Shown: piece by piece, positions 1-64,000 of the stretch
Layout of the letters: each line of letters opens with the position of its first letter
Numbering within the stretch: position 1 is the first letter of the stretch
Assembly: GCF_003144095.1 (NCBI RefSeq)
Contig: NZ_NSKH01000002.1
Span: 197,024 to 261,023, forward strand
Length of the DNA: 64,000 nucleotides
Reading direction: 5' to 3'
From: Streptomyces sp. ICBB 8177
GTDB taxonomy: Bacteria; Actinomycetota; Actinomycetes; Streptomycetales; Streptomycetaceae
Position numbers and translations under genes: made by a program
Notes under the pieces: model-generated
Database searches by the model: none
What the model saw: only the letters and a program-made list of their open reading frames with translations
Told to the model about the DNA's origin: nothing

Positions 1-53
1 CGCAGACCCACGACGCGCCGGAGGCGGCGCTCAGAGCGGGCAGCCTGTCGGCG

Positions 54-431
54 TCACTCGATCCAACGGGCAGCCGCCTCGTAAGTAGTGGCTGGGTTGC
101 TGTTGAACGCGATGGCCGCGCCGGGCGCGTACCGTCGGATCAGGTTGACCACTCGCTCCAGTAGCTCGACCTGGTTGTCCGAGTGCCGCAGGCCACCGCC
201 AACGGTGACGCATTCCCACGAATGAGCTCGCAGCGCGTTCCCAACGGCCGCTTCCACGTCATCACTTCCGTCAAGCCCGATCAGGCAGGTTTCGACCCCG
301 ACACCGTGGGCGGCGAACTTGGCCAGGCCCGCCTCGATCGCCTTGGCCGCCGGCTCGGGATCCCACGGCCCGGGCACCCGGTACGGATCAAGTCCGATGA
401 CGAGGACGCGGGGTGAGGCGGTGGACTCCAT
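54..431 (-). CDS. Hypothetical protein, about 125 aa
   Basis: This short acidic protein starts MESTASPRVLVIGLDPYRV and has no domain I recognise. It looks like a compact alpha/beta fold: hydrophobic strands (VLVIGLD, VETCLIGLDG, CVTVGGG) alternate with helices, as in small Rossmann-like or flavodoxin-like proteins. I chose the ATG at 431 because the codons upstream are low in information and the strand-like core begins right after it; an in-frame ATG further upstream at 512 is possible. It appears to be a single gene with no operon partner. Function is unknown. Confidence 0.6.
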   Translation of the reverse strand: MESTASPRVLVIGLDPYRVPGPWDPEPAAKAIEAGLAKFAAHGVGVETCLIGLDGSDDVEAAVGNALRAHSWECVTVGGGLRHSDNQVELLERVVNLIRRYAPGAAIAFNSNPATTYEAAARWIE

Positions 432-843
432 GTCGGGATGATACGCATCAAACCACCCACGAATCGGGGACGACGTTCGGGCAAGGCCCCTGACTCGCCG
501 AGACCCGGGCAAGGGCAGGGCTGGGTTGGGCTTGGCGCCAGGCAGGTCGTCGCGCGGCGCATCGGCAGCAGCGCTCGCGGGAGCGGACTCGCGCGGCGAC
601 CCTCAACTGCCTCGTGGCGCGAGGCTCGCGCCACCGTCCCGCAGTCGGACGACGGCGCGCGAGGGCCGCATGGCGAACGCGGCTACGCCTGGAAGACCTA
701 ACGGTGTGGAACGACCTGACGCCCCCACCAGATCGGTGCCGGTCACGCCGTCAGTCACGGAGACGCGGCGGACGCTCAACCGGCGGCCGGGCCCAACCGC
801 CGGACAGCCGAGAAACGTCCTGCGCGCCCGCGTCGAGCGGGGA
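432..843. other. Intergenic stretch with no supported gene
   Basis: About 410 bases lie between the hypothetical gene and the acetyltransferase. The open frames here lack a ribosome-binding site and any recognisable protein motif. I see no strong hairpin or repeat. Confidence 0.5.
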
Positions 844-1359
844 CTACTGGAACTGCTTGTGCAAGACGTGGCAGGGACGGCCTGCCTGGCGGTCCGCTCG
901 GCGGTCGATCTCCTGGTATCCGAGCGTCGTCCAGAATCCGAGCGCCTTCGGGTTGTTCTGGAGCACGGCCAGGCGGGCGCCGTCGCGGCCGTCCGTACGG
1001 AGACGGGCCTCGATGTGGGCCACAGCCACACGGCCGTAACCCTGCCCGTGGAAATCGGCGTGGATGAGCAACAGGCCGATCCACGGGTACGTGTCGAGAG
1101 GGTCGGGGTGCTCGTGCAACAGACAGGCGACGCCGACCGACCTGTCCGGCTCATCGCGGATGAGGAGGACTTCCGAGGCGGGATGGGCAAAATCCGGGGC
1201 GAGCGAGGATGCCACCTGCGCCGCGTCGATGTGCTCGGGGTCGGGAAAATCGCCACTGAGGCGATGGAACGCGACGTTCGAGGCGTAGACCGACGTCAGC
1301 TCCGTGAGCTGCGGCTCCGGGAGGGCCCCGTCGACGGGGTTGAGAGGCACCAGATGCAC
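844..1359 (-). CDS. GNAT family N-acetyltransferase
   Basis: This 171-aa protein has the GNAT layout: a beta strand with SVGVACLLHEHP, the strand YPWIGLLLIHADF, then the acetyl-CoA pyrophosphate loop HGQGYGRVAVAHIEARL (Q/RxxGxG type) near residues 104-120. The C-terminal NNPKALGFWTTLGYQ matches the usual N-x-x-A-x-x-[FL]-[WY]-x-x-x-G-[FY] motif B, so it should transfer an acetyl group from acetyl-CoA. The acceptor cannot be inferred. The start is a GTG at 1359. It is a single gene; neighbours give no pathway hint. Confidence 0.85.
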   Translation of the reverse strand: MHLVPLNPVDGALPEPQLTELTSVYASNVAFHRLSGDFPDPEHIDAAQVASSLAPDFAHPASEVLLIRDEPDRSVGVACLLHEHPDPLDTYPWIGLLLIHADFHGQGYGRVAVAHIEARLRTDGRDGARLAVLQNNPKALGFWTTLGYQEIDRRADRQAGRPCHVLHKQFQ

Positions 1360-1527
1360 GACTCCACGCTAGGGGAAACCGCCTGCGACCGTCACCTCGT
1401 CCGCACACCGGAAGGGTGGCGGTTCCGGCGGATCGCCGTGCGTCCCGTCTGGACCACCGGTGAGCCGCGTGTCCTGAATCCTCCGGCCGACGACCCTACG
1501 CCGCACGGCGACTGAGCCGCCGCCGTC

Positions 1528-2061
1528 CTACCCCGACGCCCCCAGAGCCCTACGCGCCTCCGCCACGAACTCCTCGCTGACCGCCACCCTCGTGCGCAGC
1601 GCCTCCGCCCGCGCTGACGCCTCCGCCTCCGCCGAGGCTCGCCTTGCCCGCGCCTGGCGGCGGAACTCGTCGCCTATCGCCTCCACCACACCCGCCCCCT
1701 GTTCCGCGACCGCTTCCGGGCCCACCAACCGGACCCGGACATACGCCTCGTCCAGCGCCCTCCGCGCGGCGAAGCCGGCCTCCCGACGTCCCGCTTCCTC
1801 GTCGTCCGGCGCGGACCACCCCTCGTCCAGCATCCTGTAAGCGGCGTCCGCCCTCGTCAGGAACCGCTCGTACGCCTCACGCCGCAACTCGCGAAGAGCG
1901 ACGGCCTGTTGTGCCGCCTGTTCCTCCCGCGCCAACGCGGCCTGGTGCCGCAGCTGCTTGCCCGTCGTCAACGCCGACGCCGTCCCCGCCATCCCGGCGG
2001 CGGCCAGCGTCGACAAGGACGTGATCAGGGCAACCGCGACCGTGTCGTTCACGGCGGCCAT
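1528..2061 (-). CDS. Membrane-anchored coiled-coil protein of unknown function
   Basis: This 177-aa protein has one N-terminal hydrophobic segment (about residues 7-32, VAVALITSLSTLAAAGMAG), followed by a long charged Ala/Arg/Glu-rich region that should be helical and coiled-coil (EEQAAQQAVALRELRREAYERF and the tail RRQARARRASAEAEASARAEA). This pattern, one anchor plus a cytoplasmic coiled coil, is common among uncharacterised Streptomyces proteins. There is no catalytic motif. The gene stands alone and its upstream region abuts a degraded reductase relic. Confidence 0.65.
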   Translation of the reverse strand: MAAVNDTVAVALITSLSTLAAAGMAGTASALTTGKQLRHQAALAREEQAAQQAVALRELRREAYERFLTRADAAYRMLDEGWSAPDDEEAGRREAGFAARRALDEAYVRVRLVGPEAVAEQGAGVVEAIGDEFRRQARARRASAEAEASARAEALRTRVAVSEEFVAEARRALGASG

Positions 2062-2112
2062 TCTGGCGCAGCGCCACGATCAGCTGTGGACCGTTCCCAC
2101 GACTTCGCGGCA

Positions 2113-2370
2113 CTACCCGCGCCTAGCCGGCCACCCGGCGCCCGACAGGACGGTCTTCCCGTAGCCCGCGTCATCCAGGTTCACATCCGTGCCCGGCGGT
2201 ACGACACGGTCGATTCGGTCGAGGGCCGCTTAGACCAACGCCATGCCTCGCGCGGTGAGTTGGGAAGCCAAGTGCTCCGCCGTACGCGGTCCGATGATCG
2301 CCGCGGCCACCGCTGGATGCGTCGTGCCGAAGGCCGCCGCCGACTGACGGGTCGCCGGGACGGCGCACGG
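2113..2370 (-). pseudogene. Aldo/keto reductase C-terminal relic
   Basis: Read on the minus strand, this stretch encodes THPAVAAAIIGPRTAEHLAS, an internal TAA stop, then ALDRIDRVVPPGTDVN and a final TAG. This matches the C-terminal end of aldo/keto reductases (the HPAV-x-x-x-IIGPRT cofactor-binding segment followed by LDxIDxxVPPG). The in-frame stop, and a TGA just upstream of the recognisable part, show it is not functional. Only roughly the last quarter of the gene is left. The next gene begins at 2439 in the opposite orientation. Confidence 0.75.
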
Positions 2371-2438
2371 CCTGCGGCATCCTCAACCACCCCGCAATAC
2401 CCAGACGTTCCGGCGCGCGATCCGGTTACCCTTTCCGG

Positions 2439-3248
2439 ATGGCGGCAGTTCAGCGCATCGGATCCCGCAACGCCCGCTTCCAGCAGTGGCAGGCCCTGCT
2501 CACCAACCGTGCCAAGCGGCAGCGCGCGCGGGAGTTCGTCGTCCAGGGGGTGCGAGCCATCTCGCTCGCCGTGGAGCACGGGTGGCAGATCCGCGCCTTG
2601 CTGTATGACGCCGACCGCCCGCTGTCGCGCTGGGCCGAGGGTGTCCTGCGCACCGCGCGCGCCGGCGAAGTCGTCGCCATGGCGCCTGAGTTGCTCGCCG
2701 AACTGGGGGAGAAGGGCGAGGCGACGCCCGAACTGGTCGCCGTCGTCGGCATGCCGGACGACGACCTGGGGCGGATCAGCGTCAAGGACGACTTCCTCGG
2801 CGTGCTCTTCGACCGGCCGAGCCAGCCCGGCAACGTCGGCAGCGTCATCCGCTCCGCCGACGCCTTCGGGGCGAACGGACTGGTCGTCACCGGCCACGCG
2901 GCCGACCCCTACGACCCCAAGTCGGTGCGCGCCAGCACCGGTTCGCTCTTCGCGCTGCCCGCCGTGCGCGTTCCCTCGCCGCGTGAGGTGACCGAGTGGC
3001 TGGGCGGGCGGGCCCTGCTGGTCGGCACCGACGAGCACGGCGAGACCGACCTGTTCGACTTCGACCTCACCCGGCCCGTGCTGCTGCTCGTCGGCAACGA
3101 GACGACAGGGCTCAGCAACGCGTGGCGCGAGCGGTGCGACCACACCGTGCGCATCCCGATGACCGGCGCCGCCAGCTCGCTCAACGCGGCGAACGCGGCC
3201 ACCGCGGTGCTGTACGAGACGCGCCGCCAGCGGATCGCGGCACGCTGA
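2439..3248 (+). CDS. SpoU (TrmH) family RNA 2'-O-methyltransferase
   Basis: This 269-aa SPOUT-class enzyme should methylate the 2'-OH of an rRNA or tRNA nucleotide using SAM. The N-terminal substrate-binding part covers about residues 1-115. The catalytic SPOUT domain carries the three SpoU motifs: RPSQPGNVGSVIRSADAFGA (motif 1), VLLLVGNETTGLS (motif 2) and IPMTGAASSLNAANAATAVL (motif 3), which together form the trefoil knot. It is distinct from the RlmB-type paralogue at 13000. A TACCCT box 6 nt before the ATG with no clear ribosome-binding site suggests a leaderless transcript. The exact RNA target is unknown. Confidence 0.9.
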   Translation: MAAVQRIGSRNARFQQWQALLTNRAKRQRAREFVVQGVRAISLAVEHGWQIRALLYDADRPLSRWAEGVLRTARAGEVVAMAPELLAELGEKGEATPELVAVVGMPDDDLGRISVKDDFLGVLFDRPSQPGNVGSVIRSADAFGANGLVVTGHAADPYDPKSVRASTGSLFALPAVRVPSPREVTEWLGGRALLVGTDEHGETDLFDFDLTRPVLLLVGNETTGLSNAWRERCDHTVRIPMTGAASSLNAANAATAVLYETRRQRIAAR

Positions 3249-3271
3249 CGGCCGCAGCCGTTCCCGTACGG

Positions 3272-3442
3272 TCAGCCGCAGCAGCCGCCGCACTGGCAGG
3301 GGCCGCCGGACTGGCAGCCGCACCCGCAGCCGGAACCGCACCCGCACGCGCCGAGCAACGGCAGTGGCGAACGGAGCGGGCGCGGGGCGGGATCGAGTGA
3401 CGGCTGGGGGCGGGCGGTCGGCGTGCTGGGGGAGTCCGGCAT
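3272..3442 (-). CDS. Small cysteine-rich peptide, about 56 aa
   Basis: The peptide has a Pro-rich N-terminal half and a C-terminal 26-residue tail with nine cysteines, mostly in CGC, CQC and CC arrangements (GCGCGCQSGGPCQCGGCCG). A strong Shine-Dalgarno AAGGAGG lies 5 nt before the ATG, the best such site in this area, so I regard it as translated even though it is tiny. Such Cys density suggests metal binding (metallothionein-like) or a redox role, but no family is certain and no signal peptide is visible. It ends 24 nt after the convergent SpoU gene stops and lies upstream of, and in the same orientation as, nothing obvious except phoU. Confidence 0.7.
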   Translation of the reverse strand: MPDSPSTPTARPQPSLDPAPRPLRSPLPLLGACGCGSGCGCGCQSGGPCQCGGCCG

Positions 3443-3677
3443 CGTTGCCTCCTTGGCCTGGGCCTCGGCGTGCGCTGTACGACCGCACGACGCGGTCGCC
3501 ACCAGTGAACTACCGGGTCCACGGTGCATCAAGGGCGCGTCGGGGCGCGTGAACTCCCGCGCCCCGCGCGCCCCTCGTCAACCGAGCGCCCCCGCAGCCT
3601 GGTTCGGACCGCCCCACCGCCCTGAATCGGCCCGCCCCAGCGGTCCGCTCAGCGGCCCGACCCGGACCGCCGCGCTC

Positions 3678-4364
3678 TCACACCGCCGTGTCGTCGCCGA
3701 TGACCGTCGCCGGGGTCAGCTCGTCCGCGTGCTCGCCGGTGACGAGGTAGACGACGCGCTTGGCGACCGAGACCGCGTGGTCCGCGAAGCGCTCGTAGTA
3801 GCGGCCGACCAGCGTCACGTCGACGGCCGTCTCGATGCCGTGCTGCCAGCGGTCGTCCAGCAGGTGCTGGAAGAGGGCGCGGTGCAGCTCGTCCATGCGG
3901 TCGTCGTCCGCCTCCAGCTGGAGCGCGGCGTCCACGTCCTTGGAGATGATCACCTCGGCCGCCTTCGCCATCAGGCGCTGCGCCAGCTGGCCCATCTCCA
4001 GCAGCGTGCTGTGCAGGTCGCGCGGCACGGCCGAGACCGGGAAGCGCAGCCGCGCCAGCTTGGCGACGTGCCGGGCCAGGTCGCCGGAGCGCTCCAGGTC
4101 GGCGCTCATGCGCAGCGAGGTGACGACGATGCGCAGGTCGGTGGCGACCGGCTGCTGCCGGGCGAGCAGGTCGATGGCCCGGTTCTCCAGGTCCCGCTGG
4201 AGGTCGTCCACCTTCTCGTCCGCCGCGATCACGCTCTCGGCGATCTTCAGGTCCGCGTCGAGCAGCGCGGTGGTGGCCCGCCCGATCGCGGAGCCGACGA
4301 GCCGGGCCATCTCGACCAGGCCGTCGCCGATCGAGTCCAGCTCCTCGTGGTAAGCGTCCCGCAT
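3678..4364 (-). CDS. phoU: Phosphate transport regulator PhoU
   Basis: The 228-aa product matches PhoU in length and in its two three-helix-bundle repeats: about residues 1-110 (RDAYHEELDSIGDGLVEMAR, SLRMSADLERSGDLARHVAK) and 115-215 (GQLAQRLMAKAAEVIISKD, VTLVGRYYERFADHAVSVAK). The E-R-x-[GA]-D metal-binding signatures occur in both repeats. PhoU links the Pst importer to the PhoR kinase and damps the phosphate response. The ATG at 4364 follows AAGGAG. The gene is transcribed divergently from phoR-phoP across a PHO-box-containing intergenic region, as in other Streptomyces. Confidence 0.96.
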   Translation of the reverse strand: MRDAYHEELDSIGDGLVEMARLVGSAIGRATTALLDADLKIAESVIAADEKVDDLQRDLENRAIDLLARQQPVATDLRIVVTSLRMSADLERSGDLARHVAKLARLRFPVSAVPRDLHSTLLEMGQLAQRLMAKAAEVIISKDVDAALQLEADDDRMDELHRALFQHLLDDRWQHGIETAVDVTLVGRYYERFADHAVSVAKRVVYLVTGEHADELTPATVIGDDTAV

Positions 4365-4486
4365 CGTGTTCCTCTCCTTGCACGTGCCTGCGAGCCCGGC
4401 GCGAACCGCGGGGCCCAGGGAGCGTAGGACCCGGTGTCCGCGCCGGTCTCCACCGTGCGGCGTACACGCGTCCCGGCCGGGCATCC

Positions 4487-4530
4487 GAGGTGAATCAGCC
4501 CCGACACCACGGTGAACTCTTGGCAACGAG
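4487..4530. promoter_or_regulatory. PHO box: PhoP direct-repeat units between phoU and phoR
   Basis: On the plus strand GGTGAAT (4489) and GGTGAAC (4511) are exactly 22 nt apart, twice the 11-nt repeat period of the Streptomyces PhoP site; on the minus strand they read ATTCACC and GTTCACC, matching the GTTCACC core. A degenerate GGCAACG (4522) continues the 11-nt register. Location between phoU and phoRP fits known autoregulation. Confidence 0.8.
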
Positions 4531-4591
4531 TGTTCGAGAGGCCACCTGGATGGCTGTGGACCAGTGCTCGTCCCCGCTTAGCCTTGCAGAC

Positions 4592-6016
4592 ATGGACGTG
4601 AACGCGGCGGTGGCCGCAGCCAGCGCGATCGGCGGTGTGTGCACCGGCGCCTTCGCGGCGCTCGCGTTCCGCTGGAGCGAGCGCGAGCAGGCGCGTCCGT
4701 CCCGCTCCTCCCTGCACACCGAGGCGGTCCTGCCGCCCGGCGTCGACACCGTGCTGTCGGTACTGCGCTCGTCGGCCGTCGTCCTGGACGAGGGTGACAC
4801 CGTCGTCAAGGCCAGCTCCGCCGCGTACGCCCTGGGGCTGGTGCGGGGCGGGCGGCTGGCCGTGGACCGGATGCTGCAGATGGCCCGCGAGACCCGGCGG
4901 GACGGCGAGATACGGCAGGTCGAACTGGACCTGGCCCGGCGCGGGGGGCGCGGCGAGCCGCTGGCGGTCTCCGCCCGGGTGGCCCCGCTGGGCTCCCGGC
5001 TGGTGCTGCTGCTGGTCGAGGACCTGACCGAGGCGCGGCGCATCGAGGCGGTCCGCCGCGACTTCGTGGCCAACGTCAGCCATGAGCTGAAGACGCCGGT
5101 CGGGGCGCTGTCGCTGCTGTCGGAAGCCGTGATGGACGCGGCCGACGACCCCGAGGCGGTCAACCGCTTCGCGGGCCGGATGCAGATCGAGGCGACCCGG
5201 CTGACCAGCCTGGTCCAGGAGATCATCGACCTGTCCCGGGTGCAGAACGACGACCCGTTGGACGACCCCGAGGCGATCGCCGTCGAGGAGCTGATCGCCG
5301 AGGCGGTCGACCGCTGCCGCCACCCGGCCAACGCCAAGCACATCACCATGGCCGCCGGCGACACCTCGGGCCTGTTCGTCCAGGGCCACCGCGGTCAGCT
5401 CGCGGCGGCGCTGGGCAACCTGGTCGAGAACGCCGTCAACTACAGCCCCGCCCGCACCAGGGTCGGCATCGCCGGTCGCAGAATGTCGGTCGGGGGCGGC
5501 GAATTCGTCGAGATCTCGGTCACCGACCAGGGGGTCGGCATCTCCCAGGCCGACCGGGAGCGGATCTTCGAACGCTTCTACCGGGTCGACCCGGCCCGCT
5601 CCCGGGCCACCGGCGGCACCGGCCTGGGCCTGTCCATCGTCAAGCACGTCGCCGCCTCGCACGGTGGCGAGGTCACCGTGTGGAGCTCCGAGGGCCAGGG
5701 CTCGACGTTCACCCTGCGCCTGCCGTCCGTCCCCGACCCCGCGGCCACGCCGCCGCGGGACGACGCGGAGGACGAAGTACGGGACGACGACGGCCTGCGT
5801 GACGAAATCGGCGACGACGTCCGTGACGACCTACGTGACGACGACGTGCTCGACGCGGACGCCGTTCGGGACGCGGACGCCGTACGGGACGCGAACGCCG
5901 TGCGCGACGACGGTGCCGCCCGGCGCGGGCCCGCCCGTGCCGTGACCGGCGGCGCCATCACCACCATCACCAGACCCGCAACCACAACCCTTCCCGCCCC
6001 GGAGGTCCTTCCGTGA
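4592..6016 (+). CDS. phoR: Sensor histidine kinase PhoR (SenX3-like) with acidic repeat tail
   Basis: This kinase senses phosphate status with PhoU and phosphorylates PhoP. Residues about 4-27 form one membrane segment, followed by a PAS-like linker, the HisKA box FVANVSHELKTPVGAL (phospho-His about residue 164) and a HATPase domain with N box (NLVENAVNYS), G1 (DQGVGIS) and G2 (GTGLGLSIVKH). The ATG at 4592 gives the usual short N-terminus; a TAGCCT box 7 nt upstream suggests a leaderless mRNA. Oddly, about 95 residues follow the kinase core (from about residue 379): an acidic Asp/Arg repeat (VRDD, ADAVRD) and a Thr-rich end. At 474 residues it is longer than the roughly 425 expected. The stop overlaps phoP. 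Confidence 0.95.
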   Translation: MDVNAAVAAASAIGGVCTGAFAALAFRWSEREQARPSRSSLHTEAVLPPGVDTVLSVLRSSAVVLDEGDTVVKASSAAYALGLVRGGRLAVDRMLQMARETRRDGEIRQVELDLARRGGRGEPLAVSARVAPLGSRLVLLLVEDLTEARRIEAVRRDFVANVSHELKTPVGALSLLSEAVMDAADDPEAVNRFAGRMQIEATRLTSLVQEIIDLSRVQNDDPLDDPEAIAVEELIAEAVDRCRHPANAKHITMAAGDTSGLFVQGHRGQLAAALGNLVENAVNYSPARTRVGIAGRRMSVGGGEFVEISVTDQGVGISQADRERIFERFYRVDPARSRATGGTGLGLSIVKHVAASHGGEVTVWSSEGQGSTFTLRLPSVPDPAATPPRDDAEDEVRDDDGLRDEIGDDVRDDLRDDDVLDADAVRDADAVRDANAVRDDGAARRGPARAVTGGAITTITRPATTTLPAPEVLP

Positions 6017-6693
6017 CCCGAGTGCTCGTTGTCGAGGACGAGGAATCTTTCAGCGACGCACTGTCGTACATGCTCCGCAAGGAGGGCTTCGAGGTCGCCG
6101 TGGCGGCCACCGGGCCCGACGGGCTGGAGGAGTTCGAGCGCAACGGCGCCGACCTGATCCTCCTCGACCTGATGCTGCCGGGCCTGCCCGGCACCGAGGT
6201 CTGCCGGCAGCTGCGCAACAAGTCCAACGTCCCGGTGATCATGGTGACCGCCAAGGACAGCGAGATCGACAAGGTCGTCGGCCTGGAGATAGGGGCCGAC
6301 GACTACGTGACGAAGCCGTTCTCCTCGCGTGAGCTGGTGGCCCGCATCCGCGCCGTGCTGCGCCGCAGGGGCGAGCCGGAGGAGACGCTGCCTACCGCGC
6401 TGGAGGCCGGGCCGGTCCGGATGGACGTGGACCGCCACCTGGTGACGGTCTCCGGCGACAAGGTCGACCTGCCGCTCAAGGAGTTCGACCTGCTGGAGAT
6501 GCTGCTGCGCAACGCGGGCCGCGTGCTGACCCGCATGCAGCTGATCGACCGCGTGTGGGGAGCGGACTACGTCGGCGACACCAAGACGCTGGACGTGCAC
6601 GTCAAGCGGCTGCGCGCCAAGATCGAGCCGGACCCGGGCGCGCCGCGCTACCTGGTGACGGTGCGGGGTCTCGGCTACAAGTTCGAGCCGTAA
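6013..6693 (+). CDS. phoP: Response regulator PhoP (RegX3-like), OmpR family
   Basis: The 226-aa protein is the DNA-binding partner of PhoR and the master regulator of phosphate limitation. The receiver domain (residues 1-118) has the acidic pair EDEE, phospho-acceptor Asp52 (LILLDLMLPG), Thr in MVTAKD, and Lys about 101 in YVTKPF. The OmpR winged helix (about 130-226) includes LKEFDLLEMLLRNAGRVLTR and TLDVHVKRLRAKIE. The GTG start at 6013 overlaps the phoR stop (GTGA) and GGAGG lies 8 nt upstream, so the two are translationally coupled. Confidence 0.97.
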   Translation: MTRVLVVEDEESFSDALSYMLRKEGFEVAVAATGPDGLEEFERNGADLILLDLMLPGLPGTEVCRQLRNKSNVPVIMVTAKDSEIDKVVGLEIGADDYVTKPFSSRELVARIRAVLRRRGEPEETLPTALEAGPVRMDVDRHLVTVSGDKVDLPLKEFDLLEMLLRNAGRVLTRMQLIDRVWGADYVGDTKTLDVHVKRLRAKIEPDPGAPRYLVTVRGLGYKFEP

Positions 6694-6790
6694 GCCGTAG
6701 CCGTTGCCGTAGCCGTAGCTGTGAACCGTCGGCCGTAGCCGTGAGCGGTCGGCGGTAGCCGTAAGCCGTACCCGGTCGGCCGTACGGGGC
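6690..6790. repeat. Short GCCGTAnnC simple repeats after phoP
   Basis: The sequence right after the phoP stop contains many irregular copies of GCCGTAGCC, GTAAGCC and GGTCGGC. They are low-complexity and have no reading frame of note. The remainder of the 273-base gap before the next gene holds a terminator. Confidence 0.6.
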
Positions 6791-6862
6791 GGTGTCGGGC
6801 CGTACGGCACCGCGCCGACGCGACGCAGGTGCGCGGACCGCACCCGGCCGCAGGAACGCGTG

Positions 6863-6892
6863 AGGGGCGCCCGGATCGATCCGGGCGCCCCT
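6863..6892. terminator. Perfect hairpin terminator between phoP and a convergent lipoprotein gene
   Basis: AGGGGCGCCCGGAT is followed by its exact reverse complement with a 2-nt centre, a 14-bp perfect stem. It sits between convergent genes and could serve both. No U-run follows, as is common in Streptomyces. Confidence 0.85.
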
Positions 6893-6966
6893 TCGCGTGC
6901 GCGGGCCTCAAGACCCGCAGCCGAGCCTTACGGCTTCCGGCCCTCAGGGCCTTACGGCCTCACCGC

Positions 6967-7632
6967 CTACGGCTTGGCCGACGTGCCGGCCTTGCCGGAG
7001 GGCGAGGTGGAGGCACTCGGGGCGCCGGACGCCGGGGCGCCCGCCGAGCCGGACGGGTGCGCGGACGGACGGCTGCTCGCCGACGGCGCGCTCGCCGGGG
7101 CGGTCGGGCCGTAGCCGCTGAAGTAGTGGTCCGCCGGCACGACGCCAGGGGTGACCGTGACCTGGCCGGAGCGGCTGAAGCTGAAGACCGTGGTCTGGAA
7201 GTTGCCGTCGACCACGCCGGTGTCGGAGGCCAGCATCGCGGAGGGGTTGCCCTTGCCGCCGAGGGTGATCGAACCGCCGGCCGGGATGGTGACCGGACCG
7301 GTCGAGCCGTTAGGGCCGGACAGCTTCACCGGCTGCGCGGCGCCCTCGACCGTGATGGACGTCAGCTGCTGCGCCTGGGTGCTGTTGTTGAAGACGCGGG
7401 CGCTGACCGCGGCCGCCCCCGAGCCCTGCGGCTCGGTCAGGATGTAGGCGTTCTGGATCTCGATGTCGCCGACGGTCGTGGCGACGGAGTCCGGCTTGAC
7501 CTCCTGCGTCTGCGCGCTGCTGCCCGCACCGCAGGCGGCGGCGAACGGGGCGACCGAGGCGACGAGAACGGCGGCGAGGGTGGCGCGTCGAAGGGCGCGG
7601 GTGCCCCCGGCCGAAGGAAGGGGGAGGCTCAC
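6967..7632 (-). CDS. Secreted lipoprotein with Ser/Pro/Ala-rich tail
   Basis: This 221-aa protein has a lipoprotein signal: basic start, hydrophobic ATLAAVLVASVAPF and lipobox AAAC, so the mature protein is probably lipid-anchored at about Cys34. The central 110 residues resemble the beta-sandwich of PCu(A)C/DUF461-type proteins (DIEIQNAYILTEPQGSGAA, VFNNSTQAQQLTSITV), though the Met/His copper ligands typical of PCu(A)C are not evident, so metal binding is doubtful. The last 50 residues are a low-complexity Ser/Pro/Ala linker. The start is a GTG with AAGGAG 12 nt upstream. In related genomes a similar gene sits beside carD. Confidence 0.8.
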   Translation of the reverse strand: MSLPLPSAGGTRALRRATLAAVLVASVAPFAAACGAGSSAQTQEVKPDSVATTVGDIEIQNAYILTEPQGSGAAAVSARVFNNSTQAQQLTSITVEGAAQPVKLSGPNGSTGPVTIPAGGSITLGGKGNPSAMLASDTGVVDGNFQTTVFSFSRSGQVTVTPGVVPADHYFSGYGPTAPASAPSASSRPSAHPSGSAGAPASGAPSASTSPSGKAGTSAKP

Positions 7633-8624
7633 GGCGGCGGCATCTCCTTGGACGACTTGGACGTGGTGCGGCTGATGTAAAGCCGCACTAAGGGATCTTC
7701 CAGCGCGCTTAGGTTACCGAGCCGCCGAACGCGCACCGCACCCGGCCACCCCTTCGCGCGTCGCGCCCTCTTCTGCCACGTTCCGCCCGCCACGCGTCCG
7801 GGGCCGCCTTCGGCGGGCGGGGCCCGTGCGGCCGGGCCCCGTGCGGCCGGGCCCGTGCGCCGGGGTCCGCGCGCCGCGCCCCCGGGTCTGGGCCTCCGCG
7901 CGCCGGGGTCCCGGATTCCGCGCGTCGCGCGCACGTGGTCCGTTTTCGCGTGCCGCGTGCCGCGTGCCGCGTGCCGCGTGCCGCGTGCCGCGCCCCCGGG
8001 CCCGCCCCTGTACGAGCCGGCGCTCGCGCCTGCCGCCACTCCGCGCGACCCGCCCTCGCCACCCGCCCACATCCCCCGCGCTCATTCGTTCCCCGCGCCG
8101 ATCAAACGTGCCGCAATATGCCGTGTCGCATGCCACCCTTCGTGCCCTACTTCACGCCGTGCTTCCGAAGATCGATTTCCGGGCCGCGTGGATGTCCTGC
8201 GGATGTCCGACGGACTCTGTGCGGATAATCGGAAACTGTCCAAATGATGATCACGCTCGCGGGTGGAAATTCGGGTTTTCGTGCGCGTTCCGCCCGGCCC
8301 GGGCGCGAAGTCGCGGCGGAACGGCCCGATCTCGCCAGTGACCAGCCGTCAGATCTCCGAACGGAGTAGCGGGAGCCCACTCCAGGGGGGTCGACAAAGC
8401 GGGATGAAACGCCCTTCTCTCCAGTCCTCCGATCGTGTAACGTGCGCGTTTCGCTGTGCCCGTACAGCCGCTCCGACCTGCGGATACCCGCTCCCGGACT
8501 GCTCCTCCAGCACGATCCGGCCGCTCTTGTCAAGCCCCGAGATATGCCCTGACCTGCGAAAACGCCATTCAGATGAGGCCGTTCCCGTGTTACCCTGGAT
8601 AGCCACGGAAGGGGTACCTGTCAC
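7633..8624. other. Long gene-free region upstream of carD
   Basis: Nearly 1 kb shows no supported gene on either strand. The left half is extremely G+C-rich with heptamer repeats; the right half (about 8140-8624) is less GC-rich and probably holds the carD promoter. ORFs here have skewed, repeat-driven composition and no homology I recognise. Confidence 0.6.
7951..7992. repeat. Six tandem copies of TGCCGCG
   Basis: The heptamer TGCCGCG is repeated six times without interruption, flanked by related GC-rich copies. It lies in the gene-free region before carD. Confidence 0.85.
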
Positions 8625-9107
8625 ATGACGTTCAAGGTTGGCGACACCGTGGTCTATCCCCATCACGGGGCCGCGCTGATCGAGGCTATCGAAACTCGCC
8701 AGATCAAAGGCGTGGACAAGACCTACTTGGTGCTCAAGGTCGCTCAGGGCGACTTGACGGTGCGCGTACCCGCGGAGAATGCGGAGTTCGTAGGCGTACG
8801 CGACGTGGTCGGTCAGGACGGGCTGGACCGGGTCTTCGAGGTGCTGCGCGCGCCGTACACCGAGGAGCCGACGAACTGGTCCCGTCGCTACAAGGCGAAT
8901 CTGGAGAAGCTGGCCTCCGGTGACGTCATCAAGGTCGCCGAGGTCGTGCGTGACCTGTGGCGTCGTGAGCGGGAGCGCGGGCTGTCGGCCGGTGAGAAGC
9001 GCATGCTCGCCAAGGCCCGGCAGATCCTGGTCAGCGAACTCGCACTCGCCGAGAACACCAACGAGGACAAGGCCGAGGCGCTCCTCGACGAGGTGCTCGC
9101 GTCCTGA
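8625..9107 (+). CDS. carD: CarD/CdnL family RNA polymerase-binding regulator
   Basis: The 160-aa protein fits the CarD_CdnL_TRCF family. The N-terminal RNA-polymerase-interacting domain (about residues 1-60) starts [20 protein letters not shown] and includes the strand [18 protein letters not shown]. The C-terminal helical DNA-binding domain (about 65-160) includes [17 protein letters not shown] and [20 protein letters not shown]. CarD binds the RNA polymerase beta subunit and stabilises open complexes, especially at rRNA promoters. The ATG is preceded by GGAAGGGG. It is followed by ispD as in most actinobacteria. Confidence 0.97.
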
Positions 9108-9452
9108 GCCGGGTGCTCACGGTCGCGCGCTCGCGTCCTGAGTTCCAGGGCGGACGAATCGTGGTCGCGGGGTGACGCGGGCGACATGCCCCTTCACGAC
9201 GCGCCTCGCGGTGTCCCGCCGACGCAGGCGTCCAGGTGCCGACGTGCTCACCACGTCGGAGGCTTCGACGCCGTCCTGACACAACATCGCCGCGGTGCCC
9301 GGGTGCGGTCCGGGTGCTGCGGCGTGTTTGTATGGCACGGTATTCCTGACGTGACGTGTCTGGCGCGTCCCCGAACCGGCTTCACGGAAGGGGCCTGCGA
9401 GGGGCGCACCGGCCACGTTGAGGCGATACCCATTTCGGCCAAGGACACAAAC

Positions 9453-10211
9453 CTGAGTACTCCGACCCCCTCCGAGAACGCCCCCCTGCGCGGACCCGTC
9501 GCCGCCGTCATCCCCGCCGCCGGCCGTGGCGTCCGGCTCGGCCCCGGCGCCCCCAAGGCGCTGCGCGCGCTGGGCGGGGTGCCGATCCTGGTGCACGCGG
9601 TCCGGGCGATGCTGCGGGCCCGCGCGGTCGCCCTGGTCGTGGTGGTCGCTCCCGCCGACGGGGTCGCCGAGGTCCGCGCGCTGCTGGACGGCAACGGCCT
9701 GCCGGAGTCCAAGGAGATCAAGGTCGTCGCGGGCGGCGACACCCGGCAGGAGTCGGTCCGCCTGGGCCTGGCCGCCCTCCCCGACGACACCGCGATCGTC
9801 CTCGTGCACGACGCGGCCCGCCCGCTGGTCCCGGTCGAGACCGTCGAGGCGGTCGTCGCCGCCGTACGCGACGGCGCCCCCGCGGTCGTCCCCGCGGTGC
9901 CGCTCGCGGACACCGTCAAGGAGGTCGACCCGGCGCCGCGCCCCGACGCGCCCGAGCCGGTCGTCGGCACGCCGGAACGCGGCCGGCTGCGCGCGGTACA
10001 GACGCCGCAGGGCTTCCGCCGCGACGTGCTGGCCGAGGCGCACGAGAAGGTCACCGGCGCGGTGACCGACTGCGCGGGCATGGCCGAACGGATCGGCGTG
10101 CCCGTCGTCGTCGTCCCCGGCCACGAGGAGGCGTTCAAGGTCACCCGTCCGCTGGACCTCGTGCTCGCCGAGGCCGTACTCGCCCGCCGGAGGGCCGCCG
10201 ATGTCTTCTGA
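9453..10211 (+). CDS. ispD: 2-C-methyl-D-erythritol 4-phosphate cytidylyltransferase
   Basis: IspD makes CDP-methylerythritol from MEP and CTP in the non-mevalonate isoprenoid pathway. It shows the nucleotide-binding [32 protein letters not shown], the [11 protein letters not shown] motif and [12 protein letters not shown]. The start is uncertain: the conserved domain begins about 17 residues after a CTG at 9453 that has AAGGA 7 nt upstream, while no ATG is available; in-frame GTG codons at 9324 and near 9350 would give longer forms. The C-terminus overlaps ispF by 11 nt. Confidence 0.93.
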
Positions 10212-10800
10212 CCCGACCGCGCCCGGAGGCCCGACTGCTCCTGGAGGCCCGACCGCGTCCGGGGGCCCGACCGCGTCCGGGGAGTCGGCCGCTCACGGCC
10301 CCTTCGCCGTGCCGCTCCCGCAGGTCGGGATCGGGACCGACATCCACGCTTTCGAGGCGGGCCGGCCGATGTGGGTGGGCGGGCTGCTCTGGGAGGACGA
10401 GGAGGTCGGCCTCGCCGGGCACTCCGACGCCGACGTGGTGGCGCACGCCGCCTGCAACGCGCTGTTCTCCGCCGCCGGACTCGGCGACCTCGGCGCGCAC
10501 TTCGGCACCGGGCGCCCGGAGTGGGCGGGCGCTTCCGGGGTGACGCTGCTGACCGAGGCCGCCCGCATCGTGCGTGAGGCGGGCTTCACGATCGGGAACG
10601 TCGCCGTCCAGGTGGTCGGCGTACGTCCGCGGATCGGCAAGCGCCGCGAGGAGGCGCAGAAGGTGCTGTCGGAGGCGGTCGGCGCCCGGGTGTCGGTCTC
10701 CGGCGCGACCACCGACGGCCTCGGCTTCACCGGCCGGGCGGAAGGCCTCGCGGCGGTTGCCACCGCACTGGTGATTCCCCTGGGGAATGCGGGTTCCTGA
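10201..10800 (+). CDS. ispF: 2-C-methyl-D-erythritol 2,4-cyclodiphosphate synthase
   Basis: IspF cyclises CDP-ME-2-phosphate, the step two after IspD. The core starts at about residue 40 with [10 protein letters not shown] (the metal ligands D-x-H), followed by [20 protein letters not shown] (third ligand His), GDLGAHF and the C-terminal [16 protein letters not shown]. The first 38 residues are a Gly/Pro/Ser/Thr repeat ([10 protein letters not shown] units) not found in typical IspF of about 160 residues; internal starts are possible. It overlaps the ispD end and has GGAGGG before the ATG, so the two genes form an operon. Confidence 0.95.
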
Positions 10801-10857
10801 CGCAGCGTTGGGTACGGATCGCAGGAACCGTTCCCTGACCGTCCCGAAGGGCATGCC

Positions 10858-11262
10858 ATGACCGCCGCACTCTCCGACGACCTGAAGAAGCTCCTCGACA
10901 CCCCGGTCTTCGTCACCATCGCCACCATCCAGCCCGACGGCAGCCCGCAGCTGTCCCCGGTCTGGGTGAAGCGGGACGGCGACGACGTGCTGATCTCGAC
11001 CACGGTCGGCCGCCGCAAGGAGAAGAACCTGCGCCGCGACCCGCGGGTCACCGTGCTCGTGCAGCCCTTCGACGCCCCGTACACCTACGCCGAGATCCGC
11101 GGCGAGGCGACGCTCACCACCGAGGGCGGTCAGGAGCTGATCAACGAGCTGTCGCGCAAGTACACCGGAAAGGACTACGCGGACTTCAACCCGGCCTCGG
11201 GGGAGGACGCGGAGCGAGTGGTGGTCCGGGTCACCCCGCGCAAGGTGGTCGGCAGGGTCTGA
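10858..11262 (+). CDS. PPOX-class F420- or flavin-dependent oxidoreductase
   Basis: The 134-aa protein has the split-barrel fold of the pyridoxamine-phosphate-oxidase-like family: FVTIATIQPDGSPQLSPVWV, a strand, then KEKNLRRDPRVTVLVQPFD and YAEIRGEATL. This spacing matches small F420-dependent enzymes such as Rv1155. It may reduce or oxidise a small substrate with F420H2; the substrate is unknown. It lies 57 nt after ispF in the same direction and 180 nt before cysS. Confidence 0.88.
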   Translation: MTAALSDDLKKLLDTPVFVTIATIQPDGSPQLSPVWVKRDGDDVLISTTVGRRKEKNLRRDPRVTVLVQPFDAPYTYAEIRGEATLTTEGGQELINELSRKYTGKDYADFNPASGEDAERVVVRVTPRKVVGRV

Positions 11263-11441
11263 CGCCCCGGCGTCCCGGGTCCGTGGTCCGGGCGGTGAGC
11301 CGCCCGGCCGCGCCCCGGCGGCCGGCGCGGACCACGCCGGCACCCCGTACGCCGAAAATCACTTCGGTCACCGTCACATTTGTGTGTCCAGACGCCCCTT
11401 CGGGCCCTGGGCACACCGTCACGCCCACTACCCTGGTGGGC

Positions 11442-12836
11442 GTGACTATTCGCCTGTACGACACCAGCGCACGTCAGGTCCGCGACTTCACCCCGCTCGT
11501 GCCGGGCTGCGTCTCGATCTACCTGTGTGGCGCCACCGTCCAGGCGGCTCCGCACATCGGGCACATCCGCTCGTACCTCGACTTCGACATCATGCAGCGG
11601 TGGTTCGCCTACCGCGGCTACCGCGTGACGTTCATCCGCAACGTCACCGACATCGACGACAAGATCATCGCCAAGGCCGCCGAGCAGGGCCGCCCCTGGT
11701 GGGCGATCGGCTACGAGAACGAGCGGGCCTTCAACGAGGGCTACGACGCGCTCGGCTGCCTGCGGCCCACGTACGAGCCGCGCGCCACCGGCCACGTGCC
11801 CGAGATGATCGAGATGATGCGCGGCCTGATCGAGCGCGGCCACGCCTACGCGGCGGACGGCAACGTCTACTTCGACGTGCGCTCCCAGCCCGGCTACCTC
11901 GCGCTGTCCAACCAGGACCTGGACAACCTGCGGCAGCCCGAGGGCGAGGGTGAGACCGGCAAGCGCGACCCGCGCGACTTCGCGATGTGGAAGGCGGCCC
12001 GGCCCGGCGAGCCCAGCTGGGAGACCCCGTGGGGACGCGGCCGGCCCGGCTGGCACCTGGAGTGCTCGGCGATGGCCCACAAGTACCTGGGCTCCGCCTT
12101 CGACATCCACGGCGGCGGCATCGACCTGATCTTCCCGCACCACGAGAACGAGATCGCCCAGGCCCGGGGCTTCGGCGACGAGTTCGCCCGCTACTGGGTG
12201 CACAACGCCTGGGTGACCATGAGCGGCGAGAAGATGAGCAAGTCGCTCGGCAACTCGGTGCTCGTCGCCGAGATGGTCAAGCGCTGGCGGCCCATCGTGC
12301 TGCGCTACTACCTGGGCTCCCCGCACTACCGCTCGACCATCGAGTACAGCGAGGAGGCGCTGCGCGAGGCCGAGTCGGCGTTCGCGCGCATCGAGGGCTT
12401 CGTGCAGCGGGTCGTCGAGAAGTGCGGCGCGGTCGAGCCGGCCGCGCAGGTGCCGCCCGCGTTCGCCGAGGCGATGGACGAGGACCTCGGCGTCCCGCAG
12501 GCGCTGGCGATCGTCCACACGACCGTGCGCCAGGGCAACTCGGCGCTGACCGCGGACGACAAGGAGTCGGCGGTGGCCCGGCTGGCCGAGGTCCGTGCGA
12601 TGCTCGGAGTGCTGGGCCTCGATCCGCTGGACCCGCAGTGGGCCTCGGCCGAGCGCGGCGACGACCTGCACGGCGTGGTCGACTCGCTGGTCCGGCTGGT
12701 GCTGGAGCAGCGGGAGGCGGCCCGTACCCGCAAGGACTACGCGACCGCCGACGCCATCCGTGACCAGTTGCAGCACTCCGGCCTGGAGATCGAGGACACG
12801 CCCAGCGGACCGCGCTGGTCGCTCGGCACCCGCTGA
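11442..12836 (+). CDS. cysS: Cysteinyl-tRNA synthetase
   Basis: The 464-aa class I synthetase charges tRNA-Cys. The catalytic domain includes [19 protein letters not shown] (zinc Cys and HIGH motif), [27 protein letters not shown] with a further zinc ligand, [17 protein letters not shown] (zinc His), and KMSKSLGN. The C-terminal helical region covers about 330-464. I chose the GTG at 11442 because the family starts with MTIRLYDT; TACCCT lies 7 nt upstream, so the mRNA may be leaderless. The 12 nt between the end of the PPOX promoter region and the gene carry no hairpin. Confidence 0.97.
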
Positions 12837-12999
12837 GCGGCCCGTCCCCGGCCGGCCGGGGACGGCCAGGGGGACCGTGCGGAAGCGAGGATGCTTCCGT
12901 ACGGCTCATACTCATGTACGTCTGTATGTCTGCACGGTCGTCCGTACGCCTGACGCGCACGGCGGCCGTCGAGCCCGAAGAAGAAGTGAAGGTGCCCTG

Positions 13000-13974
13000 A
13001 TGGCCGGGAACAGCCAGCGGCGTAACCGCCGTACCACGTCCAAGAAGGGCCCCACGGTCGGCAGCGGCGGCCAGCGGCGCCGCGCGCTTGAGGGCAAGGG
13101 CCCGACCCCGCCCGCCGAGATGCGCAAGGGGCACGCCAAGCAGCGCGCCGCGCAGGCCAAGGCGAAGCGCTCGGCGGCCTCCCAGCGCCGGGCGGCCGGC
13201 GGACGTGGCGGCAAGTCCTCCTCCGAACTGGTCGTCGGCCGCAACCCGGTCGTCGAGGCGCTGCGCGCGGACATCCCCAGCACGGCGCTGTACGTGCAGC
13301 AGTTCGTCGACAACGACGAGCGGGTGCGCGAGGCGATCAAGCTCGCCACCGAGCGCGGCATCCCGCTGATGGAGGCGCCGCGCCCCGAGCTGGACCGGAT
13401 GACCAACGGGATCAACCACCAGGGCCTCGCCCTGCAGATCCCGCCGTACGACTACGCGCACCCCGAGGACCTGACGGCCGAGGCCGCCGACCAGGGCGAG
13501 GACCCGCTGATCGTCGCGCTGGACGGCGTGACCGACCCGCGCAACCTGGGCGCGGTCGTCCGCTCCGTCGCGGCGTTCGGCGGCCATGGCGTCGTCGTGC
13601 CGGAGCGCCGCGCCGCGGGTATGACGGCCGGCGCGTGGAAGACCTCCGCGGGCACGGCGGCCCGGATCCCGGTGTCCCGCGCGACCAACCTGACGCGGAC
13701 GCTGGAGGGCTACCAGAAGGCGGGCCTGACCGTCGTCGGCCTGGCCGCGGACGGCGACGTCGAGCTGACCGACCTGGAGGTGCTGGACGGCCCGGTCGTG
13801 ATCGTGGTCGGCAGCGAGGGCAAGGGGCTGTCGCGGCTGGTCGGCGAGACCTGCGACGTGCGCGTGCGCATCCCGATGCCGGGCGGCGCGGCGGAGTCCC
13901 TGAACGCGGGCGTGGCGGCGGGCGTCGTCCTGTACGAGGCGGCCCGCAGGAGGCAGCTCCGCGGCCGAGCCTGA
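13000..13974 (+). CDS. rlmB: 23S rRNA (guanosine 2'-O)-methyltransferase RlmB
   Basis: The 324-aa protein has a lysine/arginine-rich N-terminus (about residues 1-80) typical of actinobacterial RlmB, a substrate-binding domain ([20 protein letters not shown]) and a SPOUT methyltransferase domain with the three SpoU motifs: [35 protein letters not shown] and [20 protein letters not shown]. RlmB methylates G2251 (E. coli numbering) of 23S rRNA. The ATG is assigned by conservation since the upstream ribosome-binding site (GAAGGTG) is only moderate. It follows cysS, as in S. coelicolor. Confidence 0.96.
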
Positions 13975-13985
13975 GCCGCGGGAGC

Positions 13986-14010
13986 GCCCCCCGGATTCGA
14001 TGGCGGGGGC
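13986..14010. terminator. Probable terminator hairpin after rlmB
   Basis: GCCCCCC and GGCGGGGGC pair across a short ATTCGAT-type loop immediately downstream of the rlmB stop. No U-run follows. Confidence 0.5.
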
Positions 14011-14229
14011 TTGAGTGCCCCGGCGGTCGCCGGGGTCGGGCGGTCGGGCTCGCGGGCTTCCGAAGCAGCTGGCCACGGGGGGGCGGGCTCGCGGGGCCCC
14101 GGCGGTCGCCGGCCTCAGCCCGTCGGACCCAAGGGCCTCCGTAGTCGTCGGCGTCGGGCGGTCGGACCTGCGGGCGGGGCGTGGCGTGAGGTGAGTGCGC
14201 GCCCCCTCGCGTGCGGTACGGCGCTGGAA

Positions 14230-14265
14230 GCGCGGGGAGCGCGCCCGGGGGCGCGTTTCCCGCGC
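14230..14265. terminator. Nested GC hairpin in the rlmB-doxX gap
   Basis: The outer arms GCGCGGG and CCCGCGC enclose inner arms GCGCGCC and GGCGCG, giving a very stable structure about 165 bp before the DoxX-family gene. It may be a terminator or a structural RNA element; which one is not clear. Confidence 0.6.
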
Positions 14266-14430
14266 ACCGCACGCACCGCACGTCAGCCGTCGCTCTAGGC
14301 ACCGTTCGGCCCAAACTCCCCGCCCCTCACTCGTTCCGGTGATCTCCGGACCCGCGTTCGGTGATCTTGACGGGCCTCGGACATTCCGCCGCGCGTCAGG
14401 CAGTGTCCTAACCGGGCGTCACTCGGTTAG

Positions 14431-16161
14431 ATGAGTGTGGACACCAGAACACCCCGCTCCCCTTCGGGGGGACGGTCGCCGGGGTTCGACGAGGACGTGC
14501 TCAACACGGTGCGCGTCCCGAGCGACCCAGCCCAGGTGATCGTCAACCACGCGAGTTTCCGGGTGAAGCTAGGCGCGAGCGCGCCACCGCCGCGGTTCGG
14601 CGCGGCCGCGGGCGACACCGCGCCCATGCCGGTCATCCCGACCTCCGTGCGCTCCGCCGCCGAGGCCCGTACCCGCAGGCGGCGCGCCGCGCCCGTCGTG
14701 TGGTCGGGGCGGGCCGAGGCAGGCGACGCCGAGGCCACCCAGCTGCTCCAGGCGGCGGTGCGCGGCGTGGGCGCGGGCGCCACGCAGGTGCTGCCCAGGG
14801 TGGCGGCCGAGGAACTGCTCGCGGAGGAACTGGACGAGACCCTGCCGCCGGTCCGTCCCGCGGTGATCGCCCCGCGCTCCCCGTTGCAGGGCGGATCGCT
14901 GCCCGGCGTCAACCTGCTCGGCGGCGTCCGTCCGGTGCGCGGCGCGTTCGACCACGACGCGGACGACGCCGCCTACGACATCTCCCGCCCCTCGCACTAC
15001 GGCGAGGGTGACGACGGCGACGCGGACGACTACGACGAGCGGGACACCCGGGCCCGCGCGCGCGAGCGCCGGCGCAACGACCCGGTCCGGCACGCCTGGT
15101 ACCCCGGCCGCCGGATGAACCTCGGCGTCGTGCTGCTGCCGATGCGCGTCTTCCTCGGCTTCATCTGCGTCTACGCGGGCCTGGGCAAGCTGTGCGACCC
15201 GGTGTACTTCGACGGCGGGCAGCGCGGCTCGATGGTGCACTGGCTGTCCTCGCTGCACCCGTGGTCGGTCGCGGAACCGCTGCGCGCGGCCGCGCTCGAC
15301 CACCCGGTGGGCGCGGGGCTGACGGTGGCGTTCCTCCAGGTCGTCGTCGGCGTGCTGACGGTCATGGGCCTGTGGCAGCGGGTCGCCGCCTGCATGGGCG
15401 CGATGCTGTCGGTGGCCCTGCTGGTCACGGTCAGCTGGCGATCCGTCCCGGTCTACGACGCGCCGAACATCATCTACCTCGCCGCCTGGAGCCCGCTGGT
15501 CATCGCGGGCGCCCCGGTCTACTCGGTCGACGCCAAGCTGGCCGGCGAGGCGTGGCGCAAGCTCGGCCCGCGCGCCCCCATCTGGGACCTGCGGCGCTAC
15601 GTGCTGCGGCGCGGCATCGTGCTGGCGACGTTCGTGGCGGGCGGCACGCTGATCCTCGGCGCGTTGTTCGGCGGCGCCGTGCGGGCCTCGCAGTCGCACC
15701 CGGCCGCTCCCGCCACCCCGACCGACCTGCCCACGAACAACCTGCCGGGCTCGCCCCTCCCGCAGGCCCCCGGCACCGGCGTGCCGACCCGGCACCGCGC
15801 GGTGCTGCCGGGCGCGTCCCGTACCGCCAAATCGGCCCTGCCCAAGGCGTCTTCGACCGGCCGCCCCGGCGCCGCGGGAGCCACGACCGGCCCCGGCAGG
15901 ACGTCCGGCGCGGGGACCGGAGGCGGCCTGCCCAGCCAGGAGCAGACCGTGCAGGCCCCCACCCGGCACGTCACGCCGCCCCAGCACACCGCGCCCGTCG
16001 CCCCCAACCCGGCGCCGCCGAGCGGCGGTTCGTCGGGCGGCAGCGGCGGTGGCGGCTCGCTGGGCGGCCTGCTCGGCATCAAGCCCAGCAACGGCTGGCT
16101 GCTGGGCATGTCCGGCGAGCAGGGAGCGCCGCGTTCGCCCTCGGGCGGCAGCATGGCGTAG
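14431..16161 (+). CDS. DoxX family membrane protein with long disordered arms
   Basis: The 576-aa protein has a cytoplasmic N-terminal half of about 225 residues, acidic and Arg-rich with no domain, then a DoxX-type four-helix membrane domain (about 230-375: LGVVLLPMRVFLGFICVYAG, VAFLQVVVGVLTVMGLW, AACMGAMLSVALLVTV, LAAWSPLVIAGAPVY) and a fifth helix (FVAGGTLILGALFGGAV). The last 150 residues are an extracellular Pro/Ser/Thr/Gly-rich tail. DoxX proteins have been tied to membrane redox and oxidative stress functions. The ATG lies 3 nt after a TTAG and has no ribosome-binding site. Confidence 0.82.
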   Translation: MSVDTRTPRSPSGGRSPGFDEDVLNTVRVPSDPAQVIVNHASFRVKLGASAPPPRFGAAAGDTAPMPVIPTSVRSAAEARTRRRRAAPVVWSGRAEAGDAEATQLLQAAVRGVGAGATQVLPRVAAEELLAEELDETLPPVRPAVIAPRSPLQGGSLPGVNLLGGVRPVRGAFDHDADDAAYDISRPSHYGEGDDGDADDYDERDTRARARERRRNDPVRHAWYPGRRMNLGVVLLPMRVFLGFICVYAGLGKLCDPVYFDGGQRGSMVHWLSSLHPWSVAEPLRAAALDHPVGAGLTVAFLQVVVGVLTVMGLWQRVAACMGAMLSVALLVTVSWRSVPVYDAPNIIYLAAWSPLVIAGAPVYSVDAKLAGEAWRKLGPRAPIWDLRRYVLRRGIVLATFVAGGTLILGALFGGAVRASQSHPAAPATPTDLPTNNLPGSPLPQAPGTGVPTRHRAVLPGASRTAKSALPKASSTGRPGAAGATTGPGRTSGAGTGGGLPSQEQTVQAPTRHVTPPQHTAPVAPNPAPPSGGSSGGSGGGGSLGGLLGIKPSNGWLLGMSGEQGAPRSPSGGSMA

Positions 16162-16191
16162 GACCGCCACGTACGACGGCGGCACACACGA

Positions 16192-16237
16192 CGACGGCCG
16201 CGTACCGTTCCGCGCGAGCGGGGGTACGCGGCCGTCG
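16192..16237. terminator. Bidirectional terminator between convergent genes
   Basis: CGACGGCCGCGTACC and its exact reverse complement GGTACGCGGCCGTCG form a 15-bp stem over a 16-nt loop, placed between the DoxX gene and the convergent nucleotidyltransferase gene. Confidence 0.9.
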
Positions 16238-16249
16238 CCGTGCGGGCGG

Positions 16250-17038
16250 TCAGGCCTGGGCGGGGGCGCCGTCCTCGGAAGGGGCGGAAGTGGCCGCGGC
16301 CGTGCCTGACGTGCCGCGGGCGAGTTCCTTGGCGGCCTCGGTGAGGTCCTTGGCGGTGTCGATGGCCCGCCAGTAGGAGCCCTGGGGCAGGCGGAACCCG
16401 GCGAGGCGGCGTTCGCGGGCGAGTTGCGGGAACGTGGTGCGCTCGTGGTCGCCGCGTTCCGGCAGCAGCGGGGCGAAGTCGGCGCCGAAGACGTAGACGC
16501 CCGCGTTGATCAGGTACGGCGACGGCGGCGCCTCGATGAAGTCCAGCACGTGGCCGAACTCGTCGGTCTCCACCGCGCCCCAGGGGATGTTGGGCCGGGC
16601 GAGCGCGAGCGTCGCGGTGGCGCCGCGTTCCGCGTGGAAGGCGGCCATCGAGCGCAGCGAGAAGTGGGTCCAGATGTCGCCGTTGGTGGCGTACCACGGT
16701 TCGTCGGGCCGGGGCAGCGACTTCGCCGCGTACTTCAACCCGCCGCCGCGGCCGAGCGGTTCGGGTTCGACGACGGTGGTGGCGTTGAGCGGGAGGTCCG
16801 CGCTCTCCAGCCAGTCCTGGAGCACCTCGGCCAGATGACCGCAGGAGATGACGGCGTCGGTCACGCCTTCCGCCGCCAGCCAGGCGAGTTGGTGGCCGAT
16901 GATCGGGGTCCCGGTGCCGGGAATCTCGACCATGGGCTTGGGCCGGTCATCGGTGTAGGGCCGCAGCCGCGAGCCCTGGCCGCCGGCCAGGACGACGGCT
17001 TGGGTGACCGGGGCGGGGGAGTGGGCACCTGTCGTCAT
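16250..17038 (-). CDS. Sugar nucleotidyltransferase (NTP transferase family)
   Basis: The 262-aa protein should couple a sugar phosphate with an NTP. The N-terminus has the nucleotide-binding signature AVVLAGGQGSRLRPYTDDRPK, followed by MVEIPGTGTPIIGHQLAWL, and the metal-binding Asp in YATNGDIWT. The sugar-binding section includes NIPWGAVETDEFGHV and YLINAGVYVF, and the C-terminal GSYWRAIDTAKDL replaces the usual WxDxGT. The last 25 residues are low-complexity. The ATG at 17038 is unambiguous. It is convergent with the DoxX gene; sugar identity is unknown (mannose-1-P or glucose-1-P are common for this subfamily). Confidence 0.88.
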   Translation of the reverse strand: MTTGAHSPAPVTQAVVLAGGQGSRLRPYTDDRPKPMVEIPGTGTPIIGHQLAWLAAEGVTDAVISCGHLAEVLQDWLESADLPLNATTVVEPEPLGRGGGLKYAAKSLPRPDEPWYATNGDIWTHFSLRSMAAFHAERGATATLALARPNIPWGAVETDEFGHVLDFIEAPPSPYLINAGVYVFGADFAPLLPERGDHERTTFPQLARERRLAGFRLPQGSYWRAIDTAKDLTEAAKELARGTSGTAAATSAPSEDGAPAQA

Positions 17039-17312
17039 GCTGTGACGATACGGGGTGCGGGCCCCGGCAAGGAGCCGTACGCGACGAGAACGACGTCAAC
17101 TTTCGGGGTCAACCGGCGTACTCACGGTTAACGGGAGTTGACGCGAGCCGGCTGCCGGGGCGGAGGCGCGGTGGTTCGGTCGAGGGGGAGTGGCGGGCGC
17201 CGCGCGAGGCGGCGGGTCGTCGTGGTGCGAGCCCGCCCGGAGGCCGACGTGGACGGGTACGGGACGCCCGTGGGCGCCGGACGCGTCCGGGGCGCCGGCC
17301 TCCGTGGCCGGG
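17039..17312. other. Intergenic gap, nothing supported
   Basis: About 275 bases of GC-rich sequence between the nucleotidyltransferase and the membrane-anchored gene. No reading frame with a ribosome-binding site and no clear hairpin is visible. Confidence 0.45.
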
Positions 17313-17780
17313 TCAGCCGGCGGAGGCGCTGTCCGCGCCGTATCCGGTGCCGTAGTCCGTGCCGTCCGTGCCGTTCGCGCCGGAGGAGACGCCGACGGCG
17401 AACGACGTGTCGCACACCGGCCGCGACCACGACTGCGCGCGCTGCCGCCCGTACTTGGCGACGGCGGCCCGGCCGAGGGCGCGGGCGATGGCCGAGCAGT
17501 AGCGGGCCAGGGTGGGCCGCTTGGCCATCTGGACCTGGAGGTCGGTCAGCGCGGCCCCGGGGTTCTTCCGCTGGAGGTCGGACAGGAGCTGCCGGCGCAG
17601 GACGTCCTGCGGGGCGTTGGAGGGCTCCGTGCCGCGCTTGGTGGAGGCGGTCAGCACCTGCGCCTGGGAGGGCGACACGGCCCACGGGACGCGGGTGACG
17701 GCGAGGGTCCCGGACAGTACGAGGACGACCGGGAGCACGAGTGCGAGAGTCTTGCCGATACGGCGGGCTGCCTGGTTCAC
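17313..17780 (-). CDS. Secreted or membrane-anchored hypothetical protein
   Basis: The 155-aa product begins with a typical signal or anchor (RRIGKTLALVLPVVLVLSG, about residues 6-25). The middle, LRRQLLSDLQRKNPGAALTDLQVQMAKRPTL, looks helical, and two cysteines (ARYCSAI and RPVCDTS) could form a disulfide. The tail is Gly/Tyr/Asp-rich (GTDGTDYGTGYG). Related hypotheticals occur next to msiK in Streptomyces as I recall. The start is a GTG with no clear ribosome-binding site. Function is unknown. Confidence 0.65.
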   Translation of the reverse strand: MNQAARRIGKTLALVLPVVLVLSGTLAVTRVPWAVSPSQAQVLTASTKRGTEPSNAPQDVLRRQLLSDLQRKNPGAALTDLQVQMAKRPTLARYCSAIARALGRAAVAKYGRQRAQSWSRPVCDTSFAVGVSSGANGTDGTDYGTGYGADSASAG

Positions 17781-17921
17781 GTCCGTGATGGTAGCGAGCA
17801 GTAATGATTTGGCGACATTTAGTCACCCTCAAGAGGGAACGAAGTCGCTGGATCGGGGGGTTTTTCTTGACGCATGGACGGCGAACTCCTCACGATCGCA
17901 GCCCAATTGTCGACAAACGGC

Positions 17922-17956
17922 GACGGCCACCCGCCGTACGAGGGCAGGTGGCCGTC
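17922..17956. terminator. Terminator hairpin downstream of msiK
   Basis: GACGGCCACC and GGTGGCCGTC form a 10-bp perfect stem over a 15-nt loop about 65 nt beyond the msiK stop codon. Confidence 0.7.
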
Positions 17957-18020
17957 ACCGTTCATCGAGGGATGTCCGGGGCGTATTCAGGGCGCCCGGG
18001 GCCTCCGTAGCGCCCGGGGC

Positions 18021-19139
18021 TCAGTCGCTGAGGCGTTCGCCGGTGGAGGTGGAGAAGACGTGGGTCTCGCCCGCGCGGGGAACGACGTGCAGGACGTCGC
18101 CCTTGAGCGGCACCGAGCGCCCGCCGACCCGTACGACGATGTCCTTCTGCTCGCCGCCGACCTCGGCGGTGCCGTAGACGTAACCGTCCGCGCCGAGTTC
18201 CTCGACCACGTTGACGGTGACGGCGACGCCCGCGGGCTCGTCCTTGGACAGCGACTTGGCCTCGCCGTCCGCGATGTCGAAGTGCTCGGGCCGCACGCCG
18301 ACCGTCACCGTGCGGTCGCCCTTGTCGACCGCGGCGGCCACGGCCTCGCGGTTGACCGGGACGATGCTGTTGCCGAACTTCACGCCGCCGTCGGTGACCG
18401 GGACCTCGACGAGGTTCATCGCCGGGGAGCCGATGAAGCCGGCGACGAAGAGGTTGGCGGGCCGGTCGTACATGTTGCGCGGCGAGTCGACCTGCTGGAG
18501 CAGGCCGTCCTTGAGCACGGCCACCCGGTCGCCCATGGTCATCGCCTCGACCTGGTCGTGGGTGACGTAGACGGTGGTGGTGCCGAGGCGGCGCTGCAGG
18601 CCCGCGATCTGCGTGCGGGTCTGCACGCGGAGCTTGGCGTCGAGGTTGGACAGCGGCTCGTCCATCAGGAAGACCTGCGGCTCGCGCACGATGGCGCGTC
18701 CCATCGCGACGCGCTGGCGCTGACCGCCGGACAGCGCCTTGGGCTTGCGGCCGAGGAACTCGGTGAGGTCGAGGATCTTGGCGGCCTCCTCGACGCGGGT
18801 GCGGATCTCGGCCTTGCTGACGCCGGCGATCTTCAGGGCGAAGCCCATGTTGTCGGCGACGGTCATGTGCGGGTAGAGCGCGTAGTTCTGGAACACCATG
18901 GCGATGTCCCGGTCCTTGGGCGGCAGGTGGGTGACGTCGCGGTCGCCGATGCGGATCGCTCCGTCGTTGACGTCCTCGAGCCCGGCGAGCATCCGCAGGC
19001 TGGTCGACTTGCCGCAGCCGGAGGGCCCGACCAGGACGAGGAACTCCCCGTCCGCGATGTCGATCTCCAGCTTGTCGACCGCGGGCCGGTCGGAACCGGG
19101 GTAGACGCGGGTCGCCTTGTCGAACGTGACAGTGGCCAT
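18021..19139 (-). CDS. msiK: Shared sugar ABC importer ATPase MsiK
   Basis: The 372-aa protein is a MalK/UgpC-type ATPase that energises several carbohydrate ABC importers in Streptomyces. It has Walker A VGPSGCGKSTSLRML, Q-loop FQNYALYPH, signature LSGGQRQRVAMGRA, Walker B VFLMDEPLSNLD, and the H-loop VYVTHDQVEAMT. The C-terminal MOI/OB-type regulatory domain (about 240-372) includes VGVRPEHFDI. I chose the ATG at 19139 because MATVTFDKATRVYPG is the conserved family start. A DasR-type operator lies 50 nt upstream. It has no permease partners here. Confidence 0.95.
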   Translation of the reverse strand: MATVTFDKATRVYPGSDRPAVDKLEIDIADGEFLVLVGPSGCGKSTSLRMLAGLEDVNDGAIRIGDRDVTHLPPKDRDIAMVFQNYALYPHMTVADNMGFALKIAGVSKAEIRTRVEEAAKILDLTEFLGRKPKALSGGQRQRVAMGRAIVREPQVFLMDEPLSNLDAKLRVQTRTQIAGLQRRLGTTTVYVTHDQVEAMTMGDRVAVLKDGLLQQVDSPRNMYDRPANLFVAGFIGSPAMNLVEVPVTDGGVKFGNSIVPVNREAVAAAVDKGDRTVTVGVRPEHFDIADGEAKSLSKDEPAGVAVTVNVVEELGADGYVYGTAEVGGEQKDIVVRVGGRSVPLKGDVLHVVPRAGETHVFSTSTGERLSD

Positions 19140-19188
19140 GGTGAGAGGTCCCTTCACCGGCAGGAACGTGCCGGACGATCCGAGTAAA

Positions 19189-19204
19189 GGAGGTCTAGTC
19201 CACT
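19189..19204. promoter_or_regulatory. DasR-type operator (dre) upstream of msiK
   Basis: GGAGGTCTAGTCCACT resembles the dre consensus ACTGGTCTAGACCACT, with the GGTCTAG-TCCACT core preserved. It lies about 50 nt upstream of the msiK start and shares 13 of 14 bases with the box before nagK. DasR, released by GlcN-6-P, controls amino-sugar genes in Streptomyces. Confidence 0.75.
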
Positions 19205-19436
19205 GCACGCAGCGAACTGCGCGTGACGCTACCTGTCGCGGGAGCGCTTGTCAGTAGCCGGAAGCGGTGGATTCCGTGGGACGCCGCGGATTCCACCGGC
19301 TTCCAGGCCGAGGCCGGACCCGCCCGGCGGCGCCGAAGACCGGGAACGCTGAAGCGGGTCGGCTTCCGTCCCGCCCCCGTGGCGCACGCTTGGTACCCTT
19401 CAGGTGACCCCGTACGGCACGGCCGCCCGGGGCCAA

Positions 19437-19510
19437 GCCTCCTTAGCTCAGCTGGCCAGAGCACCGCTCTTGTAAAGCGGGGGTCGTCGGTTCGAACCCG
19501 ACAGGGGGCT
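19437..19510 (+). tRNA. tRNA-Thr (anticodon TGT)
   Basis: A full cloverleaf is visible. The acceptor arms GCCTCCT and AGGGGGC pair with one G-U, the D-arm is AGCTC-type, the anticodon stem CCGCT/AGCGG encloses CTTGTAA giving anticodon TGT at 19471-19473 (codon ACA), and the T-arm has GTTCGAACC. CCA is not encoded. The gene is followed within a few bases by a short CTCGG-CCGAG hairpin. A truncated tyrosine integrase gene sits 130 bp downstream, as expected at an old integration site. Confidence 0.95.
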
Positions 19511-19540
19511 CTCGGCTTCCGAGCCGCAGGTGGTACGACG

Positions 19541-19582
19541 AAGGCCCAGGTCGACCGGTGGTGAGCCGGTGGCCTGGGCCTT
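19541..19582. terminator. Terminator hairpin downstream of tRNA-Thr
   Basis: AAGGCCCAGG and CCTGGGCCTT form a 10-bp perfect stem enclosing a second small ACCGGT stem. It probably ends the tRNA transcript; a smaller CTCGG-CTT-CCGAG hairpin lies at 19511-19523. Confidence 0.8.
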
Positions 19583-19639
19583 GATCGTGTCGGGCCGCGG
19601 ATCATGACGCTTCGGCGGTCGTGCCAGATCCGTGCCAGA

Positions 19640-19872
19640 TCAGTTGATCTTGCCCTTCGTCCCCTTCGGGTCCTTCCTTCCGCCCTTCGCGTTCTTCCGG
19701 GACTTCTTGATCAGGCGGTCGACGTGGTCGGCGATCTGCTGGTCGCGTCCGCCGACGAGGTGCTGGTAGACCATGGCCGCGCGGACGGTCGAGTGCCCCA
19801 TCCTGTGCATCAGCTCCCGCGTAGTCGCGCCGCCCGTCGCCGCGAGGGTGTTCCCGGTGTGCCGGGGATCGC
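19640..19872 (-). pseudogene. Tyrosine integrase, C-terminal remnant
   Basis: The minus strand encodes about 75 residues that match the end of phage or ICE tyrosine recombinases: PRHTGNTLAA (catalytic Arg), LMHRMGHSTVRAAMVYQHL (catalytic His and the Tyr nucleophile), and a Lys-rich tail ending at 19640. Upstream the frame runs into the antisense of an unrelated gene, so all N-terminal and core parts are missing. Two adjacent copies of GTGCCAGATC lie just beyond its stop. It is best explained as what remains of an integrated element at tRNA-Thr. Confidence 0.85.
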
Positions 19873-19873
19873 G

Positions 19874-20359
19874 ATGGAGGCCCGCGCGCTCGCCCGTACC
19901 GGAGACCGGCGGGCCTGCGAAGCCGCGCTTACCGAGGCCGCACGCGCGCTGGACAGCCGCAACAACGACGACGAGCCCGAGTGGATCACCTATTTCGATG
20001 AGGCCGAACTTGCCGCCGAGGCCGCCCATTGCTTCCGCGACGTCCGCAGCGCCCGCCAAGCCGTCGCCCACGCCGAGAACGCGATGAGCGGCAGCCACGT
20101 CCGCAGCGACTTCTTCGCGACGATGGTCCTGGCCGACGCTCACCTCCACGCCGACGATCCCGAGGAGGCGTGCCGAGTCGCCCTCGACGCGCTCGATCTC
20201 GGCGAACAACTCAAGTCGGCCCGATGCGTGGCCTACCTCACGGAGTTCCGACGCCACCGCACGTTCCAGGCGTCACCGACCGTCCGCGAATTCCACGAAC
20301 AAGCGCGGGAGCATCGGCTGTGGGCCGCAACGGCGACCGTCATTATGCAGTCACGATAG
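19874..20359 (+). pseudogene. Regulator-like C-terminal fragment (helical repeats)
   Basis: The plus-strand frame ALARTGDRRACEAALTEAA, WITYFDEAELAAEAAHCFRD, and CRVALDALDLGEQLKSARC resembles the C-terminal TPR-like half of Streptomyces XRE-family regulators that carry such helical repeats. The fragment of about 160 residues starts with no credible N-terminus: it abuts the integrase fragment at about 19872, head to head. The expected N-terminal HTH is missing, so I call it a truncated pseudogene. The reading frame itself is intact to its TAG. Confidence 0.65.
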
Positions 20360-20394
20360 ACATCGTGAGGCTCCTCGGGGCACTGTGCGCACGA

Positions 20395-21666
20395 TCACGT
20401 CGAGGGTGGAACAACCTGTCCAGTGACTGCGTCGATGACGACAGGTGTGCCTGGCGAACCCGCTGCTCCCACGGTCACTGCCCAGCAGGGCCGCCAACGA
20501 CCGTCCTCTTGTTGGGCGAGAAGGAAGGCGGCCTGAACAGGGCCAGGATTCTGTTTGGCAGCTATGGCGAGTGCCTGAGCCCTTGCGATCTTGACTGCGG
20601 GAACGGCTGGGTCGGGCACGTTCCGCGACGTGAACTGAACTATGTGCCCGCCCGGATCGACCTCGATGTCGAGTCGCATCGGCTCCAGTAGGCCGTCAGA
20701 GGCACGGTAGCGCCGGTACTCCACGATCCTCCGGGCCTTGGTGGGATCGATCCTGAAGACCTTCGACGTCGCCCCTGCGGCGTCGCGCGGGAACCAGCGT
20801 CGAGCGAAAGCGTCGGCGGTTGCCCGAGCTTCCCTGTCTGATCCGCCGGTCGAGGGCAGTGGCTGGAATCCTAGGGTGCCCTGGTTGAGCTGGCCGGACG
20901 GCCATTCGACGCTGAAGGACCCGGTATCGGTGGTGACAAGGAGGAGTTCCGGGACTTGAGCGAGGGCCGCTTGGTCCTGCACTCTGACGACCTTCGTGTG
21001 GACGCCGAAGAGGGCTTCCGCATCGCGGTTCGCCAGTGCTTCCTGGGTTGAAGAGTGCGAGTCCGTCAGGGGGGTGTCTTCCCACTGCGGTTGAATCACC
21101 CCTCGCTGCACCATAGCGAGCGCGACTGCGCCGGCCGCCAAGGGGGCCACCGCCCAGACAGCCTCACGACGGGTCGGTATGAGAAAGCGCTGTCGTGTCG
21201 AGATCCAGAGGCAGGCGGCGCCCACCCCTGCTATCGCCCCAGCAGAATTCGTGACGAAGTCCTGGGAGTCGCAGGCGCGCCCAATGTGAGGAATCAGGGC
21301 TTGCAGGGTCTCCGTTGTCGCGGACAGCAGGAGGCATCCGGCCAATAGGGCCAAGGGCTTGCGGAGGGCCAAGACACCGAAGAGCCCCAGTGGCACGTAC
21401 ATGGCCACGTTCATCAGGCCTTGCTGATCGCCGAACGCGGCGGCGAAGTCGTAGCTGTAGAAGCAAACGTAGGAAGCAGCAGCGTGCTTGCCGGTCGGGT
21501 ACAGCGTCGCGGTCAGCTCCGCGGCTAAGGAGACCCCGAACAGGACTGTGGTCCACGTTGGTGTGCGGCCTCGGGACAGACGCCACGCGGCGACGCCGAA
21601 CAGCACGGCAAGAACGAAGAAGGTGGGCATCAGGTCCGGGTTGGCGCCCAAGATCGCGCGGAGCAT
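20395..21666 (-). CDS. VanZ-like membrane protein with C-terminal PepSY-like domain
   Basis: The 423-aa product has about six membrane helices in residues 1-185, with the VanZ-like arrangement AMYVPLGLFGVLALRKPLALL, TTETLQALIPHIGRACDSQDFVTNSAGAIAGV (NxxG motif). The remaining half is soluble and probably extracellular, with beta strands like those of PepSY or other secreted sensor domains (VFRIDPTKARRIVEYRRY, PVVIDAVTGQVVPPS). An ATG with GAAGGACG upstream marks the start. Base composition is visibly less GC-rich than the neighbours, suggesting acquisition. Its role is unknown; VanZ relatives have been linked to glycopeptide tolerance. Confidence 0.75.
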   Translation of the reverse strand: MLRAILGANPDLMPTFFVLAVLFGVAAWRLSRGRTPTWTTVLFGVSLAAELTATLYPTGKHAAASYVCFYSYDFAAAFGDQQGLMNVAMYVPLGLFGVLALRKPLALLAGCLLLSATTETLQALIPHIGRACDSQDFVTNSAGAIAGVGAACLWISTRQRFLIPTRREAVWAVAPLAAGAVALAMVQRGVIQPQWEDTPLTDSHSSTQEALANRDAEALFGVHTKVVRVQDQAALAQVPELLLVTTDTGSFSVEWPSGQLNQGTLGFQPLPSTGGSDREARATADAFARRWFPRDAAGATSKVFRIDPTKARRIVEYRRYRASDGLLEPMRLDIEVDPGGHIVQFTSRNVPDPAVPAVKIARAQALAIAAKQNPGPVQAAFLLAQQEDGRWRPCWAVTVGAAGSPGTPVVIDAVTGQVVPPST

Positions 21667-21690
21667 GCAACGTCCTTCGGCGGGAAGAGG

Positions 21691-21730
21691 GGAAGGCCTG
21701 CACCTCGTGTGACGCGGGTGCAGGCCTTCC
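21691..21730. terminator. Terminator hairpin between truncated secreted gene and the VanZ gene
   Basis: GGAAGGCCTGCACC and GGTGCAGGCCTTCC form a 14-bp perfect stem with a 12-nt loop. It lies 26 nt beyond the end of the secreted-protein fragment. Confidence 0.9.
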
Positions 21731-21756
21731 GGTGCCTCTCTTGCGGTGTCAGTACC

Positions 21757-21966
21757 TCAGCAGTCGTCTACCGGAGGGGTCTGGAACGTCCCCTGGCCGG
21801 AAACCGACAGGGTTCCCACGATGGGCGCGCATGACGCCGGGTACTGGTTCTTCCACTCGAACGTCTTGGTCTGGCCCGAGGTCTGGCTGAAGGCGCCGTT
21901 GTCGTGGTGGATGCTCGATCCGTCGTCGTACTCGAACCGCGCCGTGATCGTGCCGGTGTGCGCAAC
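21757..21966 (-). pseudogene. Secreted-protein C-terminal fragment
   Basis: About 69 codons (TGTITARFEYDDGSSIHHD, TSGQTKTFEWKNQYPASCAP, IVGTLSVSGQGTFQTPPV) read as the end of an extracellular beta-sandwich protein with a Cys pair. Upstream the frame becomes the antisense of the SH3-like fragment, so the front of the gene, including any signal peptide, is missing. A strong terminator follows its stop. I cannot name the family. Confidence 0.55.
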
Positions 21967-21974
21967 TGGGCGGC

Positions 21975-22264
21975 AAACTGGGGCCCGGGAACTGGCTACG
22001 TTCCCGGGCCCCGTCGCGTCGTTGCTCCGGCGTCCCGTCGCGGCACCAGTCCCGTCCCGTCGCGAGGTCGTCGGCGAACCGGTCGACGGCAACAAGATCT
22101 GGTACCGGCTGCGCGACCGCGTCGGAGGCCAGCTCGCCTGGGTCACCGCGCGCTGGGTGCGCAACACCGGCAGGGTTCCCGCCTCCCCGCCCAGCCCCCG
22201 CCTGACCCGGCAGGAGACGGCCCCCGTCGAGCAGAACACCCGGCAGGAGAGCCCGCTGGGCTGA
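21975..22264 (+). pseudogene. SH3-like (cell-wall-binding) domain remnant, frameshifted
   Basis: The last part, EVVGEPVDGNKIWYRLRDR then WVTARWVRNTGRVPASP, is the end of a bacterial SH3 domain as found in secreted Streptomyces proteins. The expected upstream piece of such a domain (AANWGPGTGYVPGP, close to the usual VRxGPGTGY) lies in a different frame about 30 codons earlier, so at least one frameshift has occurred. There is no start codon with ribosome-binding site or signal peptide. It is a degraded gene. Confidence 0.6.
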
Positions 22265-22297
22265 CGTCGAGTACCCGGGCGCCCCAGCCCCAGCCAA

Positions 22298-22328
22298 CCG
22301 GGCGCCCGATCCCCACTCGGGCGCCCGG
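22298..22328. terminator. Hairpin terminator upstream of the S9 peptidase stop
   Basis: CCGGGCGCCCG and CGGGCGCCCGG pair perfectly over a 9-nt loop, between the SH3 relic and the convergent peptidase gene. Confidence 0.8.
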
Positions 22329-22381
22329 GTCCGCCAGGCCCGCGAAGCGACGACCGCGACGGCCCGCCAGGGCCGACCGGA

Positions 22382-24256
22382 TCACAGATGTCGGTCCAGG
22401 AACGCCCGTATGCGGTTCATGACGTCCGCCTGGTGTGTCGGGTCGGAGAAGACGTGACCCTGCCCGGCGTAGCGGACGAATTCGTGGGGCACCCCGAAGT
22501 GGCGCAGCGCCCGGTGCAGGTAGACCGCCTGAGCCACGGGGACGTTCGTGTCCTGCTCGCCGTGCAGAATGAGCACCGGAGCGGTTATGGCCGCGGCGTA
22601 GCTGATCGGGCTGACCGCGTCGTGCGAGTGCGGCCCGGGACCTTCCCAGCCGTGGGAGCCGCTGTATCCGGCCTCCTCGCGGCCGAGTTCGCCGAACGCG
22701 GTCTGCATGCCCCAGTCGGCGATACCCGCGCCGACGATCGCGGCGCGGAAGCGGTCGGTACGGGCGGCGGCCCAGGCGGCGAGGTAGCCGGCGTGGCTCC
22801 AGCCGGCGATCGCCAGCCGGGCGGGGTCGGCGACGCCGTCGGCGGTCAACTGGTCGATGCCGGCCAGGACGTCGTCGAGTTCGGCGCCCCCGAGGTCGCC
22901 GACGACCTGGGCCGCGAAGGCCGGGCCCCGGCCCAGACTGCCGCGCGGGTTGGGCAGCAGAACGGCGTAGCCCCCGGCCGCCAAGTGCTGTGCGGACACG
23001 TAGGAGTTGAACTGCAACGCGTCCGCGTACCGCGCGTACGGGCCGCCGTGCACGAGGGTCACCAGGGGCAGCGGTCCGTCCGCCCGGCACCGGCCGGGGG
23101 GCAGCACCAGCAGGCCGTCGAGTGGCAGTCCGTCCGGTGCCGTCCACGTCAGGCGTTCCTGCGGTCCCCAGTCGACGTCGCGGAAGTGAGGCCTGGTGTC
23201 GCTGAGTTGGCGCGGCCCGCCGCCGCCGGAACCGAGGGCGAACACGTCGTTCGGGGTGTGGGGTCCGCTGATCCGCAGTGCCGTCACCTCGCCGTCCCGG
23301 TCGGTGGCCAGTGAGGAGGCCAGCCCCCGTACGCGGGCGATCTCCTCGAAGTCTCCCGCCGCGGGGCGGAACCGGCGCACCGAGGTGTCGAGCCCGTCGG
23401 CGAACAGGGCCAGCGGCCCGCCGGAGGACTGGACGAGTTCGACCGGACACGTGGTGCCGGACGGTGTCAGATCGCGCAGAGGGCCGGGCGCCACGCCCTG
23501 CGGCGGCACCGTGGCGTCCAGCACGGTCAGACCGCCTACCGGCCCCGGCGGGACGACGCCGAGCAGCGCGATGTGCCAGGCGGTCCCGTCGTGCCACCAC
23601 ACGGGACTGGACGCGTTGAGCGGCAGCGGACCCATGTCGCGGGCGGTGTCGTGACGCGGGTCGACGACGTGCAGCCGGGCGGTGAACGCGCCCGGTTCGT
23701 CGGCGGGTTCGTCCCAGCTGACGACGGCGAGCGCTCCGCAGTCCGGCCGTGCGGCGGCCGCGGTGACGTGCCGATCGCCCAGCGCGGTGAGCTGCCGGGG
23801 TGCAGTGTCGCCTGGGGTGAGCAGCATCAACCGTGCGCCGGCCGGGGTTTCGTCGCCGGTCCAGACCGTGATGCCGTCCCGCGGCTCCTGGCGGTCCGGC
23901 TCGCCGACCAGCACGAGCAGGTCACCGTCCAGCGGAATCACTTCGCCGATCGAGCCCGTCCACGCGGTCGGCGCGGCCTGGACCCCGTCGAGCCCGAGCC
24001 GGACGAGTCCGCCGTCCGCCAGGTGGATCAGCGCGCCGGAATCAGGGGTCCAGCGCGGCCGCGACACCCGGCGGGTCCCGTCGGTCAGGCGCCGGGCGGG
24101 GGCCGAACCGTCGGCGGGCGCCACCCACAGCGCGGCGTACGGCGCCCCCTGCGACACCACCGGCCCGGTCACCCATGCCACCCAGCGACCGTCGGGGGAC
24201 ACCGCCGGCGCCGAGGGCGACCATCCCCCGTGCAGCAACTCAGGCGTGATCGACAT
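22382..24256 (-). CDS. S9 family peptidase (prolyl oligopeptidase-like)
   Basis: The 624-aa protein has a beta-propeller half (about residues 1-355), starting with the WD-like SPDGRWVAWVTGP, and an alpha/beta-hydrolase half. The catalytic triad is Ser at about 487 (GWSHAGYL), Asp at about 569 (HGEQDTNVP) and His at about 601 (GQGHVF); the oxyanion-region HGGP is present (VTLVHGGPYARY). It should cleave short peptides or related amides. No signal peptide is visible, so it is likely cytoplasmic. The start ATG is at 24256. Confidence 0.9.
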   Translation of the reverse strand: MSITPELLHGGWSPSAPAVSPDGRWVAWVTGPVVSQGAPYAALWVAPADGSAPARRLTDGTRRVSRPRWTPDSGALIHLADGGLVRLGLDGVQAAPTAWTGSIGEVIPLDGDLLVLVGEPDRQEPRDGITVWTGDETPAGARLMLLTPGDTAPRQLTALGDRHVTAAAARPDCGALAVVSWDEPADEPGAFTARLHVVDPRHDTARDMGPLPLNASSPVWWHDGTAWHIALLGVVPPGPVGGLTVLDATVPPQGVAPGPLRDLTPSGTTCPVELVQSSGGPLALFADGLDTSVRRFRPAAGDFEEIARVRGLASSLATDRDGEVTALRISGPHTPNDVFALGSGGGGPRQLSDTRPHFRDVDWGPQERLTWTAPDGLPLDGLLVLPPGRCRADGPLPLVTLVHGGPYARYADALQFNSYVSAQHLAAGGYAVLLPNPRGSLGRGPAFAAQVVGDLGGAELDDVLAGIDQLTADGVADPARLAIAGWSHAGYLAAWAAARTDRFRAAIVGAGIADWGMQTAFGELGREEAGYSGSHGWEGPGPHSHDAVSPISYAAAITAPVLILHGEQDTNVPVAQAVYLHRALRHFGVPHEFVRYAGQGHVFSDPTHQADVMNRIRAFLDRHL

Positions 24257-24470
24257 CGTGCACCTCCCCGGTGATCAGGACGGCCCGAGCCTATGGCGAT
24301 GCCGTCCTGCGCGCCGCGCAGTTCTCGGCCTCCTCGTGCCGACGACACCGCCGGCCTGGAGGTCCATCTGCACCGGGAGTTCGCGCCTGGTCGAGTTCAC
24401 GCAGGAGCCGCGGGCGCTGGAGTGGCGGGCCAGTAAGGCGGGTTGAGCGCGGCCCGCTGTCCGCCCGCCC

Positions 24471-24593
24471 CGCCTCAGCGCCCGCCTCAGCGCCCGCCCG
24501 GCCTCAGCGCCTGCCCCCCGCGTCAGCGCCTGCCCCCCGCCTCAGCGCCCGCCTCAGCGCCCGCCCGGCCTCAGCGCCTGCCCCCCGCGTCAG
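24471..24593. repeat. Imperfect tandem duplication, 67-nt period
   Basis: A 56-nt block (CGCCTCAGCGCCCGCCTCAG...) at 24471-24526 recurs identically at 24538-24593. Within each copy shorter CCTCAGCGCCCGC repeats occur. The second copy overlaps the stop codon of the TrmO gene. Confidence 0.9.
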
Positions 24594-25063
24594 TAATACC
24601 CGCGCATCAGCTGCTTCGACCACTCCGGCTGGGTCACCTCGCCGCTCGGCGCGAACTCCGCCATGTACGGCTTGATGTCGAGGACCGGGGTGCCCGCGAC
24701 CGCGTCCAAGCCGCTGACGTGCAGGTCCAGGCCGTCCACCCGGTGGAGGCGGCAGCGGGAGACGCCCAGGCGGTTGGGGCGGTTCTTGCCGCGCTGGGCG
24801 AAGATGCCGACCAGCGGCCAGTCGGGGTTGCCCCGGGGGCGGCGGGCGCCGGTCTCGATCTTCTCCGGCGGTACGCGGTCGAAGTGGAAGACCACCTCGA
24901 TGTGCGAGAACGCGTCCAGGCCGTACAGCGCCTCCGGCGTGAAGCGCGCGGCGTCCAGGCGGATCACCGCCTCCACGTCCTGCCAGGCGTCGTCGAAGAC
25001 CTCCGCCCGTCCGCCGACCACGTGCGCCACCGGTTCCACGACCACCGTGCCGTCGTCGCTCAC
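24590..25063 (-). CDS. trmO: TrmO-type tRNA methyltransferase (TsaA family)
   Basis: The 157-aa protein belongs to the beta-barrel SAM-dependent family that N6-methylates the t6A37 of some threonine tRNAs. It shows AFSHIEVVFHFDRVPP, NPDWPLVGIFAQRGKNRPNR and the signature HRVDGLDLHVSGLDAVAGTPVLDIKPY. The length is near the family's core. The GTG at 25063 has GGGGGAG about 7 nt upstream, which decides the start. The stop codon lies inside a tandem duplication of the downstream DNA. It appears to be a single-gene unit; the neighbouring small gene is divergent. Confidence 0.85.
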   Translation of the reverse strand: MSDDGTVVVEPVAHVVGGRAEVFDDAWQDVEAVIRLDAARFTPEALYGLDAFSHIEVVFHFDRVPPEKIETGARRPRGNPDWPLVGIFAQRGKNRPNRLGVSRCRLHRVDGLDLHVSGLDAVAGTPVLDIKPYMAEFAPSGEVTQPEWSKQLMRGYY

Positions 25064-25180
25064 GACAACTCCCCCTTGACCACAGTTCCTTGGGCGCGTC
25101 CTGTGCGCGCCCCGGTCCGATCCTCGCACCCGCTCCGTCCGCCACGTCACCCGGGCCTCGTGCGCGGTAGCCTGCGAAGT

Positions 25181-25315
25181 ATGAACGCCGGACTCAAGCG
25201 GCAGCGCGAGCAGGGGATGGCCGGCCTGCTGGGCGCGATGGTGACGGCGCGGGCCCTGGCGGTCGGCGTGATCGTCCTGGTGATGCTGGCGCTGCTGCTC
25301 GTACGGCTGGTGTGA
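25181..25315 (+). CDS. Small single-pass membrane protein, 44 aa
   Basis: The peptide has a charged start (MNAGLKRQREQGMAGLLGAM) and one hydrophobic helix (VGVIVLVMLALLLVRLV). TAGCCT lies 7 nt before the ATG with no ribosome-binding site, the same layout as phoR, so the mRNA may be leaderless. It is too short for confident function. The stop is 14 nt before the convergent DUF4291 gene ends. Confidence 0.5.
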   Translation: MNAGLKRQREQGMAGLLGAMVTARALAVGVIVLVMLALLLVRLV

Positions 25316-25328
25316 GCGCGGCCCCACG

Positions 25329-25919
25329 TCAGGCCAGGTGCGTCAGCAGGTCGTCCGCGGCCGGGTAGGGCCGTTCCAGTGGGAGCGCTGCCCTGGCCTC
25401 GTCCTCCCGCCCCTCGCGTACGAGCGCGTGGACGTGGTGGGCGAGCGGGGTGACGTCGGTGATGGCGACCGTCCACTCGTCGGCGTAACGGCGTGCCGCC
25501 TCGCCGGACAGGCCCAGTTGGAGCGAGCGGTACGGCAGCGGGCGCAGGTGGAGGTCGCGTTCCGGATCCCACTGCACCCGGGCCGGCGCCTCCTTCAACT
25601 GCCGCCGCCAGGACGGGAGATCACTGTGGACGCCGCGCGCGTAGTGCGACAGGCAGGCGTGCCGCAGCGCCCACTCGAAGCCCTCGCGGGTGATCTCGAC
25701 GGCGAGGACCGTCTCCTGGTCCTGCTTGGCGCCCCAGCCGCAGCGGTACATCATCCACAGGAACGAGGGCTTGATCCACGTCATCCGCTCCCGGCTCCAG
25801 GACGCGGGGAAGCGGCCGTCGCGGGCGGCGGGCAGGCCGATGGACGGCGCGTAGGCCTGGTAGACGGTGACGGTCGAGTCGGTGTGCAGCGCGCGGACGC
25901 GGTGGGTCGGTGCGGTCAC
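25329..25919 (-). CDS. DUF4291 family protein
   Basis: The protein of about 196 aa matches DUF4291: VTVYQAYAPSIGLPAARDG, MTWIKPSFLWMMYRCGW and VQWDPERDLHLRPLPYRSLQLGL are hallmark segments. The family has no established activity; it is cytosolic. I favour the GTG at 25919; a TTG at 25943 is the only upstream start in frame. Its end faces the small membrane gene. Confidence 0.85.
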   Translation of the reverse strand: MTAPTHRVRALHTDSTVTVYQAYAPSIGLPAARDGRFPASWSRERMTWIKPSFLWMMYRCGWGAKQDQETVLAVEITREGFEWALRHACLSHYARGVHSDLPSWRRQLKEAPARVQWDPERDLHLRPLPYRSLQLGLSGEAARRYADEWTVAITDVTPLAHHVHALVREGREDEARAALPLERPYPAADDLLTHLA

Positions 25920-25982
25920 CGCGACAGCCTGCGGCAGCGGCAACGGGACGCGCCACCGCGTTTCCGGCGGCCCCCTCGGCGC

Positions 25983-26603
25983 CTACTTCGGCGGGCGGCG
26001 CAGGAGCCGGGCCCACAAGCCCCTGCGCGGGCCGCGGATGACGACGTTGCCGCTGCGGACGCTGCCGCTCATGGTGACCGTCAGCCGGCGCGGCAGGGCG
26101 GGGTCGGGGTGGACGCGGTGCCGGATGCTGCCGCTGCGGACGGACACGGCGTCGACGTCCACCATCACGTCGGGCGGCACGACCAGCCGGACGTTGCCGC
26201 TGCGCACCGAGATCGCCAGGTCCAGCTCGGGGTGGGAGATGGCGGCGGTGGTCAGGTCGATCAGGACGTTGCCGCTGGTGGTCTCCACCTCCAGCCTGCG
26301 CGGGACCGCCCACGGGCCGCCGCGTTCCAGGTTCCCGCTGGTGGCCTGGAGCCGGACCAGGTCCTTGACCGGGGCGGTGGGCGTGACGGTCGCGGCGGCG
26401 GACTCGGCTGGCAGGTCGCGCAGCAGGACCTCCAGCTCACCGTAGGTGCGGGCGGTCAGCGCGGTCTCCAGGCGCTCGTCCAGCTCCTGCGCCGTCAGCC
26501 GTCCGTCGCCCGCCGCGACCCGCAGCCGCTCCACCACCCGGTCCCGGTCGTCGTGCGAGGCCCGCAACTCGCGCCGGTCCGGCAGCATCTCGCCATCAGC
26601 CAT
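25983..26603 (-). CDS. DUF1707 domain protein
   Basis: The 206-aa protein starts with the DUF1707 segment: ELRASHDDRDRVVERLRVAA and LTAQELDERLETALTARTYGEL, a short helical domain found at the front of many actinobacterial membrane and surface proteins. The rest has about five repeats of a beta-strand motif with [TR]SGNV or RSGS turns (SGNLERGGPW, TTSGNVLID, VRSGNVRLV, VRSGSIRHR, VRSGNVVIRG), suggesting a right-handed beta helix or DUF4097-type adhesin-like fold. No membrane span is visible. The ATG at 26603 is preferred to an earlier ATG. Confidence 0.75.
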   Translation of the reverse strand: MADGEMLPDRRELRASHDDRDRVVERLRVAAGDGRLTAQELDERLETALTARTYGELEVLLRDLPAESAAATVTPTAPVKDLVRLQATSGNLERGGPWAVPRRLEVETTSGNVLIDLTTAAISHPELDLAISVRSGNVRLVVPPDVMVDVDAVSVRSGSIRHRVHPDPALPRRLTVTMSGSVRSGNVVIRGPRRGLWARLLRRPPK

Positions 26604-26645
26604 GGCCCGCACCCTATCCGGCGCGGCGCGAAGCGTCGCCGGGCG

Positions 26646-26876
26646 TCACTCGTCCGGGAGGTGGTCCCAGATCTCGCCTTCCTCGACCAGGTAGAAGCCG
26701 GCCTCGCGGGCGATCCGCCGGGCCTCGGCCTTGCTGCGCAGCGCGGCTTCCACATGGGGGTCGGCGGTGGACTGCCCGGGGGCGGGCGTGGTGTGCCACA
26801 CCTCGTAGACGACGCGGCCGTCCGCGTCGCGCATGAGGATCATCAGGGGGGCGTCCGCCTCCGGCTTGTCTCCCAT
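26646..26876 (-). CDS. Small hypothetical protein, 76 aa
   Basis: This acidic protein (MILMRDADGRVVYEVWHTT, GFYLVEEGEIWDHLPDE) resembles small actinobacterial proteins of unknown function. It has no motif I recognise. The start ATG is directly preceded by a perfect inverted repeat (GGACAAT/ATTGTCC) on its upstream side, so it may be tightly regulated. Confidence 0.6.
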   Translation of the reverse strand: MGDKPEADAPLMILMRDADGRVVYEVWHTTPAPGQSTADPHVEAALRSKAEARRIAREAGFYLVEEGEIWDHLPDE

Positions 26877-26880
26877 AAAT

Positions 26881-26901
26881 GGACAATATCTCTCATTGTC
26901 C
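26881..26901. promoter_or_regulatory. Perfect inverted repeat GGACAAT-N7-ATTGTCC
   Basis: GGACAAT (26881-26887) and ATTGTCC (26895-26901) form a perfect 7-bp palindrome with a 7-nt AT-rich centre, right upstream of the small gene's ATG at 26876. The geometry fits an operator for a dimeric repressor. AT-rich sequence stands out here. The regulator is unknown. Confidence 0.6.
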
Positions 26902-27002
26902 TGGTTTGCATCGCTGTGCGCTACGGCGTCACCACCGAGCGCTCACCGGCCGCTCACCGGCCGCTCGTCGGCCGCCACCTGACTCCTCGGCCGTCGCCCG
27001 GC

Positions 27003-28397
27003 TCACCGGCCCGCCCGGTCCCCGCCGGCGGACCCCGCGAAGCGGATCTGCGGATGGCAGGGGGACGGCCCGTCGAGCAGCGTGCTGTCGCGACCGCGCA
27101 GCCAGCGGTCGAAGAACGCGGTGAGGTACGCCTCCTGCGCGGCCACCGCCCGCGCCGGACCGGCCGTGCCGACCAGAGCGGTGACGGTGGATCGCGGCAG
27201 CCGCAGCTGCCGGGCGATCTGCGGCACCATCGACTCCGCGTCGGTGAACGACGCGTGCCGCCCGCCCAGCAACGTCAGATCGCGCCGCCACCCGTCGCTG
27301 TGCTCCCACAGCAGCCCCCAGGACGGCACGGTCGTGTGGTCGTCGCCCTCCTCGCCCATCAGCATGAACGGCTTCCGCAGCCCGGAGCGCGCGACCGGGA
27401 ACGGGTTGCCCGGCGTGTGGTCGTCCTGCTCGTACGCCAGCACGCCGTCCATGTCGACGCCCGCCGCCAGGCGCGGGTCCTCGTGCATGGTCTCCAGCGC
27501 CGCCATGCCGCCCGCCGACTGGCCGAACATGCCGACGTGGTGCGGGTCCAGGGCCCCGGCGAGACCGCGCGGCAGCCGCCGTCCGTCCGCGTCCGGGTCG
27601 TGGCCGGCGGCCAGCGCGTCCACGGCGTCCAGCACGGACCGGGTGTCGGCGACCCGCGCGTCCACCGTCCTGCGCAGCAACGCGATCACCTTCGCCGGAT
27701 CGCCCCCGGTCGCCGCGAGCGCCGCCGGGAGGACGGACTTCTCGACCCGCCCGTGAGGGAACTCCACCGCCGAGGCGTCGTAGGTGTGGTCGATCGTGAC
27801 GACGACGTAACCGTGACTGGCCAGCTCGTCGCCGAGCGTCGTGCCGAGGGTGCGCGGGTCGCCGACGCCGGGGGAGTAGAGCACCACCGGCAGCCGTCCG
27901 CGCCCGCGCGCCACCGGTGCGCCCTCGTGCGCGTACGACAGCGTGCCCGCCCAGTCCACCTTCCCCTTCGGGATCTTCCCGCCGAAGTTGTCGAGCGCGT
28001 CGAACCCGGCCGCCGCGCCCGGAAGCATCTGCGGCGCACGCGGGTAGCGGTCGGCGTCGCGGGCCGGGTACCGCACGCTCACCATCAGCTCCCGGTACGG
28101 CACCGAGGGCACCCAGGGGTCCTTGCGGGAGTGGTCCACCAGCCGCAGTTCCACGGTGCCGACCTGGTCGGGCCCGGTGGGCCGGGGCAACGTGAGACGG
28201 GCCTGCCCGGTCGTGGCGCCGGACGTCCCGGTGACGGCGGTTCGCGTGGCGGCGGTGGCCGGGGCGGCCGTGAGAGCCGTGGCCGTGAGCGCGGTGACGG
28301 TGAGCGCGGCTCCCAGGCCTGCAAGGCGCCGCCGGGTCGTAGCCGAACTCGCCCGCCCGGTGGGCGGGTTGACGGGTCGTCGGTGTGCGGAGTGCAT
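27003..28397 (-). CDS. Secreted alpha/beta hydrolase (PAF-acetylhydrolase-like)
   Basis: The 464-aa protein has a signal peptide with a twin-arginine-like start (TTRRRLAGLGAALTVTALTA), so it is probably exported. The hydrolase core resembles platelet-activating-factor acetylhydrolase isoform II: VSVRYPARDADRYP, PVVLYSPGVGDPRTLGTTLG (oxyanion), HGYVVVTIDHTYDAS, and the nucleophile elbow HVGMFGQSAGGMAAL. A lid-like insert occurs near GGDPAKVIALL. It probably hydrolyses esters of lipids or polymers. I chose the ATG at 28397. Confidence 0.85.
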   Translation of the reverse strand: MHSAHRRPVNPPTGRASSATTRRRLAGLGAALTVTALTATALTAAPATAATRTAVTGTSGATTGQARLTLPRPTGPDQVGTVELRLVDHSRKDPWVPSVPYRELMVSVRYPARDADRYPRAPQMLPGAAAGFDALDNFGGKIPKGKVDWAGTLSYAHEGAPVARGRGRLPVVLYSPGVGDPRTLGTTLGDELASHGYVVVTIDHTYDASAVEFPHGRVEKSVLPAALAATGGDPAKVIALLRRTVDARVADTRSVLDAVDALAAGHDPDADGRRLPRGLAGALDPHHVGMFGQSAGGMAALETMHEDPRLAAGVDMDGVLAYEQDDHTPGNPFPVARSGLRKPFMLMGEEGDDHTTVPSWGLLWEHSDGWRRDLTLLGGRHASFTDAESMVPQIARQLRLPRSTVTALVGTAGPARAVAAQEAYLTAFFDRWLRGRDSTLLDGPSPCHPQIRFAGSAGGDRAGR

Positions 28398-28548
28398 GGG
28401 TTCCCCGTTCGGTCGTGCGTGGTGATGGCGTACGTGTGATTCGCCGGACGGCTTCCAGGGTCCGCGTGGGCGGGGTGGGAATGCCATCCGGCGGTCCGCA
28501 GAACCACGTTCGGGTTATCCCCCGGAGCCACTCGCGCCGGACGGGCCG

Positions 28549-29163
28549 TCAGTGACCGCCGACGACCTTCACCATGACGATGCCGAAGCCGATCATCACG
28601 TCCGCCGTTCCCGCGAGCAGCGCGGCGACGCGTCCCTCGCCCATCCGCAGGCCGGTCACCGTGCTCCACGCGAACAACTCGGCGAGGTCCACCCCGCAGG
28701 CGGTGTACATCGCGACCGGCAGGCTCATCAGGCCCAGCGCGGAGACCCCGGTGAACGCCAGCGGGCCGACCGCGCTGAGCAGCAGCGGGCTGCTGGTGTA
28801 CAGCATCTGCCGGAACTCCTCGCTGCGGGCGTAGCGGTGGGCCACCGCCCGGTGCGCCTGCTGGTCGGCGACGAAGGTGGCCAGCCACACGCCGACCGAG
28901 GTGCCGAGGATCGACCACACCGCGTCCTCGTGGTTCGCCGTGCCCCCGACCGCCAGGGACACCACGACCGCGAGCATCGTGATCGTCGCGTAGACGCGTT
29001 CCTTGAGACGCTCCTTGAGCAGGACGTTGGCGAGGATGGGCTGCGTGAAGGCCGGGCCGCCCAGGGCGGACCCGTCGGAGTCCGCGGCCTGCTGCGGCCC
29101 GGCCGTGTCCCGGTCCGGCCGCCGCGCCCCGCCCTCGGCGTCGTCCGGTGTCCTGTCCGGCAC
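28549..29163 (-). CDS. Integral membrane protein next to an MreB-like gene
   Basis: The 204-aa protein has a soluble, charged N-terminus of about 50 residues and four to five helices: VYATITMLAVVVSLAVGG, AVWSILGTSVGVWLATFV, LLLSAVGPLAFTGVSALGL, and a C-terminal VMIGFGIVMVKVVGG. I do not recognise the family. The start is a GTG at 29163, only 14 nt after the stop of the MreB-like gene, so the two form an operon. Association with an actin-like protein suggests a role in envelope shape or positioning, but this is inference. Confidence 0.7.
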   Translation of the reverse strand: MPDRTPDDAEGGARRPDRDTAGPQQAADSDGSALGGPAFTQPILANVLLKERLKERVYATITMLAVVVSLAVGGTANHEDAVWSILGTSVGVWLATFVADQQAHRAVAHRYARSEEFRQMLYTSSPLLLSAVGPLAFTGVSALGLMSLPVAMYTACGVDLAELFAWSTVTGLRMGEGRVAALLAGTADVMIGFGIVMVKVVGGH

Positions 29164-29176
29164 GGCGTGGACCGCC

Positions 29177-30217
29177 TCAGCCGATCGACTGCACCGACTC
29201 CAGGGCCATCGGCCGCGCCTTGCCCTCCACCATCGCGCCCAGACCGCGCACCGCGCAGTTGCCGGGGCTGTCGGCTACGACCAGCGGCATGCCCGTGGTC
29301 GTGCGCAGCATGGTGTCCAGGCCGGGCAGCAGCGCGCTGCCGCCCGCGAGCGTGATGCCCCGGTCGGCGAGGTCGGCGACCAGGTCGGGCGGGCAGCGCC
29401 GCAGCACCGCGCGGATGCCGTCGAGCACGGAGTTGAGCGGGGTGCGGATCGCCAGCCGGACGCTCTCGGTGTCCACCCGGACCGATCGCGCCAGCGCGCT
29501 GGCCGCGTCCATGCCGTGCACCTCGATGCTGGAGGGGCCCTGGCCGGCCGCCGTGGTCTCCAGCATCCGGTGCAGCGGGCGGACCGCCTGGCTGGGGAGC
29601 ATCAGGGCGTGCTGGTTGCGCAGGTGCTGGATCACGGCGCGGTCGATGACCTCGCCGCCGACCGGGATGGTCTCGGCCGCCACGATCGCGCCCAGCGACA
29701 GCACCGCGATCTGGGTGGTGGCCGCTCCGCACACCACGATCATCGTGGCCTCCGGGTACTCCACCGGCAGGCCGCAGCCGACCGCCGCCGCGATCAGCGT
29801 GTCCACCAGCTCGACCCTACGGGCGCCGAGACCGGTGAGGGTCTCTACGGCCGCGCGCTGGGCCATCGGCTCGCTGCCGTGCGGCACGCAGACGGCCGCG
29901 CGCATGATCGGCTTGCGGCGCCACGCCTTGCTGAGCTTGTCGCCGATCAGGTGCCGCAGCATGCGCTGCGCCATCTCGACGTCGACCACGATGCCGCTGG
30001 CGATCGGGCGGACCACGCGGATGTGGTCGGGGGTGCGGCCGATCATCCGCTCGGCGGTCTCGCCGACCGCGACCAGCGATCCGGTGTGGCAGTCCACGGC
30101 GGCGACGCTGGGCTCGTCCACGACGAGGCCGGTGTTCTTGAGGTAGACCCTGGTCCTGGCGGCTCCGAGATCCACGGCTACGGAGCAGCGGCGCAACTGG
30201 TCGAGGCTGGCGGTCAT
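29177..30217 (-). CDS. MreB/Mbl-like actin-family protein
   Basis: The 346-aa protein has the MreB layout: phosphate-1 VAVDLGAARTRVYL, MLRHLIGDKL, VCVPHGSEPMAQRAAVETL, the connect-1 region GLPVEYPEATMIVVCGAATTQIA, phosphate-2 and GITLAGGSALLPGLDTMLR (adenosine motif). Streptomyces keep a main mreB in the dcw-linked mre operon and MreB-like extras elsewhere; this gene is not next to mreC/mreD, so it is an extra copy. Several expected Gly and Asp positions are replaced (CGAATTQIA for the usual DIGGGTTE), so nucleotide binding may be altered. It lies in an operon with a membrane protein. Confidence 0.85.
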   Translation of the reverse strand: MTASLDQLRRCSVAVDLGAARTRVYLKNTGLVVDEPSVAAVDCHTGSLVAVGETAERMIGRTPDHIRVVRPIASGIVVDVEMAQRMLRHLIGDKLSKAWRRKPIMRAAVCVPHGSEPMAQRAAVETLTGLGARRVELVDTLIAAAVGCGLPVEYPEATMIVVCGAATTQIAVLSLGAIVAAETIPVGGEVIDRAVIQHLRNQHALMLPSQAVRPLHRMLETTAAGQGPSSIEVHGMDAASALARSVRVDTESVRLAIRTPLNSVLDGIRAVLRRCPPDLVADLADRGITLAGGSALLPGLDTMLRTTTGMPLVVADSPGNCAVRGLGAMVEGKARPMALESVQSIG

Positions 30218-30693
30218 GGTCTGTCGAACCTGCCCTTGGTCGGTCCATCCTGCCCGGGTGCCCCGCCGGGGTGCCGTCCGGCGGCTGCCGTCCGGCGTCG
30301 CTCCCGCCCGGGGTGTCGTTCGGCCGAATTTTCGGACGATATGTCAGCCATGTTCCATGGGGCGGGCGTTGTGTAATCCGCCGCCCGGGGAAATCCGCCG
30401 GAAAATGCGCCGGTTGGGTGAGCGCACGCGGGGGCGGGCGGCGGCCGGGCCGCCACCGTTGAGCCTCTTCCGCGCGTCCCTCGTCGTCCGCGCCCGCCCC
30501 GGCCGTCCGGGCCGCCCGCCCGGCCGCCTCCCCGGCGCCGCCCGACGGCCCGCCTCCCCGGCGCCGTCCGCATCCGCGGCGCCGCCCGACGGCCCGCCTC
30601 ACCCGGCGCCGTCCGCATCCGCGGCGCCGCCCGACGGCCCGCCTCACCCGGCGCCGACCGCAGTGACCTCGCCCCGGCGCCTGCGTCCCGTTC
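30218..30693. other. Intergenic region with promoter-like AT patch and tandem repeats
   Basis: The first part (about 30300-30400) is relatively AT-rich and probably holds the promoter of the MreB-like gene. The second part is a GC-rich tandem repeat listed separately. No gene is supported. Confidence 0.5.
30537..30670. repeat. 44/45-bp tandem repeat, about three copies
   Basis: A block beginning GCCGCCCGACGGCCCGCCTC starts at 30537, 30581 and 30626. The first unit is 44 nt and the second 45 nt, differing by one A. The unit has no start codon or obvious hairpin of its own. Confidence 0.85.
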
Positions 30694-32178
30694 TCACGCC
30701 GTCCGCGCCACCGCCGGCGTGCGCTCCCGTCGCGTCGCCATCGCCGCGTACGCCACCGCGAGCAGCGTCTCCAGGCCGGTCAGCGCGGCGATCGCCAGGC
30801 CGAACGCGTGCGGGTAGGCGTCCGGGCGGCCGGTGCCCAGGGCTTCGTAGAAGACGATGCCGATGAGCGCGACGCCGAGCGCGTTGCCGACCTGCTGGAC
30901 GGTGGCGACGACGCCGGAGGCGGTGCCGACCAGCCGCGGTGCCACGCCTTCCATCACCGCCGAGGTCATCGGCGCGATGACCATGCCCATGCCGACGCCG
31001 TCCACGAACATGCCCGGGCCCAGCCACCACACGCTGCCGCTCGTCGCGACGTCGTGCGCCGCCAGCCCGGTCAGCGCCAGCCCGGCCGCCATCAGCAGCA
31101 TCCCCGCGGGCAGGGTACGGCGGCCCAGCCGGGCGGCGATCAGGTGCGAGGTCGTCGAGGTGATCAGGTAGCCGGCGCCGATGGTGACGAAGACCAGCCC
31201 CGAGCGCAGCGCGTCCAGCCCCCGGCCCTGCTGGAGGTAGAGCGCCAGCACCAGGAAGAACGACGCCTGGCCGCACCAGAACAGAAGCTGCGTCAGCAGC
31301 CCCAGCGCCAGCGGGCGGTCGCGCAGCAGCGCGGTGTCGACCAGCGGGTCGCCGTCGCGGCGGGTGAGCCGGTGCTGGTACGCGCCGAAGACCGCGAAAA
31401 GCACGGCCGACCCGGCCAGGCACACCCACGTCCACGCGGGCCAGCCCTGCGCCCGTCCCTGGATCAGCGGCAGGACGAGCGCCACCAGCGCGCCGGTGCA
31501 CAGCGCGACGCCCACCGGGTCCAGCCGCGGGCGCCGGGGGGCGCGGGACTCCGGCAGCGTGCGCCCCACGAGGGGCAGGGTGACCAGGCCCACGGGGAGG
31601 TTGATCAGGAAGCACGCCCGCCAGTCGAGGCCGAACAGGTCGGCCCTGATGAGCAGGCCCCCGATGAGCTGGCCGAAGACGGCGCCGAGGCCCATCGTCA
31701 GGCCGTACGCGCTGAACGCCCTGGCCTGCGCCTTGCCGGTCCACGCGGTGCCCAGGATGGCCAGCACCTGCGGGCCGGTGAGCGCGGCGGCCACGCCCTG
31801 CGCCACACGGGCGGCGATCAGGGTCCCGGCGGTCGGCGCGAGTCCGCAGGCCACGGAGGCCGCGGTGAACAGCGCCAGGCCGACCGCGAAGACCCGTCTG
31901 CGGCCCGCGACGTCACCGATCCGGCCTGAGGTGATCAGCCCGGCGGCCAGCGCCAGCCCGAACCCGGCCACCACCCACTGCACGGCGGCCGTCCCCGCGC
32001 GCAGGTCGCGCTGCACGTCGGGCAACGCGACGTTGACGATGAAGAAGTCGAGCGCGGTCATGAAGGTCGCGGCGAGCAGGACGAACAGGGAGAGGGCGGA
32101 CGGCCTTCCCGGCGTCTCGCGTTCCGCGCGCGGTGCGCGGCGCCGCGTTCCGGCGAGCGGTCTGAGGGCAGTGGGCAC
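30694..32178 (-). CDS. MFS transporter, DHA2 family drug exporter
   Basis: The protein of about 494 aa has the DHA2 (14-helix) pattern: the A-motif-like GRIGDVAGRRRVFAVGL in the first loop, MTALDFFIVNVALPDVQRDL in helix 1 (motif D1), and QGVAAALTGPQVLAI with motif C nearby (GLTMGLGAVFGQLIGG). These exporters use the proton gradient to remove drugs. I chose the GTG at 32178, which follows AAGGAG by 7 nt, over the ATG at 32211. It lies in tandem with the SnoaL-like gene and downstream of it. Confidence 0.9.
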   Translation of the reverse strand: MPTALRPLAGTRRRAPRAERETPGRPSALSLFVLLAATFMTALDFFIVNVALPDVQRDLRAGTAAVQWVVAGFGLALAAGLITSGRIGDVAGRRRVFAVGLALFTAASVACGLAPTAGTLIAARVAQGVAAALTGPQVLAILGTAWTGKAQARAFSAYGLTMGLGAVFGQLIGGLLIRADLFGLDWRACFLINLPVGLVTLPLVGRTLPESRAPRRPRLDPVGVALCTGALVALVLPLIQGRAQGWPAWTWVCLAGSAVLFAVFGAYQHRLTRRDGDPLVDTALLRDRPLALGLLTQLLFWCGQASFFLVLALYLQQGRGLDALRSGLVFVTIGAGYLITSTTSHLIAARLGRRTLPAGMLLMAAGLALTGLAAHDVATSGSVWWLGPGMFVDGVGMGMVIAPMTSAVMEGVAPRLVGTASGVVATVQQVGNALGVALIGIVFYEALGTGRPDAYPHAFGLAIAALTGLETLLAVAYAAMATRRERTPAVARTA

Positions 32179-32343
32179 GGCTGGGCTCCTTGGCTCATGG
32201 ATCTCGTACAACGGGAGGCGGAGTGGGCGGGGTGAGCGGGGGCGGGGGCCGTGCGGGCCCCCGGGGGCTCGCGGAGCGAGCGGGCTTGCGGGGCGCGGGC
32301 GGCGCGTCCGCCCCGGGTGGGGCGGCGCGTCGCCCGCGGTGCC

Positions 32344-32736
32344 TCACATCGCCGGCACCTTGTCCAGGAAGCCGTGGACCGCGGTCAGCCGGAGCGCGTC
32401 CGGGCCGCCCTCGGTGCCGTTCAGCACCGCCACGTCGAAGCCGACGACCAGCGCCTCGCCGTCCTTCGGGCCCAACTCCCAGGTGAAGCGGGCCAGGTGG
32501 TGGTGCGCGTCGACCGGTCCGGCGAGCCGGAAGACCATGTCGGGGAACTGCGCCCGCACCGCGCCGATCGTGGCGTCGATCGCCTCCGGGCCCTCGGCCA
32601 CCGCGAGCGGGTCCACGTAGCTGCCGTCCTCGGTCCACAGCGCCTCGACCATCGCGCGCCGGGCGGTCGGGTCGGCCTCGTTCCAGGTGTCGATGTAGCG
32701 CTCGATCAGGGCACGGGCGTTGTCCGCAGTGTTCAT
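32344..32736 (-). CDS. SnoaL/NTF2-like small protein
   Basis: The 130-aa protein has the NTF2-like cone fold pattern: ALIERYIDTWNEADPTARRAMVEALWTED, GSYVDPLAVAEGPEAIDATI, GPVDAHHHLARFTWEL and a final strand. Such proteins bind small molecules or act as isomerases and cyclases; some protect against the drug they bind. GGAGG lies upstream of the ATG at 32736. It is divergent from the large LuxR-type regulator and precedes the MFS gene. Confidence 0.8.
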   Translation of the reverse strand: MNTADNARALIERYIDTWNEADPTARRAMVEALWTEDGSYVDPLAVAEGPEAIDATIGAVRAQFPDMVFRLAGPVDAHHHLARFTWELGPKDGEALVVGFDVAVLNGTEGGPDALRLTAVHGFLDKVPAM

Positions 32737-32939
32737 GGGAAGGTCCTCCGATTCTCTGTCCGCGAGTTGTTCTCGCAGGTCAAGACGGTACGGAGGACGG
32801 CGGGACGCGGAATCCGTCACGCTTAGGCAATCGTGACGCGCGCTTAGGTAACCGCACCCGTCGCACGCCGGAGGGCTCGGGCAACCGTCGCCGGACAATG
32901 GCTTCGACGGGGTCCGCGCGATGCCCGTAGGCTGCGGAC

Positions 32940-35900
32940 ATGCCGGTCACGCTGTACGGGAGAGAGCACGAACAGGCGGTCGTCGACGGGCTGCTGGCTG
33001 ACGCGCGCCGAGGGGCCAGCGGCGTGCTGGTGCTGCGCGGCGAGCCCGGCATCGGCAAGACCGCGCTGCTCGACCACGCCGCCGACGCCGCGACCGGTCA
33101 CGGCATGCGGCTGATCCGCGCCACCGGCGTCGAGTACGAGGCCGAACTGCCCTTCGCCGCACTGCACTTGCTGCTGGGCGCCGACTTCGGGCGGCTGGCC
33201 GCCGCCCTGCCCGAGCCGCAACGCCTCGCCCTGCAAGCCGCGTTCGGGATCACCGCCGCCGGCGACACCCCCCGCTCCTCCGACCGGCTGCTCACCGGCC
33301 TCGCCGTCCTGACGCTGCTCGCCGAACTGGCCGAGGAGCAACCGCTGTTGTGCGTGGTGGACGACGCGCAGTGGCTCGACCACGCCTCCGCCGAGGCGTT
33401 GCTGCTCGCGGCGCGCCGCCTTCAGGCCGAGCCGGTGGCGCTGCTGTTCGCCGCCCGCGAGGGGGAGGGCGCCTTCCCCGCGCAGGGCCTGCCCGAGCTG
33501 CGACTCGAAGGGCTGACGCAGGAGGCGTCGGGGCGGTTGCTCGACGCCCGTTCGGCGGGTTCCACCGCGCCGGCCCCCGCCGTGCGCGCCCGGCTGCTCG
33601 CCGAGGCCCACGGCAACCCGCTCGCGCTCACCGAACTCCCGCGTGCCCTCGCCGCCGAGACACGCGCCGACGGGGGCCGGGCCGCCAGGACGCCCGCCGC
33701 CGCGTCCGAACCGCCCGGTGCGGTGGGGCCGCTCGGCCCTGCGGGCGCGGTGCCGTTGACGACCCGGCTCCAGATCGCGTTCCACGGCCAGGTCAGCAGG
33801 CTGCCCGCCGCCACGCAGACGCTGCTGCTGCTCGCGGCGGCCGAGGAGAACGGCGACCCGGAGGTGCTGCGCCGCGCCGCGGGTCACCTGGGTCTGGCCA
33901 TCGACGACCTGGGCCCGGCCGAGGACGCCGGGCTGGTGCGGCTGGTCGGGCGGGTCGCGTTCCGCCATCCGCTGCTGCGCGCCGCCGTCTACCAGCGCGC
34001 CCCGCTCGCCCAGCGTCTCGCCGCCCACCGCGCGCTGGCCGACGCCCTCGACACGGCGGGGTCCCAGGGCCCCGGCGGCGCCGACACCGAGAACGCCGAC
34101 CGCCGCGCCTGGCACCTGGCGATCGCCGCGCCCGGGCCCGACGAGCGGATCGCGCGGGCGCTGGAGCAGGCCGCCCTACGGGCCCACGAACGCGGCGGTC
34201 ACGCCGAGGCCGCCGCCGCCATCGAACGCGCCGCCCGCCTCACCCCCGACCCCGCCACCGCCGCCCGCCGCTGGACGCTCGCCGCCGAAGCCGCCCTGGA
34301 GTCCGGCGACCTCGCGCACGCCCACACCCTCGCCGCCCGCGCGGAGACCCGGATCACGGCGGGCGGCCCCGACCCCGGCGCCCCCGAACGGGCCGCGGGC
34401 GCCGGGGGCACGACACAGACCGAAGGCCCGGGCGGTCCCGGCACCGGTCTGGCCGCGGACGGCTCCGCGCCCGCCCTGCTGCGCACCCTGCGCCACGTCC
34501 AGGCGACCGCCCGCTTCCTCCAGGGCGACTTCCCGGCCGCCTACCGCCTGCTGCTGCGCGACGCCGCACGCACCGCGGGCGCCGACCCCCAGCAGGCCGC
34601 CCGGATGCTGCTCCAGGCCTTCCACGCCGCCTGGTACCTCGGCGAGGAGCCGCTGCGCGAGGTCACCGGCGCGCTCGCCGCGCTCGACCTGCCCGAGCGG
34701 GACGCCATCGGTCCGCTCGCCCGCTACGTGGTCGCCGCCGTCCGCCCGGTGCTGGGCGAGCCGTCCGGCGCTCTGCCCGGGGTGGACGAGACGGTGGAGG
34801 CCGCGCGCCTGGGCGGCGCCATGGTGCCGTGGGACGTGGTGCAGGTCTGTGGCGCCTCGCTGATCCTCGGGCGGGACGCCGAGACGCACCGGCTGGCCGC
34901 CCGCCTCGCCGCCGACGCCCGCGCCCGCGGCGGCTTCGGCCAGCTGCCGACCATCCTGTTCTTCCTCGCCGAGGCGGAGCTGTTCCACGGCCGCCCCCGC
35001 GACGCGCTGGCCGGTGCCACCGAGGCACTGCGCATCGCCCGCGACACCGGCCAGCGCCAGTGGACCAGCCAGCTGACCGCCTTCCTCGCCCACCTCGCCG
35101 CCGTGGAGGGCGACCCGGAGGCCTGCCGCCGGCTCGCCGACGAGGCGCTCGCCGTCACCGGCCCGGACGCCGCGGGCGTGATCGCCCCCGGCACGCCCTG
35201 GGCCCAGTGGGCGCTGGGCCTGCTCGACCTGGGCGCGGGCCGCGCGCGGGAGGCGCTGGACCGGCTGGAGGCACTGGCGAACGGGCCGATGCGGCACCAC
35301 GTCTGCGCGACCCGGGCGATCCCCGACCTGGTGGAGGCGGCGGTACGGCTGGGCTGCCCGGAACGCGCCGCCGGTCCGCTGGCCTACTTCCGGCGCTGGG
35401 CAAAGCTGACCGGCCAACCGTGGGCCGAGGCGCTGGTCCTGCGCTGCCGGGCGCTGGCGGAGGAGGCCGACGAGGACGAGGTGCGGGCGGCGTACGAACG
35501 GGCGCTGGCGCTGTACGGCGGCGACGCCGGGCCCGACCGCCCCTTCGAGCGGGCCCGCACCGCGCTGCTGTACGGCGAGTGGCTGCGCCGGGGCCGACGC
35601 AGGACGCGGGCCAGGGGGCCGCTGCGCGAGGCCATCGGGGTCTTCGAGCGGCTGGGCGCCGTGCCCTGGGCCGAGCGGGCCCGGGCCGAGCTGGACGCCA
35701 CCGGCGAGTCCGTCCCGCGCGCGGGAGCCGCAGGGCCGGCCGGGCTGACACCGCAGGAGTCGCAGATCGTCCGGCTCGCGGCACGCGGACTGTCGAACCG
35801 GGACATCGCCGCGCAGCTGTTCCTCAGCCCGCGCACGGTCGGCTACCACCTCTACAAGGCGTATCCGAAACTCGGCGTCGCGGCCCGCGGTGAACTCGCG

Positions 35901-35942
35901 GACCTTCCCGAACTGGCGGAACTCGCGGGACCCGCCGCATGA
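32940..35942 (+). CDS. Large LuxR family regulator (LAL type)
   Basis: The 1000-aa regulator starts with an AAA ATPase-type module: Walker A [16 protein letters not shown] (about residues 32-47) and Walker B [18 protein letters not shown] long helical repeat region follows. The C-terminal LuxR HTH (about 930-985) is [39 protein letters not shown]. LALs control antibiotic or sugar genes and respond to nucleotide or inducer. TAGGCT lies 6 nt upstream of the ATG. It is divergent from the SnoaL and MFS pair, which it may regulate. Confidence 0.92.
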   Translation: [1000 protein letters not shown]

Positions 35943-36136
35943 CGACGGACGGTCATTTCCGTCGCGTTGCGTCCCTGTCCCCTGCCTGTGCGTGACCTTC
36001 GCGCGCGCTGTTACCAACCTATGACGTAATTCATGGACCCGGCGGGCATCCGCGCGCCGTCCTTTCGCATCTCACAAGGGGAAATCGGACCCGTGTGCGT
36101 GTTGATGTGAGGAAGCAAGATCCGGTGGAGCGATCC

Positions 36137-37153
36137 GTGAAGAAGCGCTGGCTTACGGCGTTCGTCGCCCTGTTGTCGTTGGGGCTGGTCGCTGGGTGCA
36201 GCGATCAGGGGGACCCCGTCTCGTTCGGCGCCCCGAGTTCGTCGGCGAGCGGCGCACCCGGTGGTGCGGCCGACACCCCGCCGGCCGGTGGCGCCTCGCT
36301 CGCCCAGATGGCCACCGGGCCGCAGGCCACGTGGAAGGTGCAGCGCACCGTGGAGGCGGCCGACAACACCAAGATCGCCGTCACCACGTACCACGGTCCG
36401 AAGTCCGGCTTCACCGGCAAGGTGTGGGTGTGGGCCCCGCCCGCGTACTTCCAGAAGGAGAACGCGAACAAGGGTTTCCCCGTCATGATCGCCCTGCCGG
36501 GCGGGCTCGGCTATCCGAACAACTACTGGTTCGGCGCCGACCTGAAGCTCCAGGAGGACTTCTACAAGTGGACGCAGGAGGGCAAGGCGCTGCCCTTCAT
36601 CGTCGTCATGCCGGTGCTCAATCCGGACAAGCAGTACCACGACTGTAGTGACATTCCGGGTTCCGAGAAGATGGGCACCTGGCTCACCGAGGACGTGCCG
36701 AACCTGGTGCGGCAGAATTTCCGGACGCTGAAGACGCGGGACGGCTGGGGCTACATGGGTTCGTCCTCCGGCGGATTCTGCTCGCTCAAGAGCGTGCTGC
36801 AGTACCCGGACCGGTTCAAGACGGCGATTCCCTCCGGTCCCGACATCGTTCCGGACTCGCCGCTGTGGCACGGCGACGTTGCCGCGATGCGCGCCAACAA
36901 CCCGGAGTACCTCGCCTCGCAGCTGATCAAGAAGGGCGGCCCGGACGTCTACCTGGGCTTCCAGGTCGGCACGACCGAGGTCAGCGACATGGCCAAGGTG
37001 AAGAAGTTCATCGCGCAGTACGGCAGGGGCCCGGTGCACACCAGGCTCCAGGTGATCGGCGCGGGCGAGCACAACGCCGCCAGCTACACCCGGGGCATGG
37101 ACGAGGGCACGATCCAGTGGATCAGCGAGCAGATGCAGGGCCCGAGCACCTGA
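36137..37153 (+). CDS. Lipoprotein esterase, antigen-85/esterase-D type fold
   Basis: The 338-aa protein has a lipoprotein signal: VKKRWLTAFVALLSLGLVAGC (lipobox at the Cys). The hydrolase core has FPVMIALPGGLGYPNNYW, the nucleophile elbow WGYMGSSSGGFCSLKSVLQY and the C-terminal His in GAGEHNAAS, as in antigen-85-like esterases. It should act on extracellular esters or acyl sugars. I chose the GTG at 36137, 6 nt after GGTGGAG, because it gives a standard signal peptide; an upstream GTG at 36125 is possible. Confidence 0.85.
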   Translation: MKKRWLTAFVALLSLGLVAGCSDQGDPVSFGAPSSSASGAPGGAADTPPAGGASLAQMATGPQATWKVQRTVEAADNTKIAVTTYHGPKSGFTGKVWVWAPPAYFQKENANKGFPVMIALPGGLGYPNNYWFGADLKLQEDFYKWTQEGKALPFIVVMPVLNPDKQYHDCSDIPGSEKMGTWLTEDVPNLVRQNFRTLKTRDGWGYMGSSSGGFCSLKSVLQYPDRFKTAIPSGPDIVPDSPLWHGDVAAMRANNPEYLASQLIKKGGPDVYLGFQVGTTEVSDMAKVKKFIAQYGRGPVHTRLQVIGAGEHNAASYTRGMDEGTIQWISEQMQGPST

Positions 37154-37301
37154 GGTCAGGCCTGACGGCCGACCCGGGCACGTGACGTCAGGCCTGACGC
37201 CCGTCGCGTGACGGCGGACCGGCGGGCCGTGCGTGACGGTTCCGCGGCGGCCTCGCGTGACGGTTCGCGGCGGCCCGTACGCGACGGTCGCGCCCGTGTA
37301 G

Positions 37302-37343
37302 CACACCACCGCGTTCTCCCTTCCGGGAGGGCGCGGTGGTGTG
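37302..37343. terminator. Terminator hairpin between esterase and cold-shock gene
   Basis: CACACCACCGCG pairs with CGCGGTGGTGTG over a loop that itself contains the TCCC/GGGA pairing, forming a stable hairpin with a GC-rich base. Confidence 0.85.
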
Positions 37344-37513
37344 TTACGGTGAAGTCGTTGCAGTTGTGGTTCCCATGTAACTGATGTGTGCGCCTGCTGA
37401 TAAACGGCATGGCGCATTTCTTGTTTTTCCGGGCTTGCCCGGGCGGGGCAATCATCACGGCGACACGGAGCCCACGAGGTGTGGGCTTCGGCACTGCCCC
37501 GAAGGAGACAGAC

Positions 37514-37717
37514 ATGGCTACCGGCGTCGTCAAGTGGTTCAACGCGGAAAAGGGCTTCGGCTTCATCGAGCAGGACGGCGGCGGCGCCGACGTCTTCGCC
37601 CACTACTCGAACATCCAGGCTCAGGGCTTCCGTGAGCTGCACGAGGGCCAGAAGGTCGAGTTCGACGTCACGCAGGGCCAGAAGGGCCCGCAGGCGGAGA
37701 ACATCCGCCCGCTGTGA
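37514..37717 (+). CDS. Cold-shock protein, CspA family
   Basis: The 67-residue protein is a single cold-shock domain: [20 protein letters not shown] (RNP1 KGFGFI) and [12 protein letters not shown] (RNP2 VFAHYS), followed by [20 protein letters not shown]. It binds single-stranded RNA or DNA and melts secondary structure. AAGGAG precedes the ATG. It has a longish, likely structured leader and is followed by a perfect terminator. Confidence 0.95.
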
Positions 37718-37784
37718 CCCGTTCGGCTCGCTGAACGGACCACGTTCCAGAGCCTTTTCGAGCCGGCACGCTCCGCGCTCGAAC

Positions 37785-37819
37785 CGAGGGGCCCGCACCG
37801 TCACGGTGCGGGCCCCTCG
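37785..37819. terminator. Perfect bidirectional terminator
   Basis: CGAGGGGCCCGCACCGT and its exact reverse complement form a 17-bp stem with a 1-nt centre, between the cold-shock gene and the convergent transglycosylase gene. Confidence 0.92.
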
Positions 37820-37842
37820 TCGTGCCCCGGGCCGTCCGCCTC

Positions 37843-38493
37843 TCAGCCGCTTCCCGTGCCGGTTCCCGATCCCGGCGAAGTCGAGTTCGAGGCCGAGGAC
37901 GACGGGCTCGGCGTGATGCCGATCTGCTTGTCGTATGTCACCTGGTACTTCGGCATCAGCGACTCGATCTTGCTCACGTAGTCCTGCGTCTCGCTGATCT
38001 GCGGAATGCCCTGAGCGTTCAGCACCGCGCTGGGGCCTGCGTTGTACGCGGCGAGCGCCAGCTGCGTCGGGTCGCCGGGGACGCCCTTGACCTCCTTGAA
38101 CAGCTCGCACATGTAGGCCGCCTGGGAGGGGATGGCGTCCTTGGGGTTCCACACGTCGGGCGCGCCGTCACCGGAATAGGACTTGCCCCACTCCTTCCAG
38201 GTCGACGGGTAGAACTGCGCTATCCCCTGGGCCTGGCCGGAGTCGGCGTCGGGGTTCCACTTGCTCTCCGCGTCGATCTGCGCCGCCAGCAGCGGCACGT
38301 TCAGCTGCGGGCAGGTGGTGGCGGCCAGCTCCACCGTGGACAGGTACTCGTCCGGGATCGAGGGCAGCGCGGGGGGCCGGGTGAGCCACCAGGCGACACC
38401 GATGGCGGCGCCCGCGACGACCGCCACCAGCAGAGCCAGGCTCACCAGACAACCGCGGCCCTTCCTGCGGGAGCGTCCGGTCTCTGTCTCCAT
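37843..38493 (-). CDS. Lytic transglycosylase (SLT family)
   Basis: The 216-aa protein has an N-terminal membrane anchor or uncleaved signal (GCLVSLALLVAVVAGAAIGVAWW, about residues 14-36) and an SLT domain: catalytic Glu in AAQIDAESKWNPDADSGQAQGIAQFYPSTW, and AYNAGPSAV at the end of the active-site groove. The tail is Ser-rich (SSSASNSTSPGSG). It should cleave peptidoglycan with anhydro-MurNAc formation, supplying the substrate handled by the murQ region far downstream. The ATG at 38493 precedes the basic segment. Confidence 0.92.
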   Translation of the reverse strand: METETGRSRRKGRGCLVSLALLVAVVAGAAIGVAWWLTRPPALPSIPDEYLSTVELAATTCPQLNVPLLAAQIDAESKWNPDADSGQAQGIAQFYPSTWKEWGKSYSGDGAPDVWNPKDAIPSQAAYMCELFKEVKGVPGDPTQLALAAYNAGPSAVLNAQGIPQISETQDYVSKIESLMPKYQVTYDKQIGITPSPSSSASNSTSPGSGTGTGSG

Positions 38494-38545
38494 GTACGTC
38501 CTGTGTTCGCGTCGTGACGTGTGGTCCTCGCCCCCGTTCCCCCTT

Positions 38546-39034
38546 CTATACACGGGGAAAGCGGAGGTGGAGGTTCCAGACGGCCGGGTTGTCCGCCAGG
38601 CCGTCGTGCATGTCTACCAGGTCGGCGAGTACGTCGTGCAGGAAGTCCCTGGCTTCCCGCCGCAGATCACCGTGGTTGAGGGAGAGGGGCGGTTCGTCCT
38701 CGGCCCAGTCGGCGGTGACGTCCACCCAACCGAATCTCCGTACGAATCGCAGCCGTTCGGTGGACTGGGTGAAGTCCAGCTCGGCGCGCTGCGGCCGGGC
38801 GGCACGGCTGCCCATCGGATCGCGGTCGAGCTGCTCGACGATGTCGCACAGCGCCCAGGCGAAGTCCAGCACCGGCACCCATCCCCAGGCTGTGGACAAC
38901 TCCCGCTCGCCCTCGGCGAGGTAGACGTCCCCGCAGAACAGGTCGTGCCGCAGGGACCGCACGTCCGCCGTGCGGTAGTCGGTCTGCGGAGGGTCGGGGA
39001 AGCGACTGGAGAGGGAGTAGCCGAGCTCGATCAC
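38546..39034 (-). CDS. Conserved Streptomyces hypothetical protein
   Basis: The 162-aa protein begins VIELGYSLSSRFPDPPQTDY and continues with RHDLFCGDVYLAEGERELS, WGWVPVLDFAWALCDIVEQLD, FRRFGWVDVTADWAEDE and a helical end (LRREARDFLHDVLADLVDM). These segments occur in an uncharacterised family conserved in Streptomyces. No signal peptide or catalytic motif is seen. The GTG at 39034 is chosen by the family start; earlier starts give Arg/Pro-rich junk. Confidence 0.7.
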   Translation of the reverse strand: MIELGYSLSSRFPDPPQTDYRTADVRSLRHDLFCGDVYLAEGERELSTAWGWVPVLDFAWALCDIVEQLDRDPMGSRAARPQRAELDFTQSTERLRFVRRFGWVDVTADWAEDEPPLSLNHGDLRREARDFLHDVLADLVDMHDGLADNPAVWNLHLRFPRV

Positions 39035-39453
39035 CCGGGAATGGTAGGCACACCGCGAGCGGCCCTCGGGCCAGGGCCGGCGCTCGCCGGGGTCGGGCCG
39101 GTGCGCCGCGCCACCCGCGGTGGCCACAGGCCGGGCGGAACGCGGCGCCCTGCGGAGGACGACCGCTGCGGCCCGCGCAGGAGTCGGGGGCCCGTAACTC
39201 TCGTACCCGTCGCGCAGCCGCCAGCGAAGGGGGCCTCCGGGCTCGCCGCGCGCCCCCGGGGGTCGTTGCTGGTGCCATGCCCTCGTGACGGCCGCGCGCA
39301 GGGCCGGGGGCGGGCGCGAGCAGCCCCGTTCACGGGGTCGCGCGAGAGACGGCCTGCGAGCCGGTTTCCGGTGGGCGGGGTGCGGCGCACGTGACGCACC
39401 GGTGAGGGGCTGGACCGGGCCGAGGGCCCCTCACCGCCGGCGGCTCCGCCGCG
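39035..39453. other. Gene-free gap between hypothetical and terD
   Basis: About 420 bases, GC-rich. Open frames here (including one on the minus strand) lack a ribosome-binding site and have Arg/Pro-biased composition typical of antisense noise. Nothing else is visible. Confidence 0.5.
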
Positions 39454-40029
39454 TCAGACGTTCACGCCGAAGTCCTGGGCGATGCCGACCAGGCCGGAGG
39501 CGTAACCCTGGCCCACCGCGCGGAACTTCCACTCCGCGCCGTTGCGGTACAGCTCGCCGAAGACCATCGCGGTCTCCGTCGCCGCGTCCTCGCTCAGGTC
39601 GTACCGCGCGATCTCGGCGCCGCCGGCCTGGTTGACGATGCGGATGTACGCGTTGCGCACCTGGCCGAAGTTCTGGCTACGGGTCTCGGCGTCGTAGATG
39701 GAGACCGGGAAGACGATCTTGTCGATGTCGGCGGGCAGCCCGGCGAGGTTGACGTTGATCTGCTCGTCGTCGCCCTCGCCCGCGCCGGTGGTGTTGTCAC
39801 CGGTGTGCACGATGGTGCCGTCCGGGGTGGACTTGTTGTTGAAGAAGACGAAATGCGCGTCCGAGTGCACCTTGCCGGTGCCGTTCACCGCGATCGCGCT
39901 GGCGTCCAGGTCGAAGTCGGTGCCGGTGGTGGTCCGCACGTCCCAGCCCAGGCCCACCGTGACGGCGCTCAGCCCCGGCGCTTCCTTGGTGAGCGACACG
40001 TTGCCGCCCTTGGACAGGCTCACTGGCAT
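39454..40029 (-). CDS. TerD family protein
   Basis: The 191-aa protein matches Ter[74 protein letters not shown], and [23 protein letters not shown]. The acidic loops bind calcium. Streptomyces carry several copies; they act in stress, tellurite tolerance and development. GGAGGGG precedes the ATG at 40029. Confidence 0.93.
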
Positions 40030-40158
40030 GGAAGTCCCCTCCGGTCCTCGTGCGGCGGCGGTCACCGCCTGGTCTCACCCCTCACAACGCGGGCCGGGGG
40101 GCGCTTGGTTCCGGGAAACCCCGGTGACGGGAGGCCGGATTCGCGGGATCATGGACAT

Positions 40159-40587
40159 ATGTCCGGACCACTTCTCATCCGCGGTTCGGTCTCCGTGCCG
40201 GAGTCCGAGCTGATGTGGCGCTTCTCGCGCTCCTCGGGCCCCGGCGGCCAGCACGTCAACACCTCCGACAGCCAGGCGGAGTTGCGCTTCGACCTCGCGC
40301 GCACCACCGCGCTGCCCGAGGCGTGGCGCCGCCGCGCGCTGGAGCGGCTCGCGCCGCGGCTGGTGGACGGCGTGCTGGTGGTCCGGGCCAGCGAGCACCG
40401 CTCGCAGTGGCGCAACCGCGAGACGGCCGCCGCCCGGCTCGCCTCCCTGCTGGCCTCCGCCACCGCGCCGCCACCCGCGCCGCGCCGCCCGACGCGGATA
40501 CCGCGCGGGATCAACGAGCGCCGGCTGCGGGTGAAGAAGCAGCGCTCGGAGACGAAGCGCTCGCGGGGCAACCGCGACTGGGACTGA
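40159..40587 (+). CDS. arfB: Peptidyl-tRNA hydrolase ArfB (YaeJ)
   Basis: The 142-aa protein has the class I release-factor catalytic motif GPGGQHVNTSDSQAELRFD (GGQ) and a basic C-terminal tail (RRLRVKKQRSETKRSRGN) that enters the mRNA channel of stalled ribosomes. It rescues ribosomes on mRNAs without stop codons. The length and lack of a codon-recognition domain separate it from RF1/RF2. It is divergent from terD. Confidence 0.95.
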   Translation: MSGPLLIRGSVSVPESELMWRFSRSSGPGGQHVNTSDSQAELRFDLARTTALPEAWRRRALERLAPRLVDGVLVVRASEHRSQWRNRETAAARLASLLASATAPPPAPRRPTRIPRGINERRLRVKKQRSETKRSRGNRDWD

Positions 40588-40707
40588 CCGGCGGCGCGCC
40601 CGCCGCTCCCCGCCCGCGCTCGCGCCGCGCCGTCGTTGCGCCATCCGGGTGAACGGGACGGGTCTGCGCGTGCCGCGGCCCGGTTCGCGCCTCCACGTGC
40701 CGCCGGC

Positions 40708-41286
40708 TCAGCTCAGCCCGTGGTAGCGGCCCCGGAAGTACGTCAGGGGCCGCCCGGAAGCGCTCGGGGTGGACGCGGTCAGCACCTGGCCGACGACGAG
40801 CGTGTGGTCTCCGGCGGCGACCCGCCGCACCGTCCGGCACTCCACGACCGCCAGCGCGCCGCTGATCAGCGGGGCCCCGGTGACCTCACCGCGACGGTAG
40901 GGGACGTCGTCGAAGAGCAGCCGGTCGCTGATCCGGCCGCGCATCGCGAAGCGCCCGGCGACGTGCCGCTGGCTCTCGCTGAGCACGGAGGCCGCCCAGT
41001 ACGGGTGCCGGGCCAGCAACTCGTCCATCCGGGAGTCCTCGCGGACGCTGACCAGCACCAGCGGCGGCTCCAGCGAGACGGACATGAACGCGGTCGCGGT
41101 CATGCCGACGTCCTCGCCGCCCACGCCCTCCTCGGGGTCGTGCGCCGAGACGAGCACCACGCCCGCCGTCAGCCGTGACATGGCGGCGCGGAACTCGCCC
41201 TCGCTCGCCAGGGGTTCGTCCGGCACCCCTCCAGGATGCGGGAGGCCGGGTGCGGGCCGCTCGGCGGGAGGGACGGCGGGCTTCAT
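40708..41286 (-). CDS. Flavin reductase family protein
   Basis: The protein of about 192 aa has the flavin-reductase (DIM6/NTAB) pattern: FRAAMSRLTAGVVLVSAHD, VGMTATAFMSVSLEPPLVLVSV, RHPYWAASVLSESQRHVA, and GRPLTYFRGRYHGLS. It should reduce FMN or FAD with NAD(P)H, often as the small partner of a two-component monooxygenase, but no such partner is adjacent. The ATG at 41286 is chosen; a GTG at 41316 is also possible. Confidence 0.85.
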   Translation of the reverse strand: MKPAVPPAERPAPGLPHPGGVPDEPLASEGEFRAAMSRLTAGVVLVSAHDPEEGVGGEDVGMTATAFMSVSLEPPLVLVSVREDSRMDELLARHPYWAASVLSESQRHVAGRFAMRGRISDRLLFDDVPYRRGEVTGAPLISGALAVVECRTVRRVAAGDHTLVVGQVLTASTPSASGRPLTYFRGRYHGLS

Positions 41287-41534
41287 GGAGGACTGGGTTC
41301 GTTCGGCGGAAGACACGTGTCGAACGTAAGCGCGCGCCGGGCCGTCGCGCATCGGGCCGGGGGCCCGAGTGCGGCCGGCAGGCGTCCTAGGACTTGCCCA
41401 GGTCCACAGTCGTATGTCGTACTCTCCCACCTCGGCCGGATTCCGACCGCGCAGAAGCTTTCCGTATGAAACCACGAAGCGTATTCGACTTCAGGTTCGA
41501 TGATGTGACCTCAGTCACAAGCAGGGGTAATTGT

Positions 41535-41547
41535 TGACCCTGTGTAC
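41535..41547. promoter_or_regulatory. BldD-like box upstream of cdgB
   Basis: TGACCCTGTGTAC matches the BldD consensus TNACNC(A/T)GNGTNA at all but the last position and lies about 100 nt before the cdgB start. BldD with c-di-GMP represses sporulation genes and c-di-GMP cyclases in Streptomyces. Confidence 0.65.
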
Positions 41548-41648
41548 CGGGCGGGCTGCTCGCTGTGATTCAGTGGCGGTGTCAATCGGACCATACGACA
41601 TCAGGGATTCTCAGGAGTCGATCCGCGAAGGCTCGTCGGGGGAGTGAC

Positions 41649-43262
41649 ATGGACACCGAGTCGGAGCCCTACGTCCGCCTCGCCACCCTGCGCCAGCTGC
41701 ACCAGGTGGTGGCCGACCTCAACACGGCCCGCAGCCTGGCCGACACGCTGCAGGCCGTGGCGGACGGTGCCGTGGCCGGGCTGGGCTTCGAGCTGGCCGC
41801 GGTCAACCTGGTCCGTCCCGACGGCGACCTCATCGTCGCCGCCGTCGCGGGGGACGCCAGCGCCGAGGCCCTGATGGCCGGGCGGGTCGCCCCGCGCTCC
41901 GCCTGGGACCGCTGGCTGGCGATGGGGCACCACTGGGGGTCGCTGCGCTTCATCCCGTACGACGAGGGCTGGGTGCTGGACGACGACGAGGTGCCGCAAT
42001 GGCGCTCGGAGGGCCCCGCCCCGCGCTTCCCCGACGAGTGGCACCCCGGCGACCGGCTGCTGGCCCCGATGTACGCGACCCCGGCCGGCGGCGGCGAGCT
42101 GATCGGCGTGATCACGGTCGACCGGCCGCGCGGCGGCCGCCGCCCCGGCGCGTGGTCGCGCGAGGCGCTTCAGACGTACTCGTTCCAGGCGGCCATCGCC
42201 ATCAGCAACGCCCGGCTGCGCGCCAACATGCAGCGCGCCCTGGTCCGCCTGGAGCGCGAGCAGCAGGCGCTGCGGGCCAGCGAGGAGTCGTTCCGGCAGG
42301 CCTTCGAGTACGCGCCCAGCGGCATGGCGATCGCCGAGATGGGCGGCGAGCAGCACGGCAAGCTGCTGCGGGCCAACGACGCGCTGTGCAGGCTGCTGGG
42401 CCGACCGGCGTCGGTGATGCGCCGCTACGCCTTCTCCGACCTGGTCCATCCCGACGACGTCAACACGCTGCTGCGCACCTCCGCCGAGGGCGGTCGCGCC
42501 GAGCTGCGGCTCGCCCGCAGGGACGGCAGCTACCTGTGGGTGTCGCTGCGCAACTCGGTGGTCGCCGACACCACCGACGGGCCGCGCTTCCTGCTCACCC
42601 ACGTCGAGGACATCGAGGAGCGCAAGCGCCGGGAGCTGGCGCTCGCCCACCGCGCGAGCCACGACTCGCTCACCGGCCTGCCCAACAGCGCCGAACTGCG
42701 CGCCCGCCTCAGCTCCCGGCTGTGCGGACGCCCGCTGACCGCCGACGGCCTGCCGGGCGGACCGGACGACTTCGGCTACGACTTCCCCGCCACGCCCGCG
42801 CTGCCCTACGACCACCACGTGCACGCCGTCGAGCCGGACGAGGACGGCGGCGGGGCGGACGGCGCCAAGGGGCTCGCGGTGCTCTTCTGCGACCTGGACG
42901 GCTTCAAGACCATCAACGACCGCTTCGGACATCACACCGGTGACGCGGTCCTCATCGAGGTCGCCCGGCGGCTGTCCAGCGTGGTGCGCGACGGCGACAC
43001 GGTGGCCCGGCTCGGCGGCGACGAGTTCGTGGTCCTCGCCGACGGCCTGGACCGCGAGGGCGCCCAGGAGCTGGCCGTCCGGCTGCGCAACGCGATCATC
43101 CCGCCGATCCGGGTGGACGGCCGCGCGGTGCGGGTCGGCGCCAGCTTCGGCATCGGCTGGGCGGGCTGCGGGATGACCGTCGAGGAGGTCCTGCACTCCG
43201 CCGACCAGCGGATGTACATGGAGAAGCGCACCCGTTCCAAGGCGCACCGCAGGGCGGGCTGA
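41649..43262 (+). CDS. cdgB: GAF-PAS-GGDEF diguanylate cyclase, CdgB-like
   Basis: The 537-aa protein has a GAF domain (about residues 25-190), a PAS/PAC domain (about 225-340: SFRQAFEYAPSGMAIAEMGG, TSVVADTTDGPRFLLTHVEDI), and a GGDEF domain (about 345-530). The active site RLGGDEFVVLAD is intact, as is the I-site (RDGD five residues upstream), so product inhibition by c-di-GMP is likely. An insertion of about 45 residues with low complexity sits inside the GGDEF start. There is no EAL domain. Domain order and synteny match CdgB of S. coelicolor, involved in development. The upstream region has a BldD-like box. Confidence 0.93.
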   Translation: MDTESEPYVRLATLRQLHQVVADLNTARSLADTLQAVADGAVAGLGFELAAVNLVRPDGDLIVAAVAGDASAEALMAGRVAPRSAWDRWLAMGHHWGSLRFIPYDEGWVLDDDEVPQWRSEGPAPRFPDEWHPGDRLLAPMYATPAGGGELIGVITVDRPRGGRRPGAWSREALQTYSFQAAIAISNARLRANMQRALVRLEREQQALRASEESFRQAFEYAPSGMAIAEMGGEQHGKLLRANDALCRLLGRPASVMRRYAFSDLVHPDDVNTLLRTSAEGGRAELRLARRDGSYLWVSLRNSVVADTTDGPRFLLTHVEDIEERKRRELALAHRASHDSLTGLPNSAELRARLSSRLCGRPLTADGLPGGPDDFGYDFPATPALPYDHHVHAVEPDEDGGGADGAKGLAVLFCDLDGFKTINDRFGHHTGDAVLIEVARRLSSVVRDGDTVARLGGDEFVVLADGLDREGAQELAVRLRNAIIPPIRVDGRAVRVGASFGIGWAGCGMTVEEVLHSADQRMYMEKRTRSKAHRRAG

Positions 43263-43388
43263 CCCGGGTCCGGCGCGGTGCCCGGGATACGGGAGCGGGA
43301 CGCGTTCGGACACGCGATCGGGGTAGGCTCGCCCGGGTCCAGTCATGTCCGGACCGCGCAGGCCGGACGCAAGGGGAGTGAGCAGCGG

Positions 43389-44339
43389 ATGACGGCCGGT
43401 AACAACGGCACGCCGGAGCCGGGGAACGACGACCCGTTCGCGTACCTGTACCGCGGCGAGGGTGACGAGGCCGCGCCGCCACCGGACCGCCCCGGGGTGC
43501 CGCGCACCTCCTACCACCAGGTCTCCCGGGTCGGCGAGCGCCGCCCGGCGCCGCAGCAGCCCGCGCAGGGCGGCTACGGCTACCCGCCCCAGCAGCCCGC
43601 GTACGGCCAGCAGCAGGCGCCCTACGGCCAGCAGCCCGGCTACGGCCGGCAGGGCCAGCCGCCGTACGGCCGTCCGCCCCAGCAGCAGCCGCCCGGTGCC
43701 GAGCCGCCGCAGCGCGCGAGCCACGGCGCCGGCTCCGGCGGCGGATCGAGCCGCCGCGGTCTGATGATCGCGGCGATCGCGGTCGTCGTGGTGGTCGCCG
43801 CGGGCATCGGCGTGGCGCTGGTCGCGGGCAACGACGACAGCGGCGACAAGGCGGGCGGCGGCACCCCGGCCCCGACGACCAGCCAGACGCAGCCCTCGCC
43901 GTCCACCTCCGTGAGCACCGACCCCAACGCGACGCTGCCCCAGCAGTTCGCGGCGGCGCTCGCGCTGTCGGGCGGCGCGGCGGTCAACCATCAGGACCCC
44001 GGCGCGAGCGGGCCGAACGGTGTTTACGTCACCCTCGGTTCGGTAGGGGCCACCGCGACGTGGAACGTCAACGTGCCTGAAGCCGGGTCGTATTCGCTGT
44101 ACGTCGGCTACGGCAACGCTGGGCAGTCGGCCACCGCGACGCTGACGGTCAACGGCCAAGCGCAGTCGCGGCCGATAAACCTCGCCAACTTCACCAAGCA
44201 GAGCGACCCCGCCCACGCGTGGACGGAGACCTATTCGTTCGTGGATCTCAAAAAGGGCGCGAACAGCGTCGCGATCTCCTGCGCGCAGGGAGACCAGTGC
44301 GCTTTCGATCTCGACCGCGTCTGGCTCAAGGCGCGCTGA
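43389..44339 (+). CDS. Membrane protein with extracellular CBM-like domain
   Basis: The 316-aa protein has a Gln/Pro/Tyr-rich N-terminal region (PYGQQPGYGRQGQPPYGRPP), one helix (RGLMIAAIAVVVVVAAGIGV) and an extracellular C-terminus of about 120 residues resembling carbohydrate-binding modules of family 35/6: VYVTLGSVGATATWNVNVPE, AGSYSLYVGYGN, and GANSVAISCAQGDQCAFDLDRVWL. The layout is cytoplasmic tail, anchor, binding module. No enzyme domain is present. It follows cdgB in the same orientation with a short gap and may be cotranscribed. Confidence 0.8.
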   Translation: MTAGNNGTPEPGNDDPFAYLYRGEGDEAAPPPDRPGVPRTSYHQVSRVGERRPAPQQPAQGGYGYPPQQPAYGQQQAPYGQQPGYGRQGQPPYGRPPQQQPPGAEPPQRASHGAGSGGGSSRRGLMIAAIAVVVVVAAGIGVALVAGNDDSGDKAGGGTPAPTTSQTQPSPSTSVSTDPNATLPQQFAAALALSGGAAVNHQDPGASGPNGVYVTLGSVGATATWNVNVPEAGSYSLYVGYGNAGQSATATLTVNGQAQSRPINLANFTKQSDPAHAWTETYSFVDLKKGANSVAISCAQGDQCAFDLDRVWLKAR

Positions 44340-44427
44340 CCGGGCGCGCTGCATGGCCCGGCGGGGTCGGCCGTGCTGTCGTCGGCCGACCCCGCCGAGG
44401 GCACAGGTGCTGTCTTGGTCCAGATGC

Positions 44428-44841
44428 TCAGTACTGCCCGACGCCCACGCACCGCGTGGCTACCCAGAGGTCCTTCCCCTTGTAGTTCACGGCGGTCCAC
44501 TCGTTGCCCGAGGGGCCGCCGCTCCAGCACTTGTAGGAACCACCGGGCGCGTAGCCGCAGTTGGACTTCCAGCACAGCACCTTGCCACCCGCTGGGATGG
44601 TGACCACCACCCTGCCGCTGGTGGAAGCGGCGTCGCGCAAGTTCGCGGCGTGACCGGAGACCTTCTGCCCCCACTCGTTCGAACCGAATATGCCGCCGCC
44701 GACGTAGACGCCGCCCCAGGCGTCGTCCGACGGAGCGGCGGAGGCCGAGGTGGTGCCGACGGCCAGCCCGAACACGGACAGGATGCCTGCTGCGATCAGG
44801 GATTTGTCCTCGTGGCGCGCATGGTTTTGGAATCTCCCCAT
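44428..44841 (-). CDS. Small secreted Cys-containing protein
   Basis: The 137-aa product has a signal peptide (SLIAAGILSVFGLAVGTTSA, cleavage after SASA). The mature part is beta-rich with SH3-like spacing (GGKVLCWKSNCGYAPGGSYKCWSGG, WTAVNYKGKDLWVATRCVG) and four cysteines, two likely disulfides. Sequence around the start is less GC-rich. No family is certain. The start lacks a clear ribosome-binding site. Confidence 0.65.
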   Translation of the reverse strand: MGRFQNHARHEDKSLIAAGILSVFGLAVGTTSASAAPSDDAWGGVYVGGGIFGSNEWGQKVSGHAANLRDAASTSGRVVVTIPAGGKVLCWKSNCGYAPGGSYKCWSGGPSGNEWTAVNYKGKDLWVATRCVGVGQY

Positions 44842-45022
44842 CAGTGGTTGTGCGAAGAGCCGGCAGAGCCGCCTGCCTTCGCCCGGATCGATTTTGATCT
44901 TGAAGTGGGGGAGGCGAGGCGTCAAACGCCATAGGTTCCGGACGTGTGGAACCGGCCATTCCCTGGGCATGACGTCGCGCGAGCAGGCGGACATGAGCAG
45001 CAAGGATGACCGGAGAGCGCGC

Positions 45023-45958
45023 CTAATCGGCGATTCGGCTCGGCGAATCGACCCGGACCACGGGCAGCAGGCGTTCGTACGCCTCGCGGTCGAACTCGCC
45101 CGCCGCCGGGGCCAGTACGGTGGCCGCCGACAACGCCACCGCGCGGGCCAGCCGGTCCGGCCACGGCAGGCCCTCCGCCAGCCCCGACAGCAGCCCCGCG
45201 ACCGCCGAGTCGCCCGCGCCCGTCGGGTTGCCCTCCAGCCGCTCGGGCACCGGCGCCTGCCACACCCCCTCCTCGGCCACCGCCAGCAGCCCGGCGGGCC
45301 CGGCGGAGGCGACGACCGCGCGGGCCCCGCGCCTGCGGGCCTCGCCGGAGGCGCGCGACGGCTCGGTCAGGCCGGTGAGCTGGGCGAGTTCGTCCGCGTT
45401 GGGCTTGATGGCGTCGGGGCGGGCCGCGATGCCGCGGCGCAGCGCCTCACCACTGGTGTCCAGCAGCACGTACACCCCGGCGGTGCGGGCCGCGCGGACC
45501 AGTTCCGCGTAGGCGCCGACCGGCAGGCCCGGCGGCAGGCTGCCGCACAGCGCCACCGCCCGCGCCCCGTCCAGCAGTTCGGTGTAGCGGCGCACGAAGG
45601 CCGCCCACTCCTCGGCACCGACGAGCGGGCCGGGCTCGTTGAACATCGTGGTGTCGCCGCTCGCCGCGTCCACCACCGCGACCGTGCGCCGGGTCTCGCC
45701 GCGCACCGTCATCAGCGCGTCGGTCACCCCCGGCGCGACCGCGGCCATCCCCTCGCGCAGCGCGTCGCCGGTCCGGCCGCCGGCCAGACCGGTCGCGACC
45801 GTCTCGTGGCCGAGCGCGGCCAGCACGCGGGAGACGTTCAGACCCTTGCCGCCGGGTCGCGCGGTGACGTCGGAGACCCGGTGCGTGGCGTGCGGCGTCA
45901 GCCGGGGCACGTGGTACGTCACGTCGAGAGCGGCGTTGAGCGTGACCGTGACAATCAC
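45023..45958 (-). CDS. PfkB family sugar kinase (1-phosphofructokinase-like)
   Basis: The 311-aa protein has the hexose/tagatose kinase pattern: VTVTLNAALDVTYHVPRL, RPGGKGLNVSRVLAALG, and the C-terminal ATP/anion hole NPTGAGDSAVAGLLSGL (catalytic Asp). It should phosphorylate a phosphosugar or sugar, such as fructose-1-P or tagatose-6-P. The GTG at 45958 has AGGAGGGG upstream. It lies between a membrane-protein gene and nagA in the amino-sugar region, consistent with a sugar-phosphate role. Confidence 0.88.
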   Translation of the reverse strand: MIVTVTLNAALDVTYHVPRLTPHATHRVSDVTARPGGKGLNVSRVLAALGHETVATGLAGGRTGDALREGMAAVAPGVTDALMTVRGETRRTVAVVDAASGDTTMFNEPGPLVGAEEWAAFVRRYTELLDGARAVALCGSLPPGLPVGAYAELVRAARTAGVYVLLDTSGEALRRGIAARPDAIKPNADELAQLTGLTEPSRASGEARRRGARAVVASAGPAGLLAVAEEGVWQAPVPERLEGNPTGAGDSAVAGLLSGLAEGLPWPDRLARAVALSAATVLAPAAGEFDREAYERLLPVVRVDSPSRIAD

Positions 45959-46029
45959 CGCGAGGCACCCCTCCTGTGTGGTTGGCGTTCCGCGTCGTCG
46001 CGTCGCGCGAGCGATCATGCCAAAACAAC

Positions 46030-46059
46030 GGCGGCCGGCCCAGAGCCGGGCCGACCGCC
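46030..46059. terminator. Terminator hairpin between nagA and the pfkB-type gene
   Basis: GGCGGcCGGCCC pairs with GGGCCGaCCGCC over a 6-nt loop, with one mismatch on each arm; it would end transcription of nagK-nagA. Confidence 0.75.
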
Positions 46060-46103
46060 GTACCTGATTGTCGTCCTGCCTGCCTGAGTGGCCCCGGCCG
46101 GTG

Positions 46104-47291
46104 CTACGACGCGATCGGGTGGGTGAGCCACTCACCCTTGCGCATGACACCGGCCAACCGGAAGTCCTCGTCCAGCACGACCAGGTCCGCGTCCTTGCCG
46201 GCTTCCAGCGAGCCGATCCGGTCGTACCGGCCCAGCAGCCGCGCCGGGTTGGCGGAGATCGCGGCCACGACCTGCTCCACCGGCAGCCGGTCCACGGTCA
46301 CGGCCCGCCGGAACGCGGTGTCCAGGGTCAGCGTGGAGCCCGCGATGGAGCCGCCCTCGACCAGCCGCGCCACGCCGTCGCGCACCTCGACCTCCATCGG
46401 CCCGAGCGGGTAGCGCCCGTCGCTCATCCCGGCCGCTCCCATGGCGTCGGTGATGAACGCGACCCGCCCGGCGCCCGCGGCGCGGTGGGCCAGCTCCAGC
46501 ACCGACGGGTGCAGGTGGGTGCCGTCGTTGATCAGCTCGACGGTGACCCGCTCGTCCTCCAGCAGCGCCGCCACCGGACCCGGGTCGCGGTGCCCCAGCG
46601 GCGGCATCGCGTTGAACAGGTGGGTGGCGACCGTGGCGCCCGCGTCGACCGCCGCGAGGGTGGCCGCGTAGTCGCCGTCGGTGTGGCCGACCGCCGCGAT
46701 CACGCCCTGCTCGGCCAGCAGCCGCACCGACTCCAGACCGCCCGGCAGTTCGGGCGCCAGCGTCATCATCCGCGCGGTGCCGCGCGCGGCGTCCACCAGC
46801 TTGCGCACGTCGGCCGGGTCGGGGTCGCGCAGCAGCGTCGGCTGGTGGGCACCGCAGCGGTGCGGGGAGATGAACGGGCCCTCGAAGTGCACGCCCGCCA
46901 GGTCGCCCTGCTCGACCAGCTCCGAGAGCACCGCGGCCTGCCGGGCCAGCTCGTCCAGGTCACCGGTGACCGTCGAGGCGAGCATCGTGGTGGTGCCGTG
47001 CGCGCGGTGCGTGGCGATGGCCGTCATCGCCTCCTCCACCGTCCCGGCGGAGAACGAGGCGCCCCCGCCGCCGTGCACGTGCATGTCGACGAAGCCCGGG
47101 ACCACCCAGTGGCCGGTGAGGTCGACCACCTCGGCCCCGGCCCGACCGCCGGGGGAGGCGGCGGCCTTCGCTCCGGGGGCGGCGGCGATCCGGTCGCCCT
47201 CGATCGTCAGGTCGTCCCGCACGACGCCCGCCGGCAGGACCACGCGCGCCCCGGTCAGCACGGCGCGGCGGGGGTTGGTGTGTGCGGCCAT
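46104..47291 (-). CDS. nagA: N-acetylglucosamine-6-phosphate deacetylase
   Basis: NagA removes the acetyl group from GlcNAc-6-P. The 395-aa amidohydrolase shows VVPGFVDMHVHGGGGASFS (metal ligands HxH-type), GVHFEGPFISPHRCGAH (Glu ligand), GHTDGDYAATLAAV (His), HLFNAMPPLGHRDPG and the catalytic Asp in VAFITDAMGAAGM. The ATG at 47291 overlaps the nagK stop (TGATG). The pair forms one transcription unit, controlled in Streptomyces by DasR, whose ligand GlcN-6-P is its product. Confidence 0.96.
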   Translation of the reverse strand: MAAHTNPRRAVLTGARVVLPAGVVRDDLTIEGDRIAAAPGAKAAASPGGRAGAEVVDLTGHWVVPGFVDMHVHGGGGASFSAGTVEEAMTAIATHRAHGTTTMLASTVTGDLDELARQAAVLSELVEQGDLAGVHFEGPFISPHRCGAHQPTLLRDPDPADVRKLVDAARGTARMMTLAPELPGGLESVRLLAEQGVIAAVGHTDGDYAATLAAVDAGATVATHLFNAMPPLGHRDPGPVAALLEDERVTVELINDGTHLHPSVLELAHRAAGAGRVAFITDAMGAAGMSDGRYPLGPMEVEVRDGVARLVEGGSIAGSTLTLDTAFRRAVTVDRLPVEQVVAAISANPARLLGRYDRIGSLEAGKDADLVVLDEDFRLAGVMRKGEWLTHPIAS

Positions 47292-48223
47292 CAGGCGGAT
47301 ACCTCCACGGAGAGTCGGTCCCAGGCGAGCAGTCCCGCGCCCAGGCAGCCCGCGGCGTCGCCGAGCGCCGCCGGAACGATCAGGGGGAGCTTCTGGAAGG
47401 TGATGCGCCGCTCGACGGCGGCGCGCAGCGGCGCGAAGAGGGTCTCGCCGGCCTCGGCCAGTCCGCCGCCGACGATCAGCGTGCCGGGGTCGAGCAGGGT
47501 GAGCCCGGTGACCAGGCCGTCCGCCAGCGCGGCGACCGCGTCCCGCCACACCGCCAGGGCGCGCGGGTCGCCCTTCTCCACGGCGGTGGCGCACTCCGCC
47601 GCCGTGGCGCCCTGCCCGCCGCCCGCCTCGGCCCAGGCGCGGGCCACCGAGGACGCCGACGCCTCGGTCTCCAGGCAGCCGGTCTGCCCGCAGGGGCACA
47701 GCCGGCCGCCGGGGCGCACCACGATGTGGCCGATCTCGCCCGCGTAGCCGTTGGCCCCGGCCTCGATACGGCCGTCGATGCCGATGGCGGCGGCGATGCC
47801 GGTGCCGAGGGCGAGGAAGAGGAAGCGGTCGCGGCCCCGTCCGGCGCCCAGCCTGCCCTCGGCGAGGCCGCCGCAGCGCAGGTCGTGGCCGAGGGCGACC
47901 GGCACGCCGTGCAGCCGGTCGGTGAGCAGGGCCCGCATCGGCACGTCACGCCAGCCGATGTTCGAGGAGTAGACGGCGATGCCGGCCGCGTCGTCCACCA
48001 CACCGGGCACCGCCACCCCGGCCGCCGCCGCGGGCTCCCCGAACTCGGCGATGCCGTGCCCGCGCAGCTCGTCGGCGAAGTCCAGCACGGACGCGACGAC
48101 CGCCTCGGGCCCGCGGGCCCGCTCGGTCGGGCGGCGCGTCTCGTAGAGCCGGTCGCCGCTGGGCGCGATGAGCGCGCCTTTCATGCCGGTGCCGCCCACA
48201 TCGAGGGCGATGACGTGTCTCAC
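47291..48223 (-). CDS. nagK: N-acetylglucosamine kinase, ROK family
   Basis: NagK phosphorylates GlcNAc at O6. The 310-aa ROK protein has the nucleotide-binding ALDVGGTGMKGALIAP, VAVPGVVDD, the sugar-binding ALGHDLRCGG, and the zinc-binding ROK motif GHIVVRPGGRLCPCGQTGCLE, which is complete. I selected the GTG at 48223 (VRHVIALDVGG), matching the family start. A DasR-type box lies 29 nt upstream. It overlaps nagA. Confidence 0.95.
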   Translation of the reverse strand: MRHVIALDVGGTGMKGALIAPSGDRLYETRRPTERARGPEAVVASVLDFADELRGHGIAEFGEPAAAAGVAVPGVVDDAAGIAVYSSNIGWRDVPMRALLTDRLHGVPVALGHDLRCGGLAEGRLGAGRGRDRFLFLALGTGIAAAIGIDGRIEAGANGYAGEIGHIVVRPGGRLCPCGQTGCLETEASASSVARAWAEAGGGQGATAAECATAVEKGDPRALAVWRDAVAALADGLVTGLTLLDPGTLIVGGGLAEAGETLFAPLRAAVERRITFQKLPLIVPAALGDAAGCLGAGLLAWDRLSVEVSA

Positions 48224-48251
48224 GGGGTCCAGTCTGACCCGGCACCGGCCA

Positions 48252-48267
48252 AGAGGTCTAGTCCACC
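48252..48267. promoter_or_regulatory. DasR-type operator (dre) before nagK
   Basis: AGAGGTCTAGTCCACC is a near-consensus dre (ACTGGTCTAGACCACT). It starts 29 nt before the nagK GTG and shares the 13-mer AGGTCTAGTCCAC with the box before msiK. Confidence 0.8.
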
Positions 48268-48451
48268 GGCCGGCGGGAGCGTCGCCGCCGTAGCCCCGCG
48301 GCCGACCACGCGACGGCGGTACGTCACGAACCGTCACCGGCCCGCGCCGCGGCCCGCCGGACCCGGAAGGGCGCCGCGTATGTCGGGAATGGGGGAGCTG
48401 CGTGTCGCGCAGTTGTACCGAAGGGGAACCCGTTGTCGAGTCGATACGGAG

Positions 48452-48467
48452 AGTGGTGTAGACCTTA
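48452..48467. promoter_or_regulatory. Weak dre-like site before the binding-protein gene
   Basis: AGTGGTGTAGACCTTA matches dre at 12 of 16 positions (TGGT-TAGACC core). It lies 70 nt upstream of the start of the substrate-binding protein gene. Confidence 0.4.
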
Positions 48468-48536
48468 GGGGGCGGTTGCTAGCAGACTGTGCCGTTCCGA
48501 GAGGCTCAACGGGTCGGCGAGAAGGCGGTAGGACAA

Positions 48537-49817
48537 GTGGATCGGCGGCGTTTTCTGGGACTGGCGGCGGTGTCGGTCCCGGCGGCCATGTCGCTCACGG
48601 CGTGCAGCGGTGAGGGGGTGGGCGGCACCAAGCTCACCATGATCGCGGCGAACTACGGCGACTCGTCGGCCAACGACTCGCAGACCTACTGGAACGACGT
48701 CGCCAGTGCCTTCCAGAAGAAGTACGGCGGCATCAGCATCGACATCCAGGTCTACGACTGGACCGAGGTCGACAAGAAGGTCGCCCAGCTGGTCGCCGCG
48801 GGCAAGGCGCCCGACATCGCGCAGTGCGGCGCGTACGCCGACTACGCGGCGCGGGGCGCCCTCTACAGCGCCGACCAGTTGCTGTCGGTGTCCGTCGAGG
48901 CGGACTTCATCAGCTCGATGGCCGACGCGGGCAGCGTCAACCACACCCAGTACGGCATGCCGTTCGTCTCCAGCGCGCGCATGCTCTTCTACAACAAGAC
49001 GCTCTTCAAGCAGGCCGGTGTCGTCGACGCCCAGGGCCAGCCGGCGCCGCCGAAGACCTGGGACGAGCTGAAGGCCGCCGCCACCAAGCTGAAGTCGGCG
49101 GGCGTCAAGGTGCCGTTCGGGCTGCCCTTCGGTCCCGAGGAGCCGGCCGCCGAGACGATGATCTGGATGCTGGGCAACGGCGGCGGCTACACCGACGACG
49201 TCGGCAGCTACACCATCGACTCGCCGCAGAACATCGAGACGTTCCAGTGGATCAAGACCAACCTGGTCGACACCCAGCTGACCGGCACCAACCCGGCCAA
49301 GACCAACCGCCAGGACGTCTTCGACGCGTTCAGCCGCGGCGAGTGCGGCTTCCTCAACGGGCACCCCACCCTGATCCAGCAGGCCGACAAGGGCCGCATC
49401 GACTACGGCATAGCCAAGATCCCCGGCAAGAACGGCCCGCTCACCTCCACCCTCGGCGTCGCCGACTGGGTGATGGCCTTCAAGCGGAACGGGAACGCCT
49501 CCGCCGCGGGCAAGTTCCTGGAGTTCATGTACAGCGCGCAGAACACGCTGACCTTCCTCAAGGAGTACGAACTCCAGCCGGTCACCGTCTCCGCCTCCAG
49601 CGCGATGCGGACCGACCCCTCGCAGAAGAAGATCTGGCCGTTCCTCGACGAGCTGCCCAACGCGCAGTTCTACCCGGACGACAAGACCTCCTGGGGCCCG
49701 GTCAACGCGGCGCTCAAGCAGGTCATCGGCAAGGCCGTCACCCAGGACCCGGCAGGCGTGCTGAGCAGCCTCCAGCGCACCGCGGAGGCCGACGACAGCA
49801 GCGCCGCGGCGAAGTAG
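48537..49817 (+). CDS. Orphan sugar ABC transporter substrate-binding lipoprotein
   Basis: The 426-aa protein is a MalE/family-1 extracellular solute-binding protein. It starts with a Tat/lipoprotein signal (DRRRFLGLAAVSVPAAMSLTAC; Cys lipidation), has the binding core SSANDSQTYWNDVASAFQKK, YGMPFVSSARMLFYNKTLF and GECGFLNGHPTLIQQ. No permease genes are adjacent. It may work with permeases elsewhere and with MsiK. The GTG at 48537 is preceded by AGGA. Confidence 0.9.
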   Translation: MDRRRFLGLAAVSVPAAMSLTACSGEGVGGTKLTMIAANYGDSSANDSQTYWNDVASAFQKKYGGISIDIQVYDWTEVDKKVAQLVAAGKAPDIAQCGAYADYAARGALYSADQLLSVSVEADFISSMADAGSVNHTQYGMPFVSSARMLFYNKTLFKQAGVVDAQGQPAPPKTWDELKAAATKLKSAGVKVPFGLPFGPEEPAAETMIWMLGNGGGYTDDVGSYTIDSPQNIETFQWIKTNLVDTQLTGTNPAKTNRQDVFDAFSRGECGFLNGHPTLIQQADKGRIDYGIAKIPGKNGPLTSTLGVADWVMAFKRNGNASAAGKFLEFMYSAQNTLTFLKEYELQPVTVSASSAMRTDPSQKKIWPFLDELPNAQFYPDDKTSWGPVNAALKQVIGKAVTQDPAGVLSSLQRTAEADDSSAAAK

Positions 49818-49826
49818 CGTCGAGGC

Positions 49827-50192
49827 GTGGACAACGCTGAGCCCGGCACCCCGCCCCCCGGGGACGAGCCGGAAGCCGCCGAGGCGGAGGCCGCCGAACC
49901 GGAAGCCGCCGAGCCGGAGGCAGTCGCCGCCGCGGCCGAGGAAGCAGCGGCCGTCGCCGGCGACGCGGGCCTGCCGCCCCAGGACGCGGCGCTGCTGGAC
50001 CTCGAAGGCCGCCAGTGGCGCAGCCAGGGGGCCAAGGAGCGCGCGATCCGCGAGCGCCTGGAGATCTCCCCGACGCGCTACTACCAGCGGCTCAACGCCC
50101 TCCTGGACGACCCCCGCGCCCAGCGGCACGCCCCCGCGCTGGTCAACCGCCTGCTGCGGATCCGGCGGGCGCGCCGAGCGCAGCAGGGGTAG
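49827..50192 (+). CDS. DUF3263 domain protein
   Basis: The 121-aa protein has a Glu/Ala-rich N-terminal region (about residues 1-50) and a DUF3263 domain with LLDLEGRQWRSQGAKERAIRERLEISPTRYYQRLNALLDD, an HTH-like helical pair. Members are small putative DNA-binding proteins. The GTG at 49827 lies 9 nt after the SBP stop, and TAGCGT 6 nt before it could also act as a leaderless promoter. Confidence 0.8.
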   Translation: MDNAEPGTPPPGDEPEAAEAEAAEPEAAEPEAVAAAAEEAAAVAGDAGLPPQDAALLDLEGRQWRSQGAKERAIRERLEISPTRYYQRLNALLDDPRAQRHAPALVNRLLRIRRARRAQQG

Positions 50193-50286
50193 CGCGGGCC
50201 GCGCCGCCTCCCGCGGGGACGGCGTACCGCGGCGCGTGCGTCCGTGCGCCCTCCGGTGGCGGCGCGTTCCCCGGTAGGGTCGTCGC

Positions 50287-51126
50287 ATGGGCAGCCAACC
50301 CCTTCCACAACCGGGCACCCCGGAGGGCCGCGCGGGGCTCGACGCGTTGCTGGCCGAACCGAAGCGGGCGGTCGTCGCCCTGGACTTCGACGGCACGCTG
50401 GCCCCGATCGTCGCCGACCCCGACCAGGCCCGCGCCCACCCCGGCGCGGTTCCCGCGCTGGCCAGGCTCGCACCGCAGCTGGGCTCGGTGGCCGTGATCA
50501 CCGGCCGGCCCGCGGGCGTCGCGGTGCGCTACGGCGGCTTCGCGGGGGTGGCCGGCCTGGACCGCCTCGTCGTGCTCGGCCACTACGGCGCGGAGCGCTG
50601 GGACGCGGTCACCGGCGAGGTGCGCAGCCCCGGCGACCACCCCGGCGTCACCGCCGTGCGCGCCGAACTCCCCGGTGTCCTGGACCGCAACGGGTCCTGG
50701 AGCGGTACGTGGATCGAGGACAAGGGCGGCCGCGCGGTCGCCGTCCACACCCGCCGCACCAGCGACCCGCAGGCCGCCTTCGACGCGCTGCGCGGCCCCC
50801 TGGCCGAGCTGGCCGAGCGGCACGGCCTGATCGTCGAACCGGGCCGCATGGTGCTGGAACTGCGCCCGCCCGGCGTCGACAAGGGCGCCGCCCTCCAGGC
50901 CTACGCCCGCGAGGTCGGCGCGGGGTCGATCCTCTACGCGGGCGACGACCTCGGCGACCTGGCCGCTTTCGACGCGGTGGAACGGCTGCGGGGCGAGGGC
51001 GTGCCGGGTCTGAAGGTGTGCAGCGGCAACGCGGAGGTCGAGGCGCTGGCCGCCCGCGCGGACGTCGAGGTGGACGGGCCCGAGGGCGTGGTGGCCCTGC
51101 TGACCGCGCTGGCGGACGCGCTGTAG
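50287..51126 (+). CDS. otsB: Trehalose-6-phosphate phosphatase
   Basis: The 279-aa HAD-family enzyme removes phosphate from trehalose-6-P. Motif I is VALDFDGTLAPIVADPDQA, followed by SVAVITGRPAG (motif II) and the C-terminal LYAGDDLGDLAAFDAV (motif IV). TAGGGT 6 nt upstream suggests a leaderless message. It is convergent with otsA, the preceding enzyme in the pathway. Confidence 0.95.
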   Translation: MGSQPLPQPGTPEGRAGLDALLAEPKRAVVALDFDGTLAPIVADPDQARAHPGAVPALARLAPQLGSVAVITGRPAGVAVRYGGFAGVAGLDRLVVLGHYGAERWDAVTGEVRSPGDHPGVTAVRAELPGVLDRNGSWSGTWIEDKGGRAVAVHTRRTSDPQAAFDALRGPLAELAERHGLIVEPGRMVLELRPPGVDKGAALQAYAREVGAGSILYAGDDLGDLAAFDAVERLRGEGVPGLKVCSGNAEVEALAARADVEVDGPEGVVALLTALADAL

Positions 51127-51154
51127 CCGACCGCGTGCCCTGGCCGGGGAGCGG

Positions 51155-52627
51155 TCACCCGCCGAGCGCGTCCAGCTGGTCCAGGAACCACCGCTGCGGC
51201 GGCAGGGCCGTGGCCGCCGCGGCCAGCCGCTTGGAGCGGTCGGCCCGCTCCGCCGCCGGCAGGCTCAGCGCCTCGTGCAGCGCCGCGGCGGTCGCCTCGA
51301 CGTCGTAGGGGTTGACCACGAACGCGTCCTGGCCCAGCTCCGCGTACGCGCCCGCCTCACGCGAGAGCACCAGCGCGCACCCGGCGTCCGAGACGACCGG
51401 AACCTCCTTGGCGACCAGGTTCATGCCGTCGCGGATGGGGTTGACCAGGGCGACGTCGGCCAGCCGGTAGGCGGCCAGCGAACGCGCGAAGTCGTCGTCC
51501 ACCCGCAGCAGCACCGGCTGCCAGCCGTCCGTCCCCCAGCGGGAGTTGATCTCCTCGGCGACCTGCTGGACCTTCGCGGTGTAGTCGCGGTAGACGGCCA
51601 GGTCGTAGCGGGAGGGGTAGGCGAACGCGACGTGCACCACGCGCTCGCGCCACTCGGGGTGCTCCGCCAGCAGGCGGTCGTACGCCTGGAGCCCGCGCAC
51701 GATGTTCTTCGACAGCTCGGTGCGGTCCACCCGCACGATCGTCCTGCGCCCCTCGCCGATCTGCTCGCGCAGCCTCGGCAGCCACGCGTCGACGTCCTCG
51801 CGGTGGGCGCGCTCGCGCAGGAAGTCCGGGTCGGCACCGAGCCCGTGTACCCCGATCCGGGTGGTGCGGCCCTCGTGGGTGACCGCCAGCTCGCCGTTCG
51901 TCCCGGCGACGTCGCGGACCTCGGCGCCCAGCACGTCCGCCGCGCAGTCCGCGAAGGCCCGCGCCCAGCGGTGGGTCAGGAACGCGGCGCGGTCGCCGCC
52001 GAGGATGCCGCGCAGCACGTCGGCGGCGACGTCGTCGGGCAGCAGGCGGAAGTAGTCCGGCGGCGCCCAGGGGGTGTGCGAGAAGTGGCCGATGCGCAGG
52101 TCGGGGCGGCGCTCGCGCAGCAGTCCCGGTGTCAGTGTCAGGTGGTAGTCCTGTACCAGGACGGCCGCACCCCGCTCGGCGTCCCTGGCCAGCGCGTCCG
52201 CGAAGGCGGTGTTGTAGCGGACGTAACTCGACCACTGGGTGCGGAAGTCGGGGCCGAAGGACGGCTCCAGCGGGGTCTGGTAGAGGAGGTGGTGGATGAA
52301 CCACAGCACGGAGTTGGCGATGCCGTTGTACGCGTCGGTGAACGTCGCCGCGTCGATGTCCAGCATGCGCACGCGCTGATCACCGGTGTCGGCCGGGTCG
52401 AGGTGTCCGTCCGCCGCGCGGGCCGCCGCGCGGTCGTCGTCGGACAGCGCCGAGCAGACCCACACGGCACCGGCGTCCGGGCCGATCGCGCTGAGCCCCG
52501 ACACCAGGCCGCCGCCGCCGCGTTTCGCGGTCAGCGTGCCGTCGTCGGCGCGGGAGTAGGAGACCGGTCCGCGGTTGGACGCGACCAGGATGCGGGCGGT
52601 GTGACCAGCGGTGCGCGGTTCGACCAT
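51155..52627 (-). CDS. otsA: Trehalose-6-phosphate synthase
   Basis: This 490-aa GT20 enzyme joins UDP- or GDP-glucose with glucose-6-P. It shows ILVASNRGPVSYSRADDG, VQDYHLTLTPGLLRERRPDL, FSHTPWAPPDYFRLLP, the nucleotide-sugar-binding VRVDRTELSKNIVRGLQAYD, and ALVNPIRDGMNLVAKEVP. It starts with ATG at 52627. It ends 28 nt from otsB's convergent end, so the pair is arranged tail to tail. Confidence 0.96.
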   Translation of the reverse strand: MVEPRTAGHTARILVASNRGPVSYSRADDGTLTAKRGGGGLVSGLSAIGPDAGAVWVCSALSDDDRAAARAADGHLDPADTGDQRVRMLDIDAATFTDAYNGIANSVLWFIHHLLYQTPLEPSFGPDFRTQWSSYVRYNTAFADALARDAERGAAVLVQDYHLTLTPGLLRERRPDLRIGHFSHTPWAPPDYFRLLPDDVAADVLRGILGGDRAAFLTHRWARAFADCAADVLGAEVRDVAGTNGELAVTHEGRTTRIGVHGLGADPDFLRERAHREDVDAWLPRLREQIGEGRRTIVRVDRTELSKNIVRGLQAYDRLLAEHPEWRERVVHVAFAYPSRYDLAVYRDYTAKVQQVAEEINSRWGTDGWQPVLLRVDDDFARSLAAYRLADVALVNPIRDGMNLVAKEVPVVSDAGCALVLSREAGAYAELGQDAFVVNPYDVEATAAALHEALSLPAAERADRSKRLAAAATALPPQRWFLDQLDALGG

Positions 52628-52745
52628 GTGTCCAAGCCTAGCCGCGCGCCTCGTGCCGCAAACGGGTCCGGGCCGCGCCCGCCGCGTCGTCGCCGTCCGG
52701 TGTCCGGATCACGCCGCCCGCTCACGCCCCGGCCGGACCGCCCGC

Positions 52746-53714
52746 TCACGCCGCCCGCGAGCGCGCGTACTCCGGGATCGTGATCATCGGCGGGCGCTCC
52801 TCCGCCGCGACGTCGTGCACGCGCGGGGTGAAGACGCCGTCCGGGGCGCGGTCGAACTGGGTGAGCACCGGCCGCGTCAACTGTGCCCGCGCCAGCCGCA
52901 CCTGCGCCGTGCGGTAGATGGTCGCCGCCATCCGGCCCAGCGCCTGGCCGTCCTGGTGGCGGTGGTGCCGCACGCCCACGTCCACCTGCGCCAGCGCGTC
53001 CAGCCCGACCTCGGCCAGCGCGTCCACCAGCATGCCCAGCTCCACCCCGTAGCCGACCGGGAACGGCAGCCGCTCCAGCAGCGAGCGGCGGGCCGCGTAC
53101 TCGCCGCCCAGCGGCTGCACGAAGCCGGCCAGCTTCGGCCAGTGCAGGTTCAGCAGCGGGCGGGCGACCAGCTCGGTGACCCGGCCGCCGCCCGCCGGGA
53201 CCACCCCGCCGCCGGTCTCCAGCGGCCGGTCGTACATCGCCTTGACCAGCCGCACCCCCGGATCGGTCAGCAGCGGGCCGACGATGCCGTGCACGAAGGA
53301 GGCGTCGAAGTCCCGCAGGTCGGCGTCGACGAAGCAGACGATCTCGCCGGAGGTCGCCAGCAGCGACCGCCACAGCACCTCGCCCTTGCCCGGCACCGCG
53401 GGGATGCGCGGCAGCACCTCGTCGCGGTGCACCACCCGCGCCCCGGCCCGCTCGGCCACCTCGGCGGTGCGGTCGGTGGAGCCGGAGTCCATCACCACCA
53501 GCTCGTCCACCAGCGGCACCGGCCCGTCCATCAGCTCCCGGCGGATCTCGCCGACGATCGCGCCGACCGTGGCCTCCTCGTCGAGCGCCGGAAGCACCAC
53601 GCTCACCGTGCCGTCCGGCCCGGCCGCGCGCTTGGCGTCCAGCAGCCGGTCGAGCGGCCGGTCCGCCGCGGACCACGACCGCGTCCGCAGCCAGCGCTCC
53701 ACCTCTTCCAGCAC
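52746..53714 (-). CDS. gpgS: Glucosyl-3-phosphoglycerate synthase
   Basis: The 322-aa GT81 enzyme makes glucosyl-3-phosphoglycerate from NDP-glucose and 3-phosphoglycerate, the precursor of glucosylglycerate and methylglucose polysaccharides. It has VSVVLPALDEEATVGAIVG, ELVVMDSGSTDRTAEVAE, CFVDADLRDFDASFVHG, PLGGEYAARRSLLERLPF, YGVELGMLVDALAE and the HRHQDGQALGRM active-site loop. It lies 118 nt downstream of otsA on the same strand, linking two compatible-solute pathways. Confidence 0.93.
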   Translation of the reverse strand: MLEEVERWLRTRSWSAADRPLDRLLDAKRAAGPDGTVSVVLPALDEEATVGAIVGEIRRELMDGPVPLVDELVVMDSGSTDRTAEVAERAGARVVHRDEVLPRIPAVPGKGEVLWRSLLATSGEIVCFVDADLRDFDASFVHGIVGPLLTDPGVRLVKAMYDRPLETGGGVVPAGGGRVTELVARPLLNLHWPKLAGFVQPLGGEYAARRSLLERLPFPVGYGVELGMLVDALAEVGLDALAQVDVGVRHHRHQDGQALGRMAATIYRTAQVRLARAQLTRPVLTQFDRAPDGVFTPRVHDVAAEERPPMITIPEYARSRAA

Positions 53715-53892
53715 GTACGCGTCTCCTCGCTGTGACCGGGCGAAACCCTGGGTGCCTGTGATGCGTCTCGCGGTTCGGACGACTATCTCAAGTGTCCGAT
53801 GCTTCGGTTACAGTCTTGAACAACGCGTATGACGCCCGCATGCCGGGTCCGCGCGTGACCACAAACGCCCGGGCCCGCGCCCGGTGCCATAC

Positions 53893-54020
53893 CGCTCATC
53901 CAGAGGGGCAGAGGGAACGGCCCGTTGAAGCCCCGGCAACCCTCCCGCCGACCGCGAGGTCACGGTGGGGAAGGTGCCAATTCCGTCTCGCGACGAGGTA
54001 CGCCGCGAGGAAGATGAGGA
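53893..54020 (+). ncRNA. SAM-I (S-box) riboswitch upstream of thrC
   Basis: The leader contains the S-box core: CAGAGGGGCAGAGGGAACGG, CCCGTTGAAGCCCCGGCAACC, and GGAAGGTGCCAATTCCGTC, matching the SAM-I consensus. The outer stem CTCATC (53895) pairs with GATGAG (54013), and the latter abuts the GAGGAG ribosome-binding site of thrC. This suggests translational control, with SAM binding blocking ribosome access. There is no obvious U-run terminator. Confidence 0.93.
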
Positions 54021-54037
54021 GAAAGGGCCTCGCCATC

Positions 54038-55333
54038 ATGGCCGTGCAGACCGCCGACACCGCCACCCCCGCACCCCCCGCCGCCCCGGACTTCGGGCCC
54101 GCCGTCGCGCTCTCGTGCCGCGAGTGCGGGGAGCGCACCCCGCTCGGCCCGGTCTTCGCCTGCGCCTCGTGTTTCGGCCCGCTGGAGGTCGCCTACGAGT
54201 TCCCCACCGGCGACCCGGAGGGCCTGCGCAAGCGCATCGAGGCGGGCCCGGACAACATCTGGCGGTACGCGCCGCTGCTCCCGGTCCCGGCCGACGTCAC
54301 CGACAAGCCCAACCTCAACCCCGGCTTCACCAAGCTGGTCAAGGCCGACCGCCTCGCCGCCGAACTCGGCGTCACCGGCGGGCTGTTCGTCAAGGACGAC
54401 TCCGGCAACCCCACGCACTCCTTCAAGGACCGCGTGGTCGCCATCGCCGTCGAGGCCGCTCGCAACTTCGGCCTGACCACGCTCTCCTGCTCCTCCACCG
54501 GCAACCTCGCCGGCGCGGTCGGCGCCGCGGCGGTGCGCGCGGGCTTCCGCTCCTGCGTCTTCATCCCGCACGACCTGGAGGCCGGCAAGGTCGTCATGGC
54601 CGCGGTCTACGGCGGCGACCTGGTCGGCATCGAGGGCACCTACGACGACGTCAACCGCTTCTGCAGCGAGCTGATCGGCGACCCGATCGGCGAGGGCTGG
54701 GGCTTCACCAACGTCAACCTGCGCCCGTACTACGGCGAGGGCTCCAAGACGCTCGCGTACGAGATCTGCGAGCAGCTCGGCTGGCGCCTGCCCGACAACA
54801 TCATCGTCCCGATCGCCTCCGGCTCCCAGCTCACCAAGATCGACAAGGGGCTCCAGGAGCTGATCAAGCTGGGCCTGGTCGAGGAGAAGCCGTACAGGAT
54901 CTACGGCGCGCAGGCCGAGGGCTGCTCGCCGGTCTCCGCCGCGTTCAAGGCCGGCCACGACGTGGTGCGGCCGGTCAAGCCGGACACCATCGCCAAGTCG
55001 CTGGCGATCGGCAACCCGGCGGACGGCCCCTACGTGCTGGACATCGCCCGGCGCACCGGCGGGGCGGTGGAGGACGTCAACGACGAGCAGGTCGTCGCGG
55101 GCATCAAGCTGCTGGCCCGCACCGAGGGGATCTTCGCCGAGACCGCCGGCGGGGTCACCATCGGCGTGCTGAAGAAGCTGATCGAGACCGGCCTGCTCGA
55201 CCCCTCCGAGGAGACCGTGGCCATCAACACCGGCGACGGCCTCAAGACCCTGGACGCGGTCGCCCCCACCACCGGCCCGACCGCCGTCATCCGTCCGTCC
55301 CTTGACTCGTTCCGAGAGGCTGGCCTCGCATGA
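54038..55333 (+). CDS. thrC: Threonine synthase
   Basis: The 431-aa PLP enzyme converts O-phosphohomoserine to threonine. It has a Cys4-like N-terminal motif (SCRECGERTPLGPVFACASC) seen in actinobacterial enzymes, the PLP lysine in DSGNPTHSFKDRVVA, SSTGNLAGAVGAAA, and a C-terminal FAETAGGVTIGVL. An S-box riboswitch precedes it, and the stop overlaps the next gene by ATGA. SAM control ties threonine synthesis to methionine/SAM status. Confidence 0.96.
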   Translation: MAVQTADTATPAPPAAPDFGPAVALSCRECGERTPLGPVFACASCFGPLEVAYEFPTGDPEGLRKRIEAGPDNIWRYAPLLPVPADVTDKPNLNPGFTKLVKADRLAAELGVTGGLFVKDDSGNPTHSFKDRVVAIAVEAARNFGLTTLSCSSTGNLAGAVGAAAVRAGFRSCVFIPHDLEAGKVVMAAVYGGDLVGIEGTYDDVNRFCSELIGDPIGEGWGFTNVNLRPYYGEGSKTLAYEICEQLGWRLPDNIIVPIASGSQLTKIDKGLQELIKLGLVEEKPYRIYGAQAEGCSPVSAAFKAGHDVVRPVKPDTIAKSLAIGNPADGPYVLDIARRTGGAVEDVNDEQVVAGIKLLARTEGIFAETAGGVTIGVLKKLIETGLLDPSEETVAINTGDGLKTLDAVAPTTGPTAVIRPSLDSFREAGLA

Positions 55334-55605
55334 GCGTCAACGTCCGCATTCCGACGATCCTTCGCACCTACACCGGCGGGCAGGCCGAGGTGCCGGCCGA
55401 GGGCGGCACGCTGTCCGAGGTCATCGAGTCGCTGGAGAAGAACCACCCGGGCATCGCCGCCCGCGTCCTGGACGACCAGGGCAGGCTGCGCCGCTTCGTC
55501 AACGTCTACGTCAACGACGACGACGTGCGCTTCGAGGACGGCCTCGGAACGGCGACCCCGGACGGCGCCGGCGTCTCGATCATTCCCGCGGTCGCGGGCG
55601 GCTGA
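55330..55605 (+). CDS. MoaD/ThiS-like sulfur carrier, CysO type
   Basis: The 91-aa ubiquitin-like protein starts MSVNVRIPTILRTYTGGQ, includes LRRFVNVYVNDDDVRFEDGL and ends with the activated diglycine AVAGG. Those segments are close to Mycobacterium CysO, which donates sulfur to cysteine synthesis via CysM. Here it overlaps thrC rather than a cysM-type gene, so it may serve cysteine, threonine-linked or another sulfur route. GGCTGGCCTC upstream is no ribosome-binding site; translation is coupled by the ATGA overlap. Confidence 0.88.
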   Translation: MSVNVRIPTILRTYTGGQAEVPAEGGTLSEVIESLEKNHPGIAARVLDDQGRLRRFVNVYVNDDDVRFEDGLGTATPDGAGVSIIPAVAGG

Positions 55606-55653
55606 CCGGCGCCCGGCGCGGAACGGCTCGTAACGCGTTCCAATTTCCCGCGC

Positions 55654-55686
55654 ATGCCCCGTTTGCCATTGCGGTGAACGGGGCAT
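55654..55686. terminator. Hairpin after the sulfur-carrier gene
   Basis: ATGCCCCGTT and AACGGGGCAT pair perfectly over a 13-nt loop, about 50 nt after the stop codon. Confidence 0.75.
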
Positions 55687-55705
55687 ACGCACGTCTCCCG
55701 GCGCG

Positions 55706-55796
55706 GTACAGTAATCGGGACGGTGGTGGCCGGCGTCGCGAACCCGCGGCGCTGGACTGCCCGAACTTCAATTCCGGCCAATCGGCCGGTTTTTTC
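55706..55796 (+). ncRNA. Candidate small RNA ending in a Rho-independent terminator
   Basis: A TACAGT promoter-like box at about 55708 precedes roughly 80 nt of sequence that ends in CCGGCC-AATC-GGCCGG followed by TTTTTT, a true U-run terminator, unusual in this GC-rich window. The hairpin-plus-U-run is 170 nt beyond the sulfur-carrier gene, which already has a terminator, so an independent short transcript is plausible. No reading frame is supported. Confidence 0.35.
55774..55796 (+). terminator. Rho-independent terminator with U-run
   Basis: CCGGCCAATCGGCCGG forms a 6-bp stem with a 4-nt loop, immediately followed by six T's. This is a textbook intrinsic terminator. Confidence 0.85.
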
Positions 55797-56173
55797 CGTC
55801 CCCCGCACTACGCTCGGCGCAACTCCCGCCCAGGGCAAGGTCCGGCCATACGTCCGGCTGTGACGCGTGTGCCGTGGGCGCGCGAGGAACGCGACAAGTT
55901 GTGCGCGAAATCGGGGCGTGAATTGTCGCGTTGGTCCCGCTGTGCCCGGTCCGAGTTGCCCTGAATTCCCGTCCTTTAACGGCAAATTACCGATCGGCCG
56001 TGCCCAGAATTCTCGTCCGATTGACCTGTTGCAGAGGGCGGTCGTGCAGATACATTCAGCCGCGGTCGACGCGTTCCGGCGCACGCCCCCTGACCGAGTT
56101 GTACGGGGGTGAGGTCTGACCCGGGTCCGCGGAGTGCGGGTCCGTGCAAGGGCCAGTAATAGGGGAGTTAGGG

Positions 56174-56383
56174 ATGGCTCAGGGCACCGTCAAGTGGTTC
56201 AACGCGGAGAAGGGCTACGGCTTCATCGCGGTCGACGGTGGTGCGGACGTCTTCGTGCACTACAGCGCGATCCAGATGGACGGCTACCGCACCCTCGAAG
56301 AAGGTCAGCGGGTCGAGTTCGAGATCTCGCAGGGCCAGAAGGGGCCGCAGGCGGACATGGTCCGGCTCGCCGCCGCCGGCTGA
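56174..56383 (+). CDS. Cold-shock protein, CspA family
   Basis: The 69-aa protein has one cold-shock domain: [20 protein letters not shown] (RNP1 KGYGFI) and [19 protein letters not shown] (RNP2 VFVHYS), and ends in [17 protein letters not shown]. It differs from the other copy at 37514 in the loop after RNP1 and the C-terminus. GGGGAG precedes the ATG. It sits upstream of groEL, as in S. coelicolor, and has a long leader. Confidence 0.95.
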
Positions 56384-56431
56384 CCCGACCGCGTACGACC
56401 GCGAAGCTCGCGCGCGCGAGCGCGCACCCGC

Positions 56432-56462
56432 AAGGCCCGCACCCCGCACAGGTGCGGGCCTT
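56432..56462. terminator. Hairpin terminator after the cold-shock gene
   Basis: AAGGCCCGCACC and GGTGCGGGCCTT form a 12-bp perfect stem with a 7-nt loop. Confidence 0.85.
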
Positions 56463-56470
56463 GCCGTGTC

Positions 56471-56665
56471 GGAAGCCCGCTTCGCGGGGGCTTGCGCCCG
56501 CCCGTCGCCCCACCCACCACCCCTACCGGAGCCCGCTTCGGGGGCGCTTGCGCCCACCCGTCCCCCACCGCCACCCCTATTGGGAGCCCGCTTCGCGGGC
56601 GCTTGCGCCCACCCGTCCCCGACCGCCACCCCTATTGGGAGCCCGCTTCGCGGGCGCTTGCACTC
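56471..56665. repeat. 55-56 bp tandem repeat, four copies, hairpin-bearing
   Basis: GCCCGCTTCG recurs at 56475, 56531, 56586 and 56641, periods 56, 55 and 55. Each unit contains GCCCGC-TTC-GCGGGC, a hairpin (less perfect in copy 2), and CACCCGTCCCC. The last copy is cut where it runs into the first CIRCE element. Confidence 0.9.
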
Positions 56666-56683
56666 TCGGGGGGAGAGTGCTAA
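56657..56683 (+). promoter_or_regulatory. CIRCE element 1 (HrcA operator) before groEL
   Basis: CTTGCACTC-N9-GAGTGCTAA matches the CIRCE consensus TTAGCACTC-N9-GAGTGCTAA at 7 of 9 and 9 of 9 bases. It lies upstream of groEL. Confidence 0.9.
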
Positions 56684-56691
56684 TCATTGGC

Positions 56692-56718
56692 TTAGCACTC
56701 TGACGTTGAGAGTGACAG
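56692..56718 (+). promoter_or_regulatory. CIRCE element 2 before groEL
   Basis: TTAGCACTC-N9-GAGTGACAG matches CIRCE, with a perfect left arm and 6 of 9 on the right arm. It sits 8 nt after the first element, so two HrcA sites stand in tandem. Confidence 0.8.
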
Positions 56719-56735
56719 AAGGACCGAGTCGGTGA

Positions 56736-58466
<1,731 letters not shown>

Positions 58467-58517
58467 TCCCCGCGAGAGCGAGGATCGGAATCCGGCCACG
58501 CACGGCTGAGAACCGGA

Positions 58518-58553
58518 CCGAGGGCGGTACCCCGCGAGGGGTGCCGCCCTCGG
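58518..58553. terminator. Terminator hairpin after groEL
   Basis: GAGGGCGGTACCCC and GGGGTGCCGCCCTC pair over GCGA, with one G-T pair in the stem, about 60 nt beyond the stop. Confidence 0.85.
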
Positions 58554-58646
58554 GCGTTCCCGGGAGCCTTCGGCGTGTGCCCGCCTCCCGGCGGCCGTGC
58601 GCCCGTGCACGTCGTCGGCTCTCACACGCGCCCGCGAGCGCCGCGT

Positions 58647-59660
58647 TCAGCCCCCGGCGGCCTTGCGGGTCAGGGCCGGGCGCAGGCGGCCGCCCGTCGT
58701 CTCCAGCAGCGCCGCCGCCGTGGCCGCGTCCACCCCTCCCAGCAGCACCAGGATCGCGTTCTTGGTCTCGCCGCCGGTCGCGGCCAGCGCCGCCGCGATC
58801 TCCTCGTCCGCCGCGCCGGTCGCCAGCGCGACGATGCGGTGCGAACGGGCGCGCAGCTTGTCGTTGGAGGCACGCACGTCGACCATCAGGTTCCCGTAGG
58901 TCTTGCCGAGCCGGATCATCGTGATGGTCGAGATCATGTTGAGCACCAGCTTCTGCGCGGTGCCCGCCTTGAGCCGGGTCGAGCCGGTGAGCAGTTCGGG
59001 GCCGACCACCACCTCGATGCCGTGCTCCGCCGCGGCGGCCAGCGGCGAGTCCGCGTTGCAGGACAGGCCGACGGTCAACGCGCCCTGCGCGCGGGCGTGT
59101 TCGACGGCGGCGACGGCGTACGGGGTGCGGCCGGACGCGGAGACGCCCACCACGGTGTCGGCCGGGCCGACCGCCAGCGCGTCGAGGTCGGCGGCGGCCA
59201 GTTCGCCGCGGTCCTCGGCGCCCTCGACCGCCTCCGTCATCGCCCTCGGGCCGCCCGCGATCAGGCCGACGACCTGGCCGGGCGCGGTGTTGAAGGTCGG
59301 CGGGCACTCGCTGGCGTCCAGCACGCCGAGGCGGCCCGCGGTGCCCGCGCCCGCGTAGACCAGGCGGCCGCCCTTGGCCATCCGGTCGGCGGTGGCGTCG
59401 ATGGCGGCGCAGATGCGGGGCAGTTGGGCGGCGACGGCCGCGGGCACGCCGGCGTCCTCGTCGTTCATCAGCCGGGCGAGGTCGGGCGTCGGCAGCTGGT
59501 CGATCCCGGCGAGTTCGGGCCGGTAGGCCTCGGTCGTCAGGACGTCCAGCTCGCGCCGCAGGCCGTGGGCGGCTTCGGGGCGCGAGGCCGCGCGGGCGGG
59601 CCGTTCGCCGCGGGGGCCTTCGTGGTGGGGCCCCTGGCGGGGCGCTTCGTCGTGGGGCAT
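58647..59660 (-). CDS. murQ: N-acetylmuramic acid 6-phosphate etherase
   Basis: MurQ cleaves the lactyl ether of MurNAc-6-P, giving GlcNAc-6-P for NagA. The SIS-domain protein of about 337 aa has GGRLVYAGAGTAGRLGVLDASECPPTF, VVGVSASGRTPYAVAAVEHA and TGSTRLKAGTAQKLVLNMIST, all typical. I chose the ATG at 59660; a GTG at 59681 is also possible. It is in one operon with the RpiR-type gene upstream. Confidence 0.95.
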   Translation of the reverse strand: MPHDEAPRQGPHHEGPRGERPARAASRPEAAHGLRRELDVLTTEAYRPELAGIDQLPTPDLARLMNDEDAGVPAAVAAQLPRICAAIDATADRMAKGGRLVYAGAGTAGRLGVLDASECPPTFNTAPGQVVGLIAGGPRAMTEAVEGAEDRGELAAADLDALAVGPADTVVGVSASGRTPYAVAAVEHARAQGALTVGLSCNADSPLAAAAEHGIEVVVGPELLTGSTRLKAGTAQKLVLNMISTITMIRLGKTYGNLMVDVRASNDKLRARSHRIVALATGAADEEIAAALAATGGETKNAILVLLGGVDAATAAALLETTGGRLRPALTRKAAGG

Positions 59661-59740
59661 GGGTGACTCTTCGTTCCTCACGTGTCCGCCGCTCCAGGCG
59701 TCCGCCGCCGGGCGGCCGGCGGACACCCGGCGCCGGACGC

Positions 59741-60724
59741 CTAGAGCCGGGTGGTGCGGGCGGTGTGCCGGTGGGCCAGTGCTTCGTAGGACGCGGACAG
59801 CGCCGGGGCCGCCCGCTCGTAGGTGCGCTGCGCGACGCCGACGAACAGGCAGTCCACGACGAGCAGTTGACCGGTCCTGCTGGACATCGCGGCCGGGCGC
59901 AGCTCGCTCTCGCGGGCGGTGGACGTGGTCAGCACGTGATCGGCGTACTGCGCGACCGCGCCGTCCGGGCGGCCGGTGATCGCGATGGTGGTGGCGCCCG
60001 CGTCGAAGGCGACCCGCAGCGGTTCTATGACGTCGACCGTGTTGCCGGAGTGGGTGATGGCGAGCGCGACGTCGCCCTGGCGCAGCTGCACGGCGTTGGT
60101 GACCGCCAGGTGCGGGTCGCTGTGGGCGTGCGCGACCAGGCCGATGCGCAGCAGCTTCTGGGTGAGGTCCTGGCCGACCAGGGCGGAGGCGCCGACACCG
60201 TAGACGTCGACGCGGCGGGCGGTGGCCAGCGCGCCCACGGCGAGCTCCAGTTGGGACAGGTCGAGGGCGGCGGCGGTGTCCGCCAGGGTCTGGCGTTCGT
60301 CGTGCGCGAGCTTGGCGACCACGTCGGCGAGCGGATCGTCCACCGCGATGTCGGCGGTGACCGAGGCCGGGGCGCCCGCCTCCAACTGCGCGGCGAAGCC
60401 GGCCAGCGCCAGCCGCAGGTCGCGGTAGCCGGGGTAGCCCAGCAGCCGGGCGGTGCGCACCACGGTGGCCTCGCTGGTGCCGGTGCGCTGGGCGAGCGCG
60501 GTGACGGTGAGTCGGGAGCAGGCGGCCGGGTCGCCCGCGACCGTCTCGGCGACCCGCTGCATGGAACGGGTCATCGAGGGCGCGAGGGTGCGGACCTTGG
60601 CGGCGAGCGCGGTGCCGCCCGCGCCGGGCGCGGGGGCCGGTCCGGGCGCGGCGGCCGGTCCCGCGGAGTCGGCACGGGCCTGCCCCACCGCGCTGCCGAA
60701 AGTTTCCTTCGTCGTCGGCCTCAT
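59741..60724 (-). CDS. RpiR/MurR family transcription regulator
   Basis: The 327-aa protein has an N-terminal HTH_6 (about residues 40-115: LTVTALAQRTGTSEATVVRTARLLGYPGYRDLRLALAGF) and a C-terminal SIS domain (about 150-290: ARRVDVYGVGASALVGQDLTQKL, VALAITHSGNTVDVIEPLRVAF) that binds a phosphosugar. Its gene is 80 nt before murQ, so it probably controls murQ in response to MurNAc-6-P. A palindrome just upstream of the start may be its operator. Confidence 0.9.
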   Translation of the reverse strand: MRPTTKETFGSAVGQARADSAGPAAAPGPAPAPGAGGTALAAKVRTLAPSMTRSMQRVAETVAGDPAACSRLTVTALAQRTGTSEATVVRTARLLGYPGYRDLRLALAGFAAQLEAGAPASVTADIAVDDPLADVVAKLAHDERQTLADTAAALDLSQLELAVGALATARRVDVYGVGASALVGQDLTQKLLRIGLVAHAHSDPHLAVTNAVQLRQGDVALAITHSGNTVDVIEPLRVAFDAGATTIAITGRPDGAVAQYADHVLTTSTARESELRPAAMSSRTGQLLVVDCLFVGVAQRTYERAAPALSASYEALAHRHTARTTRL

Positions 60725-60727
60725 TCC

Positions 60728-60742
60728 TGAAAGGTATTTTCA
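60728..60742. promoter_or_regulatory. TGAAA-N5-TTTCA palindrome before the RpiR-type gene
   Basis: TGAAAGGTATTTTCA is a palindrome 3 nt upstream of the ATG at 60724, and AT-rich in a GC-rich region. RpiR regulators bind such TGAAA/TTTCA palindromes, so autorepression is likely. Confidence 0.6.
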
Positions 60743-60783
60743 GCGGTGGGTCGGGTCAAGCCCCCGTACGGGACAATCGGTCC

Positions 60784-61125
60784 ATGGACCTCGAAGCCGC
60801 CCTCCACGCCGCCCGGGCTCTCGTGCTCGCCGATCTCCAGGCCGCCGGGGTGGCCGACGCCGACGTCGTGTCGCTGGTGGAGGACGCGGTGGCGCACCGC
60901 AGGTGGTGGTGCGAGCAGTGGCCGCAGGGCGCCGGCTTCGTCGCCGGTCTGGTCGCCCAGGACGTCCAGGACGCGCTGCTGGAGCGTCGGGGCCGCTGGC
61001 CGCTGTGCCCGACGTGCGCCGAGCCGCACGCGCTGGACGTCGAGCCGGAACTCGGGCCCGACCCGCACTGGGTCTGCGGCCGCTCCGGCACGGTGGTGGC
61101 CGCCGTCGGAAGCCTGCGCTCGTGA
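60784..61125 (+). CDS. Hypothetical protein with possible Cys-metal site
   Basis: The 113-aa protein has a helical N-terminus (LEAALHAARALVLADLQAAG, AVAHRRWWCEQWPQGAGFVAGLV) and a C-terminal CPTCAEPHALDVEPELG and HWVCGRSGTVVAA, resembling a small zinc ribbon. It overlaps the next gene by GTGA, so both are cotranscribed. Function is unknown. Confidence 0.75.
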   Translation: MDLEAALHAARALVLADLQAAGVADADVVSLVEDAVAHRRWWCEQWPQGAGFVAGLVAQDVQDALLERRGRWPLCPTCAEPHALDVEPELGPDPHWVCGRSGTVVAAVGSLRS

Positions 61126-61382
61126 CCGTCTACATCGACCCGCCGACCTGGCCCGGCCACGGGCGGATGTGGTCGCACCTGGTCAGCGACGAGTCGTACG
61201 ACGAACTGCAAGCGTTCGCCCGGCGGTTGGGGGTGCCGGAGCGGGCGTTCGAGCGCGACCACTACGACGTGCCCGCCGCCCGGTACGCCGACGCCGTCCG
61301 GCTGGGCGCGGTCGAGGCGCGCAGCCGCGAACTGGTCGCCCTCCTGACCCGGGCGGGCCTGCGCCGCCGCAAGCGCGGCTGA
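61122..61382 (+). CDS. DUF4031 domain protein
   Basis: The 86-aa protein matches DUF4031: VTVYIDPPTWPGHGRMWSHL, ELQAFARRLGVPERAFERDHYDVPAARY. These short basic-tailed proteins are found in many actinobacteria without a known function. The GTG overlaps the stop of the upstream gene. Confidence 0.85.
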   Translation: MTVYIDPPTWPGHGRMWSHLVSDESYDELQAFARRLGVPERAFERDHYDVPAARYADAVRLGAVEARSRELVALLTRAGLRRRKRG

Positions 61383-61421
61383 CGGCGCGCTGCTGAATGC
61401 CTGAGGCTGACGGCCCGGGGC

Positions 61422-62111
61422 TCAGCCCGCCGTCAGCAGCTCCAGCTCGGTGCCCACGTTGTGCCGGGCCGCGCGCTCCCAGTGCTCGACGCCGTACGGG
61501 GTGCGGAACAGCCGCGGCAGGCCGAGGAGTTGACGCAGCACCTCGGCCCGGCCCGCGCGGAAGTCCGCGTCGGGCACGAAGCCGTACTCCTCGCGCACCG
61601 CGGCGGCGTAGGCGGCGTACGCGCCGGGGGAGCCGGCCAGCACGGCCAGGTCGGCGTCGCACAGCACCTGGCCGTCCGCGTCGTCGTCCGCCGGGTCGTG
61701 GCCGGCCGTCAGCCGCACCAGCCGGGCCACCTCGGCGGTGACCGCCGCGCCGGCGCCCGCCTCGGGCAGCGCGCGTTCCGCGAGGTGGGCGCTGCGCTCC
61801 TCGTTCTCGCTGCGGTCCGGACGGTAGACGGCGTCGTGGAACCACGCGGCCAGCCGCACGGTGTCCGGGTGCGCCGCGTGTCCGGCCAGTTCGTCCACGC
61901 GGTCCAGCACCGCGAGCAGGTGGTCGGTGGTGTGGTACCTGCGGTGCGGTTCACCCCAGCGGGCGAGCAGGTTCTCGCCGTACGGGACGGGGTCGGCGCT
62001 GCCCCCGGCGCCGCGCAGCGCCCGCGTCCAGCGGTCGAGCAGGTCGTCGTGCGCGGCGTGGCGGCGGCTTGGTGCGCCGGATGCCGCAGGCAGGTGCCCG
62101 TTGGCTGACAT
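61422..62111 (-). CDS. HD-domain metal-dependent phosphohydrolase
   Basis: The 229-aa protein has the HD-domain order: HRRYHTTDHLLAVLDRVDEL (His), AAWFHDAVYRPDRSENEERS (His-Asp), and VLCDADLAVLAGSPGAY (Asp). It resembles small actinobacterial HD proteins that likely cleave nucleotide or phosphomonoester bonds. The ATG at 62111 is divergent from cutC, with 70 nt between them. Confidence 0.85.
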   Translation of the reverse strand: MSANGHLPAASGAPSRRHAAHDDLLDRWTRALRGAGGSADPVPYGENLLARWGEPHRRYHTTDHLLAVLDRVDELAGHAAHPDTVRLAAWFHDAVYRPDRSENEERSAHLAERALPEAGAGAAVTAEVARLVRLTAGHDPADDDADGQVLCDADLAVLAGSPGAYAAYAAAVREEYGFVPDADFRAGRAEVLRQLLGLPRLFRTPYGVEHWERAARHNVGTELELLTAG

Positions 62112-62181
62112 ACGCCCATTGTGGGGGAGCCGGGCGGGGCCGTCTGGCAGTCGGCGCGGGCGGTGTGGCACTCTGTCGTAC

Positions 62182-62898
62182 ATGTCTAGACCAATATTCG
62201 AAGTGATCGCCCTGGACGCCGCCGACGCCGTCGCCGCGCAGGCCGGAGGGGCGGATCGCCTCGAACTGGTCAGCGACATGGCGGCGGACGGCCTCACCCC
62301 GACCCGAGAGACGTTCGCCGCCGTCAGGGCCGCCGTCGGCATCCCGATCCGCGTGATGCTGCGCACCGCGGCCGGTTTCCGCGCGGGCGACGTGGACGCG
62401 CTGTGCCGTCTCGCGCGGGACCTGAGGGCCGAGGGCGCCGAGGAGTTCGTGCTCGGCTTCCTCGACGAGGCCGGGGCGGTCGACCTCGGCGCGGTGCGGG
62501 CGCTCGCCGCGACCATCGCGGGCTGCCGCTGGACCTTCCACCGCGCCATCGACCACGCGGCGGACCGGGACGCGGTGCGCCGCGCGCTGTCCGGCATGCC
62601 GGGGCTCGACACGTACCTGACCGCGGGCAGCGCGGCCGGCGTGGACGACGGCCTGCCCACGCTGCTGGCCGAGGCGGCACGCAGCGGCTCCGGCGACCCG
62701 CGGTTCGCCCCGCGCCTGCTGATCGGCGGCGGCCTGCGCGCGGAGCACCTCCCGGCGCTGCGGGCGGCCGGCGCGGACGCCTTCCACGTCGGCGGCGCGG
62801 TACGCGGCCCGGGCGGCTGGTCCTCGTCCGTGGACACCGCGACGGTGCGCTCCTGGCGCGAGAGCCTGGACCAGCCCCTGAGCCAGCCGGTCGGCTGA
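62182..62898 (+). CDS. cutC: CutC family protein (copper homeostasis)
   Basis: The 238-aa TIM-barrel protein starts MSRPIFEVIALDAADAVAAQ and shows AGGADRLELVSDMAADGLTP, GIPIRVMLRTAAGF, CRWTFHRAIDHAADRD and the C-terminal PRLLIGGGLRAEHLP. CutC was linked to copper tolerance, but its biochemical role is unclear. It is a stand-alone gene. Confidence 0.92.
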   Translation: MSRPIFEVIALDAADAVAAQAGGADRLELVSDMAADGLTPTRETFAAVRAAVGIPIRVMLRTAAGFRAGDVDALCRLARDLRAEGAEEFVLGFLDEAGAVDLGAVRALAATIAGCRWTFHRAIDHAADRDAVRRALSGMPGLDTYLTAGSAAGVDDGLPTLLAEAARSGSGDPRFAPRLLIGGGLRAEHLPALRAAGADAFHVGGAVRGPGGWSSSVDTATVRSWRESLDQPLSQPVG

Positions 62899-62972
62899 GG
62901 CGTGGGTCGTCGGCGCCCGGTCTCCACCGGGCGCCACGTGCCCGCCCGCCCCCCCCGCGTGGCGTCCCGCGC

Positions 62973-64000
62973 CTACCCCGCCAGCTCCCGCGGCAACGGC
63001 GACGCGTGCACGACGGTGAGGCCGGAGACCGCCCGGGTCAGTGCGACGTAGAGCCTGCGCAGGCCGGTGCGGACGTCCGGCTCGCCGGCCACCACCGCGG
63101 CCGGTTCGTCGACCACCACGTAGTCGTACTCCAGGCCCTTCGCCAGCGACGCGGGCACCAGCGTCAGCCGGGACTCCCGCGACGTCTCCTCGCCCGGCGC
63201 CAGGCACGCCAGCCCGGCCGCCTCCAGCGCCTGCCGCAGCAGGGGGATCCGCGCGTCCGCCGCGATCAGCCCGATCGACCCCTCGCGCCGCAGCGACTCA
63301 CGGCACGCCACCACCACGGCGTCCGTCAACTCGCCCTCGTCGACGGCTCGTACGACCAGATCGCCCGCCGACTCGCGGACCGAGGTCGCCGGGGCCAGCC
63401 GGGGCGCGATCCTGGGCAGCAGCCGGGAGGCGTACGCGATGACCTCGCGCGGCACGCGGAAGCCGCGCGTCAACTCCTCGATCCGCCCGTCGGGTTTGCC
63501 CAGGTGCGCCAGCGCCTCCTGCCAACTGCCCGTGGCCCAGGGCGTGGTGCCCTGCGCGATGTCGCCCAGCACGGTCGCGGAACCGGTCGTGCAGCGCCGC
63601 CCGACCGCGCGGTACTGCATGGGGGACAGGTCCTGCGCCTCGTCCAGCACCACGTGCCCGAGCGAGGGCGTGCGGTGCACCTGGTCCGCCGCCTCGTCCA
63701 CCAGCACGGCGTCCGCCGCCGACCAGCGCGCCGACTTCACGCCCCGCGCCGGCTTCTCCCACAGGATCGCGGCCTGCTCCTCGGGCGTCAGCAACCCCTC
63801 GGCGCACTCCGCGAGGAAGTCCGCGTCGGACAGCAGCCGCAGCACCGTCTTCGCCGGGTCGGCCGGCGGCCAGATCGCCTTCGCCGCCGCCTTCACCGGC
63901 TGCGAGCGGGCCACCGCGTCCTGCACCCGGTCGTCCGGCGCCTCGCCCGCCGCCTCCATCCGGACCAGCACCGCGTGCGCGATCCGCTGCGGCAGCGCCT
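62973..64000 (-). CDS. UvrD/HelD-type helicase, C-terminal part (cut by window end)
   Basis: This C-terminal part of a superfamily-1 ATPase runs past the window, so only about 342 residues are visible. Motif II is HVVLDEAQDLSPMQYRAVG, motif III GDIAQGTTPW, then ELTRGFRVPREVIAYASRLL (motif IV), LVPASLAKGLEYDYVVVDEPA (motif V) and GLRRLYVALTRAVSGLTVVH (motif VI). The order and GLEYDYV resemble HelD/HelR-like RNA-polymerase recycling ATPases rather than DNA repair helicases, but the N-terminus is needed to decide. Stop at 62973. Confidence 0.85.
   Translation of the reverse strand, partial: ALPQRIAHAVLVRMEAAGEAPDDRVQDAVARSQPVKAAAKAIWPPADPAKTVLRLLSDADFLAECAEGLLTPEEQAAILWEKPARGVKSARWSAADAVLVDEAADQVHRTPSLGHVVLDEAQDLSPMQYRAVGRRCTTGSATVLGDIAQGTTPWATGSWQEALAHLGKPDGRIEELTRGFRVPREVIAYASRLLPRIAPRLAPATSVRESAGDLVVRAVDEGELTDAVVVACRESLRREGSIGLIAADARIPLLRQALEAAGLACLAPGEETSRESRLTLVPASLAKGLEYDYVVVDEPAAVVAGEPDVRTGLRRLYVALTRAVSGLTVVHASPLPRELAG

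Follow-up and report, generated by a model that had tools for sequence, protein, structure and literature searches.

The window, by which we mean the whole 64-kb stretch of DNA analysed here, carries a short gene on its minus strand which reads from an ATG at 3442-3440 to a TGA at 3274-3272 and encodes a peptide of 56 amino acids, MPDSPSTPTARPQPSLDPAPRPLRSPLPLLGACGCGSGCGCGCQSGGPCQCGGCCG. All nine cysteines of the peptide (residues 33, 35, 39, 41, 43, 49, 51, 54 and 55) are located within its final 26 residues, ten prolines occur among residues 1-30, phenylalanine, tryptophan, tyrosine and histidine are absent, and no signal sequence is apparent by eye. Small size, many cysteines arranged as C-x-C and CC, and few or no aromatic residues are general traits of metallothioneins, and the peptide shows them, with nine cysteines in 56 amino acids. 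An initial annotation had given the coordinates of the gene (3272-3442) exactly, with the strand left out, and its description of nine cysteines in the last 26 residues and of an AAGGAGG motif 5 nt ahead of the ATG (3454-3448) is borne out by the open reading frame. The same holds for the position that it assigned to the gene, beside the phosphate regulon, with phoU located upstream and phoR- and phoP-type genes divergent (Table 1).

Table 1. Genes and sequence features at the mtpA locus, in positions of the window
Feature	Position	Strand	Evidence
SpoU/TrmH-family RNA methyltransferase gene, convergent with mtpA; 23 nt separate the stop codons	2439..3248	+	ORF, Pfam
mtpA coding sequence	3272..3442	-	ORF; match in 381/394 family genomes; dN/dS
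Seven-Cys core, codons 33-51, C-x-C-x3-C-x-C-x-C-x5-C-x-C	3290..3346	-	Cys invariant in 49/49 aligned loci
Ribosome-binding site AAGGAGG, 5-nt spacer to ATG	3448..3454	-	Sequence; similar sites in relatives, where the choice of start codon favoured such sites
Putative -10 TTCACT, 17 nt from TTGATG	3504..3509	-	Inferred from conservation
17-nt direct-repeat element CGCGCCCTTGATGCACC, 11-nt period, over putative -35 TTGATG (3532-3527)	3523..3539	-	Conservation
phoU, directly upstream of mtpA, 235-nt gap	3678..4364	-	Pfam PF01895, 1.3e-36; TIGR02135 above cut-off
PHO-box-like pair GTTCACCGTGG-N11-ATTCACCTCGG, units 22 nt apart, between phoU and phoR	4485..4517	-	Looser scan
phoR-type histidine kinase gene, divergent; start codon uncertain, open frame begins at 4490	4592..6016	+	ORF, Pfam/TIGR
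phoP-type response regulator gene, divergent	6013..6693	+	ORF, Pfam/TIGR

This gene order, with the peptide gene directly downstream of phoU and phoR-phoP divergent, is that used here to recognise orthologues of Streptomyces MtpA, and by gene order the window peptide is an orthologue of MtpA (S. coelicolor SCO4227). We put the probability that it has the identity of a metallothionein-like MtpA at about 0.82, and the gene is called mtpA throughout.

Short open reading frames are abundant by chance in such a GC-rich window, in which 76 spurious frames of at least 40 amino acids overlap the first 9 kb. The peptide nevertheless has the highest cysteine density in the six frames of the window, with 9 cysteines in 26 amino acids, the second-best place having 7 and no other place reaching at least 7. 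Among 60 simulated 64-kb windows, generated by a first-order Markov model which kept the nearest-neighbour composition of the window, none reached 9 cysteines in 26 amino acids and two reached 7. The 394 genomes of the family, taken as Streptomycetaceae, were searched with the window peptide at a cut-off of E <= 0.01 and 381 yielded a match, peptides being read in only part of them. For the 13 genomes that were missed, profile searches and frame reading revealed genuine relatives in four (G018, G020, G030, G195) and weak or false matches in five (G022, G028, G100, G124, G273); the remaining four gave no match in the profile search (G002, G016, G137, G213), and one of these, G137, is 71% complete. 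A few genomes of the family thus seem, on these searches, to be without mtpA. Matches extended to 188 of 197 genomes in an order-level sample and, with a profile at E <= 1e-4, to 56 of 394 in a class-level sample; 13 of the 14 class-level places fetched from outside the family encode cysteine-rich peptides of the mtpA kind, L130 being the exception. On frame reading, L103, L105-L112, L116-L118 and L130 are not metallothioneins. Two loci with a poor frame (L093, L096) were left out of the counts and L090 is partly masked.

A detailed comparison was made for 49 loci (L001, L009-L056), which were the best-scoring matches from the family and order searches, so that the set is biased towards close relatives. 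Seven cysteines are invariant in all 49, with the spacing given in Table 1, and several glycines, one alanine, one leucine and one glutamine around them are also fixed in the alignment; wobble positions in this core vary while the encoded residues stay the same. Median pairwise dN/dS values, estimated by the Nei-Gojobori method from pairs which are not independent, were 0.12 for the core (1148 of 1176 pairs usable), 0.85 for the proline-rich N-terminal part (1086 of 1176) and 0.40 for the two together (1160 of 1176). On the difference between 0.12 and 0.85, the core is the strongly constrained part of the peptide; it is under strong purifying constraint and the N-terminal part is near neutral. 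Some relatives of only 27 amino acids (L102, L104, L113, L170) consist almost of the core alone. The same cysteine spacing can be read in other fetched peptides, which were partly chosen by their cysteine pattern and thus provide no independent test.

According to the initial annotation, a lack of conservation in relatives or a dN/dS near 1 would count against the gene. Neither was found for the cysteine core, given matches in nearly all family genomes and the low ratio quoted above, and it is only in the N-terminal part that the ratio approaches 1. Conservation and codon evidence together establish mtpA as a gene, and the notion of a chance open reading frame, refuted by conservation, selection and the cysteine statistics, has a probability close to nil; the cysteine-rich peptide is encoded by a genuine, strongly conserved gene.

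The association with phoU is equally regular, phoU being upstream of mtpA in all 48 of the 49 loci with sufficient flank (L024 ends too soon), and an mtpA-type gene follows phoU in all six named Streptomyces loci. In a wider set, drawn partly from other genera, phoU is upstream in 23 of 27 loci; two of the four exceptions (L095, L162) are extra copies in genomes where the phoU-side copy is also present, and two (L097, L101) are without phoU nearby. A second short seven-cysteine gene was seen in some genomes (L095, L114, L162), with no phoU within the fetched flank. Four loci from genera g2 and g5 of the family (L097, L098, L101, L115) carry a version of 41-61 amino acids and no phoU; in L097 and L101 the cysteine-peptide gene is divergent from a phoR-type gene, at the place expected for phoU, and in L097 it sits between the phoR-type gene and a histidine-phosphatase gene. 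Both genomes of the window's genus (L001, L009) have a SpoU/TrmH-type gene on the downstream side of mtpA and convergent with it, and tblastn searches of about 1.5 kb of flank did not find such a gene near mtpA in the other 47 loci.

Upstream of mtpA, the direct-repeat element of the window matches the family pattern TGCGCC-S-TTGA-TGCGCC at 15 of 17 positions. Scores of at least 14/17 against this pattern occur upstream of mtpA in 42 of the 49 loci, a presence which arises by construction since the motif was drawn from those loci, and in most of this set the element stands 65-120 nt from the start codon. Relatives carry a -10-like sequence, TTCACT, TGCAAT or TTGACT, 17-18 nt beyond TTGATG. Low copy number and presence in other genomes were not built into the derivation of the motif. 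The exact pattern TGCGCCNTTGANGCGCC was found in 180 of the 394 family genomes, spread over 6 of 17 genera and in single copy in all but two genomes, against 7 occurrences of a reversed control pattern, as counted from the table of matches; neither the window's genome nor that of its one congener contains it. We used 150 listed places of the exact pattern, 28 of which had no mtpA place in view, and among the 122 that could be checked 117 lie within 278 nt of mtpA on the same strand and 5 lie elsewhere; the figure of 278 nt is a difference of listed coordinates, in which the upstream side was not scored and minus-strand values include the match itself. When up to two mismatches were allowed, 41 places were found in the window's genome as compared with 56 for the reversed control, and therefore no wider regulon is visible there. 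Scans for sigma-70 consensus promoters and for terminators yielded nothing in 2400-4700. Direct repeats with an 11-nt period which overlap a -35 sequence resemble the sites of OmpR/PhoB-type regulators and of AfsR.

A DNA pattern for the core yielded 22 named records, six from Streptomyces and 16 others, and so found some relatives which a first scan of named genomes had failed to confirm, perhaps owing to low-complexity filtering. The 16 other loci belong to Nocardiopsis, Streptomonospora, Allosalinactinospora and one organism named Glycomyces. With cyd queries derived from the L146 genome, cydB was found upstream on the same strand in 13 of the 16 (in L140 at a distance of about 2.5 kb), accompanied by cydA in 10; of the other three, L149 and L151 have less than 310 bp of flank and L142 has no cydB in 4.7 kb. 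Cytochrome bd subunits I and II were confirmed by Pfam in L119 and L123; in other fetched loci they were recognised by reading only. Overall, a seven-cysteine peptide was observed downstream of cytochrome bd genes in L119, L123, L134, L135, L138-L141, L143-L146, L148, L153 and L154. In L089, from another family of the order, the gene is located between acetyltransferase and thiolase genes. The cydB-linked peptides share with MtpA the core C-x-C-x3-C-x-C-x-C-x5-C-x-C, including CGCGCQ(S/N)G, and a strong ribosome-binding site; they differ in being mostly 34-38 amino acids long, in having an eighth cysteine near the C-terminus, in their cytochrome bd neighbours, which replace phoU, and in that no TGCGCC repeat can be seen by eye within 130 nt upstream. 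They are not a named family and were found in the present analysis; among the papers listed by a literature search on metallothioneins together with Nocardiopsis, cytochrome bd and actinobacteria, none dealt with them by title.

The founding paper on mtpA is reportedly that of Ghorbel in 2006. In those parts of the literature that were available, a table lists "SCO4227 Metallothionein protein (mtpA)" between SCO4226 and phoU, and the order in S. coelicolor is given as SCO4227 mtpA-SCO4228 phoU-SCO4229 phoR-SCO4230 phoP (PMC2267785). Phosphate limitation was reported to raise mtpA independently of PhoP (PMC3282765), whereas PhoRP was stated elsewhere to regulate SCO4226 and SCO4227 (PMC4991794), so that the excerpts conflict on PhoP control. 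SCO4227 was listed, at 0.14-fold, among the wild-type genes lowered by oxidative stress, along with phoU-phoRP (PMC4991794), and a review raised the possibility that oxidative stress is sensed or resisted by means of PhoU and the mtpA product (PMC7866108). For strain WAC07094, the text describes transcription of mtpA from its own promoter together with read-through from phoU, a reporter raised by Mg and by neither Mn nor Zn, a Mg effect which persists after loss of the locus, and constructs with and without mtpA indicating that the antibiotic pattern is not due to mtpA. The assertion of the initial annotation that no function had been described was thus too strong, given a name, a listing as a metallothionein gene and expression data (PMC2267785, PMC3282765, PMC4991794). 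Neither a measurement of metal binding nor a phenotype for deletion of mtpA only appeared in the excerpts, and for this reason we infer the biochemical role of MtpA. The gene is already known and named; the promoter element and the cydB context are leads of moderate interest.

With the PHO-box unit consensus taken from the available text on WAC07094, the PHO-box-like pair between phoU and phoR was detected, and the phoU-mtpA gap contained no pair at that threshold. The pair is weak on its own because the whole window contains 9 such pairs scoring at least 18; the strict pattern gave 5 matches as against 5.05 expected. The presence of a pair at phoU-phoR and not in the phoU-mtpA gap fits the excerpted report of PhoP-independent control (PMC3282765).

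Judged by its sequence, MtpA would most likely act as a cytosolic metallothionein which buffers a thiophilic metal; the cysteine core and the absence of a signal sequence by eye support the view of the initial annotation that it is metallothionein-like and probably cytosolic. The seven invariant cysteines, mostly in C-x-C pairs, would wrap around a cluster of thiophilic ions of the Cu(I) or Zn(II) type, and the N-terminal half may constitute a variable tail. Transcription would proceed from the gene's own promoter and by read-through from phoU, as described in the excerpt on WAC07094. MtpA could then buffer metal when the phosphate supply changes, as polyphosphate runs out and the uptake of metal-phosphate shifts, or it could quench oxidants. 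The link to phosphate is a guess, in which a metal buffer at such a locus would make sense since polyphosphate chelates metal and is depleted in phosphate starvation and since phosphate uptake carries metal. We propose this role at a phosphate shift tentatively, at somewhat less than even odds. A connection of the peptide with respiration and oxidants would be in keeping with the cydAB context. The reporter response to Mg, and not to Mn or Zn, in WAC07094 is not what one would expect of a thiolate metal binder.

An alternative is that the thiols, or a metal cluster held by them, detect an oxidant or a metal and exert their effect on PhoU or PhoR as a redox or signalling accessory, with no storage of metal. 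This would accord with the constant phoU neighbourhood, with the joint decrease of the locus under oxidative stress (PMC4991794), and with the role in the sensing of, or resistance to, oxidative stress that the review suggests for PhoU and the mtpA product (PMC7866108). Nevertheless, the same seven-cysteine spacing occurs with no phoU nearby in L097, in L089 and in the cydB-linked loci of the Nocardiopsis type, and contact with PhoU therefore cannot be what the core does in general, which leaves this alternative improbable.

Poly-cysteine leaders of the attenuator sort are known in mycobacteria, and a short, cysteine-rich, intergenic peptide could in principle be a cysteine-responsive leader which attenuates a downstream gene. 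The next gene is, however, convergent, so that no co-directional gene lies directly downstream and the idea is contradicted in the window genome; a strong Shine-Dalgarno sequence and the conservation of residues between the cysteines also argue against it, and we regard it as extremely unlikely. Scarcely more credible is a precursor of a modified or secreted cysteine-rich peptide, akin to the RiPPs, which a variable N-terminal part followed by a conserved C-terminal core would recall, as in leader-core precursors, but a recognised leader would not evolve almost neutrally as the variable part does, no peptide-modifying enzyme is among the neighbours identified in the window, and some relatives have only the 27 amino acids mentioned above.

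Returning to metal buffering by MtpA, we suggest, more speculatively than the role at a phosphate shift, a joint reading in which a dedicated activator of mtpA, of the response-regulator or SARP type, binds TGCGCC-N5-TGCGCC over the -35 sequence, where the promoter has a poor -10, with about one target per genome, and in which MtpA belongs to a wider actinobacterial family of seven-cysteine metallothioneins placed with phosphate control in the Streptomycetaceae or with cytochrome bd oxidase in Nocardiopsis and its allies. If both parts were true, thiolate metal buffering would be tied to phosphate and energy stress and not to metal resistance. For a known gene which is present in nearly every genome of the family, the core, the neutral tail, the promoter element and the cydAB context lead to testable questions, namely which metal is bound, which regulator acts and why the gene lies beside phosphate control.

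No Pfam family matched the window peptide or any of the 24 aligned sequences at E <= 1, NCBIfam and PDB contained no sequence relative, and tblastn gave no match to mtpA on plasmids, where the low-complexity filter may hide one. Fungal Cu(I) metallothioneins of about 25 residues carry some seven cysteines as C-x-C, with glycine and serine between them and no aromatic residues; MtpA matches no PDB chain by sequence, and a likeness to these proteins, if any, is probably convergent. SmtA and the Pseudomonas metallothioneins are likewise bacterial metallothioneins, characterised by a zinc-finger fold and histidine residues, whereas the window MtpA has no histidine and no Pfam family match. MymT, the copper metallothionein of Mycobacterium tuberculosis, was also compared by description and is a small cysteine-rich metal binder of an actinobacterium; it is set apart by being needed for copper resistance, mtpA being placed with phosphate control. 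In S. coelicolor the adjacent gene named in PMC4991794 is SCO4226, which encodes a nickel-binding protein, and its place is taken in the window genome by the convergent RNA methyltransferase gene; a search of the window's genome for the SCO4226-like family gave no match, but since its controls gave none either this is no sign of absence. Streptomyces MtpA (SCO4227, and mtpA of S. lividans) shares with the window the mtpA-phoU order with phoR-phoP divergent and a small metallothionein-like protein.
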